Part shown: piece by piece, positions 1 through 64,000 of the stretch
Numbering within the stretch: the stretch's first letter is position 1
Layout of the letters: each line of letters opens with the position of its first letter
NCBI GenBank assembly: GCA_963669155.1
Contig: OZ022584.1
Location: 14,982,179-15,046,178, forward strand
Source of the DNA: Arbacia lixula
Taxonomy: Eukaryota; Echinodermata; Echinoidea; Arbacioida; Arbaciidae
Length of the DNA stretch: 64,000 nt
Direction of reading: 5' to 3'
Translations under genes and position numbers: made by a program
The notes under the pieces: generated by a model
What the model was told of the DNA's origin: nothing
Database searches by the model: none
Seen by the model: the letters and a program-made list of their open reading frames with translations, nothing else

Positions 1-34
1 GGAAAAGAAGGAGAGAAGAAGGAGAAGAAGGAGG
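1..34. repeat. GA-rich simple repeat at window edge
   Basis: Purine-only tract of GAA/GGA units, seen directly. It may continue beyond the window edge. Confidence 0.7.
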
Positions 35-126
35 ATTACGCAGCCTAATTGGTTGGCAAAATAGAGGGCTATTAACCATGACCATGAAGAACTCAGGACA
101 GAGCGCTGTGGCACTCCATGGTCTCG

Positions 127-142
127 TATGTCACGTGACATA
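127..142. other. 16-bp perfect palindrome with an E-box core
   Basis: TATGTCACGTGACATA is its own reverse complement and has CACGTG at the centre, the class of E-box bound by USF/Myc-type bHLH factors in animals. It is not next to any recognised gene, so a regulatory role is only a possibility. Confidence 0.4.
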
Positions 143-174
143 ACATTTATATATGTGTAGAGACGGAGAGCGAG

Positions 175-175
175 C

Positions 176-210
<35 letters not shown>
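175..210. repeat. (GA)n microsatellite
   Basis: Near-uninterrupted GA dinucleotide run. Open frames crossing it encode only Arg-Glu alternation and are not genes. Confidence 0.95.
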
Positions 211-3200
211 CACTGTTGACTGAATATTTTCGCTCCATAAAAAGCATCGGATCATTCATAACTATATCTGGACGCATAGCCTATGCGTATTTTAACAATC
301 CCTCTATCACCCGGGAAGATAATATAATTATGTATATACTTAGAGTCCACGAGGAAACTGATGACATATTTTTGACATCCATTATGAAGAATATAATCAG
401 TATTGAAGACAAAGCAATGCTGACATTGATGTACATAAAAACGTAGCACTATTTGGGATTGAGGTGACGCCCCAGGCCACTCGCTGCTCTCTCAATAAGA
501 CGGCTCGCGAGAAAAAAAAATCAAAAAGGTGAGCGACTGGGTACATACAACATCATTTAACATAAGAAATTTAAAGCAAACCAAGAAAACGGCTTCTTGG
601 CTTCGCCTTCGTCTTCTCTCCCCAGCCGTTACGTCTAGTTTAGCCTCGCGTAACCTTGATGAAAAGCTAGTGGTTTCGTTGTTTCCATCACTAGCAGCCA
701 CAATATTATAATTTGATACTACCCGAGAGGACTATACACACATTGCTATGTATCCACTCTTTCAAACCCTTCAGACAGAATTGCTAGCATGCGGATGTAA
801 CCACTTTGTCAGTAATCTCTACTTCTGCTGTCATGTTCTGATAGCTCCGGCTTTAGTATGACACGGAAAATAAATGCGGTAATGGGTACAAATATTAATT
901 TTCACCATCTTTCTGCACAGCAACGACATTCGAAATTAATGGACTTTGAAGCTGAAGATTGCCCAACCATTTCTACGTAGGAAGGTGATACTTTTTTCGT
1001 GTTGCTGTTATGTTTCATCGCACGGGCAGGTATGCACGTTCATGTTTGTTCATGTTTGTTCCATTTAGAACAACGTGCCAACTTTCTTTCAAATGTGCAG
1101 CGCACTGACGCAGATACGAATCTGACTGCGTGACAAACGAGGAGCTAGAAAATCATTAAAGAAGGGGTGCGGGGCAAATGCTGTTTAGGGTGAAGGGGGT
1201 ACTCCATGTCGGCCCGAGAAAGAGAAAAGAAAAACTTTTTCACTGGGTGCAGCTGCAATATCCAATATCGAGGTCAACTCAATGTACGTGATATTTAAAG
1301 TCATCCATGTGTTCACATTTAAACGTGATCGTATTATTCCAATTTGAATAAGAACCAATGTCCATGGCTTCTCATTTCTGGTGGTTACACTAGATGAGGT
1401 GAGCATGGTGGCGAATGCACATTGCTCAATTCCTTGTAGTCACATTGAGTCTAATTTTAGATATAAAACAGTCACGTGGAACTCTCGAAATTACATGCAT
1501 TTCACATAACGCATCGTGCACAATCCTAAGTGACTAGCACGTGCGTTTCAAGCACGCTAAAAACGTGAGAAAATTACTCGAATGTAGTCGTACGACTGTA
1601 GTCTGTTCTTTGCAGACCCCACCTGTCATGGATCAGTGTCACAATTATTGTCTGTTTTTGCAGACTGTCTCTATATCCTCTACAGCAGCGACCGTACTTG
1701 TTGCATCACGCAGACAACGGGATAACTACGTAGTAGTGGTCTGCTCTTAGTGTTGTAAATTTAAAATGAATATTTGATCAATTTATGAAATGGAGTGGAG
1801 GTCGTAAACTTTCATGCTTCCAAAAGGTCACAATATAAAGGCCGACTTGAACGAGCAGAAGGTCTATGAATCAGGATATTTCTCCACAAAAAAATGCTAA
1901 TTTGAAATCTGTTGCAGTATATTATTAATGCAAAACGTCATACTGTGTGATGAACATGTTTTTAGGACGTTAAACCTTTAAGGAATAACATTGCATTGTA
2001 TACGCCTACACTGCATGTTATCCATGTATACTTATTAACATCTGCAATGAAGCAACTAGTGAAACATGTATGGAATATTATTTTTTTTAAATCCTGAAAA
2101 AACAAACAAATTCAACCATAGAAAGTGTCAAAATTGTCCCTCAGGAATGGACCAAAACTGCGTGATGCATTCTTGCAATGAGCGGATTGGTCACAAGCCT
2201 GCGATAAAACACGATGTACCTTCTATTCAAGCCTTTGCGTTGTGAGGTATGCATAAAAATCAGTTTAAAAATTCCTGCCAACAAGATTATGCTGCCATTG
2301 ACGAAGTCAAATCATTGAAAGGAATCCATTCAGATCACAATCAAGAGCAATACATATATAAAACTCCATTGTGAATTTCGCACATTAATGTAATGACGGA
2401 AAAAGTTTTATTGGGCATTACGATAATTAAACAAGTTTCGTATTACACGCTCTGATGGAATCACGTGATCACAGGTCAATGCGAAGGCATCAGCATTCAG
2501 CATTTATTCCTGAGGATTTCTTCCGCGTGCCATTAGGTATATAACGCCAGTCGCAACAACAAACAACAAGTATAGATAACGCTAAACAGATATGACACTT
2601 GATCACCTTTCGTAATATATACAATCTCAACTCAGTTGACATGTGCATTAAGCTCTGGCCAAATTATAGCAAAAAAAGGGTGAAGCTTTTTACGGAATGA
2701 GTATACATTCAAAGTGCAGCTATACCACATATTGTTTGTGACAGGCTGCATGTTCATTATGTTGTTCTCTTGTGAGGAGGGGGGAGTGGTGTTGTTTTAA
2801 GGATGGACTTTTCACATGTCGAGCAAGCTTTTGGCGAAAAACTCAATCAGGAGGAAACCAATTAGTTGGGCGGGTTCAACAAGCCATTCGCCACATTTCC
2901 TAGGAGTGTGTTGTCACTGCAAAAACAAACCATGCTCTGTTCTGATTGCCCGAAGCACGTTGAGACCTGTCAATCTATTAATGCATCAAGAACTTAGAGG
3001 TGATCTCTTGTAAATGTGTACCAGTACATGTGGAGCGCACGTAAATAACCAAAATCATTGACTCTTCATGGTAAATATGCATCCAATATGATATATATAT
3101 ATATATTACGATATACATCAATGCATTTGGTGTTCATGACACCGCGACGGCTTAAATGTGTCATGATCAGTGTAAAATAATTTGGGACGGTTTGGGGGTG

Positions 3201-3850
3201 CAGAGCGAAGCATTGTGTATAAAAAAAATAAATGACGAGTTAAAGGAAGAATATCATTATGATGCAATATAAGATAAAACGATTGGCGATTTGGTGATGT
3301 TTACACTTATACACATGAATGTGAGTAAATATGAATTTTAATATAGTATTGGGCATGTAATGTCTCATTCTTAAAAGTATCAGTGAGAACATAACTTTCT
3401 ACATTCATCTTTTAAATTGCATTCTGCTTTACCTCGCTCAATTTTCTCGATATCGATATCACTGCCTGGAGTCTAATTTTCTTTATGGACGTCACTATGC
3501 GAGTATGTTCGTTGTTTTTTAAGCTCCTTTCCCGAATGACATTTAACAGCATCCCAAGAGCACGTATTTCTTGAAAGACATTTTAATGATGCTTACGTGT
3601 TACTTGTGGAATATTTCAAATAATATCAATGCACAGAAATCCCAAATATACATATAGTCATTTTATCTGGAAAGCGAAGGGGTTAATTTTTAACAGCGGA
3701 ACTTTGTCGCCCAAATCTGACGTGGATATATGGCCTGTAACCCTTCTTGCACCATGCTAACTCGATCATCCACCCGCTTTCCAAGACGCCGAGAGTAAGT
3801 TTATATTGATCTATCTTCCATCAACTCAGAAAATGCTGGGAAACTCAAGC
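211..3850. other. intergenic AT-rich DNA, nothing recognised
   Basis: No open frame here has recognisable protein features. The short frames at 529-711, 1541-1750 and 2816-3013 look random. The only structured element seen is a short (AT)n at 3091-3107, plus a small direct repeat of 'gttcatgttt' near 1040-1060. Confidence 0.5.
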
Positions 3851-3856
3851 TCCTTC

Positions 3857-3942
3857 GTGGTTAGAGAGACATTCGACACGTTGGAGACATCTATGATAAT
3901 ATCGAGCTGGCGGGGTGTTCAATTGTAGTGGTTCGAAGCCCC
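3857..3942 (+). other. possible tRNA-derived (SINE head) fragment
   Basis: An A-box-like stretch (TGGTTAGAGAG, about 3858-3868) is followed about 60 bp later by GGTTCGAAGCC (3930-3940), which matches the RNA polymerase III B-box consensus GGTTCGANNCC. The spacing is long and I could not fold a complete cloverleaf, so this is not called as a tRNA gene. A decayed tRNA-derived SINE head is the likeliest explanation, and chance remains possible. Confidence 0.25.
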
Positions 3943-4415
3943 TTTTATCGATCTAAGCTGTCGCTGAAAACCTTTCAAAATGCAACCGTTTTTCTCTTTT
4001 TACATTTTGTTAAAAAACGTATGCTTCCACACTTGCACATGATTCAAATTCAACACTGGCTTATGACACTATAGGACTTTTCCCGACCTTTTCTGTCATC
4101 TGTTAAGCGCTAATGGCACCTCAAAAGCTTAAAGGCGAAACAGGATGCCACGTGGGCATCCGCAAGAACACATCTTGAAAGATTTTAAGACACGGTACGA
4201 GATTAATGCCTTTAGTGCTGCCATGATAGCACCTAAATGTCCCACATGTCCCAAATCCAATAACAGCCTGACGACGCCAATATACAGAATATTCTTTAAA
4301 GCTGTACTGTTCAACCAGAAAAAAGGACACCTCATATGTATTTTCGATCACGAATCTCTTCTATCTGTCTTCTCATGATCTATCTTTGCTGTATGTCTGT
4401 CTGGTCCTATGTGTT

Positions 4416-4417
<2 letters not shown>

Positions 4418-4455
<38 letters not shown>
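4418..4455. repeat. (CT)n microsatellite
   Basis: Uninterrupted CT run seen directly. It produces Ser-Leu (plus) and Arg-Glu (minus) low-complexity frames that are not genes. Confidence 0.95.
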
Positions 4456-4457
<2 letters not shown>

Positions 4458-4523
4458 GTGTTAGAATAATTTTGTGTGTGTCTATCTGTCTCCATCTCCA
4501 TATTTTCTCTCCCTCCTCCCTTT

Positions 4524-4524
4524 C

Positions 4525-4571
<47 letters not shown>

Positions 4572-4572
4572 G
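4524..4572. repeat. poly-C run followed by (CT)n
   Basis: About eleven C residues run straight into a CT dinucleotide array. The same C-run plus CT arrangement recurs near 54.93, 61.66 and 62.60 kb. Confidence 0.95.
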
Positions 4573-5455
4573 TATTGATCCTTTATGTGACATATATGGC
4601 CCACACACAATTCCTATAGGACCGCAGTTTGTCAGAGCTGTATTTAGCTGTGTTACTCCAATCTCCTCCTTTTTTGTGTATTTGAGTTTCTGACAAATAC
4701 CTGTCTCCCATTTGTCTGTAAAGCTCTACCATATTAAATTCGGATGCCGAATTATCATGATTATGATAGAATTTGGCTCTGCCTACACGAGTAAGCACAC
4801 GCATTATCAATTTGACGGTGATGAAAATCATGAAGTATATAAAAAACACATATTTTATTGTTGGAGAATGGCAAATGATATTTATGTATTCATCTTTGCT
4901 CTGATACTTACGACGAGATGTAATGTGAATGCATTCACGATCTGGGAAAACATGCCCTTCAGCTCCGGAAGTATTGACGCCAAGTCGAGGGGGCTATGTC
5001 TCAGTTGGCAGTGACCGCACATCATTCGTGTGGAGTCGTTGACCGATACGAATAAAACAAAACCTTCAAATCAAACAACAATAAATGTTGGTATGTCTAC
5101 TAGCCAATTCACCGACATTCTCCAAATATTATGCGCGTACGGTATACATTAGAAGACAATAAAACAAGGAAAGCCAAATGAACTGTGGAGAAGTAATAAA
5201 AGTAAGCTCCGCAAGCATCCCTCATTCGGCTTTTCCGTTTTTCCAAGCCTATAGCATTTATTTGTCCCCGTTATCCTATATTCAGCTCTTGCTGTATGGG
5301 AGGGGGAGGGGGGGGGGGTCTAGTGGGCACTGTAACCTCCAACTTAATGTTTCTAATAATTATTCCCAAATAATAATTTTTCCTTTCAGTACGACAAATG
5401 TCACTTCTGTAGCACACAATATGATACACTGAATTGTATCCAATCAACATTGATA
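4573..5455. other. intergenic, nothing recognised
   Basis: AT-rich sequence between the CT array and the LINE 3' end. It includes a G-rich run at 5298-5318. No protein-like frame is recognised. Confidence 0.4.
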
Positions 5456-5490
5456 ATTTGATTTGATTTGATTTGATTTGATTTGATTTT
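5456..5490 (-). repeat. LINE 3' terminal pentamer tail
   Basis: Plus-strand (ATTTG)n, read as (CAAAT)n on the element strand. It ends a 3' UTR that follows the ORF2 stop. Tails of this kind are the 3' ends recognised by the reverse transcriptase in CR1/L2-type elements (family knowledge). Confidence 0.75.
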
Positions 5491-6016
5491 ATTGGTTCCT
5501 GCATTATATCATTGCTCATGCAGATACATGCACATATATATCATATACATTGATGGTACCATACATATAAATGGATATACATAAACATTAGTTGCTATAA
5601 ACAAAGTAGGTTTCTTCATTACCTATACAGCAATACAGTTTCTTCATTGCTTTTACAATGTACAAAAGAACATATCAGCGATGCAATGAATAACACAGAA
5701 GGGCTACAGCTTAAGCAATGCTTGATTTGCATGCAGCCCTCGTACATAATTCATAATATATAGGAAAATAGGGGAGGGATGACTTGCATAGAGATAGGAT
5801 AGGAGAAAGGAGAGGGGAGAGGTCTGTCTGCTTTCGCAAATACACAAAATTAGATCACCTGGATTACTGAATAGTAAAGTATTTTCTTACCGAGGTACAG
5901 GTGAACAGTTACAGGTCATGCATGGTCGGTTACATAACATTACGCAAGAAATTCAGAACGGCGATAATTCCACGAGGGAATTTCATATACAATACAATTA
6001 CAATGACATTATAAGA
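5491..6016 (-). other. LINE 3' untranslated region
   Basis: Sequence between the ORF2 stop and the pentamer tail. It is AT-rich and has no open frame of note. It includes a purine-rich patch at about 5760-5825. Confidence 0.6.
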
Positions 6017-8950
6017 TTACTGATATCCAGAAAGTAGCATTGTCTTTACAGCTTTCTTGAAAGAAAACATAGACTTTAAAGTTCGAATTTCTGAAGAAAG
6101 AGAGTTCCAAATATCAGGTCCAGTGTGTCTGATAGATTTCAGAGCCATAACCGTTTTTGGATTTTGTAGATGAAATTTATCAGATTGTCTTGTGGGATAA
6201 GAATGTATATCCTTGTTTAGATGAAATAATGAGAAAAAAGAAGATGGCAACTGACCGTTATACAAACGAAACATAAAAAGTGAATTTTGCAAAAAGTTAA
6301 TATCATTTACCTTTAGTGTTTTTAATTCTACAAACAAAGGATCTGAATGGTCCCGATGACCTGAATTGGTACATATACGTATAGCTTTCTTTTGTAGAAG
6401 CAATATACTGTCAGTGTGACTTTTTGTAGTTGCCCAAACAATGTTACAATATGAGATGTTCGATAATATCAATGAATTATAAAGCATAAATAAAATATTC
6501 TTTGGGACATAATACTTAAGCTTACAGAGTATACCAACGTTACGAGATACTTTATCTGAGATGTATTGCACATGAGCATTCCATTTCATATTTTCACTGA
6601 TATATATTCCAAGGAATTTGACACTTTCTTTTTGTTCCAATAATATACCATCCACCATGATATTCAAATGGTGCATTTCATTGTTATGCTTCTTATTATG
6701 AAAATAAATAAAATTTGTCTTTTTTAAGTTGAGTGACAATTTATTGCTCTTAAACCATGTAGATAATTTCGGCAATTCAGTATTAAGAGTTCTTAAAAGC
6801 GACTGAAAATCAGTATTGGAACAAAATACGTTGGTGTCATCGGCGAACAGAATATATTGCAGTAACTTGGTAGAATTTGTAATATCATTTATATACACTA
6901 GAAATAGTAGTGGTCCCAATATCGATCCTTGTGGGACGCCACAATGTATGGGTAAAACTTCAGAGTTTACCGATTCAAAGTATACGTATTGCTGTCTATT
7001 TGATAAATAATTTTCAAACCATTCCAGTGGAATGCCACGAACTCCATAACGATGCAATTTGCGTAAAAGGATAGTGTGATCAAGAGTGTCGAATGCCTTG
7101 CTTAAGTCCATGAACACACCAATGACATGTTTTTGTTCAGCTAAGGCAGTCGACACTCTGTCATACAACTGGGCTAGTGCCATATCAGTAGAATGAAATT
7201 TCCTGAAACCAAATTGGTCATGGTTCAGTATATCATTTTGTAACAAAAAATAATACAGTCTGTTATAAACGAGTCTTTCTATGACTTTAGAAAGACTAGG
7301 AAGAATAGAGATAGGTCGGTAGTTCGAAACAAAAGAAGAGTCATCTTTTTTGTATATTGGAATAACTTTTGCAATTTTACATGCGTTCGGAAATACACCA
7401 GTTGACAACGACAAATTACAAATATGTACTAAAGGTGTCAATATACTCCCAACAATTTGTTTTAAAAGGGACTTGCTCATTTCATCGTGACCACATGTAT
7501 AACTTGATTTTAGAGAATGCACAATATCAAGGATCTCATTAAAATCCGTTGGTTTAAAAAATAATGAATTATCATTTGACGTGCCCAAGTACTGCGAGAA
7601 ATCTGTCAGTGTATGATCAATCTTAGAAGCTTGACTAGGACCAACATTAACAAAGTACTCATTAAAACAACATGCTAGATCTTTAGGATTACAAAACGTT
7701 TGTCCATTATTCGTAATTTGAGATGTTGACATCTTCTTTTTCTTACCAATGACGTCATTAATAATCTTCCAAGTGGCTGACATATTTCCAATAGCATTCT
7801 CAAAAGCTTCCGCATAATACATTCTGCGGGAAAGCCTGATAATCTGTGTGAGTTTATTTCTATACGATTTATATCGATTAACATTATCATTATCAGGATA
7901 CCGTAAACTATTTTTATATAAAATATTTCTTTCCTTAATGGAACGGAAAATTCCCTTTGTTATCCACGGATTTTTGATTTTTTTATTGTTTTTCTTTTCA
8001 ATTGTGGGGATATGTTTGTCAAAATAAGAAAGGAATGTATTCCAGAAGGTGTCATAAGCAATGTTTGGGTCTGCAGAAAGTAAGACATCATCCCATGTTT
8101 CCGTGATTAAATCATCATTGAGTAATGATATATTTTCTAGTGTGAATTTCCGCTTCTTCTTACGTTCTTTTTGCTTAACATAAGAATTCTGTGTGTCGCC
8201 ACAAATGAAAAATATAGGTAAATGGTCAGAAATATCACTATACAAAAGACCAGATTTCGAATAATCCGTGTCAATATTCGTAAAAATATTATCGATCAAC
8301 ATTGATGAGTTAGCCGTAATTCTCGAGGGCTTATCGATTGTAATATTACAAAAATTTGCTCGCAAAATATTGCAAAATTTATTTCTAAGAATGTGCTCTT
8401 CTCTCAAGAGATCAATGTTAAAATCACCCATAATATATACATCTTTGTTTTCTTGATTAATCCGCTCTAATAAAACATCAAAATTATCCAAAAATGAGTT
8501 ACTATCTGTATGAGGGGGCCTGTATATTACACAAAGTATTATATTTTTTCTATTATACATATTAATTTCAACACATGTGCAATCAATTTCATTTCCATTG
8601 TATATCAAATCAGGCCTTTCTTTATACGATAACGTGTCTGATAGGAACAGGGCGACTCCGCCTCCTCGTCCGCATTTCCTATCAGAACGGACAACAGAAT
8701 ACCCATCAATGTTATATAAGGGGGGAGATTTGTCGTTAAGCCATGTTTCTGTGACACCAATAGCGGAGAATTTTATATTTATCATGGACAATAATAATTG
8801 CATGTTTTCATAATTTCTTAACAGACTGCGGGCATTGACATGTAATAAACTGAAAAAATGCTCATTATCAATAAATTCTGAATTGAACTCGTCAGGTAAA
8901 TAATACCGACATTGGACATTTTTATGTAAACATAAATCAATTTCATCCAT
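6017..8950 (-). CDS. LINE ORF2: endonuclease / reverse transcriptase
   Basis: This 977-residue protein would nick target DNA and reverse-transcribe the element RNA at the nick. Residues about 31-250 form an APE-type endonuclease. Visible catalytic and signature residues are N39 (HVNAR), E68 (VTETW), Y143 (YRPPH), D176/N178 (GDFNID), D220-N221 and S241-D242-H243 (SDHLP). Residues about 470-790 are the reverse transcriptase: NYRPIS (543-548), D615 in MDLSKAFD, GVPQGSILGP (671-680), catalytic F702-A-D704-D705, then FLGIYIS (779-785). The C-terminal part has the YPTR...GPDIWNSL signature common to L2/CR1/Rex-type elements. No RNase H or zinc knuckle is evident. An in-frame TGA about 35 bases upstream of the first Met supports this start. 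No stops or frameshifts interrupt it. Base composition is AT-rich, unlike ORF1. Confidence 0.95.
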   Translation of the reverse strand: MDEIDLCLHKNVQCRYYLPDEFNSEFIDNEHFFSLLHVNARSLLRNYENMQLLLSMINIKFSAIGVTETWLNDKSPPLYNIDGYSVVRSDRKCGRGGGVALFLSDTLSYKERPDLIYNGNEIDCTCVEINMYNRKNIILCVIYRPPHTDSNSFLDNFDVLLERINQENKDVYIMGDFNIDLLREEHILRNKFCNILRANFCNITIDKPSRITANSSMLIDNIFTNIDTDYSKSGLLYSDISDHLPIFFICGDTQNSYVKQKERKKKRKFTLENISLLNDDLITETWDDVLLSADPNIAYDTFWNTFLSYFDKHIPTIEKKNNKKIKNPWITKGIFRSIKERNILYKNSLRYPDNDNVNRYKSYRNKLTQIIRLSRRMYYAEAFENAIGNMSATWKIINDVIGKKKKMSTSQITNNGQTFCNPKDLACCFNEYFVNVGPSQASKIDHTLTDFSQYLGTSNDNSLFFKPTDFNEILDIVHSLKSSYTCGHDEMSKSLLKQIVGSILTPLVHICNLSLSTGVFPNACKIAKVIPIYKKDDSSFVSNYRPISILPSLSKVIERLVYNRLYYFLLQNDILNHDQFGFRKFHSTDMALAQLYDRVSTALAEQKHVIGVFMDLSKAFDTLDHTILLRKLHRYGVRGIPLEWFENYLSNRQQYVYFESVNSEVLPIHCGVPQGSILGPLLFLVYINDITNSTKLLQYILFADDTNVFCSNTDFQSLLRTLNTELPKLSTWFKSNKLSLNLKKTNFIYFHNKKHNNEMHHLNIMVDGILLEQKESVKFLGIYISENMKWNAHVQYISDKVSRNVGILCKLKYYVPKNILFMLYNSLILSNISYCNIVWATTKSHTDSILLLQKKAIRICTNSGHRDHSDPLFVELKTLKVNDINFLQNSLFMFRLYNGQLPSSFFSLFHLNKDIHSYPTRQSDKFHLQNPKTVMALKSIRHTGPDIWNSLSSEIRTLKSMFSFKKAVKTMLLSGYQ

Positions 8951-9402
8951 ATTTAAAACAAGAACAACACATGGACCATGTCATGGTCGTGAACATTTGC
9001 TTAACAATTGATGAAAGCAGACAAGAAGAGAAAGAAAGAATAGAGCAAGTCATACAGAGAAAAGATTGTTTACAAATTACTCTCGTGAGTAGTGGCCGCA
9101 TCGGACAATTGGGATCTCACAACAGAGATCGTCGCTATATCAACTCTCCCTGTAGACAATATACAACAGAAGTCAAATGGTATCTTTGGAAATATTCTAT
9201 ATACACAATATACATCATACACAATGAACTATAAACTCAAAATATTTACACATTTGGGGTATAGACAAAGAGATTGACAGAGAAAGAAAGGCAGAGAGGA
9301 GAGGCAGAGAGGTGGATGATCGGGGAGAGATAGAAGTAGACATAAAGAACATGATTATGACATAATTAATGAGTAGCAATACCGTACTCATACCGAAGTG
9401 AT
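8951..9402 (-). other. LINE inter-ORF spacer
   Basis: About 450 bp separate the ORF1 stop from the ORF2 start. It contains stops in all frames checked and a GA-rich stretch at about 9268-9325. How ORF2 would be translated (reinitiation or internal entry) cannot be told from the sequence. Confidence 0.6.
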
Positions 9403-10353
9403 CTAACTGGAGGAAAGGAAGTTGTGCGGGACTCCTGTCCGGTTCCTCCATTTCCCAGCAAAGAAGCGAAGCTTCACGCCGTTCTTGTAGAGCTCCTGAA
9501 CGGCCGCGGACCACTTCCTCTTCTCAGTCAGATCGTCAGCAGTGAGGTCATCTGTCATGAAGTACGCTTCCTTCGCGAGCTTCAGGCGCTGGTTCTTCAT
9601 GATGTCGACTTTCTCGCGGTACGACAGGGTTTTGAAGAGGATGTGCCTGGGCTGATCCTTGGTTGCTTTTCCATCACGGTGCGCTCGTTCTACTTTGATG
9701 TCAAGCCCAAACTTCTCCTTCGCGATTTTCTCGACGAGAGCTGGGCAATCCTCGTCGCAGGTGGTGGACTCGGGTATGCCCACGATGCGGATGTTGTTGC
9801 GCCGTGAAAACCTTTCGCTCTTGTTGATTGCCGAGCTATGCTTCTCCAGTTCCGATCGCAGGGCACCAACCTCCTTTTCCACCTCGCCCATTCTTTTCTC
9901 TAGCTGTTGATTCCTGGCCTCTACCTCCGTCACTCTCCTGCTCTCAAACTCGATCGCCTGTCCCAGATGTGTCTCCACCTGTTTGATGTTCTCTATCAAG
10001 AATTCCACAGCTTTCTTTATCATCCGCTCGAAGTTCTTTGTTGCTTCGTGGAAGTAGCGGGCAATTCCTTCTGGTGAAGTTACGTCAGCTCCATTGTCAT
10101 GCAAATCTATTGATATGTCGGGCACGTCAATGGTATCGGATGCCAAGGGTGCTGCCGCTGCTGCTGAAGTGGTCTCGGGATGGTTGTTTACCCGGGGTGG
10201 GCTGGCGGGCTGAGCTGTGGAGGCTCGTCTTCTTGATAGCGGCATAGAGTTCTTCGGAGAAGGAAGAGTGGCGCCGCGGTTTTCCACTCCAAAATCGCTC
10301 TTCCTGTCTTGCTTTGCCTTCCTTGGCAGCACCTTCCTTGTCTGGGTACTCAT
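9403..10353 (-). CDS. LINE ORF1: coiled-coil RNA-binding protein (L1-ORF1p/Transposase_22-like)
   Basis: This 316-residue protein would coat the element RNA and support target-primed reverse transcription. Residues 1-75 are basic and Ser/Pro/Ala-rich, hence probably disordered. About 100-180 form a heptad-like charged coiled coil. About 183-245 fit an RRM-like domain with the signature FSRRNNIRIVGIPES (182-196) and VERAHRDG (221-228). About 246-310 resemble the ORF1p C-terminal domain. The order matches L1-type ORF1 proteins and the length is near the human L1 ORF1p value. It lies upstream of ORF2 on the same strand. It is clearly more GC-rich than ORF2, which suggests separate evolutionary origin or different codon constraints. 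The frame is intact. Confidence 0.88.
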   Translation of the reverse strand: MSTQTRKVLPRKAKQDRKSDFGVENRGATLPSPKNSMPLSRRRASTAQPASPPRVNNHPETTSAAAAAPLASDTIDVPDISIDLHDNGADVTSPEGIARYFHEATKNFERMIKKAVEFLIENIKQVETHLGQAIEFESRRVTEVEARNQQLEKRMGEVEKEVGALRSELEKHSSAINKSERFSRRNNIRIVGIPESTTCDEDCPALVEKIAKEKFGLDIKVERAHRDGKATKDQPRHILFKTLSYREKVDIMKNQRLKLAKEAYFMTDDLTADDLTEKRKWSAAVQELYKNGVKLRFFAGKWRNRTGVPHNFLSSS

Positions 10354-10575
10354 TCTAATAAGTTGGTATAGGAGGAGTTGTCAATATCAGTATCCAAAGA
10401 TAGATATCCAAATAAGATTCGGGAGAGGTGATAAGGTGACGTGTTACTCGCTGGCGGCCATTGGCTTTGGTACCCTTCAAAACTCGTTTTTCATTCAAAA
10501 TGCAAAAGCTCGTTAACACAACCTTGGAGGACCCCCTGTTATCAAGAATATTACCTATTACATCTCTTAACAAAC
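10354..10575 (-). promoter_or_regulatory. LINE 5' UTR / presumed internal promoter region
   Basis: Sequence directly upstream of the ORF1 start. LINEs of this type carry internal promoters in the 5' UTR (family knowledge); no specific motif was identified. A 72-codon frame at 10355-10573 ends immediately before ORF1 in another phase and is probably chance. The outer edge is approximate. Confidence 0.4.
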
Positions 10576-10819
10576 AACTAATCTATAAGTTTATTAAATT
10601 GCTGATGCATATTGAGATTAGTACTTCCTTGACTTAAAGAGGAAATATTGTATACCATGAACAAATAGCTCTGGGCCGATAATAAGTGCGAAACGAATTC
10701 TCATTGATACATAAGTATTGTGGTCATTCAGCTCTGAGCTTGCACATCATTAAAAGCATATTCTTTTTAACAACTTTTTGTAGAACGTTTAAAACCAAAA
10801 TCCAACAAACTCTGATCAG

Positions 10820-11031
10820 GAATAGAGCAGAAAACAAGTCAATGTTGCGCCCTACATCCAAGAATACTCAAAGAGAATTTCCCCTTCCTACCCGAATCCC
10901 TGACGACTGCCACCCCAGGAACATTCGTTTTCTTCAATGTGCCAATGCCAGGCGAGTTGCCCTTCAATCAGCAACCATTTCACGCTCTTCCCACTCAGCA
11001 TGCTCAGACCGGATGTATGTCGAACGTGTAA
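10820..11031 (+). CDS. candidate terminal exon, unknown protein
   Basis: An open frame begins after a TGA at 10813-10815 and ends at TAA 11029-11031. A possible acceptor, gatcAG, lies at 10814-10819. The segment is noticeably more GC-rich than its flanks. The peptide contains PESLTTATPGTFVFF and PMPGELPFNQQPF and ends TGCMSNV, giving a compositionally ordinary Pro-containing tail. A second overlapping open frame (10686-11219) is longer but Arg/Ser-heavy and less protein-like. No homology was recognised, no upstream exon was found, and the acceptor lacks a strong pyrimidine tract. This could equally be a chance GC-rich frame or pseudogene. Confidence 0.22.
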
Positions 11032-12060
11032 CTCCACTCGTCCCTATTCACGCATATGCTGCTTCATACATTATACATTTTGCTTTAAACGGCGTGACAT
11101 GGAGCTTCATTGAACTTCCCCAGGAAAAGAATAGCTCTAAACATGTGATACATTTTATAGGCCTTTTCGAATCAGATTGCAAGAAGAACAAATTATTGTG
11201 TACGTTTTTTTTTAATTGACAGAACAATTGTCTTAAGTTCTTTAGTGGACATCAACTACTGAAATATATGTCTATACCCATCTACATATACGTGTGGCTT
11301 TCCTGAGAAATTAAAGAAAAGTTTATGATAGTTTCTACAATCTGTATAATTCTTCACTAATACAACTCACTCTTTTTCAATCAAAATGACAAGTGTACGC
11401 GCAGGTAAAGTTTCAATTATTGACAGCATGATTAAAAACTCAGCAATGTGCTCAGTTTTCATGAGATTGCGGACCTCATTCGACCAAAGGAAATGTTTCG
11501 TCGTCAGTCTATTCAAAATATATCTATGGTTGGACTTACGATTGAACAGAACTTGTATGCAACTAGGCTTACATCACACAATTAGACAAGAATGGTGCCT
11601 GAAATGAGTTACAACAGGGATATCACACAAGAACTCCCATGTTTTACCGTAACTCCAACCTTACTCCGTTCAACGGAAAACGGTGCTATTGGGTTAATCA
11701 AACAAGAGAATGCATAAGTTGACTTACAAACGATCAAATTCATAAAAAGAACTACAAAAAGTGAAAAAGAAAGGAAAACTAAGAATGAACCATAGCATTA
11801 CAAAACTCGTGAAGCTCTAACAAAAATGATATTTTTAACCTCGTGGGAAAGAAGATAAAAGAAAGCATAAAGCCGTTTTGATTGGATTCAATCCGCGCGG
11901 CTTTAGATTGAGAAACTGATTTCCAAGTCGATTTACAACTCGTACCGTTTATCCTCTGCAGTGATACCTCTCTCCTTCATTTTCCACACAATATGGGAGA
12001 AACATTCTTTTCAGTCGTACATGCCCGTGGGCGAACATTAAACACTTTATTGGGTCTTAC
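11032..12060. other. intergenic, nothing recognised
   Basis: AT-rich sequence with no repeats or frames that I can assign. Confidence 0.4.
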
Positions 12061-12062
12061 AG

Positions 12063-12219
12063 AGCCCTGTTGCATAAAACTTACTATTGACGGTAACTTT
12101 CTTATCAATGGCAACTTCTATGGAAAACTTGAATTTGATTGGCTGTCGAGCGGTGTTGCCACAGTAGTTACCATTTATGACAGAGATACCATTAATGGTA
12201 AGTTTTATGCAACGGGACC
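12063..12219. mobile_element. small foldback/MITE-like element
   Basis: The left end, GCCCTGTTGCATAAAACTTA (from 12064), is matched in inverted orientation by the right end TAAGTTTTATGCAACGGG (about 12199-12216). The inner parts also pair imperfectly: ATCAATGGCAACTTC against GTTGCCACAGTAG. At about 157 bp it is a typical short non-autonomous hairpin element. No clear target duplication was resolved, so no superfamily is assigned. Confidence 0.65.
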
Positions 12220-13133
12220 CAGATCTAAAGAAACTATACATAACAACAATGTGCTCTCCCCGGAAAAGTCTATGCGTAATATGAAATGTAAACTTGAACT
12301 GGACCCACTTAAATTCAAGATTGGTTTGCTATACCGTGTATGTTGTCAGGGGAGTTCCTAACTCCTTCTCTGCCAGACTCCATACTGCCCTTTGAGAATG
12401 GTGTATGTTAACAGTGCACAAATGCTTCAATGGCGCATAAAGAGTTAAACAGTTTTTTTTTCTATACTGTGGTACTTACACAAATTTTATCTTCAAGGAC
12501 TACAACAGGGATTCACCACATAATCGTGCAATTATAATGGAAATTAGCTGGTGGATTTGTTTTATCCTAGTGAGCGTAAGCGAGTGATTGGTTTGATTGC
12601 TCCGATGATACTTCCAGACTTATCGTCGACATACACTGCTCATATGTATTACCCAGGGACCAAGGCTGGTTTACCAGGCACGTGCTATTGTAAAAGGGTG
12701 CTTGGGATTAATGCGTTCGTGTGCGAGACGAAACTGTACAACTTCTAATTGAACGTCCATTACAACATGTCGTTGGAAATAGGTGGCCGCCATGGAAAAT
12801 CAGTATTTACCAAATGTATCGATCATAGTGGAATCGAACATTCTATAATTATGTGGTGTCATAGTTAAAGGGAGTACATATCCTACACGACGATATCTAT
12901 TTTGTTAAACTTGGGAGTGATTTTACAGAGAATATGGGCCAAAAATGCGATATCTGTTATTAGTTGTTGTCAGTCTGTATGTAGATATACATGTTGAATG
13001 AATTATAATTGTCCAATTCATTTACGGGTTCTGTGTATCTCATGATATGCATTGTTATCATCTTTAGCAAACTGTTCTAAAATTAAGGATATGCCTGGCG
13101 CGAGACATATACGTAAGTCTGTATGCGTGTGAG

Positions 13134-13134
<1 letters not shown>
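12220..13134. other. intergenic, nothing recognised
   Basis: No repeat or convincing coding frame identified. The 65-codon frame at 12551-12748 has no recognisable features. Confidence 0.4.
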
Positions 13135-13166
<32 letters not shown>

Positions 13167-13200
13167 TATGCGTGTGTGTATGCGTGTTTATGTGTGGGTG
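13135..13200. repeat. (GC)n(GT)n compound microsatellite
   Basis: Alternating GCGC runs straight into GTGT, then GTATGC variants. It is an alternating purine-pyrimidine tract with Z-DNA potential. Confidence 0.9.
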
Positions 13201-13754
13201 AATAGTGTGTGAGAGCATGTGTGCATTTGTAGGGGTACATAGGGGTAAATCAAATTATGTGTGTTCAGCGGTTTTTTTTTAATTTACGGAGGTTATTGCG
13301 TAATACATGTGTATAGATACAATACGTGTAAAGTATATGGCGATGAAAATGTAAATGCAAACTGCAAAATAATCAACACGCCGGTGAAGAATATTAACCA
13401 ATATTTCCGCCTCAGGCCTTTATAAAGCATGTTTATATACATATAAAAAAAGTTTGTATATCATGAAGTAAAACTTTAAGGCTTATAGGACCATTCTCTT
13501 GCGACTGAATGTCTGACAAATTAAAAACAAAAACGGATTAATGATAATAGATAATCATTAGAACAAATTCTCTCGACAAGCTTCGTTATCTGCCCGGCTT
13601 CTCGTCTGTTCCTTTTTTTTTTCAAATGGCATTCCACATGAGATCTAGAAGGGCAAAAACGCCTACAGTATAGGCCATAACCGTTTACCTAGATATTACG
13701 CTGGTTCATGACCCATAAAATAATTTGAAGGTACGTGCGTATCGCCCACGTAAT

Positions 13755-14990
13755 GGTCACTTAAATGTCTGTGCATTGATAGCCTAACCTAAACATGTTC
13801 GTGATCTCGGTCGACATTGAGCCTGCTGAATGTTATCTGGTGAAGACAGCTTTACAACTCCTCGTTAATCACGTCTTCACCACGCGGTTAAAGTGCTCTC
13901 CATGGACCGGAATTAAAGGATGGGTTCGCCTATTGTCTCACGGTTATTGATCATGCCGTCTCAAATCGAATAAAAGCCGTTTAAAGCCAATATACAGAAT
14001 CGACTGTCATATATTCCTTCTGTTGATCATGAAACAGTATTACGCTTTATCATGGCTAATCAAATACATTGTGCGTCCGCTTGGATTGCCCTCGTAATGG
14101 TATTGTTAACCGTACATGAACCTGGCGGATTGTGTGAGCCTTACTACACATAAATCCCATAGTTCAGCATTTCATTTGGTACACAAGCGGTTAAAATCCA
14201 TACAAGGACTGATTAACCTTAACATGTTAACGAACACTGCTGACATTGAGCGTGCTGAATGTTATCTGGTGATGACAGCTTAATACGCCCATGGACTCTA
14301 CCACGAAGGGTCCATGATACGCCTAATCAATCAGTCTCTGAACCACGCGATTAAGTACTCTCGGTGGACTGGACTTAAAGGATGGGTTCGCCTATTGTCC
14401 AAAGCTCATCCATCACGCCATTGCCGAATGAACTAACAGCCCGAAAAAAACCCGAATAGGCCTACACATAATTTATTTTCGTTTGATGAGGAAACTATAT
14501 CAGTATATTACGCTTGATCATTGCGCTTTTAATACGTTGTATGCACACTTGGACTGTCAGCGCAATGTGTTTTTTTTTTTTTAGTCTTCCCACCACGCGA
14601 GTAAGTGCTCTTGATGGACCGGTATTAAACGATGGGTTCGCCTATTGTCCAAAGGTCATCCGTCATGCCATCCCCGAATGGAATAACGGCCTGAAAAGAC
14701 GAATAGGCCTACACGTAATTTTCTGTATTTATTTTCGTGTGATGATGAAACTTTATTATGCTTGATCATGGCCTTTAAATTTGTTGTATTCACAATTGGA
14801 TTGGTTGCAACACGGTCTCTTTAAAGACCGTGCATTCATGGCTGTTTAACCTAAACATGTTGACGAACTCTGTTGACAGTGAGCGTGCTGAATGATATCT
14901 GGTGAAGACAGCTTTGCGCTCTTCATCAATCAGGCTCCTCACCACGCGATTAAGTGCTCTCGATGGACCAGAATTAAAGGGTGGCTAGCT
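13755..14990 (+). repeat. diverged tandem array, about 350-450-bp unit, four copies
   Basis: Shared landmarks recur in order: AACATGTT, GAGCGTGCTGAATG, TATCTGGTGA, GACAGCTT, CCACGCGATTAAGTGCTCT, then GATGGGTTCGCCTATTGTC, then TTGATCATG. Copies run at about 13755-14105, 14205-14560, 14583-14805 (5' truncated) and 14806-14990 (3' truncated). Divergence and truncation indicate age. No protein-like frame is conserved between copies, so this is called as a non-coding repeat. Confidence 0.8.
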
Positions 14991-15063
14991 CTCATGACAT
15001 GATTTATAACGTTGCGCGTGCCTCTGTGTGTTAACAGCTTTCTTAATGTATATAATCAGTAGA

Positions 15064-15064
<1 letters not shown>

Positions 15065-15135
<71 letters not shown>

Positions 15136-15151
15136 GGAGAGAGAGATGGAG
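15065..15151. repeat. (GA)n microsatellite
   Basis: Long GA run with a few GAAA and GGG interruptions. It generates overlapping Ser-Leu frames on the minus strand that are not genes. Confidence 0.95.
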
Positions 15152-15706
15152 AAAGAGAGCGTGGGGGAGGGCGTATGAGAGGAGGTAGATAAAAATATAA
15201 AAACACACACACGCGCGCACACACACATGCAGAATACGAAAAAGAAAAACTTTCACTAAACTGTTCTCGAAATCACACACTCTCTGTATAACTCTTATAT
15301 ACATTAAAGATAGAGAAAAAGAGACAGAAACAGCAATATACATAGCGCAATAAAAATACATAGCGAAAGAGAGAAAAAGAAAACAAACACATATTTTTCA
15401 CCGTTGGAATACAGATCCATCAAGATTATTGGTCTTTGTATTATCAATGTATCATATATAAATGATTCATGTAATCACTTTCACATGACTATTGCTCTGA
15501 CGCCACCAATTACCACATTTAATTCCTATCTGCCCTAATAGTTTATCCCGTAAAACATTTGCAATATTGCAAATTTATATAAGTAACAAGCACATTAAAA
15601 AAAAAGGCAGATGGTGCATTCATTTTAAGCGGCAAATTAAATCAGCTTTTCACAAGACTGATGATTTTGCTGTCGCACCACTAATAAGTGAATTCATAAT
15701 CTAATG

Positions 15707-15752
<46 letters not shown>

Positions 15753-16200
15753 AAATTCGCAGTGTTAACATTCAGATCAAATATTGATTACACTGTGGCA
15801 TCGATTTAATTTGTACAGCCTATACGAGATTGTGTTGTTCATATATTTTACCATATGTTTCGTGCTCGACATTTAACTCGTACAATACTTTTGCAGTTCT
15901 TAATATGAACATATATCGTCCCTTCAGAAACCTCGAAAAAGATTAATATGTTATGTCTGAAAAAAATAAATAATTGAGCATTGCGAAGCAATTTGGATGA
16001 TCTCTTTATGTGGCACGTGTGCATTGTTGCACCACACATACCATATTATCAACATATTGAATGGTGCACATTGGGGTAAAGGAATTGCTAACACGACAAT
16101 CCTTGCGTTTACCATAATATAGACTTTGTAAACATGTCATGAAAATATACTTTCACCTGTCCAAAATAAGCTCTAGAAATTGATGGTCATCGGTTAATAA
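15152..16200. other. intergenic with an (AT)n(GT)n tract
   Basis: The only structured element is an AT run that turns into GT at about 15707-15751. No gene recognised. Confidence 0.5.
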
Positions 16201-16206
16201 TTGCAG

Positions 16207-16526
16207 ATTTCGGTTTCCATCTCAACGTTACACATCTAATGTCTATCGGGATTCTACTGATGGCTATTGGTACACACATTAGAGAGCTTAACTTGGCGTC
16301 ACTCTCTAACTGCCAAAATCAACCGATGTCGCCTCGAATGCCACAAAGTGCCCATACTAATCATCGTGGAATTACATCTCAATTTGAAGGCCTCTCGCAG
16401 TTTGACCGAATGCCACTAGAAACCAATACATCCACGCGAATTTCAGATGTTAGTACGATCAGCGTTGCTTCCCGTGGATCGATAAACAATTTCAATCGAA
16501 TTGATTGTACCCTTTGTGAGATGTAA
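16207..16526 (+). CDS. candidate terminal exon with a membrane-segment-like start
   Basis: A frame open from 16170 crosses a plausible acceptor (ttgcAG, ending 16206) and runs to a TAA at 16524-16526, giving about 105 residues. Residues about 8-24 (THLMSIGILLMAIGTHI) are hydrophobic like a transmembrane helix end. The rest is a Ser/Thr/Asn-rich hydrophilic tail containing STISVASRGS and ending CTLCEM, as in cytoplasmic tails of multipass membrane proteins. The segment is more GC-rich than its flanks. No family is recognised and no upstream exon is identified. A chance open frame is possible, and no canonical AATAAA lies close after the stop. Confidence 0.3.
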
Positions 16527-17150
16527 TGTGTATTATAAAAAAAAAAGAACATCAGCAGCGCATACAGAGTTCAATGACCTATAATAACCTCAAAGCTTTA
16601 GAGGAGATCTCTCCTGTAGACACATGGAGTTTAAAAGAATATAAAGAATGATAAGGGTAATACATGTACTCATACGATTAGAAAAGAAGAAATATACGTT
16701 TTGTTTATTCACATTGAATAATATCATAGAAGCTCTCATCTTTCACATTTAATTCGAATATTGAATTTTTACTCCAGATTGTAGCGCATATACGTGTTCA
16801 ATGCGTAGTCATTTTTTCTTCCACATTTGCACTTTACTGCCTAATTGGTCACATAGTCCACCTAAATGTAATATGCATTTTAGATAAAAGGGCGAGAGAA
16901 AAAAATTGGGAAAGAAAAATTCAAATAGAATGACCAAAAATTACAGGATATGATGTATGTAGTGTCAGAAACGTAAATCCAGTAAAAAACTAGAGCAATT
17001 CGACTGCCACGCAGTCGATAAATATGCCTCTTTGCTATTCTCTCTTTGCCTCTTTGCTATTCTCAGAAAATGTGTATGTTTGGTGGGCAATGTACCATTG
17101 CTCCTATGTGAAATGAAAATATCGCATTCTGTTTTTCTACGTTTAGCCAA
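16527..17150. other. intergenic, nothing recognised
   Basis: AT-rich. A short direct duplication containing 'cctctttgctattctc' lies at about 17025-17065. No gene recognised. Confidence 0.4.
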
Positions 17151-18125
17151 GTTTGGCAATGTTCATTGACTTTTGACCTCTTACTTCTTTGACTTCCAAT
17201 CTAACAAGTCTGTCTAAATCCATCCTTGTATCAAGTTTGTTTAAAATTAGCCATTTTGGGGTGAATTTCATTGACCTTTTACCTTTCAGGAATTTTACCC
17301 AAATTTCACCAGTCTACCTCCATGAAGTGATACATCTCTGTACTATGTTTGGTTTGAATTGAATCGTTAGTATTGGATTCAATGTAAAAAATATCTATTT
17401 GGGGGCAATTTTTAGCCAATTTTTGCAAAGTTCTTTGACCTTTGATCTCTGACCTTTGAGAAATTTCACCAACAATGTCGTCAGTCTAACCCCACGTAGT
17501 GATCCATCTTTGCACCATGTTTGGTTGGTATTGCACCATTGGATTTGGATATATTTTGAAAATTATCACTTTGGGGGGATTTTTAGCTAATTTTTGGCAA
17601 ATTTCAATGACTTTTGACCTTTGAATTCTCAGGAGTTTTACCCAAGCTTTCACCGGGCTACCTCCATGAAGTGATACATCTCTGTAACATGTTTGGTTAG
17701 AATTGTGCCATTGGATTTGGATTTGGGTTTATTGTGAAAAATATCATTTTTTGCAAACTTCATTGAACTTTGACCTCTGACCTTCTAGCAATTTCACCAA
17801 CAATGTCACCAGTCTACCCCCAACTAGTAATCATCGTTTCACTTTGTTTGGTTGGAATTGCACCATTGGATTTGGATTTGGATTTATTGTGAAAAATTTT
17901 AAGTTTGAGGCAATTCCTAGCCAATTTTGGCAAAGTTCATTGACCTTTGGACTTTCAGGAATTTTACCAAAAATGTCACCAGTCTATCCCCAAGTAGTGA
18001 ACAATATTTGTACCATGTTTAATAAGAATTGCATCCTTGGATTTGGATTTATTGTGAAGAAGGTCAATTTGGGGCAATTTTTACAAAGTTCATTGACCTT
18101 TGACCTCAATCAGATTTGACCCCAA
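17150..18125 (+). repeat. diverged tandem array, about 165-bp unit, five to six copies
   Basis: Each unit has TTCATTGACCTTTGACCT, then AATTTCACC, then CACCAGTCTACCCC, AGTGATACATC, CCATGTTTGG, then ATTGCACCATTGGATTTGG and TTTATTGTGAAAAAT. The CAGTCTA landmark recurs near 17.31, 17.48, 17.65, 17.80 and 17.97 kb, so spacing varies from about 155 to 172 bp. Copies are diverged and no coding frame is conserved. TGACC half-sites recur in every unit. Confidence 0.85.
18094..18106. promoter_or_regulatory. perfect DR1-type nuclear-receptor element
   Basis: TGACCT, one base, TGACCT. The reverse complement is AGGTCA-A-AGGTCA, the classic DR1 recognised by RXR/HNF4/PPAR-type receptors in animals. It sits at the last unit of the repeat array. 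Function is unproven. Confidence 0.35.
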
Positions 18126-18254
18126 TTTTACACACTTCATTAGTTTCATGCAATACATACATGTACATACATGTACAAAGCTTGAAGCAAATCTTCCCAA
18201 CGGTTCTCAAGATATTGCCTAAACGGATTCGGGACGGATAACCTGAAAACAAAG

Positions 18255-18282
18255 TGCCTCCGGCCACTTCGTGGCGGAGGCA
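18255..18282. other. strong GC-rich hairpin
   Basis: TGCCTCCGGCCAC, a TTC loop, then GTGGCGGAGGCA: an almost perfect stem with one bulged G. It follows the array directly and may mark the end of the mobile element that carried it. Confidence 0.6.
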
Positions 18283-18285
18283 TTA

Positions 18286-19411
18286 AAACGGCATTCTGAC
18301 TTTGCGTTACGCACGGAAAAACGCGCGAACGCGCGAAAATTTTTGAAATGCTAGAAATGACCTGATACATTTGCAAAAACAATTTCTAGTTCATTTGGAG
18401 AATTTAAAGATTTTGCGCGCGCGTGATAGCACTAACGTACGCGTACGCGCGCGATTTTTTGTTTCATTGAAATACATTGTCACGTCATTAATTTTAAGCA
18501 TGTCAAATTTCATTGCATATAGATGATCGGTTCAAGATATTTATCCAATAATAGATTTTCATTAAATTGCTCGTAGATGACGTCACCGTTATGTAATGAC
18601 CTTGAAATTGGTGCGGGAACATGTTCACATACATACCTATACATGATGAAAATTTGATGAAACATGACATTTGCATTTGAGATATAGATGCCAGAAAAAA
18701 GTTGGGGTATGGAATAAAAATAAGAAGAAAGATTCTGACGAAATTGAAAGGTGATATGTCGGTTACGACAGACCACCTAAAAATGTAACGTCTGCGCGGC
18801 GGGAATGGCAACATTCTCGTAATAGAAATCAATGGGGTGCTATACCACAAAACCCCACGCCAAATTAACTGTCATGTCCTCGCCAAGATCAAAACAGCTT
18901 GCCCAAGAAATGTCTGGCTGGTACAGGTTTAAATGTGGATACGATCTCGAGGGAAAATCTGACACCGCGTGGGCTGTTTGCAGGGGCTAAAGTCAAATTC
19001 TCTCCGTGCTAGCTCATGAATTAGAAACGTAAGATGACCCAGTCGCCTTCTACGCTTACATTTGACATTGCTCAACAGTATGGCGTCAACACACACGCAA
19101 ACAGATCGATCTGAATGATGGATTGAGCGATGTGCTAATCAGAGAAGAAATCAGAGACATGTGCACGACGTTCCCTCATTAATTCACTGGTACAGCACGA
19201 ACAGTGATGGCGCGGTCAATAATATGTTTTCATTCATCACAATCGCTGACGGTCCGACGTTTAGTTCTCTATGACGTCATTAAAGGTAGAACATTCCCTT
19301 ACTGTCCTTGCTTTGTGACAGTCAGCTCTCATCACTGTCAGATTAGCCACAGTTCCCCGAAACGGTCCACTTTCACTGTCATGATATATATACCCCTTTG
19401 GCGGGGTTAAC
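18286..19411. other. non-genic, probably continuing old repeat
   Basis: Contains repeated ACGCGCGAA motifs near 18.32 kb and a CG-alternating tract at 18415-18453. The following AT-rich sequence up to about 18.85 kb reads like an old dispersed repeat. No gene recognised. Confidence 0.4.
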
Positions 19412-19692
19412 TCTATATGCGCGTTTTGTGTCGTTTTTCCACATGGCATAAACGATAAAGGCCGTATGGAGTAGCGTTTTATCTGACACATAACGGGTTG
19501 ATAGTGTTAAGAAGCATTCCTCTCGCCATCACAGCCAAAAGCCCCGCTTTACATGTCACAAAATATAAACCTCTGCTGATACAGTATTTACTATTTTATG
19601 CTTCTCTTGTATGTTTTTTCACATGACATAAATTATATAGAACGTACGTAGCAGCATTTTATCTAACACATTAAGAGTTGATCACTGTTTAT
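19412..19692 (+). repeat. two diverged direct copies of a ~95-bp segment
   Basis: 19412-19508 and 19596-19692 share TTTTTCCACATGGCATAAA-like, GCGTTTTATCTGACACAT-like and GGTTGATAGTGTT-like blocks in the same order. Spacing is about 184 bp. Confidence 0.65.
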
Positions 19693-20007
19693 GGAGTTAA
19701 TGAGCATTTTCACGGCAAATTTCACCTAACTATTGTCGGTTGCTCTTTTACTACTGGAGCAAGAACACGTGATGAACCTGGACACAATTGCAATCCCCCG
19801 AGGTCAATATTCATCATCATGGGGCATAGCGCGTTGTACTGGTCCACTGCTTGTTCATCTGCATGATCATGAGTGTAAGCGATCGGTCCCATTAGACGCA
19901 ATTTATGGAACGGCAAATCTTGGTCATTAGTTGCCTCTCTAATACACCTGTCCAATATTCAATGGGGATTGGGCCATTGGGGATTGGGGTGCGCAGATAG
20001 CTGGGGC

Positions 20008-20110
20008 GCGTTTCTCGACACGATGACAACTCTAACCTCAGCCCTAAGTCCGATAGTTAGCACCGAGGTGATTCTCGAAGTATTACAACTCTAACCTCAG
20101 CTCTAAATGC
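20008..20110 (+). repeat. short tandem duplication (~63-bp spacing)
   Basis: ACAACTCTAACCTCAGCCCTAA and a near-identical block recur 63 bp apart, each preceded by a TTCTCGA motif. Confidence 0.6.
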
Positions 20111-20129
20111 TGGAACTGCTCGGAACCTG

Positions 20130-21025
20130 TCATATCTATTGTTCTCGATCTAACGATCCTTGAGAACAAAAGTGACCTATGGAAAGCTGAGTTGCGTAAT
20201 TAGGACTGTGAAAAGTGAATAAATTTGCATTATGCGTTCTATGATAGCATTTCTGCTGCATTTTGTTAGAATTCGCGAAGCATAAAATCAGCTGTGGCGG
20301 GGAAAGGGGTTTGCTTGTTTAACATCACTCCCTAAAAGGCGAGATTCATGAAAAATGTTGAGGACCATTCGAGCATTCCGTAGATTAGAGGGCTATTCTA
20401 AGCAATCCGACATTTTAACTCTGTTTAATGTTGAAAATTCACTCGTGTTCGATTATTTATTTTTTAATGATTAATTCTACGTGTGATTCAGAATTTTGCA
20501 TCAGTAGTAAATATCAACACATGCATGTGATAACCCTTTTCTTCAATATTCAGACATTTATTTTAAGAATAGCATGTTTGCGTAGACTTTCATTTACATG
20601 GTACCTTTCCACACAAATATGACCAAAATGGAAAGCATTTTAGAGAATCGATGAATTTATTTTATAGAAGAAAATGAGAGATTGACAGCACACGAATCTT
20701 CATGAAAATGGTGTGTTATACATCAAGCCATAGACTTATCAACATTTTAATCAATACTTCGCCACATATTTAATAAAATTATAATTATTTCAACCTGATA
20801 TTTTACCATTTATTGCGGAGTTTCGTGAGAAAGGCTATCAATTTGTCTGAAAATTCCAATCCGGTATCGATACACGAGATGTCACTGATATCCGACTTAG
20901 CATTCTCTTCGAGAATCGGTTTAGCATCATTGGCGCTAACGTGAGTTCTAAATCAGATGTCGCTGGCATTCTAATGCAGAAACAGGCCCCTGGTTACATC
21001 GGGGATCGCTCTCCTTGTGTGCTCA
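20130..21025. other. intergenic, nothing recognised
   Basis: No assignable repeat or gene. Confidence 0.4.
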
Positions 21026-21267
21026 TATACAGCTTACCGAAGTGTGACGTCATATGAGCATATGAGGTGTCAAGACAATTGGCTCTGGACTATGTGAGTA
21101 GAGCAAACAACGGTGATCATAGCGGGACTCTCTTTGAAAGTGCCCGACACTGGCACGGTAGACAATGTCGGACCATTGGAACTCTCTCCTGTCTTGAGCG
21201 ATGTCGTTTAAAAGCAGCAAACCTGCATAACGATGGATATGACGACACCACTCCGGTACTCTATACA
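21026..21267. mobile_element. foldback element C, copy 1 (uninterrupted)
   Basis: Element 21032-21261 has inverted ends: GCTTACCGAAGTG at the left, and GAGTACCGGAGTG as the reverse complement of the right. It is flanked by TATACA on both sides (21026-21031 and 21262-21267), a possible 6-bp target duplication. A second copy at 46.3-47.2 kb is split by a transposon, which makes this copy its reference empty site. Confidence 0.65.
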
Positions 21268-21514
21268 GACTAAAGGCGCTGGTTATTTCCATATCTATCC
21301 CCATGGCACCTCTTTCTTTATAAGAAATATCCATTCAAATTTTACCTTAATACATTGTTCTCGTCTTTCCCTTTTTAACATCGGTTGTGCTGTTTCTTCT
21401 TTATTTTACCCTGTAATATAATATACTGTTTTTGTAAACGGCGTCATTTTCACACAAGTTCTCGTAACTTTCTTAATGACTCCGCCACCACGTCAGTTGA
21501 TGTTTATCGATTTG

Positions 21515-21575
21515 TTTATATTTTGTATGTTTTTTTACAAGTGGAAATAAATAAATGAAATAAATTCATTACAAA
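21515..21575 (+). repeat. possible LINE 3'-end-like A/T-rich tail
   Basis: Reads ...TTTTTTTACAAGTGGAAATAAATAAATGAAATAAA-type sequence in short. A similar 'TTTTTTTAAATGTGGAAATAAAT' arrangement occurs near 41.78 kb. This suggests a shared decayed retroelement 3' end, but the boundaries are unclear. Confidence 0.3.
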
Positions 21576-21822
21576 TTAGTGAGTACTAGGTACAACAATC
21601 GAGATAATTGTAATTCGAACGCGTTGCGGCGTCATCTGGACAGCGCCTTAGGCCGTTCAGTCGTTTTTCCGCCTCTTGCAGTTGGATAAATCGCATTGTC
21701 ATTTATACCTTGCTAGGTGGGTGGGGGATTTTCAGGATTGCCGCAGCGGGAAAGCCGTCGCGTCAAAGTGCTGGCCGCTGGCGGCAACGGCAAAACGCTT
21801 TTATATGAACGTAATCTTTCTT

Positions 21823-21996
21823 AAAAGCATACAGTCACGAAGTGTTCGAGCATCGTGCAGAGCAGTTGTCGCATTATTTTAGCTGAGCCTATTAGTCACA
21901 GATGTAAGAGAGATCGGGGTGTAGTTCACTGGCTTGTTGCGGTCACCTTTCTTGAAGATAGTGGTAACATTCGCCTTCTTTCAGTCTCCTTGGACC
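21823..21996 (-). pseudogene. broken LINE reverse-transcriptase fragment
   Basis: On the minus strand one frame gives KKANVTTIFKKGDRNKP followed by VNYTPISLTSV, which matches the conserved RT region 'W..A.V.PIFKKGD...P.NYRPISLTSV' of non-LTR retrotransposons. A TGA replaces the expected Trp. After a frameshift the next frame gives KIMRQLLCTMLEHF, which fits the following 'CK.ME....' segment, and then a stop. The copy is clearly dead and belongs to a different family from the intact LINE, whose sequence here is NYRPISILPSLSKVIE. Confidence 0.7.
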
Positions 21997-21999
21997 ATA

Positions 22000-23690
22000 T
22001 ACACTTATAGCTATATTGTCACTACAGTCTAATGAAGAATAACATTGACTTTAAGTATGAACTGGCACCAACCAACATTGGGTTCTTCATGGATAAACAA
22101 ATCTTGCTCAGATAATGATGATCAAAAACATTAATATACATGTTATTTTATCATACACAGAAGTAATACGATCTCTAACATGCTTTAATCTAGATCTGAT
22201 TAGTACAATTTATTCATGCTCATCATACCTCTGTCATTTAAAATGATACTATGGAACGATCTGTATCTACCCCTGCATCGTGCATGATATTACTTTTCAT
22301 AGTATCTACAAATTATTTCAGAAACACTTTTTGTCATTTTACGTACTATCGTCCACAGATACGAAGAGACCTGAACCAATGTATTTCTAAAGGGCTTTTC
22401 CTTTTTAAACAAAAAATCGTAATGATATGACAATTCTTCATACAGCCCATAACCTCTTGGCAAAGGTCTCAATGGACTAAGGACAATTTAAACGAAATTC
22501 CAGATGTTTGTCTCTGAATCCATGCAGTCGTTCATGATAATGAAGAAATGATGAAATACCCTGAGAGTTGTCACCATCACTACCGAGAGAGGGGATTTAT
22601 CCATCGTTAAAGTATCATCTCTCTTCTCTTGATATCTTAAGGGATGTGCAATACCATTAGTTTCTCATAGTCGCGTTTCAAATTCCACGATGATTGTATG
22701 TGTCAGTCTTCCTCTTAAATTATTCGAGGTATGTGTTGCCAAGGTTGAATTAAAGTCACAAGCTACATGCCAATAAAAGATATCAGCGACATAAAAGAAC
22801 GTTACAATGTTATGTGACGAAAGAATCAATGACATGATACAGCGTGCTGTGTAATAAATAAATGCGATGGTATAGTTGTAACTATTGCTCACGGTTAGAT
22901 TTTTGGGCTTCGTGAATCCTGCTCCAGTAAGGATGTCAAAATTTGGCATTTGACCTAATACGTCACTGAACAGTGTATATAAAAACAACCAACTTGAACA
23001 TTATCTCAAAGAACGAAACACAAGGGGGAGAATGAGAAATTTAAGAACGTGAGATAACAGGCTAGAAAGGGGACGGGGTACAATTGGGGAATAATAGTTT
23101 TTGAAAAAGATAGAATGAGACAGCGAATAGGAGAGATAGACTGAGGGATGCATACAGAGATGGTGGGACGGTGGGAAGAGGGAGTGAGAGAATGAGGAGG
23201 AAGAGAAAGAGAGAAAGGGGAGTGGGACAGAGAGTCACATCAATCACATAATGTACCTAAGCAGGTATACCGTCAACTGAAGCAGAAAATATTTCATCGC
23301 TTGGTACCTTGTCATTTCAAAAAGAAATAAAGAAGCAGAATGAAAGCAAAACTGACAACCTATTGATCATTTAATGCTGTGAAGGATATGTATGTAAATT
23401 CAGATATCGATTCATTCTTTTTCTTCCGTCGCAGTTTTTTATTCAAAAGAATCCCCCGATTCGTCCTGCAGGGGGGCACCTCAAACCTGTCAGTAATTGA
23501 AAACCCAAACTCAATCATTACTTCGGATGTGTATGCAAGTGGAAATTTTAGACAAAGCACACGGATGTACCCTTCTGGGAAAAGTGAGAGAAATAATCGA
23601 TTATTAGTGTTTGGAAAAAAAAAAGAATCACGAACCCTGGAATCGTTTATGTCCAATTTCTCTCGCCTGAATGTCGCGTGAAGTTCATGG
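22000..23690. other. intergenic, nothing recognised
   Basis: AT-rich with a GA-rich stretch at about 23110-23225. The open frames at 22665-22988 and 23360-23809 (minus) have no recognisable features. Confidence 0.4.
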
Positions 23691-24195
23691 GTCTTGCACA
23701 TGGTGGATTCCCATGAACGATGCCAATGACCTGATGACACACAGTTCAGTGTACGGGGCTGGCCATGAAGAGGTGAAGACCATTCTGAGCGTGTCTTAAG
23801 GGACCACATGTTCTTCCTCGGGCGCGGATGGTTCGTGATTGGAATCTTTTATACTTATTGTCTGGATGATTGATATGAACTTCTCAATCCTGTCGCCATT
23901 CTCCCTGTCAAATAACCTTGGTTTAGGAACGATGCCAATAACGCACAGTAGAGTGCACCGGCCTGCTCATGAAGATGTGGAGAACATATGCGTGTGTCTC
24001 CAGGGAACATACGCTGTCCCTCGAAGCATTCGTGATACATGGTCAGTGACGTCGATCTTGATTAAGTGTGCGTATGACTGATATGATTTTCTCAAACTTT
24101 TCACCATCCTTCTTGTATAATGAAATAACATTCTTTTAAGGACGATGTCAATGCCTCAATGTACGCATGTATCTCTGGAGAACACATGGTGCTCC
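23690..24195 (+). repeat. 213-bp-period diverged tandem repeat, about 2.5 copies
   Basis: The landmark AACGATGCCAAT occurs at about 23714 and 23928 and, as GACGATGTCAATG, at about 24141. The spacings are 214 and 213 bp. Between them GATTGATATGA...TTCTCAA and GAAGAGGTG/GAAGATGTG blocks also recur in order. Similarity is clearly below identity. No conserved reading frame was seen. Confidence 0.65.
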
Positions 24196-24276
24196 TTACC
24201 AAAAATGACGGATTAGTTATAATGAAGCTCATAAAAATTGGACGCCGCATTCTAGCATCTGCGTATCAACAAAGTA

Positions 24277-24340
24277 CCCCCCCCCCCCCGACATACACAC
24301 ACACCTACACACTTACACACAACTTTATATATACAAAATA
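24277..24340. repeat. poly-C run with a CA-rich flank
   Basis: Thirteen C residues (24277-24289) followed by CACACAC-type sequence. Confidence 0.85.
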
Positions 24341-25575
24341 TAGCAAAATGAGGTCGAGTTTTACCCGGTTTTCAATAACAATCGACCCACGAAGATATTT
24401 ACACAGGCTTCTAATCAATTCTAGACCTATGTTGTTATTGTACTATGCACAAAAAGAAAAGCTGCAACAGAACCCGATATATAGCTTTTCTCAAAGGCTA
24501 TCGCAGAATCGGTGCATCGGTATGATAAGTTATCATAAAAGTCTATTGATTTAGCCTTTAATCGGTACGGATGCACTCGAATTAATTCAGCTTTGAGTGA
24601 ATGGATACGGGTTGCGCAGGAAATGGGATCGGTACGCTGTAGGATAACGGTTGATGAGCTAGGCGCTCGTGGGGCAAACCTCAATTTAAGGATACGTCAA
24701 TAAGAAGCGTCGGTAGAAGCGGATCGCGTTCGGCTTTAACCGTGTTAATCAGTCACCACTGAGGCAATAATCGCCACGGGCTGGCGTGGGATTGGTAATT
24801 ATAAGCACATCTCGGGCAGATAATCTGTTAGCTCAATTCTTCTGTGTTTGTGGACCATGCCGTTAGCCCTGCTAATGGTGATATCTTTATTCTCTTAGCA
24901 CACATATCAGAGCGCAGTGCGGTGTCTATTATGATCAATCTGCCTGATTCGGAGTTTCTTGTACGTTTAGTTCAAGCTTTATGCTTACCTCTTACTTTTC
25001 TTCATATGTTCAACTTACGTAAAAAAAATACGAATCTAATTGCGAATCGTCTTTCGTCTGCCAGAGTAGATAAACATTCCAATCGTCATTGCATGATTGC
25101 AAATGAAACGCAAAGGTCATAAGAATTTTCGTCTGATATACTTCCTTTTCATGAATATCAGTAATGAAGAAAAAATGGATAAAAAATGATAAGATCCTTA
25201 CGTTTTACCTAGAAGCATACTTGATCTAATCCCCAGGCCAGACTTGAAACCTGTATTTCGTATTTGTCATTCCCTCTCTTTTTTTTTTTAGCCTCTTTGC
25301 ATTTTTTCGGGAAGAGATTGGTGATGAATTAAGCGGAAATATATCGAAGCAAGAAGTAACTAGATAATCGGATTTGCTTGTATGAAGTATCTGCATAAAA
25401 TGTCGATGGAAAATACACATTTAAATGCCAGGTGAAAATCATATCAATAGCGAAAGTATTATACAAGAACCGGAACGTCATTAATACAAGATGGAATAGC
25501 GTTGACCAGATGAATGAAACGGGAGGGGAGAAGAATGTCACGAAGTAGAGAGAATAGGGAAGAGAGGAAGAACGA
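24341..25575. other. intergenic, nothing recognised
   Basis: Includes a GC-richer patch at about 24560-24800 in which I found no convincing frame. Confidence 0.4.
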
Positions 25576-25576
25576 G

Positions 25577-25700
25577 AAGATGAAGAAGAAGAAGAAGAAG
25601 AAGAAGAAGAAGAAGAAGAAGAAGAAGAAAGGAGAAGAAGAAGAAAAAAAGAACAAGAAGAAGAAGAAGAAAAAGAAAAAGAAAAAGACAATAAAAGAGG
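25577..25700. repeat. (GAA)n / A-rich purine tract
   Basis: Long polypurine tract of GAA with GAAAAA variants. The Lys/Glu frame on the plus strand and the Phe/Ser/Leu frames on the minus strand are by-products. (GAA)n can form triplex DNA. Confidence 0.95.
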
Positions 25701-25879
25701 AGGAGAAGAAGAAGGGGAATAACAACGGAAGGGGAAAGAAACGGAGGGGAAATAAAAATGGAAATGAGGAAGGCAAGAGCAAGAAAGAGAGGAAAAAAAG
25801 TCATTGAGGAGTAAAAGTTTAATAACCATGACAACGGAAATGAATAAAAAAAATGGAAATGAATAAAAAAAAAAATATG

Positions 25880-26180
25880 GAAATGGGGGAGGTTCTCACC
25901 AAGGCTGATCAGGTCACTGTCAAGATAACGAGCGGTCCTTCCAGGACCTGCCTCACACGATCAGTGGTAAAAGCAGTCATGACCTCTACGGTGAGATGTG
26001 CAGCAGGAAGTACCACATGATTGTACATTTCAATTAGGCGGGATATTCAGCTGAAGCCCTCCTGAGTGGCGCCTGTGCAAGCAGTCGGCACGGTGAGAAG
26101 AAGATCGCGGACGGGCGGCAGTTTTTCTTTTAGCCTGGAGTGGAGGTTTATTCATCCTTTGGCTTTGGCTTAATTTGTCG
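25880..26180. other. unexplained GC-richer island
   Basis: Surrounded by simple repeats but compositionally distinct. A short plus-strand frame from an ATG near 25878 contains MGEVLTKADQVTVKIT and stops after about 50 codons. A minus-strand frame of similar length overlaps it. Neither is recognised. Confidence 0.3.
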
Positions 26181-26375
26181 GCACAGATTTCCCAACAAAA
26201 CTGTCTTTTGTGCCCTCAAACATGTCAAATAGGGCATTCGCTGACAAAATATCCCTTACACCGACACAATGTTCCTTGCGCCGAAAACATGTGAGAAAAT
26301 CCAATCAGCTGATTTTGTAATGAGTGATATGAGATATTGCTTTGATTTGTGTACATTTCTTTCGCCAATACGATG

Positions 26376-26428
26376 TTATACACTCACACTCACACACACA
26401 TACGCACACACACACACACACACTTAGA

Positions 26429-26488
<60 letters not shown>

Positions 26489-26490
26489 AA
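26376..26490. repeat. (CA)n followed by (TA)n
   Basis: Long CA array with TAGACA interruptions, ending in about nine TA units. Confidence 0.95.
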
Positions 26491-26600
26491 GAATAAAATA
26501 AAGAATATACAAGAATAAAGGAAGTAAGAATAAAGGTTGCGATGGCGCTGAAATCTAGGTGAAGACAAACAAATTAAATGAAACGCCGGAAAAGAAATAT

Positions 26601-26603
<3 letters not shown>

Positions 26604-26645
<42 letters not shown>

Positions 26646-26675
26646 TTTATATACACGCACACACACACACATGAT
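26604..26675. repeat. (AT)n followed by (CA)n
   Basis: AT array about 35 bp long, then ACACAC. It is close to the preceding CA/TA array and in the opposite motif order. Confidence 0.95.
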
Positions 26676-26749
26676 TTCGTCATTATACAATATACATGTT
26701 TACAACAAAACATATATATAAATATGAATGTTTTTCACTTCATTAACTA

Positions 26750-27975
26750 AGTTTCTCCTAGAGCTGCTTGTTCGCTTCGCTTGCTCGAAAAAAGAAAAAA
26801 AACAACTCTCTATGGAAAAGCTAGCCACGCAAATGCTCGAGAAAAACACTTGTTCAGCGGTCATTTGGAATCATTGAAGAATAAAGAAAACATACTCTCT
26901 AAGACATGATACATTACCGAAAGACATATCTTTTATCAAGAATGACATGTTCAAGTTCTCCATTGATTGTGTGGAATGTAACATTTTCTTCAAGGGAATG
27001 GGAACATATAATGGAACAGATCACTCTGCCACGGGGTGACGAATGCACACGAAACGGAGGAGACTTGATTTGCAAAAGGAATCGTGTCCGATTCAATGCT
27101 GTTAACAAAGTGTATTACGCGGCCACTGCCTGTAAGTGGTTTAAGGACTTGACAAGTACTTACAAGATTTTTTCATTCATGTTTCAAATAATCGTGAACT
27201 TGAATGAAAAAGAAGGGATTTATCATATTATGCGAGTAAAGTGTTCAAAGATTATTACTATTAACTTACTCTATAAAGTGAATTTGTTGCCAAGTAATAG
27301 TAAGTATCGGTACGCTCTTTTATCTAGGCATCATTTGTTTTCTCGTATTTAATAGTGTGGTTTGTCTCCTTTAAATCCGTCAAGGTTTTTATCTTCCTTG
27401 TTACCCACCCACCTATCACAGCCTCCTTCCACACCTCATCAAGGCCTCTAACGGTATTAGCTCGATCCCATATTGTCTTACTACCATGTCTTGTTTGTCT
27501 GTTTTCCTTTCCAATTCCATTATCTTGACTATAATATGATGGCTCGAAATGGATATTTCCCCTGGCCAAACGTTTTATATACCTAACTAAGCAGCTTATC
27601 GATCGCAACTGCATCATTTATGAGATGAAGAAATCAGTCCACCCGCTGGCTTTAAGCTTGAAATGAGCTGCACTAGAAAGTTAGAATCACACTGCTCCTA
27701 TGTTACCCAATACTCCTCCTACCTTCTGGCGTCTTAGCTTGAAAGTGAAAGTTTGCGTGTTGCGGAAGCTAAGGTGTTTGATGTCACGTGACAATCACAA
27801 AACATGACAAATACAATCCCAGCCCCTGGCTCCGGTATGTCGACGAATTTCCGGAGCAAGACAAAACGAATGTTAAAATCTTCTCCATAGGTTGATGAGC
27901 AGCGTTGGAGTATGGAGTATGTAGGTAGGTGAATTTCCGCACCCACGACGACAACCGGAGCACAGCTTAAGTAAG
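26750..27975. other. intergenic, nothing recognised
   Basis: Contains an E-box palindrome TGTCACGTGACA at 27782-27793. The open frame at 26906-27352 has no recognisable domain. Confidence 0.4.
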
Positions 27976-27980
27976 ATGGG

Positions 27981-27982
27981 AG

Positions 27983-28016
<34 letters not shown>

Positions 28017-28225
28017 TTGTGTGTGTGTGTGTGTGTTTGTAGGTGTGTGTGTGGGGGGAGGGGGGTTGTGTGCCTGTTTGTAGGTGTATGAGTGTGTGTG
28101 CGTGTGCATGTTTGTAGGTATGTGTGTATGTGTGTGTTTATGTGTGTGTGCGTGTGTGTGCGTGTGCGTGTTTGTAGGTGTGTAGGTGTGTATGTGTGTG
28201 CTTGTTTGTGTGTGTGTGTTTGTGC
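27981..28225. repeat. long interrupted (GT)n array
   Basis: About 245 bp of GT with TTTGTAGGT, GTATGT, GCGCGC and G-run interruptions. The TTTGTAGGTGTGT block recurs several times, so it is also minisatellite-like. Confidence 0.95.
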
Positions 28226-28648
28226 TAAACGCTACTGCACTAGTGGCCATTATGCCCATTTCACATGATAATCTCGTCATAACACATATATTGCCTTTTC
28301 CTCTTCTCTTATAATCCTGAAGATTATTAAAAGCATTGAAGACTATTACAGATGTTGAAAATTATAACAGGTAATGAAGTTTATCACAGGTGCAACTACA
28401 GGTCAGGAGTACAGCGGTAATGACCATACGACCCGTAATTATTCTTGGCAGAATCGTTTTTACGTCACGTACCACATGTCCAATGAAGGTTTGCGTTCCG
28501 GACGTGAAAAGACGTGAAGGAAACAACCAGTAAAAACATGAAAGAAGCAAACTAACGATTCACAGACGAAGAAAATCTATCATAATAGTCCGTATTCACA
28601 AGGATAGTGGTAGGGTCCATGCAAGGATGATTGACTTAATAAGTTTGG

Positions 28649-29136
28649 TTAAAGAAAAAGTTCACCCTGAAATTAAGTCGGTTTAAATAAACGCGAAAAC
28701 AAAAAGAGAAACATATTAGTGAAGGTTTGATGAAAATCCGTCAAAGGATAAAAGAGTTATGATATTTTAATGCGTTCATTTTATGACGTCACGAGCGAGG
28801 TACTCTCTTATATGTTTTCTACAAACATTTTTTAAAAATGTCAAATTTGTTAAAAGAATGTGCATTATTTTACTCGTACAATTGATGCATCATTAAAACA
28901 CATTTTCACACACATACCTCCTTAAGAATATTCTTCAAAAACAGAAAAACAGCAATTTAAGGAACCTAACAGCATACAACATATGGGAGAACATCTCGCA
29001 CTTGGCGTCACAAAATTGAAATTTCAAACGATCATAAATTTGTTATTCTTTGACGGAACTTCTTCAAACTTACACTAATAGTTCTTTCGTGTTTATGCAT
29101 TTATTGAAACCAGTTCAGGGTGAAATATCCCTTTAA
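28649..29136. mobile_element. MITE family B, copy 1 (488 bp, TTAA-flanked)
   Basis: Long inverted terminal regions: left TTCACCCTGAAATTAAG..., right ending ...CAGGGTGAAATATCCCTTTAA. TTAA sits at both outer edges. Inner arms also pair (AAATCCGTCAAAGGATAA near the left against TCTTTGACGGAACTT near the right), so the whole element folds on itself. TTAA flanks suggest insertion by a TTAA-specific transposase such as piggyBac or Kolobok (inference). No ORF. Confidence 0.8.
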
Positions 29137-29225
29137 CCTGGATTAATTTCACGAGACGCCAAATAGAACAACAAGAAATAATTATCATTGATCGAATATC
29201 ATTGATTTTGTCCTTTGAATCACTA
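29137..29225 (+). repeat. dispersed repeat, copy 1 (partner at 44.67 kb)
   Basis: GAGACGCCAAATA...ACAA followed by ATCATTGAT.GAATATCATT and GATTTTG matches 44665-44740 in the same orientation. MITE B copy 1 abuts it at the TTAA. Confidence 0.6.
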
Positions 29226-29473
29226 TGGTATATAGAGCTTTTTCACATAATAATTACAGAAAATAATTAAAATCAGCCACTGTTGTAATTTTGTGATTAA
29301 AATCAATGATTTCGTGACAGCATACACGGCATATGTGCATCATAAAATTACTCTACGTTTAGTACACATGGATATCCATCAGCCGTTTAATTAATGCAGA
29401 TTCATTGTACTCTCTTTCTAGTCACACGAGAATGTTTTACAAAGATTTTCTCTTTAAAGGGTTACTGAATTAG

Positions 29474-30007
29474 AAAAATTAGTTCCCACTAATCTATGTA
29501 AAATCATCCACTAAAAACGAATTTCACATTCGTTTACCGCAATAAAGTCTCATTTTAACTAAAATTTGAAAAAAAAAACCCGCACGCCTCCAATGACGTA
29601 TGAGAAGTCAAAATGCCATAAATGCCAACGGCGTAAATAAAATATTTTACTCACGCCATTCAAACAATACCTCACCAATAGGAACCCCAAAGCTTGTCCG
29701 AGGTTTTTCTGAGTAGCAACAAGTAATAGATTCAAAGTGCATTCCATCCATTGAATCTGAATGACAAGATACAGGTGAATGCAATAACACGTTCCTACGC
29801 AGTTAGGGGGAAAGTTGTGAATACATTACGAAAATGGTCTATTGTTGACTTCCGTACAATCTAAGGAATTTTGACTTCTCATAGTTACTGGAGGCGTGCG
29901 GTTTTTTTTTCAAATTTTCGTCAAAATGAGACTTTATTGCGGCAAACGAATGTAAAATTCGTTTTTAGTGGATAATTTTACATAGTTTGGTGGGAACTAA
30001 TTTTTGG
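29474..30007. mobile_element. foldback element with ~137-bp arms enclosing family A
   Basis: Left arm 29474-29615 (AATTAGTTCCCAC ... CCGCACGCCTCCA ... GAGAAGTCAAAATG). Right arm 29868-30007 is its close inverted copy (TTTTGACTTCTCA ... TGGAGGCGTGCGG ... GTGGGAACTAATTT). The ~250-bp loop is a family A repeat whose relatives elsewhere in this window lack these arms. Arm similarity is high, so the foldback is fairly young or maintained by conversion. Confidence 0.85.
29635..29845 (+). repeat. dispersed repeat family A, copy 1 (inside foldback)
   Basis: Landmarks: CATTCAAACAATACC, CCCCAAAGCTTGTCCGAGG, GAGTAGCAACAA, GTGCATTCCATCCATTGAA, AGATACAGGTGA, CCTACGCAGT, AATACATTACGAAAATGG. The same order is found in four other places in the window. 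Confidence 0.8.
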
Positions 30008-30689
30008 CCAGATTAATGCGTTCCATTACACATTTAATGTACTTCATATGCATTCTTAAAGAATAACGTTTGCCCTCTTGAATTTAAAGAATTTAAAGAA
30101 TAACGTTTGCCCTCTTGAATTTAAAGCTCTGTCGAAGTAAAGAATTTGTACATGATATCACTGCGAGATAGTATGTTCTTATTGTTGCTGTTGTTGTTTC
30201 TGCGCGGTTTTTCTTTTTTAGTTCTTAGTCATGGAATAACTTTATAAACATGATTTTATGCACTCCATACAAGACCAACAACCACTCTATATTTCTGCTA
30301 ATTGCAGGTTTTCCAACCGTATGATAAAACGTATGACTATATAAAATAAATATATTGTATATTGGGGGATATATCTTCATATCGATTGTACTTACGGAAA
30401 TAAAAATATAAAAACAATGTGATTATTTTTTGTTCTGACTTGCCAGAAAAGAAAAAAATAATCACAACATGTTAAAGTGTGCCGTTACTATACAGATACA
30501 ATATCAAATTGGTCATAGCTTCGGTAATAGCCAGTTAGCCAGTCATGTTATTGTTTCAACAGGGAGAATATTATGCAGAGGAACATGGGAAAGAGGGGGA
30601 GGTAGGAGAGAGAGAGAGAAGAGGAATGGAGTAAGAGAGACCTTATATAGAAAACGTACGTATACGACAACGGAAAACACTAGACAATG

Positions 30690-30893
30690 TTTATTCACAA
30701 CTTCACCCCCTTACTGCGTAGTAACGCGTTATTACATCCACATGTATACAATCATGTACATGGTATATCGTACTTCAATTCCAATGGGTGGAACGCACCT
30801 TAATTCTGTAAGTTCGTGCTTCCCTGACCAACATCGGACAAGCTTTAGGGTTACCTTGGGTAACGTATTGTTTAAACGGCGTGAATAACATTT
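30690..30893 (-). repeat. dispersed repeat family A, copy 2
   Basis: The reverse strand carries GTTTAAACAATACGTTACC, CCTAAAGCTTGTCCGA, GTGCGTTCCACCCATTGGAA, TAACGCGTTACTACGCAGTA and GTTGTGAATAAACA. It lies about 0.7 kb from copy 1 in the opposite orientation. Confidence 0.75.
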
Positions 30894-30894
30894 G

Positions 30895-32640
30895 AATACA
30901 TAACGAAAATTGTCCATTGGGAAGTGTGGTTGTAGCCTTATTCCTTTCAAGACCCATATTCGTGCAGCGTCACAATCCGATGTGTGCAATGCAGCACTTC
31001 GCATTATCCACGCAACATATACGATATAGTAAAATCAATTGAGAAAGACTATTAATATCGCCCAGGGGGACTACTGGAAAACATATTAAACATAATGTAA
31101 TTGCACTCCTTGCCATTTCCTGCATCACGAGTGCACACAAATTAAATAGAAAACTGAAATTATCTGATCACGCAGCCGTGTTCGCAAAAGCGCTGATCCA
31201 ATCAATATAACACCCCAAGTCACGATACCGCAATAAACATAAAAGTGCAACCAACCGTAGCAGATTCAACGCCTCGCATTAACCCGTAATGTACTATTGT
31301 CGCAGTTGGGAGCTGTTTAAAATACATACGTTTGGCACAGAAAGTGTTAATGGAAACCTTATGATTGCACGTTAAATTCAACCTGTAAGTCTAAGTCCCC
31401 ACCTTTCTCTACCACGTGCCAAGGGCACTTTTTGTTACAAAGTTACGCTGAATGCTGAAATACACGTGCAGGAACAAATACAACGTACAATGTTCCTCTA
31501 ATACGCTGGAAAAGCCATGGAAGTTGCGAAATGTATCCAACCATTTTACCTTCGTGCAACATTTGTGCATTCTTGGAATAAAACAAAACATAGGCTTTAG
31601 AGCCTTACACCACCAATTCCATTGTAATCAATCATATTGTTTCCTCTAAAGAATCTATATACGTCGCTGCAACAACTAGCACGATTACTCACACCGTGCC
31701 AAATGAAATTGCCTATCAAATAAGATGTATGGGACGGTTGTCTGGTCTGCCTTCATGAATAGTGTAAATCACTTAACCTCAGGCTCTTCAAAATTAAAAA
31801 TGGCATATTCTTTGTTTTAGATCAATTATGCTTCACAAATTTTCGAGGTGGTCTGAGTGGGAAGTACGTATCGTGAATCTTATAATTCACTGGTTTTAGG
31901 GGGTTTCTTTTAACAAATGTACATTTTGTTCAAACTGTAACATATCATGTGAAATTTAGCCTCTGGCTGCCATGCATGTATGCTTTCATGAATAAATCGT
32001 GAATTGAATTGAATTGATTGTGCTATTTTTTCGATTTTTTGGCGTAAAGCGCGCTGGAAATAGATTTCATATTTCATATTAACCGTTTCTACGTACATGT
32101 ATCTTCGCAGATAAGTGTGTTTTATTCTTGAAACCAAATATTTAACCTGATTTCGCCGCGAGTTCACATATCGACCTACGTTTTTTCTTCTGTCTGTCTG
32201 TCTGTCTGAACATTTGTTTGGCGTGATAAGAGCACACAGGGAATCTAATGCTGAAGGATGTTACGCACATTAGTAATGGCGTAACATACTTCGAAAACTA
32301 CCCTATCATTGTTACGTAAAAGAAAAACATTTATTTGCTTTGTTAGTATGTCAAAGTCCATTGAGGGGATCAACACATATAAGATAGGTCACCAGTGGCG
32401 CGGATGTGAGGCTTAACACTATCCGTATGACTTTACCGAGAGCGACATCCTAATACGAAATGCAAATACTAGAAGAATATAGGTCAAAGCTTTTATGGCC
32501 ATCGCAGATGGTGTTTTCACACGCTAGTACTCGATGTTGACAAACCAGATGACCACATCGAACATGAAAAAATTCAAAAGAGAGCATAAATCAGCCGTGT
32601 GATAAATGCACATTTTACTGTACCTCTCACGAAGTCATAA
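30895..32640. other. intergenic, with a possible retroelement tail
   Basis: GAATTGAATTGAATTGATTG at about 31993-32012 follows AATAAATC and resembles the pentamer tail of a LINE 3' end. A (CTGT)n run lies at about 32189-32210. No gene recognised. Confidence 0.4.
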
Positions 32641-32657
32641 TACAGCGATTAACACGG

Positions 32658-32659
<2 letters not shown>

Positions 32660-32707
<48 letters not shown>
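32660..32707. repeat. (CT)n microsatellite
   Basis: About 24 uninterrupted CT units. Confidence 0.95.
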
Positions 32708-32709
<2 letters not shown>

Positions 32710-33795
32710 GATCCCATGTTTGTTGGTTGCCCGAGTTTTGTTTTTGTGAGGATTCAACTAGGAAAACACTACAATTCATTTTCGCTTGTCCCCATTTATA
32801 AGTACACATTACATGCAGTACATGATGACACTTACAGTGAAATCATCAGCGAACATGTTAATGTATGCATATTTAGAATCTACCTGTTGTATTTTGAGAT
32901 ACAGGTGGATGTGACGCAATTGCGTATGCATCGTATTGTTACGAGCAGTTGATGGTCATGAACACTGAGAGGCGGAAACGATCATGGTCTGAAAGGGATG
33001 GATATCCATGTTTTCAAATATCCTTGACCGCATCAAACTTTGAATGTGAAAACGTACTTTCGTGATCTCAAGATGGCCACACTACACGTGGCGATACAAC
33101 TATCGAATGAATTTTCTTTGGGGAAAATGATTTTTTTTTATGAACACAATGTATAAGTGCATAATAAAGGTCATTTCGATGCTGATCACGGATGAACAGT
33201 ACTATGACGTAGTGGTTTAATTGTGTTTCTATAAACGTTATTCCACTTTTATGCCAGGAGCTCAAAATATGGGCGACCACCTGTAGAAAATTTGGCGAGC
33301 CTGGCAAAACATCGGTAACCAAAATATAAAGAAATACGTTAATTGATTAATAAATACCAAAACCATCCACTACGTTTTCAGGTACGCCTTGATTTCGAGG
33401 AGTGCCATCGCAAGATCAAACCAATCGCGAAAGCGTTTTTATTTTAATAGACACTATCGACGAACTCTGCTGAGCACACCAACAACCGATGTATTACGTG
33501 CCAAGGATATAATGTATGATAGTTGAACAAAAACAATTCGTGTTGCTTACCTTTGCTTGGACTGTCGAAGTAAAATTTCCTAGTCGTGGGTTTACACCGT
33601 GCACCTGGACACAATCCGCTTCGTATACAACAATAGTCTGCACAGAGATAGCGTGAATGCCCTAGCTTCCGCCTGGCGTCGAAGAGTAGAATGGAGATGA
33701 CCGTCGTCTGACAACTCGATAAGCTCTCCTCCGAGCGAGCTTACCCGCACCCGGCCAGCGAACAGGCGCGCAGTACAGTGCGGAAGAGGGGTGGC
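32708..33795. other. intergenic, nothing recognised
   Basis: No assignable repeat or gene. The sequence becomes GC-richer towards 33.7 kb. Confidence 0.4.
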
Positions 33796-33799
33796 GGGT

Positions 33800-34112
33800 G
33801 TAGGGGGGAGAGAGATAGAGGGAGAGAGAGGGGAAGAGAGGGGAGAGAGGGAAAGGGGGAGAGAGAGGGGGAGAGAAAGAGAGAGAGGGGGAGAGAAAGA
33901 GAGAGAGGGGGAGAGAAAGAGAGAGAGAGGGGAGAAAGGAAGAGGCGGGGAGAGAAGGGCGTGAAGAGAGAGAGAGGCAGAGAGCGGGAGAGAGAGAGAG
34001 ATGCAGAGAGCGGGAGAGAGAGAGAGAGGCAGAGAGCGGGAGAGAGAGAGAGAGAGAGGGGGGGACGGATAGAGAGGGGGGATTGAGAGAGAGACGGGGG
34101 TGGGGGTAGGAG
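33800..34112. repeat. GA-rich minisatellite with nested units
   Basis: Over 300 bp of almost pure purine. Visible higher-order units are GGGGGAGAGAAAGAGAGAGA (repeated about three times from 33.87 kb) and GCAGAGAGCGGGAGAGAGAG (repeated three times from 33.97 kb). Ser/Leu/Pro and Arg/Glu frames here are low-complexity artefacts. Confidence 0.95.
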
Positions 34113-36149
34113 GTGGAGGTCTCCACATTAAACTCCGCACGCGATGGTTTTGATTCATACACTTTTTTTACTCTGCGATTCACCGTACATCGTGAAGATC
34201 CCCCCTTACAAATTTTCGACTGGTGTCACAATGTGAACTTCTTGTTCCAATATTGTCCATAGTACCACGTAATGAACTATGTTTGATTTGAATCTCTGGG
34301 GCTGGGATTGAAAGCAAAAAAAAAATACATTGATATATCACTTTCACATCTGATATCTAAACTGCAATCTATACACAATAACTTACTCCGATGGAGTAGT
34401 AGCTCACCTGGTATGAATGATATATTTTATTTCATTTATTTTATTTTATTTAACCACGGTTTAAAAGAAATCATGCATTAGGCAGTGGCAGTTCTTCTGC
34501 ATGTCCGTGCATAAAATGATACTGAAAAGAATAGCTTATTATGGGGGCCAAGTAATATGCATTTTGCACGAGCCGTACTTGTAGAACACCATTTTGTATA
34601 GTTCCGAAGGATATTAGCAAATTTGATACAAAATCGCTGAAAAGTCAAAGTGCCAAGAGCGGACTACAAATATACGAACCCGTAACGCAGCAGTGAAATA
34701 TGTGTAGGTTCCCCAGAAAAATCACATTAAAATAAAACTAGATCGTCTTGCATTGGTCATCAAGCCTGAATATGTGTATGCATTAACACTCAGTATTTGC
34801 AGTTCGTATTTGATATATTCATATGTAACGGAAGACACGAGTACTGTATATGAATAATTATTGGCAAATTGAACATGACGGCTGGATTTCCCTTAGTCAG
34901 ATATCATTAATATGGCGAGAAGGAAAAGCTGTTGTCCCGAGGGCGTTGAGTAATATCTACGAAAACTGTACGCAATTGTTAACGACTCTGTACCAGTATC
35001 ATATCCTCCCCTCCTTAAAAGGAACTCTTCAATCATTTCCCGCTCACATGTTTGTATATTGTTAAATATACATTACAGAATTTAATGACATTGAGTTTTT
35101 TCACTATTTTATTAGATTTCAAGTTACAGAAACTGCAATGATACACTGACACTATAAATTTCAACAATCATAACAATGCAACTGAATACAATAGAGATAG
35201 ATGTATACTAATACATTTGTTTGGTAAAATTCCCAAAACAATCGACTGTATCTTTTATGAATGACAATCTATTTGGCGGTTGAGAAAGACACATCAAAGA
35301 AAGCGTATCGTATGGAAAGTGAGAGAGGAAAACACGAACATAGTGATGGAAGGGTCACGTGGTGTCATTGCAACGGTCTTTGAAGTTAAGCTAGTAAAAA
35401 TCAATTCATTTAAAACTAAGGAAAGAATATGCACGCAGACGAAATTATTGGATGAAATAAAAGATAAATATAAATGCGTACAACTGTAGTACAGACTTGT
35501 TGCTATGGCTTTCCTGTCAAGATGATGATTAACATGACTAACCTGACTAATGTCGCTACTGTAGGCATAATAACCAATCTTTCCTTGACACGAAGAGCTC
35601 AGAGGCCAATACATTGTAAGTGGTTCTTCAGGAGACATGTGGTGGGCAGGAAATGCAAATAATGTAATGTATCGACTAAAGAATGTGAAGTGCATATTTT
35701 GTGTCGACTATACCGATTATGTTGGCAACCCAGGCATGTAATGGACTTCGAGTTGTGAAGGAAAAGCGGAGCGTCTTTAAGAGACGTGTAAGCAGAGATC
35801 TGAACATCCTACCCTAAATAGCAAAAAAAGTAAGGGGGAATTGGGAGACGGCGCCTCTGCTGTGTTTACACATGAATGTAGGTGTAAATTGAGGTAAGGG
35901 CTAAAATACGCTGATTTTCCTTAATCATTTTATCATTTTCCCCCGCGCCCACCCCCACTTCACAAAATTGAGCCGCTCCATATTCACGTAACGCCAATGT
36001 AGAACTCTTCAATGACGACGATGAATTTGAAGCGAAATTCTTACATGTCTAATGAGGCTTGAATTGCTGTACCGTCCATTTTAATTTTTGTTAAAATGAT
36101 TAATAGATGTCCAGCTTCATCTGTGCTGTGTTGATGAAATAGTTCTCAC
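34113..36149. other. intergenic, nothing recognised
   Basis: AT-rich. No convincing coding frame or repeat family identified. Confidence 0.4.
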
Positions 36150-36368
36150 ATGCTTCTAACCAATGGCAACCAACGCGTGATGCAGGGCGTGGAGTCTGCG
36201 TGGAGGCAAGCGGGCGTGTCGGATGATGATTATGATCAGCGTCGCATAACCGGACAAGGCGGGCGCATCCCAGCGGAAAGATGGTGTTGGTACTGCGAGA
36301 TGGACGCGTTTAATAAGGCGACCTGGTACGATAGCCGCTGGCGTATGCGTGATGGATGTGTACAATAA
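36150..36368 (+). other. GC-rich island with a 72-codon open frame, unrecognised
   Basis: The frame starts at ATG 36150 and encodes a Trp/Arg/Asp-rich peptide (RWCWYCEMDAF near the middle). The segment is markedly more GC-rich than its surroundings, but the opposite strand is also open across almost the same span. Coding status is undecided. Confidence 0.15.
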
Positions 36369-36674
36369 CCAGAACAACTATCACGTGATCAACTGCTCTG
36401 CAGCATGTGTACATACCATGCCATTTCCAGTAGAGGGTGTCGTGAGTTACCCGAAGCTAGTATGACCCTGTGCCTTACTGCCATTTAAAGATTCCGTCTG
36501 CCTCTGTCTAAATGTGTACGTCAGATGGTGTCGGATACATACAAAGCCAGATGGTGTCGGACAGCAGCAATGTTTTGGGATCATGGACGGAAAATAGGAC
36601 AGCAAAAATAAATACGCCAGAGAAACGTTTGCTTTAATCATAAGTAACCCCTTCATACAGCCCAGCTTAGGAAA

Positions 36675-37050
36675 CATCGAAAACCTAAAGAGCGGTTTTC
36701 ACTGGAGGGGGGGGGGGGGGGGCGAATGATTTGCGAAGGACGCGTATGTCGAAAAATGGCAAAGTCCGACATTCGCATTTTCTACTGCACCAAGCTCGCA
36801 AAACGTGCGCGTAGGTTCGCAAGCTTCGCAAATCGCTCGCGGGAGTCGTTTTTAGTTCGGCGGAAATTTCAAATTAATTCGAAATTTCTCTTGAACACTT
36901 CCCGCATCCCGAGGCGTTTTTATTCGATTTTTTTCTCAAACATGTCTTAAAAGCTCTGTAATATGCGCAGAGGCTGCGCAGGATGTGCGTGATATTTGCA
37001 AAGCCTTCCCAAAAAATTCTCACCCAGTTTACAGAACAGCCCTTAAGTAA
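36675..37050. mobile_element. possible TIR element with an internal G run
   Basis: The left flank CTAAAGAGCGGTTTTCACTGG and the reverse complement of the right flank, CTTAAGGGCTGTTCTGTAAA..., show weak similarity. Inside are 16 consecutive G (36707-36722) and several TTCGCAAA/GCTCGC motifs. The ends are not well defined. Confidence 0.35.
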
Positions 37051-37199
37051 CACCTGCTTAAGTATGTGTAACGAACGAAGTGGCTGAAAAACGTCTGAAA
37101 TACGTGTATCAACATGCAGTTTGCGTCTTATATAAGGCCAAGGTCCGCTCATTGCCGCCCATCGCCCACACAGCTCCTCCCCAGCATCCGTCACCGCAT

Positions 37200-37825
37200 T
37201 TCTAGCTCTTTACTCACTTTAAGACTGCCATCAATAGATTTCGTACCTATTTGAGCATCTCATTTTCGCAGAGCATATCATGTTTTTCCATTTTGATCGT
37301 TTCATGATGGCATAATAATACCGAATTCGATATGTTTTTTTTTTATTTTATACGTGTTTGTTTTCTTTCTTAAATGACTTTTATGTATATTTTTGCTGTA
37401 TCTGATTTATTGTGTGTCTGTGTGTATATTTATATTATGGTATTTAGATATTTTATAAGTTTTAAATGTATTATGTCACTGTAGGTGTACAAAAAATGCA
37501 CCGCCCTCTGAAGAGTTAATCCTTTGTTTGTTAGTTTTTGTTTGTTTTTTGTTTGTTTTGTGTGTATGTTGTTTTCTTAATTTTTCTTTGATATAGTTTT
37601 TAAATTTAAAGGACGTATTTTTATGTAATGTGTGTACTTTGGTTGATCTTACTGCCTGCCATTTAAATAATAGACTATATATTTAATGTGTATTGAACAA
37701 CATGTTAAAGGTCATCACACCTCACAAGCCATCGGCTTTCTGGTGATGCCTTGTACTCATTGTTCATGAAAATGTTTTATTTTTGTTTGTTAAATAAATA
37801 AAGAATTGAACTGAATTTAATTTGA
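37200..37825 (+). mobile_element. probable decayed LINE 3' end
   Basis: A long T/G-rich 3' UTR-like stretch leads to a hairpin (CATCACACC...GCCATCGGC...GGTGATG, about 37713-37747) and then GTTAAATAAATAAAGAATTG and GAATTGAACTGAATTTAATT. This is the architecture of CR1/L2-type 3' ends. No RT-coding sequence remains upstream. Confidence 0.4.
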
Positions 37826-39530
37826 TTGAAAGAGCAGCCTAGGGCTGAAGTGGTGAATCATTCTCAAATGAACTCAACTGAACTGTATGGGTGGGTGAAA
37901 GCGTGACATGATGGGAAAGGTTGTTGTCCTCTCCCCTTTAAATGAACATATGTCTTAGTCTAGTTATGGTATAAAGAAGATTATCATAAACTTTCAAATA
38001 GTCTCTGTAGGTAAATATATTTTGAGCAATGACATTAGATGTGATGATCGATGTTTGTAAAGTTGACGATTTTCCACCTATTAGCGACTGCACACAAATA
38101 AAATGTTATTAACTTACGCTTTATTGCCTCAATATAGAATTGCAAGTCAGTCGAATCCATTTTAAATTGCTGTATTTAAAACATCCCTATATCTTAAAAC
38201 GAAATTTCCAATCCCATTCAGTTAGCTATTCATTCATTCAAGGCTTTCTTTAGCAGGTTATTTGAATTCAGGTCCATTTGGTACATAATTAGACCTGAAT
38301 TGCAAGACCTTTCTTGTATCTTAGTAATCGTTTTCCAAAAATGATGCAGACTGCCTGTGATAGACATATAGCAACGGAATTATAGGTTTTCATGGTTTGA
38401 TGGTGAAAATGTGGAGACTTAGCGAATAAATGGTGAGGAAATACGCAGTGCGCTGCGTTCAATCTTGTGAGCAATCCAGATAGTTGAGCGAGAAAGTGGT
38501 TTAGCGTCTTTCCTAATATATACAAATAAGCAAAAATAAGCATTTGCATAATATCCCAAAGGTACACGAGGTACGCCAGAAAATAACCCATTGATCAACA
38601 TCCACTAGCATGTCACCCATGACTACTTCAAATGGATTGGAAGTCCTGATCATAGTTTAAAAGTATTCATGCTTCATCAATGGAGAACGATGTCTCCTTG
38701 TTATTCTCTTTTGATGTCCCCTATGGTGTTTCTGTAGGGTCAACGGTAAACTTCGTCTGACTGGACTTGTGTGAACTAGTTTACTACTTCGCCGATTCAT
38801 CATCCCATTTTTAGAGGCGAATTTTTCATTCCCAGACATTACCAAATTAATGAAACATTTCATTCATGATATTGATTGGATTTGCATTCCTTCCAGGCTC
38901 CGTGTAGACGACTTTAAAGTACAAATCTGTAGATCTCATTTACTCTTTTGAGTTCCATCTCATCATAACATGACCAAGCTGACGAAAAATCATCGTTGAT
39001 TTGATTGAGACAAGTTCAAAAATGCAGTTGGGCAGAACAATATTTTGCGGGTTTGAAATAACCACAAATGTATCATCCTTACTTATCAATAAAGTATATA
39101 CTGAAAGTTTACAGTTGCAGTTGCAATCAGGGGGCTTTTTCTCAGCTTTTTCGTTATGCCGAGTAGTAAACTCAAGCAATTATTTATAATTTATTCGTCC
39201 ACGTGCTATCGGAAAGCATATATATGGCCAGGCGTATAGTATGTAACACATTTGAAAACAGTAGGTTTTATATTTTGGAAATTGAGCAGCTAGTACACAT
39301 CAACCAGAGTGATTTCACAGTACTTGTTGTACACATTGGAGAAGCTGCAGTACCCGAGTGCTGCATGTTAACAGCATTGTTGAATAATGTGCATATCATG
39401 ATTTCTAGCAGTTTTAGATAACGAGAAGCATGAAAAGGGTATTAGCTTTCTTTCACTTAGCATATAGTTCTTACATTGTTAAATCACATGTGTTAATGAT
39501 AGAACAAAAGTAGCAAATTGATTTTTTTTT
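37826..39530. other. intergenic, nothing recognised
   Basis: No gene or repeat family assigned. The short open frames have no protein-like features. Confidence 0.4.
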
Positions 39531-39724
39531 CTTTCTTTCTCTTCAAGATTTTTTTTTCTTTCTTCTTTCTTTCTTTTAAATGATCAAGTATGTTCATTTT
39601 TTATATATGTTTTTCTTTTTATTTTGATTGTATTGTTCGTATATTTTGTTATGTTCTTTTGATAATGTATTATGTTCAATGTATGAAGTGTTATCTTTTT
39701 ATCATGCACGCCCCCCCCCCCCCC
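39530..39724. repeat. (TTTC)n-rich tract and 14-C run
   Basis: CTTTCTTTCTCT/TTCTTTCTTCTTTC at 39530-39577, then a T-rich stretch ending in 14 consecutive C (39711-39724). Confidence 0.85.
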
Positions 39725-39943
39725 GAAAAACAGCCTTTGGCAGAAGTGGGTCACCGTGCAAAACTTAAAATGAAGTGAACTTCTAAGCGTCGGGGAGCTC
39801 CGTTTATTCACTACTCGTTGTTCGTATGAAGCACACAGTTTCTTTAGAATATTTCAACTTATTTTACCCCAACTAATATTATCATGGAACATTAACAATG
39901 AATTTCACGTGTTCAGATTATGGTACCTTTGTTATTTCTCTGA

Positions 39944-39967
39944 ATGTAATGTAATGTAATGTAATTG
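39944..39967. repeat. (TGTAA)n short tandem repeat
   Basis: About four to five pentamers, then GCATTGCATTC. Confidence 0.8.
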
Positions 39968-40409
39968 CATTGCATTCTAAAGTTATGCACAACCACGCAG
40001 CGAGAAACAACGGTTGAGCACACAATCCACTCGCGGCCATATTGATTTCAGAAAAACGGGACTCACATTTCATTATCTGTAACACACGAGGAAGAAGGCG
40101 AGAGAAAACATAAGAACTTTCGCGAGGGGCGTGTAATAATGTACGACACATTAAACAGAGCCATGTTGATGAAGAGCCTCTGGCGCCTTAACAAGACGAA
40201 GTAAAGAGAAGACGAATTTGCTGAAGAAGCTTTGATATATTGAACGTCACAATCGCTGCTGTTGACAAAGCCATTATTTTGGGAGAGGACATTTCGATTC
40301 ATGTGTTTGTGTATCACGTGTGTGCATGCATGTTTGTATTTCTGTATGTGTGTCTCTCTCCCTGTTTGAACGGATGTCGAAGTCGAAATCTACATATACA
40401 CTCATTTTA

Positions 40410-40459
40410 TACACACGCGCTCGCACACACACGCACACTCGTACACACATACACACACA

Positions 40460-40512
<53 letters not shown>
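40410..40512. repeat. (CA)n microsatellite
   Basis: Long CA array with GCGCTC and CTCGTA interruptions, then about 26 clean CA units. His-Thr and Cys-Val frames here are artefacts. Confidence 0.95.
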
Positions 40513-40514
<2 letters not shown>

Positions 40515-40929
40515 CGTCATTCGCCATCCATGCCTCACATGCAGATAACACTATCAAAAACACCAGCGACTGCGCTAGCTTTATCTTAGGTGCCCATGCC
40601 ACGCCATGATTATTCCAGATTCTGGTCAGATCATTCATTACTTTTACAAATATCGATATCACCAACAGTACCTTTGATATCTAACCCATGCGATAGGTCA
40701 GATCATTTAATTTTGAGGGAAAAATGATCCATCACCGATTGAAAGTGAGCGATTCACGGATTGCACCGATATGTGCGGGGGTGTCGATCAACTTGTAGGT
40801 CATGTAGGTATAGAGTGGAGGGAAAACATATTTGAACACGGTGTTTCAACTATTCGCGTATTTGTTTAGATTATTTCCGTTGAGGAATAATGATTGAATA
40901 ACTCCTTCATCCGCAATGGCAAAAATGAC

Positions 40930-41032
40930 GGTGTGTGTGTGTTTGTTTGTGTGTGTGTGTGTGTGTGTCTATGTGTGCGTGCGTTGTGTGCGTGTGTGTA
41001 TCTGTGTGTACATGTGTATGTCTGTGTGTATG
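40930..41032. repeat. (GT)n interrupted microsatellite
   Basis: GTGTGT with TTTG, CTATG, GCGTGC and CATGT interruptions. It lies about 0.4 kb from the CA array, on the complementary motif. Confidence 0.95.
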
Positions 41033-42375
41033 CGCCCGCGCCTATATGAATAAGTGTGTTTAAGTCCTTAGAACAACGACACAAAATGTGGAAGGTTGAG
41101 TGTGAGCGACCCCCTCGCGAATGTTTATATACCCTTTTGAAATCACTCACTGCACGTCAAGATAATTTATTGATGCTTATTTTGACAACTAGAATCGCAG
41201 CAACTACGTTGGCATTTTAGGCCCAGGGGCTCGATCACACCACAATATACTGAACAGGCTCACCTCGTAGGGGTAGGGTAGTCGGGCCTCTTGCCCATCA
41301 ATATTTCGTGATAATAACGTTACCATGACTGAGTCGTTGAAGCGAGAGCGCTCATTTATTTGTTGATTTGTCGGTTTGGTGTTTTAAATGATGTCAAGGT
41401 TATATTTTTTTCCATCGCTTTGGCAGGAGTGAAAAACATAATATTGTCCGAGCGTGATCTTTCTCATAATTGAATGTGAATATGATTATTACTGACGTGT
41501 ACACATATTTCGTGAAGGCGCATTTTATCTTCAAAATTATGATTATGATATGCTAAAATATTCAATACAGTTTATATAAATTTATGTATTCACAATTCTC
41601 ATTTCATTTTACATATTGTAGTGTTTCCAAACCATGTCTGGGGCCTTTCAACTCACAAGCTCTGCTTCTAAGATTGACCCCTAAACATTCTCTTCAAAAT
41701 GTTTATATCTTAAGTTGTTATTAACGTTATTTGAAATGTTTGGCCTCATAATGACCATTGTTTGTTTGTTTGTTTGTTTGTTTTTTTAAATGTGGAAATA
41801 AATATGAATATCTTGTTGTATTCTTATCATCATCAATGTTATCTCTAGGTATGATATGCTGGACATGAACACAATAAGCTGACAATAATAGTTTTCGACC
41901 GTGTAACTCTTCGAAAGTATGTAAACAGTCAGTGAGCTCTGTGTATTACATTGATTGAGAGATATCAATTGCACCAGATGAATTCACAATGCAAAGACAG
42001 TAAATTCACTTTCCCTGTTTTCGCCATCCGCTTTTCATTTGTCATCGTTTTTGATATCGTAAAGGATCAGGCCTTAAAATGATACGCGAGTTTCTAATGC
42101 TCCGTTAATGCTCCGTTTCTCTTATCTGTCTTAAATAAATGTTAGTTATTCCTGGGCATGGCATATGGTGATGTTTACTTAAATCGGTATTACCCTTTTA
42201 TCCTGATTTTATATGGAGCCGTATAACTGCCTCAGCGAGAACAATAAAACCTTCATTATTGATACTGTCACGATCAATCAGGTACAATCCGTCGTCTGCT
42301 GGCAGTTGTGCTAAAGCGCATCATACCTTTGAAATGGTCGTAATTGAGCTTCCTTTCTCTTATACATGTTGTATC
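41033..42375. other. intergenic, with (TTTG)n
   Basis: (TTTG)n at about 41759-41782 followed by TTTTTTTAAATGTGGAAATA. This resembles the tail near 21.54 kb. No gene recognised. Confidence 0.4.
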
Positions 42376-42379
42376 TCAC

Positions 42380-42380
42380 T

Positions 42381-42464
<84 letters not shown>

Positions 42465-42558
42465 CGCACTCTCTCTCTCTCTCTCTCCCTCTCTCTCTCT
42501 ATATATATTCATATGTCGCACTCTCTCTCTATCTTTCTCTCTCTCTCTTTCTCTCTGT

Positions 42559-42592
<34 letters not shown>

Positions 42593-42655
42593 TTATATAT
42601 ATACAGTATATCGCACTCTCTCTCTCTCTCTATCTCCCTTTCCTTTCTCACTGCC

Positions 42656-42700
<45 letters not shown>

Positions 42701-42716
42701 ACCTCTCTCTCCATCT
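42380..42716. repeat. compound (CT)n/(TA)n array with a higher-order unit
   Basis: Three successive blocks share the order TATA(T/C)..., CGCAC, (TC)n, at about 42430-42475, 42500-42530 and 42595-42625. The array therefore expanded by block duplication as well as dinucleotide slippage. Confidence 0.95.
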
Positions 42717-42726
42717 AAGCAAAACC

Positions 42727-42922
42727 AAAAAGTAAGCCCCCCCCCCCCCCCCCCATTTTAAAATTTGCCCACTCATGCATGACTTATTGGATAAAGATGA
42801 TTTTCACACATAGGTTTGTCAATAAGTTAAGAAACAATCCTGCCAAATTATTTTGCCCAAAACTAATTCGATAGAAAGTTATGCTATTTTTCTTAGGGGG
42901 GGGGGGACTTACTTTTTTTTTT
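42727..42922. mobile_element. 196-bp inverted-repeat element capped by C and G runs
   Basis: The left end is AAAAAGTAAG followed by 18 C. The right end is 11 G followed by ACTTACTTTTTTTTTT. These are inverted copies of each other. The unique middle (about 140 bp) is AT-rich. This looks like a MITE whose termini contain homopolymer tracts. Confidence 0.6.
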
Positions 42923-43019
42923 GTTGCGTTTAATATGTTGTGTGTCTCTTTAACTCCCTCTTTCTTCTCCCTCTGGTATAGTTAGTCCACTTCTCTCCGC
43001 ATTTTTCTCTTCGTCTCTA

Positions 43020-43074
43020 TCTCTCTCTCTCTCTCTCTTTCTCACTGTCTACCTCACTCTCCACCTATATGAAA

Positions 43075-43110
<36 letters not shown>
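43020..43110. repeat. (CT)n and (CA)n tracts
   Basis: Short CT run at about 43017-43040 and (AC)n at about 43078-43110. Confidence 0.9.
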
Positions 43111-43111
<1 letters not shown>

Positions 43112-44660
43112 AATCACACCCTGTTACGTTCACAAACTATATATCAGTACACCGTTTCTAAATGATGTAACCATGCCAAGGAGGTATCTCAGTCTTAAAA
43201 GGTACTATATCTTGCAGTTCAATGGAATTTTAACACATTAAATCATAAGTTACCTTGCGACACCGTCACGTATTTGGATTACGTTATGACGTCGTAGAAT
43301 ATCGTTAGATTCCATCAGCTACGCGGCGTAAAGTGATCCGCTTTTACAGTGTAACCTTATTCATCCTTCCATACACTGAAGAGAGCATGCAAAGTATTAT
43401 TTTCACACAATGTGGAAAGGAGCGCCATTGATGGATTTCTCGAGCTCATACAGCACAAAGTCTGCACTTCATTTGCAGCTTTTGGAGTTTTGCAGCGTCT
43501 TTTCCTCCCATCACGCAGATATAATGGGCAAGAAGTGTAGAAAGTGTTGCAAACGGTACAAAAAATGCTAAATGGTACAAATATCGAATCGTCCTTGGCC
43601 GTGCCATGAAAACAAGGGAACACAATTACAGAGAACGGAAAAGCAATCCATTATACCCTTTTCCTCCAATGTATTGACAATGATCTCAAACTCTCTGTTC
43701 GTCGTGATTTGGACTGACATACTACGTGTCTTCGTGACAATCAGCGATTGGCAGTTAGTGCATATCATCTTGGACATTAAAAAGTTTGTCGCTTTGAAGG
43801 ACAAATCCACATCTAGAAAAGCAACGGTCTTTATTTCCATAAAACTTGATATCGTTAAGACACACTCTTTATATGAAGAGAATAATCAACTTACGTTGTG
43901 CCGTTCGCCTGTTTTCATAACCATTCCATTTGAATGCATGATGCTTTAATATTCATTAAAGATGTAATCAGACTCCATACATTTATCTTCATTTGGCACG
44001 TTTCATGACATGTATAATCTTCCATATAGAAAGATAGTTCTGTTGCTTAATGGTGACGATTGAAATATCAAATGTATAGTCCAGTTGAACCTTATACGGA
44101 TTACGGAAGATTATAATGCAGAGATATTGGAAAGTCTTAAGATTATAAACGAAGATAAACCAATTTAAAGATAATGGATGTTTTGGTGCAGAATATGGAA
44201 TGATGAAATATATTAGTAGTCCATTTGTATTTTTCTTCAATTGAAAGCGTCATTCCTTAATGAATATTCATAGTCCAGCTTAGGGTGAGCAGATGAGAGA
44301 TGGTGATGCTCGTCAGTTATGACAGGTAGACAATCTTGATCGATGCCCAGCATTGGCAATTTGAAGCTTGCAAGCATATTTTGATTAAAGAGGGATCAAA
44401 CATTTATAGTTGCTTTCAAAGAGCGACCTGATTCCATTACTTATTTAACCTGAATGTCCTTCTTTATAACGCATTCTTCCATTAAGGCATGAATATTTGT
44501 CTTTATTTTGGAACGCGAAGCATGCTTATGATTCTATTGACCTGAGACTCAATAGGCTTAGCGAACTTTTGCCAGAGAATTCTAATCTGAATACCGTCGA
44601 TGCCTGCTTTGTCTTTGGCTCGATTTCTGAAGAGAGCTTTAACGCCAATAGTGTACTAAA
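43111..44660. other. intergenic, nothing recognised
   Basis: The 125-codon frame at 43572-43949 and its antisense counterpart have no recognisable domains. Confidence 0.4.
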
Positions 44661-44664
44661 CCTG

Positions 44665-44740
44665 GCCAAACCTGATGAGACGCCAAATAAAGCAACATGA
44701 AACATTATTATTGATTCAATATCATTGATTTTGGCCTCGG
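44665..44740 (+). repeat. dispersed repeat, copy 2 (partner at 29.14 kb)
   Basis: GAGACGCCAAATAAAGCAAC followed by TTGATTCAATATCATTGATT matches 29.15-29.22 kb in the same orientation. Confidence 0.6.
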
Positions 44741-44848
44741 AAATATTTGGCGGCGGACCTCCCTCGATCAAAGAACCAAACGCGTTAAATATTCTATTGT
44801 GCTATCAATAAGCCAGTTCGTAATTACAATTTGCGCATGAGCAGATGA

Positions 44849-44862
44849 AGGTCATAGTGACC
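44849..44862. promoter_or_regulatory. ERE-like palindrome, copy 1
   Basis: AGGTCATAGTGACC contains GGTCA-NNN-TGACC, the core of an IR3 steroid-receptor element. An identical 14-mer followed by AAAC lies 355 bp downstream. Occurrence within a repeat is likely. Confidence 0.3.
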
Positions 44863-45203
44863 AAACCAGCTTGTTGGTTTTTAAATCACTGAGATAAGCA
44901 TCATCATTAATAAGGTATTTTAGAATATGCTTGTTATCCAATTTTTAAAAGAACACCAAGGTGTTCAATCATGGGGTATTTGACAACAGGCCAAACGACA
45001 ACAATTAGTTTACAATAAACAATGTAATAGAAGCTTTCCCAATTGTTCACAGACCGTAGCCTACTATTCTTGTCACCTGTTTTGAGATGGCTCCTTTATT
45101 AGAGGTTGAATATCGCAAATTGCTATGTCGGGTAAGCACATTACGTAACATCTCCTTTTGAAATGATATATTAATAAACTGCTTATCCTAATGAAAAAGG
45201 GAA

Positions 45204-45217
45204 AGGTCATAGTGACC
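45204..45217. promoter_or_regulatory. ERE-like palindrome, copy 2
   Basis: Second perfect AGGTCATAGTGACC in the same orientation, again followed by AAAC and GCT. Confidence 0.3.
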
Positions 45218-45329
45218 AAACTTGCTCCAGAGCTAACTACGAACTGGTGTATTAACGCTACTGGTTTAGGTATAAATTACACTTCGTGCCGACTCCAATT
45301 CTAACACCTTCCTGGTTAGGGGATGTCAA

Positions 45330-45890
45330 CTTGGAAAGAATGATCTTTAATTCCCTATTTTGTCTCTAAAAGCTTCGTGTCTTATCACATTATTTTGTAT
45401 TTTTTTTTATAAAAACTTAATAGTAACACCATTAAGAAATAGTCTTCTTAAGGATTGAGGAATGATGGAAAAACGCAGATATAAGATCAACTTCTTCCCT
45501 ACAAAATTGACTGATTTCTTCACTTTTTCCGGAATTGTGAGATTCAATCATTGTCAAAATTATATCTTTAAGCTGTGTAAAAATATTAACAATTTCTGCG
45601 TGTATTTGCGTGCCTCTGAGATATTTTACTTAAAAAACTAGTTTATTTTTTTTTTTTTTTTTGGGGGGGGGGGTTGGTATCTGTAATGCTCACAAATGTA
45701 TTGATGCCATAAACAAAACTCTACATTGGTTTTGTTCTCTCTTAGTAGCCGTTGCTACACGATCATGTTCGTAATTGTGAATACACCTGAAAAGCACATG
45801 CTGAGAACACATAACCTTTTGGCGGTGCCAAGTGTGGGTCCAAAGAACATGAAGAAAGAAGATTAACCTCCTTTATGCCTTCCTAAATAG
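45330..45890 (-). mobile_element. DNA transposon family T, copy 2 (inverted, diverged)
   Basis: Read on the minus strand it follows T1 (46413-47137) block for block: TTGGCACCGCC, CTCAGCATGTGCTTTTCA, GTAGCAACGG, GAGAGAACAAAA, GCATCAATAC, AGTAAAATATCTCA, GATTGAATC, TCCGGAAA, GTGAAGAAAT, ATGTGATAAGA and TTTCCAAGTTGAC. A C10-A20-type homopolymer expansion (45642-45673 on plus) replaces a short internal segment. One end beyond the TTGAC block differs from T1, so it is truncated or rearranged. Confidence 0.75.
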
Positions 45891-45904
45891 GCCATTTCCA
45901 TTGT

Positions 45905-46096
45905 GTATGCAAAGTTTACGTACGCCTTTCAAACATTACGTTAACCCCTAAAAGCTTGTCGAGTTGTGTCCGAGTAGCAACAACTAATGATTCAGAGTGC
46001 GTTCCACCCATTAAGACCGAATCGCTAGATACAGATGATCGTAATACCGCATTACTACGCACTTACGGGAAAAGTTTTGAATACATTACGAAAATG
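45905..46096 (+). repeat. dispersed repeat family A, copy 3
   Basis: CTTTCAAACATTACGTTAAC, CCTAAAAGCTTGTCGAG, GAGTAGCAACAACTAATGAT, GTGCGTTCCACCCATTAAGA, CTAGATACAGATGA, TTACTACGCACT, GAATACATTACGAAAATG. This copy keeps an open frame across the core. Confidence 0.78.
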
Positions 46097-46159
46097 CATG
46101 CTCCCACTTGCCATAATACATCTCTCACACATCCCACACACAAGCTCACCCTTCTCTCC

Positions 46160-46171
46160 ATGCTCTCTCTC

Positions 46172-46268
<97 letters not shown>

Positions 46269-46290
46269 CCTCTCTCCCTCTCCCTCTCTG
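46160..46290. repeat. (CT)n microsatellite
   Basis: About 130 bp of CT with CCC and TTT interruptions. It separates family A copy 3 from foldback element C copy 2. Confidence 0.95.
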
Positions 46291-46300
46291 CCATACAGTG

Positions 46301-47232
46301 CATAAGTGTGACGTGTGAGCATAACTGGCGCTAAACTATGCGGATAGAGCAGGCAGCGGGGATCACAGCTGGAACTCTTATGTTAGGAGTGCCCGACACT
46401 AGCCCGTTAGACCAGGGATATGTTATGGAAGGATATGAAACAACATTCTTTCTTTGAGCCCATGCGTGGCACCGCCGAAAAATTGCGTGGTCTCAGCATG
46501 TGCTTTTCACGTGTTTTAACAATAACGAACACGATTGCGTAGCAACGGTTTCTCAGAGAGAACAAAAGATATGTAGAGTCTTATTTCGCTTGTCCACTTC
46601 TGTTGGATTGCATCAATACTTTTGTGAGGAAAAGCGATATCAGCGAACAAAAATAAACAGTTTTTTAAAGTAAAATATCTCATTTGCACGCAAATTCACG
46701 CAAACTCTGTTAATGAAAATAAGCAGCTTAATATATGATTTTGATAATGATTGAATCCGACATTTCCGGAAATCTCCGGAAAGTGAAGAAATTTGTTAAT
46801 TATGCAAGTAAGAGTATTATCTTATATCTCCGTTTGTGCATCATTCAACAATTATTTAGAAGAAAAACGAATACAGGATCTTTAGAGGTGTTGCCCCTTA
46901 ACTTTCTTGAAAATTACAAAAAAATGTGATAAGAAACACAGCTTCGAGAAACAAAACAGGCAATTAAAGATACTGCTTTCCAAGTTGACGATAGAAAAAT
47001 GACGGTGCCGCGCATGGGACTTCAAAGCATTGCAGTGATTGTGGAATGCTTTTGACATTCATTAGCACGCTTTAGTATCCATACAGATGTTTGAATATAT
47101 TATGGTTGAGTTGTCCCTCCTTCCTAACACATCCCTGGTTAGACATTGGACCAGTAAACCTCTCCTGGAGTGATTTTATTTAGAGCCAGTTGCCTTGACA
47201 ACATGCTCATATGACGACACCACCTCGGTACT
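46301..47232. mobile_element. foldback element C, copy 2, split by transposon T1
   Basis: The left part 46301-46412 aligns with 21040-21155 (GAGTGCCCGACACTAGC; copy 1 has TGCCCGACACTGGC). The right part 47138-47232 aligns with 21157-21261 (ATTGGACCAGTAAACC and ATGACGACACCACCTCGGTA). Removing T1 and one GTTAGAC restores a continuous match to copy 1. Confidence 0.8.
46413..47137 (+). mobile_element. DNA transposon family T, copy 1 (725 bp, non-autonomous)
   Basis: Termini are CAGGGATATGTTATGGAAGG at the left and CAGGGATGTGTTAGGAAGGA as the reverse complement of the right. Identical GTTAGAC flanks lie at 46406-46412 and 47138-47144 (7-bp target-site duplication). The paralogous empty site at 21.15 kb lacks the insert. 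No transposase ORF is present; the 64-codon frame at 46735-46929 is not recognisable. CAGGG termini recall hAT elements, but those normally give 8-bp duplications, so the superfamily is left open. Confidence 0.88.
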
Positions 47233-47244
47233 CTATTACGGTAT

Positions 47245-48110
47245 ACACACTCGGCATACATGGGAAACTTAACTCCACACACTCAATACACATGCAAAGC
47301 TCAATGTGCGTGGACTGTACAGCGACTGAACCCAGCCAATTTCATGAGCAGCTGCGAGCCGTTCTATTCATGTGTTCAAAACTTGTCTGTAATATGTTTA
47401 AAAAAACACGGACAATTAAAATGTGCGGCGGTAGATCGATTCTAAATCATATTTCTTACAAAAGTATTTGGGGTTTGGCGGAGTGTATTTTTCGTGCGGA
47501 CGTGCACAACAACGAAGAAGGGAAAAAGAGGGGCGGTAAAACGGACAAGGGGATACCAGCTTCTCATAGTTTGTGTGCAAAACGGCAATGAGTGGCCATA
47601 ATTGATTCAGCGGACAGGGCTTTTTTCTCGTTATTTTCCATTACTGCTAACAGACTGATCACTGACGTTAGACATGTCTTAAAAGATTGTTTAACAAAGA
47701 TCCTGGCAGACTGTCAACACTTTTATATTTATTAGTGAGGCGAATTTTTGAAGTATGGAGAAATGTGTAAGTTATGAAAATTAACATTTTGGGGGGGAAT
47801 CGTTAAAATAAAACATGTGTTGTCCAACTGTGTCATCTTGTAGTAAGTGCAACCCTACTTATGACACCTTATGTGATGTGAGAGAATATGCCATTCAAAT
47901 GTTATTTAAAAACATTTGTCAATGCAACATTTGCATGACAGACATTATTTTTAAATGGCCGCCGTGGCTCTCTTGCGCAATGTTTACATTCTCGCCAAAT
48001 TTGGTATTTTAGACAAAAGTGAATAATTAGGTCAATATATAGATGTATGCCGCTCGAACATATGTGTAATACGGTACTTTCCACACACGAAACCCGCACT
48101 CGAGAAATAC
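47245..48110. other. intergenic, nothing recognised
   Basis: The 126-codon frame at 47211-47591 starts inside element C and has no recognisable domain. Confidence 0.4.
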
Positions 48111-48116
48111 AGTAGC

Positions 48117-48775
48117 TTTAGGCACGGTCCCACTGGCCGAGGAAACAAAACGTATGCATAAATGACACAGCAGACGAAAAAAAATTTGGGGGTGACTCCA
48201 TCCGTTTTCATCCGCTCAAGAAATGGAGAAAATTGCCGAAAAACAACAGAACAAGATGGTCGTGAGTAGTATGTAGCGGGATGTTAAATGGATGTTTTTC
48301 GGAAGCCTAGCGGATGGAAGTGGATGTCCGTGTTGTTGTTTTTTTTTATATAAGAGATGCATACGCTTACATCCTTTCTATTTCCGTGCTATTGACACCT
48401 TGTCTTTCCTCCTTCTTTCCCTTTTTAGCTGTAGCGGATGTGAGTTGCGAGGATGGAAAGAGGATGCAAAGAGGATACAGCGGACGTTTAACGGACGATA
48501 ACGAATATACATGTAGAACGTTTGTTGCTCGTATTTGCCGCGGATTCACATCGTACACGGTGAGAAGTTCATCCATTCTATCCGTTCTCAAAGTTTTGTG
48601 CAGCTCAGAACTTTTTGCGCGGATGGATTCACAGTGGACGGATACTCGAAGGAAAGAGCGTATGAAATACGTATGCAATGAGTAGACAACGGATGCATAG
48701 CGTTTTCCAACGGATGGCAAGATTTCGTTTTACATCCTCTTTGCCTTTTGTAAGTGCAGTGGGACCGGGCCTTTA
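48117..48775. mobile_element. TIR element (659 bp) with GGATG-rich interior
   Basis: The left end is TTTAGGCACGGTCCCACTGG. The reverse complement of the right end is GTTAAAGGCCCGGTCCCACT. The interior repeatedly uses (A/G)CGGATG and GGATGCA in both orientations and can fold. Frames at 48314-48685 and 48367-48720 lie within it and overlap on opposite strands, so they are not taken as genes. A four-base TTTA/TTAA-type target site is possible. Confidence 0.75.
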
Positions 48776-51700
48776 ACTCTTTGTGTGCCAGGCGTGCATT
48801 TTGTAACCAATAACAAACAAAATATCCCATTGGGAATCAGTGTTTTGGCACAGAAATGATTATAAGTGGTTACGTAGAGCTTACAGTTTCCTAAATAAAT
48901 ATTGGAGACAGATCACGTTTCTTAAAACTTAGCCTCCGCCCTGTGTGTGGAAACAGAAGAGGGATGATAATAATCTAACCACTAAAGGGCATAAGTTGGA
49001 GAAATAACACTGGGTGATATTGATTGGTGGGCATCGATGTCTCTTTTTCTTTTCCTCTTAAAATTCTATCATTCTGTTTCCTTCCTTTCTTTCGCCTTCT
49101 CTCTTACTCTATCCTTCTTTCCCCCATCTCTCTCTATTTCTCCCTAAGGTATCTCTGTAAGTGATTGCTTTGCTATATTCCAACTGCCTTGACTTGTTTA
49201 TTTTCATATTTGTGCCTGTAATTAGATGTCTGCAAAGGGGCTAGAAAGTTCAAGATTGTCCCATCTTCAATCGTGTCTCCATCCACCGTCGCTGTTTATA
49301 TTTGTATGTGTGTATGTGTAGTATATTGAATTTAATATATCTTGTATTTCACATGAGTGGAAAAAATCTTAAGTCATGGGATTTCTGGCTCAGTGGGGAA
49401 TGGATGAACGTTGTTTTTTTACTATATATTTTTTAAGGATTTGGCCCGAAAGCACAGTCCGGCAGGAGCCAATCACGGTCACACTAATTATATTTTTGAT
49501 TATGTTTATGTCTGATATGTCAGTGTTTATTGTGGTGTTTATGATTGCTGTCCCTGGGAGATAATGATATAGCATTATCTTCTTGGTGGAGTCACTGGAA
49601 ACAAGCGTGTTTTCAGAGCTTAAAGTAATCTAGTCAACGTCTAATGGTTCTTTTGTCTGAGTGTCTGTCTCTGTCTCGGCTGTCTCACAACCCCCCGCGT
49701 CTTAATTTACTCTTCTGCTCTCTGTCCTCCTCATTTTCGTCCTCCTTCCTAATGCTGGCAAGTCCTCACGGTATTCTGTTAGATGAATTTCCAATCACGT
49801 TTCTTCAAACATTCAGCAGAAATCATCCTCTAGGTCGATCATTTTCAAGGAAAGTATTCATATGGTTAATACGTTTTTTTTTTCAAGAGCTCAGCATCTG
49901 ACATGTCATTTCAATTTCTATGTTCGATAAATTAAGTATCTTGCTAGCTGTCCCTTCCCATTAGACATTAAATGATTCTTGAGATAGTGTTCAACGACCA
50001 TTATCCTAATTATCATTTCGGGAAGAGGTATCAAAATGCCATTATTTTGTTAATGCTCTTGAATTATTGTTTGTTCTTTACACTCCCAGAGTCTTTTCGT
50101 ATCCTAAAGTGCCTTATTTTTTATTTCGCCATTTAAGATTTAACTCCTTGGTCGCCAGGTGTGTAATTTACTATTAGTAATATGATCAGATGCCGAACAA
50201 ATATTAAGAAACATTTTGCCTCGCAGAGGAGGGTTTAAATAGTGCACAATTTACTCGTTAGAAAGCAGTTGGATAATTGGTCTAGTGCTCACAATATTAC
50301 ACGCAAAGACTTAAATTGTTATTTTTCTCGACATTAAATAGATTGATAAAAGGCTATGCAATATATGCGTGCGTATATACACACGCACACCTACTTGATT
50401 TTGTTAAAGTCATTGATGTAGAAGAAATCTCAAAGTTAAAAGAAGTCCACTAGGAGTAAACATTCAAATGTAAACCGAAAACGCGTCCAACCTTTTTCAT
50501 TTTTACAGCTTGTAGAAGAGTCGGTGCAAAAAAGGCAGAAACATATATGTAAAAGGACTACTTTTCCTTTATCTATTAAACAAGGTCTGTAGATTTAACA
50601 AGCGCCAAATCCTAATGAATTCAGGGGAATTGCATTCACATTGAGAGATATGTCTATCTCTCATAAATCTCTAAAATCTCTAAAATCTCTAATCTTCATA
50701 AATAACTGTTTTATGATATTATGCAAGAGTGATGTAACTTTCAATTAATGTCTAGCTATATAATAGTTTCATATCTACGTACGATAGGTGAAGGAGTCTT
50801 GAGTATGATATAGGAATTATCTCACAGTAAATAAGTGAGCAAATATGGTGTCCATTTAAATTTATATTTCAGGCCATGTATGGTTATATGTCAAGACATA
50901 AATTCTCAATTTCACAGCTGTAACAATATTAGCATATGTCTCGAATTGCTAAGGTATATATGAAACATATGAAACATACGTCAATTTTTGCTCCTTACTT
51001 ATAAAAGACATCGAATTCCTAATTACATGAATATGTTAGAATACTTAGATATGAGTTGAGGAAAAATAATCATCCTGTCCCAAATTGAATGAACCAACAA
51101 ATTCTCACAAGGATTTTGCACTTTTTAATTGATGGTAAAGGTAAGTAACTTTATATAGCATATCGCGCAAGTTAGCACGACGAATAGGCACATTAAATAC
51201 ATGTGATAATCGAGGTTGAAAATTGTACAATAGGATTCATTTTCATTGGCTTACACAGATTGGGATCACTCTTGGCACATCATCTTAAATGTAAGCATAC
51301 AGTTTAAAGGTAAAGTGTACTAGTTAAGATTAAGATTATGAAACGCATGTTTATGGAAGAATCAATCTTCCCTCACCAAGTTTCCGGATCAATTTTGATT
51401 CCGACGTTTTTCATCATTTAAATGTATTTCTGTGATCCTACAGCCAATGGGAACTGTGCTCAGGACACAACGGTTCAAGTTCCGTTATCTTTTTCCATAA
51501 TTTTCCTGACCTTTCCGAGTACAAGGTTGGATTATAGTTCATCCCTTCATTTCCTGTACATAACAAGAGGACTCTTTGACTATAGGTTACTAAATCCTGA
51601 CTAAAGCAGAATAGAATTGTATGAATAATCAATGCACTTGAATGCTTCTGATGTTTATGCCCAAAACAAAATAGGTTTGGAAAGTTATTTTAGAAAATAG

Positions 51701-52480
51701 GCCTAATCACTGGAGACTCAAAATGTTATATTCATGAGAGCAAGCCTTACCTTCATCATAAGGGCTCTAGAAACGGGACAGATGGGATTGTGAGTTGTCA
51801 TCCTTTAAGTCCCTCAATCGTAGAAAACTCGGCACAAAAGTGATGGACGAAAGCAACCTGAATATATTAAGCGGCGGGAAGTCGAACTCGTCTTCTCTGT
51901 CTTTAAGCACATAAAGGTAACCTTATGTTCTCCGAGTCGTGCCTTTTTGAAAATTGATTTTCTTTGGTAAACAGAGCGTTTAAAACAAAAATATAGTTTC
52001 TCCTGTTGTCGAATGGTATTGATTTTTTAAGAGAGAAAAAAAAATCACTGAGGAAATGCAGGACGGTAGCGTGAGACCCACATACCCCCCAACCTCCGCC
52101 CTTTGCTTTAAATACAAACAAAACTTGCAGAACGCGAAGGCCGATCGGAACCCGGGCATGACGGATGAGGCTTATGAAAATAGCAAAAAGGGATAAACTA
52201 ATGGTTATCGTGGTTATATGCGCTGGGGGCGGAGAGGTCGTGCAATGTCGTAGAGCTACATACTCGTAAAAATGCAAAAAGAATTTGATTCAGGCGTACG
52301 GATCATGCAGATCAACTTAAGACTTTCGGGCAGTACAAAGATATAAAAAGCCTCCTTTTCCCCTCGAGTTCATTTAAACGTCACCAAAGTTGTCTCAAGA
52401 TATACCTTTTATTTTAATATTCCACTGATCGAAGACCTTTTGAAAATCCACCGCGCAGACTTTTTAACATTGAGTGCACT
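48776..52480. other. intergenic, nothing recognised
   Basis: AT-rich, with a T/C-rich patch at about 49045-49145 and a small (TCTAAAA)n repeat at about 50665-50692. The open frames have no recognisable features. Confidence 0.45.
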
Positions 52481-52499
52481 TGTTAGAAACGTTTGTGCT

Positions 52500-53597
52500 C
52501 CTCCGCATGTCCTTGTTTCAGAATACAGAATGCCACACAATAGGCTTTTGTCGACATTGACCTCCGCATGTCCTTGTTTCAGAATACAGAATGCCACACA
52601 ATAGGCTTTTGTCGACATTGACCACCGCATGTCCTTGTTTCAGAATACAGAATGCCACACAATAGGCTTTTGTCGACATTGACCTCCGCGTGTCCTTGTT
52701 TCAGAATACAGAATGCCACACAATAGGCTTTTGTCGACATTGACCACCGCATGTCCTTGTTTCAGAATACAGAATGCCTCACGATAGGCTTTTGTCGACA
52801 TTGACGTCCGCATGTCCTTGTTTCAGAATACAAAATGCCTCACGATAGGCTTTTGTCAACATTGACGTCCGCATGTCCTTGTTTCAGAATACAGAATGCC
52901 ACACAATAGGCTTTTGTCGACATTGACCTCCGCATGTCCTTGTTTCAGAATACAGAATGCCACACAATAGGCTTTTGTCGACATTGACCTCCGCATGTCC
53001 TTGTTTCAGAATACAGAATGCCACACAATAGGCTTTTGTCGACATTGACCTCCGCGTGTCCTTGTTTCAGAATACAGAACGCCATACAATACGCTTTTGT
53101 CGACATTGACGTCCGCATGTCCTTGTTTCAGAATACAGAATGCCACACAATAGGCTTTTGTCGACATTGACCTCCACATGTCCTTGTTTCAGAATACAGA
53201 ATGCCACACAATAGGCTTTTGTCGACATTGACCTCCGCATGTCCTTGTTTCAGAATACAGAATGCCACACAATAGGCTTTTGTCGACATTAACCTCCGTA
53301 TGTCCTTGTTTCAGAATACAGAATGCCAAACATTAGGCTTTTGTCGACATTGACGTCCGCATGTCCTTGTTTCAGAATACAGAATGCCACACGATAGGCT
53401 TTTGTCGACAATGACCTCCGCATGTCCTTGTTTCAGAATACAAAATGCCACACAATAGGCTTTTGTCGACATTGACCTCCGCATGTCCTTGTTTCAGAAT
53501 ACAGAATGCCACACAATAGGCTTTTGTCGACATTGACCTCCGCGTGTCCTTGTTTCAGAATACAGAATGCCACACAATAGGCTTTTGTCGACAATTG
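52500..53597. repeat. 61-bp tandem satellite, 18 copies
   Basis: Unit: CTCCGCATGTCCTTGTTTCA, GAATACAGAATGCCACACAA, TAGGCTTTTGTCGACATTGAC. Period is exactly 61 bp throughout. Copies are highly similar, with recurrent variants: CTC/CAC/GTC before CGCATG, CGCGTG, CACGATAGG for CACAATAGG, TACAAAATG. Each unit contains a GTCGAC palindrome. One of the three minus-strand frames always has a TGA in TATTCTGA, so no frame stays open beyond three units and it is not coding. The array ends abruptly in unique AT-rich sequence. Confidence 0.97.
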
Positions 53598-53599
53598 AA

Positions 53600-54480
53600 T
53601 AATCGTGTCACTATACGTACAATTTCTTTTTTTTGTTGGAAATACCAAATATTTACGATGTTTATCATTCAGAAATTTATTCAGATAATGTCTCAATGTC
53701 TCATTCATGTCAATCATGTCATACATTTTGTTATATAACCATAAAAAAGAATTATACATTCAAATGGTGATGACAATAACATTCACTGCAAAAGAAGTAG
53801 TATAACCAAAATAATTCACAACCTTGAATTATTCATAATTTCAAAGAGATTCATCCGTATTAGAAAGCAAGAGGAGCTCCTATCAATGTTATCGTATAAT
53901 GCACATTATAGTTAATAGAAATATAAATTCACAAGAAAGGGATATAATAAAAACAGTTTGGAGCCCACTACACTGCTAAAGAATGTATATTCGATGTCCA
54001 TAGATCCACAAAAGCGTATCATTTCTTATAATACACGGTTATGACCTACTATGGTTCCCTCGCTAATCATCACAAATCCTGTCATTTGGAAACGAAAAGT
54101 GACCTGAATATAAATTGGAAATAAAGGGCGATCATTATATGCTTGCAATGAATACAAAAGGTTTTATCGGTAATATGTGGATCATGGAAGAGATCAAATA
54201 AATAGGTTTTCTCATTTCCCCAGGAATTATTGCATAGCTCTGAAAATTAGTTATTATGCCCACGTCCGTCTAGCGATTGGCTAGCGTAGCACGAACGCAG
54301 TCCCACGGGACAGAGCTAGCTTTTGGTATCACTGTACGCCGTACGTAATTTCTCAGTGGTGTACTCTTCTACCCTTACTCCATGTTCTAACATGACTGAC
54401 GAATATAAAATGGAAACCGACACTTTAAGACTGCTATCCGCGTATCGCATGCAGAAGAACGAAGTGACCTAACACGTCCG
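53600..54480. other. intergenic, nothing recognised
   Basis: AT-rich DNA flanking the satellite. No gene recognised. Confidence 0.4.
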
Positions 54481-54482
54481 TA

Positions 54483-54605
54483 ATCAGCCGTATTCGTAAT
54501 GCAATCACAACTTTCCCCTTGAGTTACAATCTAGTGATTCAGCTTTAATTGGTGAAATGCACTATGAATTTTTAAGTTGTTACTCGTGGGACAATCATTC
54601 TCAGA
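54483..54605 (-). repeat. dispersed repeat family A, copy 4 (shortened)
   Basis: The reverse strand has CGAGTAACAACTTA, GTGCATTTCACCAATTAAAG, TGAATCACTAGATTGTAACT, AAGTTGTGATTGCATTACGA. The segment carrying the TACGCAGT core is deleted relative to copies 1-3. Confidence 0.6.
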
Positions 54606-54930
54606 ACTAGCTATTTTCCCATAACCTATTGTGATCAGAATAAAAGTACGTTCTCCAAAGTACGACAAGGTTACTCGATCCCCTTTCATTCTTTTTAACA
54701 CATATTCAGAATGTTTAAGTTCCGCCTTCTTATGGTAAAGCCCATAAAAATGCAGGGACTCTCGAATCTGTACCGACTACGTTGCGTCGATAGTAACTGA
54801 GACCGAATTTGATAGACTTTTGGTAGAGCCCGCCAATCTCCGCCATACGTATAAATGTATACATAATTAGTACAGCTTGTTGTTTCTATCGTAAAATATA
54901 TCTTATATTTATGTAAATTCCCTTGTTTTG

Positions 54931-54981
54931 CCCCCCCCCCCTCTCTCTCTCTCTATCCTCAGCTCTCCCCCCCCCCTTCTC

Positions 54982-55032
<51 letters not shown>
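54931..55032. repeat. poly-C plus (CT)n compound repeat
   Basis: C10 then CT, a second C8 run, then a long CT array. Confidence 0.95.
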
Positions 55033-55035
<3 letters not shown>

Positions 55036-57237
55036 TTGCCTAGCTAGCGAAAACCGCAAGAGTCTTCACGAAATTTTTACAAATAATCACTGAGCATTAG
55101 CAAATCCACGTCTAAAGCTACGGATCAGAATGATAATAACAATATGGGTCTTATAACCAGGGTAGCCTTATCAGTGAAAACACTGTTTTTCATGAGCGCC
55201 TTACATCATTCACCCAGTCATTAGAGATCCTACCAGGTCCCCATTTCTCTCCTAGATATGGAGGAGCTGTGCGGATAAAAATGTTTTGCTGAAAAACAAA
55301 ACCCTTACCCTCCTGATTAATAGTCAGAGCAACGATCCGCTACACCACATCATGTCCATGCAAATCGGATCAGTGAGCAAACCAAATACATGTATAGACA
55401 TGAAATAGATGGGCTCGATCATCATGACTAAACAATCATTGCCAAACGCGTGGACGTGGGACGGATTCTGTATCTGATTCGAGCTCTCTTTTCACACTCG
55501 TTTTTAGTATTTTTTTGCAAAAAGGTGGCAGTTAGACTAGCACATAATGTAATTACAAAATTCACGAATACGTTGCATCTCTAACTAGGAACGTAACAAA
55601 ATTACTAAGGATGTGAATATCAGATAATTTGACATCTTGGTAAAAGTATGGCAACATTGCAAAATAAATAGAGAAAGAGAGAAAGAGAGAGAAAGAAGTA
55701 GGGGGTACAGGGCGGGTGAGAAAGAGAGAGGGGGGAAAGATGAGAAGAATTGAAGAGGTTGCGATGGCAATGAAAATCTAGATGCAAAATACAAAGTTAT
55801 AAACACGCCGGATTTTTTATTTTTACTCGATACTTCGGCCACATAACTATACGACTGTCAAACGTGGGTGCTTAAATCGCTTCGTATGAGCTTGCAGAGT
55901 TTATAAAGTGCTATACAAAGAGGGAGGATTCTCAAAAAGAAACACATGTACGATGAAATATATGCTGTCATATTTTTTTTGTTCAAACTCATGTATCTCC
56001 CGGCTTTTCGAATCTCCTCAAATACCGGGATCCTCATGCCATCTGTGGTGAGTGTATCAAAGTTACAGACGACTGTCCCTGACATTCGTTTTGGTAGTGT
56101 TAGTATTTTAAGATACTACGTAACTCCATCCACTGCGTGGTACATAATAAAAATCAGGACATATATTTGAAAGGGAAAAAATCGGAATTATGTTCTAACA
56201 CAACTGAAGACCTAATGATGCAATGCTCTTGAGAGAAAATGTCCGACAAAAGAAAAACAAACTAAAGGTAAGCGAAAATAAACATATGCGATTTAGACAG
56301 GATTTTAAAAACGTACAGCTTTTCACTCTTTAAAAAAAATGTGCTGATACACCTTATTCCATTTACTGATGATGTACAGCCATGCAGCTTAATGTGATAC
56401 GACGAGAAATTCGATCATCTGTAAATATTTAACAATTTGTATTTCCGTTTGGTGAATGGGGTGGAAATTAGATTGTTACTTCACGTAATGTATTCCATGT
56501 TTCATGATTACACTGTAATATAATTGCGTACATTGTTAAAGTACATTATTTCTACAGAGCAGGTGCGTGTTTTAATCATTTATTATATCTGTGTGTCAGG
56601 TGCATGTCTTATAATATGTTACTCCGTCACTAAAGAAATTCATAAATTGACGTGCGTCTGCTCTTTTTAGCCGATTTAGATCCGCAGGGCGTGATGTGTT
56701 TGTGGCGCAGACGAACATAACGATTCGACTTTGAAGTGCAGGTGCCTAAATCACTTCACATTATCAAGGACATCTCAACTAAGTCTCACTTTGTAACATA
56801 AGTAGCATGTGCTCACTATTCCTTCAGGGTATTTTTTAGGGATGTAAGTGCTGTAATACTCAGAAACGCTCTCCATGATACCCCTATCATTACTTTGAGA
56901 TTCTTGTCTTTCCGGATATCCCCGCGGCCCGGATAACTCTTTTCAGCTTTTAAAATGTCTTTAAATACAGCGGATATCGCATTGGAGTGGCGGGTATTAG
57001 TGACAAGGATAAGGCAGGGAGTGTATGAGATTTTAGTAGTAATATGAATTTAATTCTGACACATGAGAGTGACAAGGAATAATGAAACAGGAATATGCGC
57101 CTGGGAAAATAATTGGAACTGTGCAGAGAAGTGGAGTGGATGACTTTCGACATCCACATCCGGTCACATAGAAGAGATGGGAGTTGTTTTCTTAAAGTCT
57201 ATGATTAAAAGCTCAATCGCATGGAATTCTAATAGTT
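55033..57237. other. intergenic, nothing recognised
   Basis: A GA-rich patch lies at about 55668-55740. The frames at 55585-55842, 55858-56085 and 55946-56170 are not recognisable. Confidence 0.4.
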
Positions 57238-57734
57238 TTAAAGGGATGGTTCACCCTGAAGATAAGTTGGTTTCGATAAAAGCAGGGACATGAAAGAAAC
57301 ATATTAGTGAAAATCCGCCAGAGGATAAAAAGTCATGATCTTTTGAAATTTAAATTTTGTGACGTCGTGTGTGAGGTGCTCTTCCATATGTTGTTTACAA
57401 TATAATTACATAAATTGCTCTTTGTCTGTTTTGACAACGGAATGTTTTTTCTTTTATACAGGTATGTGTGTAAAAACGTATTTCTGATGATGGATCAAAT
57501 GCACAAGTAAAAGGATGCATATTTTTCTTTGTAGAAAATGCACATTTTCGGAAAGAAATTGTACACAACATTATGGGAGAGCACCTCGCACGTGACGTCA
57601 CAGAATCAAAACTTTTAAAGGTCGTAACTTTCTTACCCTTTGACGGATTTTCATCAAACCTTCAATAATATGTTTCTTTCATGTGTCTGCTTTTATTGAA
57701 ACAAACATATTTCCAGCGTAAATTATCCCTTTAA
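57238..57734. mobile_element. MITE family B, copy 2 (497 bp, TTAA-flanked)
   Basis: The left end is TTAAAGGGATGGTTCACCCT. The right end reads back as TTAAAGGGATAATTTACGCT. TTAA occurs at both edges (57238-57241 and 57731-57734). Internal AAACATATTAGTGAAAATCC, TTTTGTGACGTC, GTGAGGTGCTCT and their inverted partners match copy 1. No ORF. Confidence 0.82.
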
Positions 57735-58020
57735 ACTTGGTAAAAACGTACACTAATTGACATGTTCGGACCTTGTATGTCTTCCGTGACAAATTGCATG
57801 GACATATACATGTTAGCGATAACTGAGAGCGTAATATGAATTCCTCCATATAGATTTACTGAAATAAAAAAAAAACAACATCGTCGAGCAAAATACTGTC
57901 TCTGTTACAGAGTGAGTCATTGTGGACATGGAACAGAAGCTTCTAATTCAGCCTCGCTCTCATTTTATCTCACATTTATTTTGTTGAATAATATTGCTCA
58001 CTGAACAAAATTGTACATTA

Positions 58021-58500
58021 CACTTGCAATACATTTGTACATGTATATGTAAATGATTCATTAGGGGAATCGAGTTGGTCCGCACAAGGGTCTTTTGATA
58101 GTACCAGGGATATTCCGTCCGCGCAGCTGACATGTGCCGAAAAAAATCCCCTCATGCTGATACAAAAATTTGTTTCTACCAACAAATTGTCGCTTGTGAC
58201 GACAATCTTACCCTTGTTCGTGGTAGAGTTCGTGTTCCAACTAAACAAGTACACGGCGAATCCGTTCAATCGATTTCTCTTAAGGTTTTGGTCGCTTCGC
58301 TTGCCCATAAAAATGGACATACATGTACATGCATTTGAATCGGTCAACATTACTTCAAGTCCCTTCTTTTGCATAGCTGAAAATGAAAAGCTTCCCGAGC
58401 AGTGGCTGAGAAAATCTTCAGCCAAACATTTCCTTTCATGAGAGGGGGGAAATGCCTCCTCTGCTAGGGTATCACAATGGTGCATCACTCTTGTGGCGGT
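58021..58500. other. overlapping open frames on both strands, unrecognised
   Basis: A 156-codon minus frame (58018-58488) and 68- and 95-codon plus frames occupy the same DNA. None shows a known motif. The stretch is somewhat less AT-rich than its flanks. Confidence 0.15.
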
Positions 58501-58526
58501 GAATGTACCCCTTCTCGGTTAGATCA

Positions 58527-58626
58527 AAGGGGAAGTCCACCCTGAGGTTAAGTTGGTTTTACTTAAAGCAAAAACATGAAAGAAACATATCAGTGTAGGT
58601 TTGACGAAAATCCGTTAAAGGATTCA
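58527..58626 (+). mobile_element. MITE family B, solo left arm
   Basis: AAGGGGAAGTCCACCCTGAG, GTTAAGTTGGTTTTA, AACATGAAAGAAACATATCA, GAAAATCCGTTAAAGGAT matches the left arms of copies 1 and 2. The rest of the element is absent. Confidence 0.7.
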
Positions 58627-59525
58627 TTTATCCATAATATAGGATCTTCCTTCACAATATATCGACGTATTAAATCATATCATGTATGATATATGTATAT
58701 CATCAATAAAAAAGATGTATCAAACAGTGTTTTTCGTACCATTAATGTATTTTTGAGAAAAAATACTTCTTACTCGCTATTCTCGCTCACAGGGACATCA
58801 AGATATAAAAGAAACATTAGGCGCAAAGACAGAATGGATTTGACTTAGTCTGTTAGAACAGGTGTCTGTGTGCATATGTGCGTATAACTCCATGAAATCG
58901 TATGTGCGTAGAACACTTTCTTTATGACGAAACCCTTGGGGGCAAGACTAATCCTCCTCGATTTCATTGTATTACTCGTGTACATCAATGCATCGGTGGC
59001 TCATATATGGTTAAGTTGTCGGCACATTCTGGCCAAATGTATTCATTAGTGAATTTCAAAAAGCTTTCCCCTACATTTCTGGCGGCGCGGTTATACTTTT
59101 ACGAGTCAGACATGTCTATTGACATTTCAAAAGCTCTTATTATGTATCATACTCTCCACAATGTATAATTTGGTCCCCCCATTTATAGCTAGTGTATAAT
59201 TTTGCGCATGCCTTAAGCCCATTGATCAATTAGAGATAATTCGATACCTAGCCATTGAGACTCCTGATCGGCAATGTTAGCATTTAAGCAGAAGGATCTT
59301 TATCGTGAGAAAGACGTCGAGTCTCTTGGGATTAAATGGAAATGTTATTTTGCTTCGTAATGGAAGCTTTCTAACTAGTGGGGATGTTTCGATCGTGATC
59401 TACTCTCCAGTGACTCGAGCGGAGAGCACTTTATAGATCGAGAACGATTCCGCCTCAGTTCATACATACAACATATTCAGTTGACTATTCGCATTTCTTA
59501 GCAGTATAGGTGTTCAAGGTTTTAG
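58627..59525. other. intergenic, nothing recognised
   Basis: The 88-codon frame at 58902-59168 is not recognisable. Confidence 0.35.
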
Positions 59526-59629
59526 GAGAAGGAGGAGAAGGAAAAGAAGAAGAAGAAGAAGAAGAAGAAGAAGAAGAAGAAGAAGAAGAAGAAGAAGAAG
59601 AAGAAGAAGAAGAAGAAGAAGAAGAAGAA

Positions 59630-59676
<47 letters not shown>

Positions 59677-59720
59677 AGAAGAAGAAGAAGAAGAAGAAGA
59701 AGAAGAAGAAGAGGGGAGAA
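59526..59720. repeat. long (GAA)n tract
   Basis: About 55 GAA triplets with only two GAG interruptions in the main block. It is a polypurine tract long enough for stable triplex (H-DNA) formation. Glu-only and Leu-only frames are artefacts. Confidence 0.97.
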
Positions 59721-60160
59721 GAGGAGCAGGAGAAGTAATTTCACATAAAATTTAATTTATGTTTGATTGTTGTCCATTAATGTCCTTTACAAGAAACACA
59801 TTTTCTTAAGACTGGAAAACCATTATAGTCAATCTTTTTCTTCGCTGCATATTTGAATGTACGATGACGTACGCAACATTGTCTTTTAACGAGTTGAAAC
59901 AATCCTCTCTATACTCATGATCCTATTATAGCATGCATGAGGTACCTGAAGCAAACTTCATAAAAAGTACACTTACCTCTTGTCGAAGTAACATGAAAGA
60001 TTTGTCGCCAGGATGTGTAATACCTTATTCTCGTTTAGTGTCCAAATAGTCTAAGGCAGAGTGCAGTTTCTATGTTTGTTCATGCGAACATTGCAGTGCG
60101 GCGATTTCAGACTGTCAACATGCTTGTAGACATGGGGAAAACGAGGGAGAATTTTGTGCA
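59721..60160. other. intergenic, nothing recognised
   Basis: No features assigned. Confidence 0.35.
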
Positions 60161-60164
60161 ACCA

Positions 60165-60182
60165 CCCCCCCCCCCCCCTCCC
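60165..60182. repeat. poly-C run
   Basis: Fourteen consecutive C, then TCCCTCC. Confidence 0.95.
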
Positions 60183-60269
60183 TCCTCCGCCACAAACACG
60201 CATACACACCATATTCACCCTAGCCGTTTAAAGCTGTGGAGAAAATATTGATGCTGACGTATATTGTCT

Positions 60270-60500
60270 CCGTCAGAAATAAGCCGTTTTCGTAATGTAT
60301 TAATGAGTTCTTCCTCACTGCGTAGTAACGCGTTATGACATCCTACTGTATCTAGTGATTCACTTTCAATTGGTGGAATACACTTTGTATATATTAGCTG
60401 TTGTTCCTCAGACAAACCTCGAACTAGCGTTGGGCAATGTTGGGGTTACCATTAGTAACGCATCGTTTGAACGTCGTTCATTAAAATATGTAAACATAAC
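60270..60500 (-). repeat. dispersed repeat family A, copy 5
   Basis: The reverse strand has GTTCAAACGATGCGTTACTA, GGTAACCCCAACATTG, GTTCGAGGTTTGTC, GTGTATTCCACCAATTGAAA, GTGAATCACTAGATACAGTA, TAACGCGTTACTACGCAGTG, AATACATTACGAAAACGG. It keeps an open frame over the core. Confidence 0.75.
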
Positions 60501-60557
60501 GTCGTCGTTTTGTACCGCTTGTTCACAAGTTTAAGACGGTTTGAAACCCGGCAGAGG

Positions 60558-60558
60558 G

Positions 60559-60589
<31 letters not shown>

Positions 60590-60591
60590 GG
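60558..60591. repeat. (GT)n followed by a 19-G run
   Basis: Short GT run, then 19 consecutive G (60573-60591), the longest G run in the window. Confidence 0.95.
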
Positions 60592-61655
60592 TCTCACGGA
60601 TTTTGTGTATGTAGGGGATCTGCCGATAAGAGAAAACTTTCTAGCGATGTACGATGCAGTATGTGGCTACATGCATTGCTGTATTCCTACCGTGGCTGGA
60701 AATGGGAACGATCCCGTTCGATCAGAGCATCAGGTCGACACATTCTAATTTCATTATTACTTGCCTCAGCAATCGACTCCTTACGCGTGAGGCTCAACAT
60801 GAATGGCGATCCGCCTGCTGCTATATGATGAGTGAGCTACGACGAACTGGCAGTGACAGTTTAAAGGCCTTGTGATCTTCGCCTTACGTGTAGGCATCGG
60901 TCACCATCTATCTCAAATAAGGGACTACGCATGTGAAATGCCATTGTCTGTAGGCTACTGTTAGAACGTCATATTTGATTTAAATCAATTGATATCAAAT
61001 TAGCGGAACGAAATCGGTTGCTTCAAAGACTTTAGTTGCCGCAAAACATCACAAATTCTTTCACAGTAGTTTCTCAGCCAATATTGCAATACTCGTGCAC
61101 CCGACACTGGAACGATGAGCAACAATTAAATCGTTCAACAAGTGGTAGACGCGGAGAAATTTTACTCGTATGCCTCCGCTAACAGATCATTTTATAGCAA
61201 TGCTGACAAATAAAAGAAAATCAGTTGTGCCAAAGGTAACTCTTTGCAATCGACCAAATCAATCTCTTATTGATACACTTTATCAGTTAATGGATATTAC
61301 CTTCCCTCGAGATGAAAGAGATGCTATTTGCGAGCTAAACAATATTTTGTTCTAGAGCTCCTGGCTCGCTTCGGACGCCCGCAAAAGAATAAACATGATA
61401 ACAATTTTTGAACTGTGGCCGCAGAAGATAGTAATGATGCAATTTCATTATAAGTGTTGTTTGTTCCCTCACTCGATATAAACGTAATTATCCCTAAAAG
61501 GGGCAGATACTAGCTCACAAACAACACATACAATGGAAGGAGGAACTCGAAAAAGGAAAAATACAATTATTCCAAGTGACATTTACACGAATATATGTAT
61601 GCGTGCGTGTGTTTATATGTGTATGTATTATGTATTTTGGGTTTAGTTGTCAGCA
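60592..61655. other. intergenic, nothing recognised
   Basis: The 61-codon frame at 61170-61355 is ordinary in composition but has no recognisable motif. Confidence 0.35.
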
Positions 61656-61668
61656 CCCCCCCCCCCCT

Positions 61669-61729
<61 letters not shown>
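61656..61729. repeat. poly-C plus (CT)n
   Basis: Twelve C, a short spacer, then about 25 CT units. Confidence 0.95.
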
Positions 61730-61732
<3 letters not shown>

Positions 61733-62590
61733 GCGCCATATACAATACGCATTTAAGCGACATTTCATACAGGTAGTGTAAGTCCAAATTTGGAGATTTA
61801 AATCATTATCAAAAAGATTGCATTAAGTTCAACCCCGATCCTCCTCATTCTAAAGTGAAAATTTGAAAGATTATCTGATTGTTCATTCGACAAAATAAGC
61901 AATATCTAATGATTTACAGTCAGACAAAGATAACAAACGGTTACACGGAGTAATCAAATTGTTGCTTATTTGTGATTATTTGAGGCGGCGGTACCCATGC
62001 CACTTCATACAGACATAAACAGGGGGGTACAAATGTATGTACAGGGGACCACATGCTAAGCCTAGTAAACACACAGATCTATGTTGAACATGATACCCGA
62101 TGAGGAAAAAAACATGTTTTCAGAGGAGTTCCTCTTATAGTGATGGGAGAAATCTATTTATTTGTTTTTCTTTTATGTCAGGGGCTTAATCCCCCTACCC
62201 CCCCCCCCCCCCGTGACATTGTGTACTGCCCGATATAGCGGGATTCTGTACGTTTGGAATGGAAGGGGTTAGCAATGTGATAATGAAAAAGCTACACACG
62301 ATCTTTGATACCGGTATCGTGTGTGACAAAATGAAGCCTTCGTTCCAGGTGCTAGGCAACTCTAGAAGAACTCAATAAAATAATCATGAGTTTCTTTGTG
62401 CACAGGGCACATGCTTGGACCGTCGTAATTACACGTAAGATAGCTGATGGGTTGAAAGTTCTTTTGTTTTATCTTCCTTTCTCCTCATATCACCACATTT
62501 CCTTCGTCCGTTTCACACGTCTCTCTTTTTTTGTACTCCTTCCCCGTCCTTTCACTTTATTCTTCTCCCATTGTAGCTCTCTCTCCCCCT
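61730..62590. other. intergenic, with a C run at 62.20 kb
   Basis: Fifteen consecutive C at 62198-62212. No gene recognised. Confidence 0.4.
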
Positions 62591-62640
62591 CTCTCCCCCC
62601 CCCCCCCTCTCTCTCTCTCTCTCTTTCTCTTTCTCTCCTC
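62578..62640. repeat. poly-C plus (CT)n
   Basis: CT, a C run, then CT/CTTT units. Confidence 0.95.
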
Positions 62641-63966
62641 GAAAGGTTTCTCTTACTATGCCTACCGTTGCAAGTGTACACATCTCTCAAACGATTCTCG
62701 CAAACAACCGTACTATATATATATATGTAAGACAACTCGAGCGCCGTTGATCACCGTCTGATGCCGTTCGCTCATTCAGTGACCAGAGAGTGACAGCCAT
62801 AATACATGAGAAATGTCCGCACTTAGTGCGACCCTCATTTAGCATGCTTTATATATAGCCCAAAGCTCTGGTCCAATCAACCACATTCTCGCAATTTTGT
62901 CGGCCAGGATTTATCACGGAATTCCTTGAGGTCAAACTTGATGGATGAAATTGTCGGTGAAGAAGAAGAATGTGTATCAGGAAGGGATGTTTATATTCAT
63001 CGCTGTATAGGCACTTCTGTTAGATCTCATTTCATAAGAGTGGCATTATTTCATTCATTGGTTTCGGGCGTGTCGAGGAGGGCATAGTCTTCATAACAGT
63101 ATTTTTCAAGACTTGTTAGTAACCGCAACAGTACCTTTAATCATATTTGTGCAGTCCTTTCTTGCGTGTATTTTCTGATCTAAGCCACTAGTTTTTGATT
63201 TTGGGAGTCTAAACCAACATTTTCAGGACCGAGGCATTAAATGGCAATACCTAGAAATCTTAAACAAGACGTCATTATTGAATTTTCAAAATGGTCGCCA
63301 TGAATATAATTCATTTTAGGGCTGAAATGGCATGTATGTGTATATAGGCATGTGGGCAAATTTCAAAATTTCAAATGTTTCGATATAAAAGGCTACAGAG
63401 GTTTTTTGGTTTGTTGTACGTTTCGAGAGTGCTTTCATTTGCACCCATTTTTAGTGTTCAAATCGTTGTCGTTGATGAGATATTGAAGTACACATGACAA
63501 TGAATGTATGGGACTGGGACTTTGAAAATACTTTAATTGCAGTTTAATTGGTTTTTAAAATGCTTATTTTGAAAATGAAGTCATCTGACATGGAAAAATA
63601 TATTATATTGCATGGTTTAAAACAGAAATAGACCAAAAAAATAAATGAACAGCAAGGGTTTTTTGACCAAGGGACAAAGAGTAACGTAAATAATGGTGAT
63701 TCTGTTCTCGCAGTTGATGCAGAACAGATTTTTTGTTAAAAGAACCATTTTGTTTCAATTGGCATGACATGACAAAAAAAAATTATGAATCTTAAGTATT
63801 TATTTTTAACAATAATAATATAGATATATGTAATCATTTTTTTAGATATATATTGGCCCCATCCCTGCATTTTCAACCGCTTGGTATGCCATTGTTCTTC
63901 GCTTTGGGTACACTTATTCCAAAAGGCTCAAAAGCAGTGCAAAACTACTAATAACCAACTTACCTG
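62641..63966. other. intergenic AT-rich DNA, nothing recognised
   Basis: No gene or repeat family assigned. Confidence 0.4.
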
Positions 63967-63979
63967 CCCCCCCCCCCCC
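63967..63979. repeat. poly-C run
   Basis: Thirteen consecutive C close to the window edge. Confidence 0.95.
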
Positions 63980-64000
63980 TCCCATTTATACTTCCACCCT

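Follow-up and report, generated by a model that had tools for sequence, protein, structure and literature searches.

Transposition of the P type with a 7-bp duplication of the target is documented, in the passages of the literature that we cite, for Drosophila elements only (PMC3276498, PMC4168063). One of these elements, 1360 (Hoppel) of Drosophila melanogaster, is classed in the P superfamily and has target-site duplications (TSDs) of 7 bp in 274 of 279 sites, with the palindromic motif GTTNAAC (PMC3276498). Galileo, of the same superfamily, mostly makes 7-bp duplications at GT...AC targets with the consensus GTATTAC or GTANTAC, has many copies lacking transposase, and includes three copies with 8-bp duplications in D. 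willistoni (PMC4168063). Some Galileo copies have 7-bp flanks that do not match each other (PMC3573991). The P-element of D. melanogaster duplicates 8 bp at the motif GTCCGGAC, and hobo, a hAT element, duplicates 8 bp in 1,196 of 1,198 sites, at the motif GTNCGNAC (PMC3276498). Short terminal and subterminal inverted repeats are also found in P elements, where the transposase sites are spaced differently at one end and at the other (PMC7776569). Finally, non-autonomous DNA transposons (MITEs) that share their ends with P-superfamily elements have been described in another animal, Anopheles gambiae, where their duplications are 8 bp long and autonomous P elements bearing the same termini are known (PMC1562414).

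Here, we analyzed a stretch of 64,000 nucleotides from Arbacia lixula (the window, C9:14982179-15046178), in which one element turned out to belong to a genuine MITE family that was mobile recently and has a constant stagger, of 7 bp in almost all copies examined (Table 1). The inverted ends of this 725-bp element are CAGGGATRTGTTA, and their match extends to ~21 bp if one mismatch and one 1-nt gap are allowed. The subterminal inverted repeat has 16 nt, with a 94% match between its arms. No ORF wholly inside the element exceeds 64 aa among the listed ORFs, and we regard it as a MITE because no coding capacity was found. It has the other traits of such elements as well: it is short, high-copy and homogeneous, with inverted ends and a constant TSD.

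Table 1. Features of the element, its insertion site and its older relative (positions in the window).
Feature	Position	Strand	Remark
Non-autonomous DNA transposon (MITE), 725 bp	46413..47137	+	1 of 40 near-identical copies
Left target-site duplication GTTAGAC	46406..46412	.	
Right target-site duplication GTTAGAC	47138..47144	.	
Left terminal inverted repeat CAGGGATATGTTA	46413..46425	+	
Right terminal inverted repeat CAGGGATGTGTTA, minus-strand reading	47125..47137	-	
Left subterminal inverted repeat CCCATGCGTGGCACCG	46459..46474	+	46 bp inward of left end
Right subterminal inverted repeat	47003..47018	-	119 bp inward of right end
Left half of interrupted host repeat C, left GTTAGAC included	46300..46412	+	
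Right half of interrupted host repeat C, right GTTAGAC included	47138..47236	+	Up to limit of alignment with 21-kb copy
Uninterrupted copy of repeat C (paralogue standing in for the empty site)	21058..21264	+	
Old degenerate relative of the element, ~70% identical, without last ~148 bp	45325..45847	-	E 4.6e-77

A preliminary description of the window had placed a 725-bp element between identical GTTAGAC repeats and had regarded the insertion as resolved by an empty-site paralogue, the uninterrupted copy of repeat C at 21 kb. Both claims hold. The coordinates are exact, and the flanks, once joined with a single GTTAGAC, align with the 21-kb copy at a score of 82, whereas the best of 300 shuffles scores 25.5 and the sequence with the element left in scores 50.5; overall identity is only ~71%. 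The empty site had also been thought to give both the ends of the element and the length of the duplication. As for the length, the score of 82 is the same whether 3, 7 or any number of bases in between are skipped at the right junction. By itself, the paralogue therefore gives a bracket of 3-7 bases for the duplication and does not settle it at 7; the direct repeats and the other copies in the genome do so. The description had overlooked the old relative on the left of the insertion, which is degenerate at both ends, and whose presence means that the element inserted near an older relative from its own wider family, at a distance of ~560 bp.

The surroundings of this relative contain other repeats. 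A dispersed repeat family lies close to it at window 45886-46096 and recurs at 29642-29849, 30692-30918 and 60272-60489. Another transposon-like end, CAGGAAGGTGTTAGAATTGGAGTCGGCACG, is located at window 45314 (minus strand, running left). It is 81% identical over 70 bp to a place on C8 (L095, ~3726), and a second, distinct match covers 67 bp at 90%; its opposite end was not found.

We searched the window's own assembly, which has 606,990,701 bases (607 Mb) in 590 contigs (C1 has 55.6 Mb and C22 has 18.2 Mb), and read with their flanks 40 copies, the best of 2,736 candidates, with scores computed for 40. All 40, the window copy included, are full-length and 99-100% identical. The preliminary description had proposed that duplication lengths be tabulated over many copies, and the outcome is a consistent 7: a perfect 7-bp duplication is present in 38 of these 40 copies and a perfect 8-bp one in none. 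One of the two others (L019) has a 7-bp duplication with one mismatch, GTTTAAC/GCTTAAC, and one (L024) has no duplication, like the Galileo copies with non-matching flanks mentioned above. We then have 12 more pairs of ends, 289-1,467 bp long and mostly diverged (their BLAST pieces are mostly 74-90% identical, one 98%), among which nine have a perfect 7 and none a perfect 8; of the other three, one matches at 6 of 7 positions (L064/L062), one matches at 5 of 7 (L003, 2561-3267) and one has no duplication (L073). These counts bear on the idea that the 7-bp repeat seen here was originally 8 bp long and that one base has since disappeared from a junction. Such an event could be imagined from the window alone, where the paralogue leaves a bracket of several bases, but the copy table refutes it, and we attach a negligible probability to it.

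The consensus is matched exactly by 7 of the 40 copies, with a mean of 1.15 differences per 725 bp (two in the window copy), from which it follows that the family moved recently. Since these copies are the best scoring, and hence the closest to the query, their near-identity is a biased sample that dates the youngest layer only. In one locus (L027), a young copy with the duplication CTTAAAG is nested in an older, 87% identical one; the two pieces of the latter overlap by 6 query bases, which makes it a second resolved insertion. The exact 13-bp end CAGGGATRTGTTA has 4,781 matches in the genome (2,364 + 2,417), against 23 (13 + 10) for the reversed control. Among 100 listed places of this end, all on C1, facing neighbors form 21 pairs of 709-738 bp, 11 of which are exactly 725. 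A 21-base end pattern had no match in viral contigs, and the literature on P elements or MITEs in sea stars held nothing on the present family among the matches listed.

The targets of insertion show a preference: in the 38 perfect duplications, T occupies position 2 in 32, and A occupies positions 5 and 6 in 26 and 25, respectively. When both strands are counted over the 38 sites, the consensus is GTTWAAC, which is palindromic and has the form of the 1360 target. The length of the duplication and the third position of the target favor 1360. The outer GT...AC discriminates weakly, because it is common to the targets of 1360, Galileo, the P-element and hobo; the motif thus separates superfamilies weakly. 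The likeness to 1360 concerns the duplication and the target; the present family differs as a MITE without linked transposase. The likeness to Galileo lies in the 7-bp duplications, the GT...AC target and the many transposase-less copies; Galileo differs by its target consensus, its occasional 8-bp copies and its inverted repeats, which are long and internally repetitive. The MITEs of A. gambiae are similar as animal MITEs tied to P-superfamily ends, but differ by their 8-bp duplications and by their known autonomous elements.

On balance, and with some reserve, we favor a reading in which a P-superfamily transposase of the 1360/Galileo type mobilizes the MITE in trans; both the 7-bp TSD and the palindromic target agree with this branch, and the short terminal plus subterminal inverted repeats are of a kind also seen in P elements. 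We infer cut-and-paste movement in trans by a transposase of the P-superfamily branch that cuts 7 bp apart, as do 1360 and Galileo in Drosophila. A transposase made elsewhere in the genome would bind the ends of the MITE, excise it and insert it at staggered cuts 7 bp apart, with a preference for palindromic GTTWAAC-like targets. Repair of the gaps would then yield the 7-bp duplication.

The genome does encode P-type transposases. The domain PF12017 has 19 matches, 10 of which are in open frames of 778-982 codons, and PF21789 has 18. Two P-type proteins, one from each of two families (P-A and P-B), carry PF12017 together with PF21787-21789. The P-A protein, a transposase of 784 aa, has a match of 8e-47 to 6p5a, a structure of the P-element transposase, and the 3.16-kb loci of four copies are 100% identical; the family looks recently mobile. 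P-A was observed at six loci (L053-L056, L060 and L061, on C5, C10, C14 and C56), with an uninterrupted 784-aa frame in four places, and more than 11 kb are common to C5 and C14 at 99.7%.

The copies of P-B are 98-99% identical. One of them, at C5:5478750-5488780 (L065+L063+L067), spans ~10 kb with the inverted ends CATAGAGCTATATTTAAACAC in both orientations. At the one copy with both ends read, on C5, P-B ends in CATAGAGCTATA and is flanked on both sides by the 8-bp duplication TCACGGAC; these ends and this duplication rule it out as the autonomous partner. A MITE-like end beside the P-B gene is the end of a 707-bp, 87%-identical MITE copy with flanks caaatac/gaaatac, which lies inside each of the two P-B copies that were read completely, those on C10 and C5; its end is also present in a third one (L085). 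The genome is therefore home to a P element with 8-bp duplications as well as to the 7-bp MITE.

An autonomous partner with the same termini, which the preliminary description had suggested looking for, was sought at P and hAT loci. Transposase genes of both kinds are present, and none is framed by these ends in the flanks examined. At the 19 PF12017 loci, with flanks of 1.5 kb and up to two mismatches to CAGGGATRTGTTA, there are two single sites with two mismatches, neither in a facing pair. At the 12 PF21789 loci that were read (of the 18 matches), the sole match to CAGGGATRTGTTA is the end of a MITE copy that adjoins one of the genes. No facing pair of MITE ends accompanies the low-scoring P-domain places on C2, C6, C8 and C20, and the one on C8 has a related single end, CAGGAAGGTGTTA. 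In the flanks fetched, none of the P loci examined thus has a transposase framed by MITE ends; most of these flanks measure 1.5 kb, and for 6 of the 18 PF21789 matches the reading covered parts at most, which means that a partner whose ends lie far from its gene would escape detection.

Searching from the ends gave similar results. Ends that continue into non-MITE bases were counted at 79 + 76 places in the genome, against 10 + 9 in the control, and the first 100 places listed include no facing pair 2-10 kb apart. Four facing combinations of CAGGGATRTGTTA lie 2-10 kb apart among the 100 places listed, and the one that was read whole, C1:7320266-7323317, contains two MITE copies. On C1, eight stretches in which the ends are clustered or unusually spaced all contain MITE copies, with a longest open frame of 189 codons. 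In one locus, the internal sequence next to an end differs (L072, end at 3518). As the partner was not found, membership of the P superfamily, of an aberrant hAT lineage or of something else is not proven, and two other origins keep some probability.

The ends of the MITE begin with CAGGG, which is typical of hAT elements, whose ends are short and inverted, start with CA and are G-rich. The element might thus be a MITE of the hAT superfamily, mobilized by a lineage of transposases with cuts spaced by 7 bp rather than 8. The genome has hAT genes (21 matches of PF05699), and the ends CAGGGATRTGTTA are inverted, G-rich and start with CA. The hobo target is likewise of the form GT...AC, but hobo makes 8-bp duplications almost without exception (PMC3276498), whereas an 8-bp TSD is found in 0/40 and 0/12 of our copies. 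In two hAT families, moreover, between-copy identity stops at ...GGCAGCTCTG and ...GGCTTAG, which is not the MITE end, an observation that concerns the 3' side of 5 of the 21 PF05699 places; on these 3' sides, no MITE end within two mismatches frames the gene. We consider a hAT origin unlikely, if still credible. The preliminary description had called 7 bp unusual for hAT and had invoked another or even undescribed superfamily. Its doubt about a plain hAT element is borne out by 7 bp in nearly every copy, but an undescribed superfamily is needless, because 1360 and Galileo are documented makers of 7-bp duplications within the P superfamily and the target agrees with that of 1360. For the same reason, its rule that 8 bp would indicate hAT or P was incomplete.

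A transposon of some other superfamily with 7-bp duplications, described or not, seems less probable still. Such an origin would fit the lack of a partner among the P and hAT loci examined, and there are precedents for the length: Dada makes duplications of 6-7 bp (PMC3706591), and an uncharacterized inverted-repeat element of 923-936 bp in root-knot nematodes has 7-bp duplications (PMC3169594). Yet, Dada-U6 and Dada-U1 are described without terminal inverted repeats, and the Dada elements with definable ends lie in small RNA genes (PMC3706591). The MITE has clear inverted ends and the whole window contains no Rfam family at the gathering threshold and no tRNA, which rules out Dada. Tm1, of the Mutator/Foldback type, makes mostly 9-bp duplications (PMC3169594), and the target motif of the MITE agrees with a known P-superfamily element. 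One may also conceive that the transposase of the MITE comes from a lineage that is neither classical P nor classical hAT, in which CAGGG ends like those of hAT go together with a strict stagger of 7 bp, and that it is active in this animal now or was until very recently; we regard this as rather improbable.

One insertion and its paralogous empty site in raw sequence have thus led to a rule for the spacing of transposon cuts, tested on 52 end pairs. If the assignment to the P superfamily is true, 7-bp P-type transposition also occurs in another, probably distant, animal, whose genome has a P element with 8-bp duplications as well. What underlies a stagger of 7 rather than 8 could then be compared within one host.

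The window contains several other repeated sequences. A non-LTR retrotransposon occupies positions 6017-8980 and 9403-10380, both on the minus strand, with an open frame of 987 codons that has endonuclease and reverse transcriptase domains and an adjoining frame of 325 codons that has coiled-coil-type matches. A tandem array at 52500-53598 has a unit of ~61 bp, with repeats ~95-98% alike. Finally, related foldback-type repeats are located at 28647-29139 and 57237-57735, the second of which matches its own reverse complement over ~500 bp.
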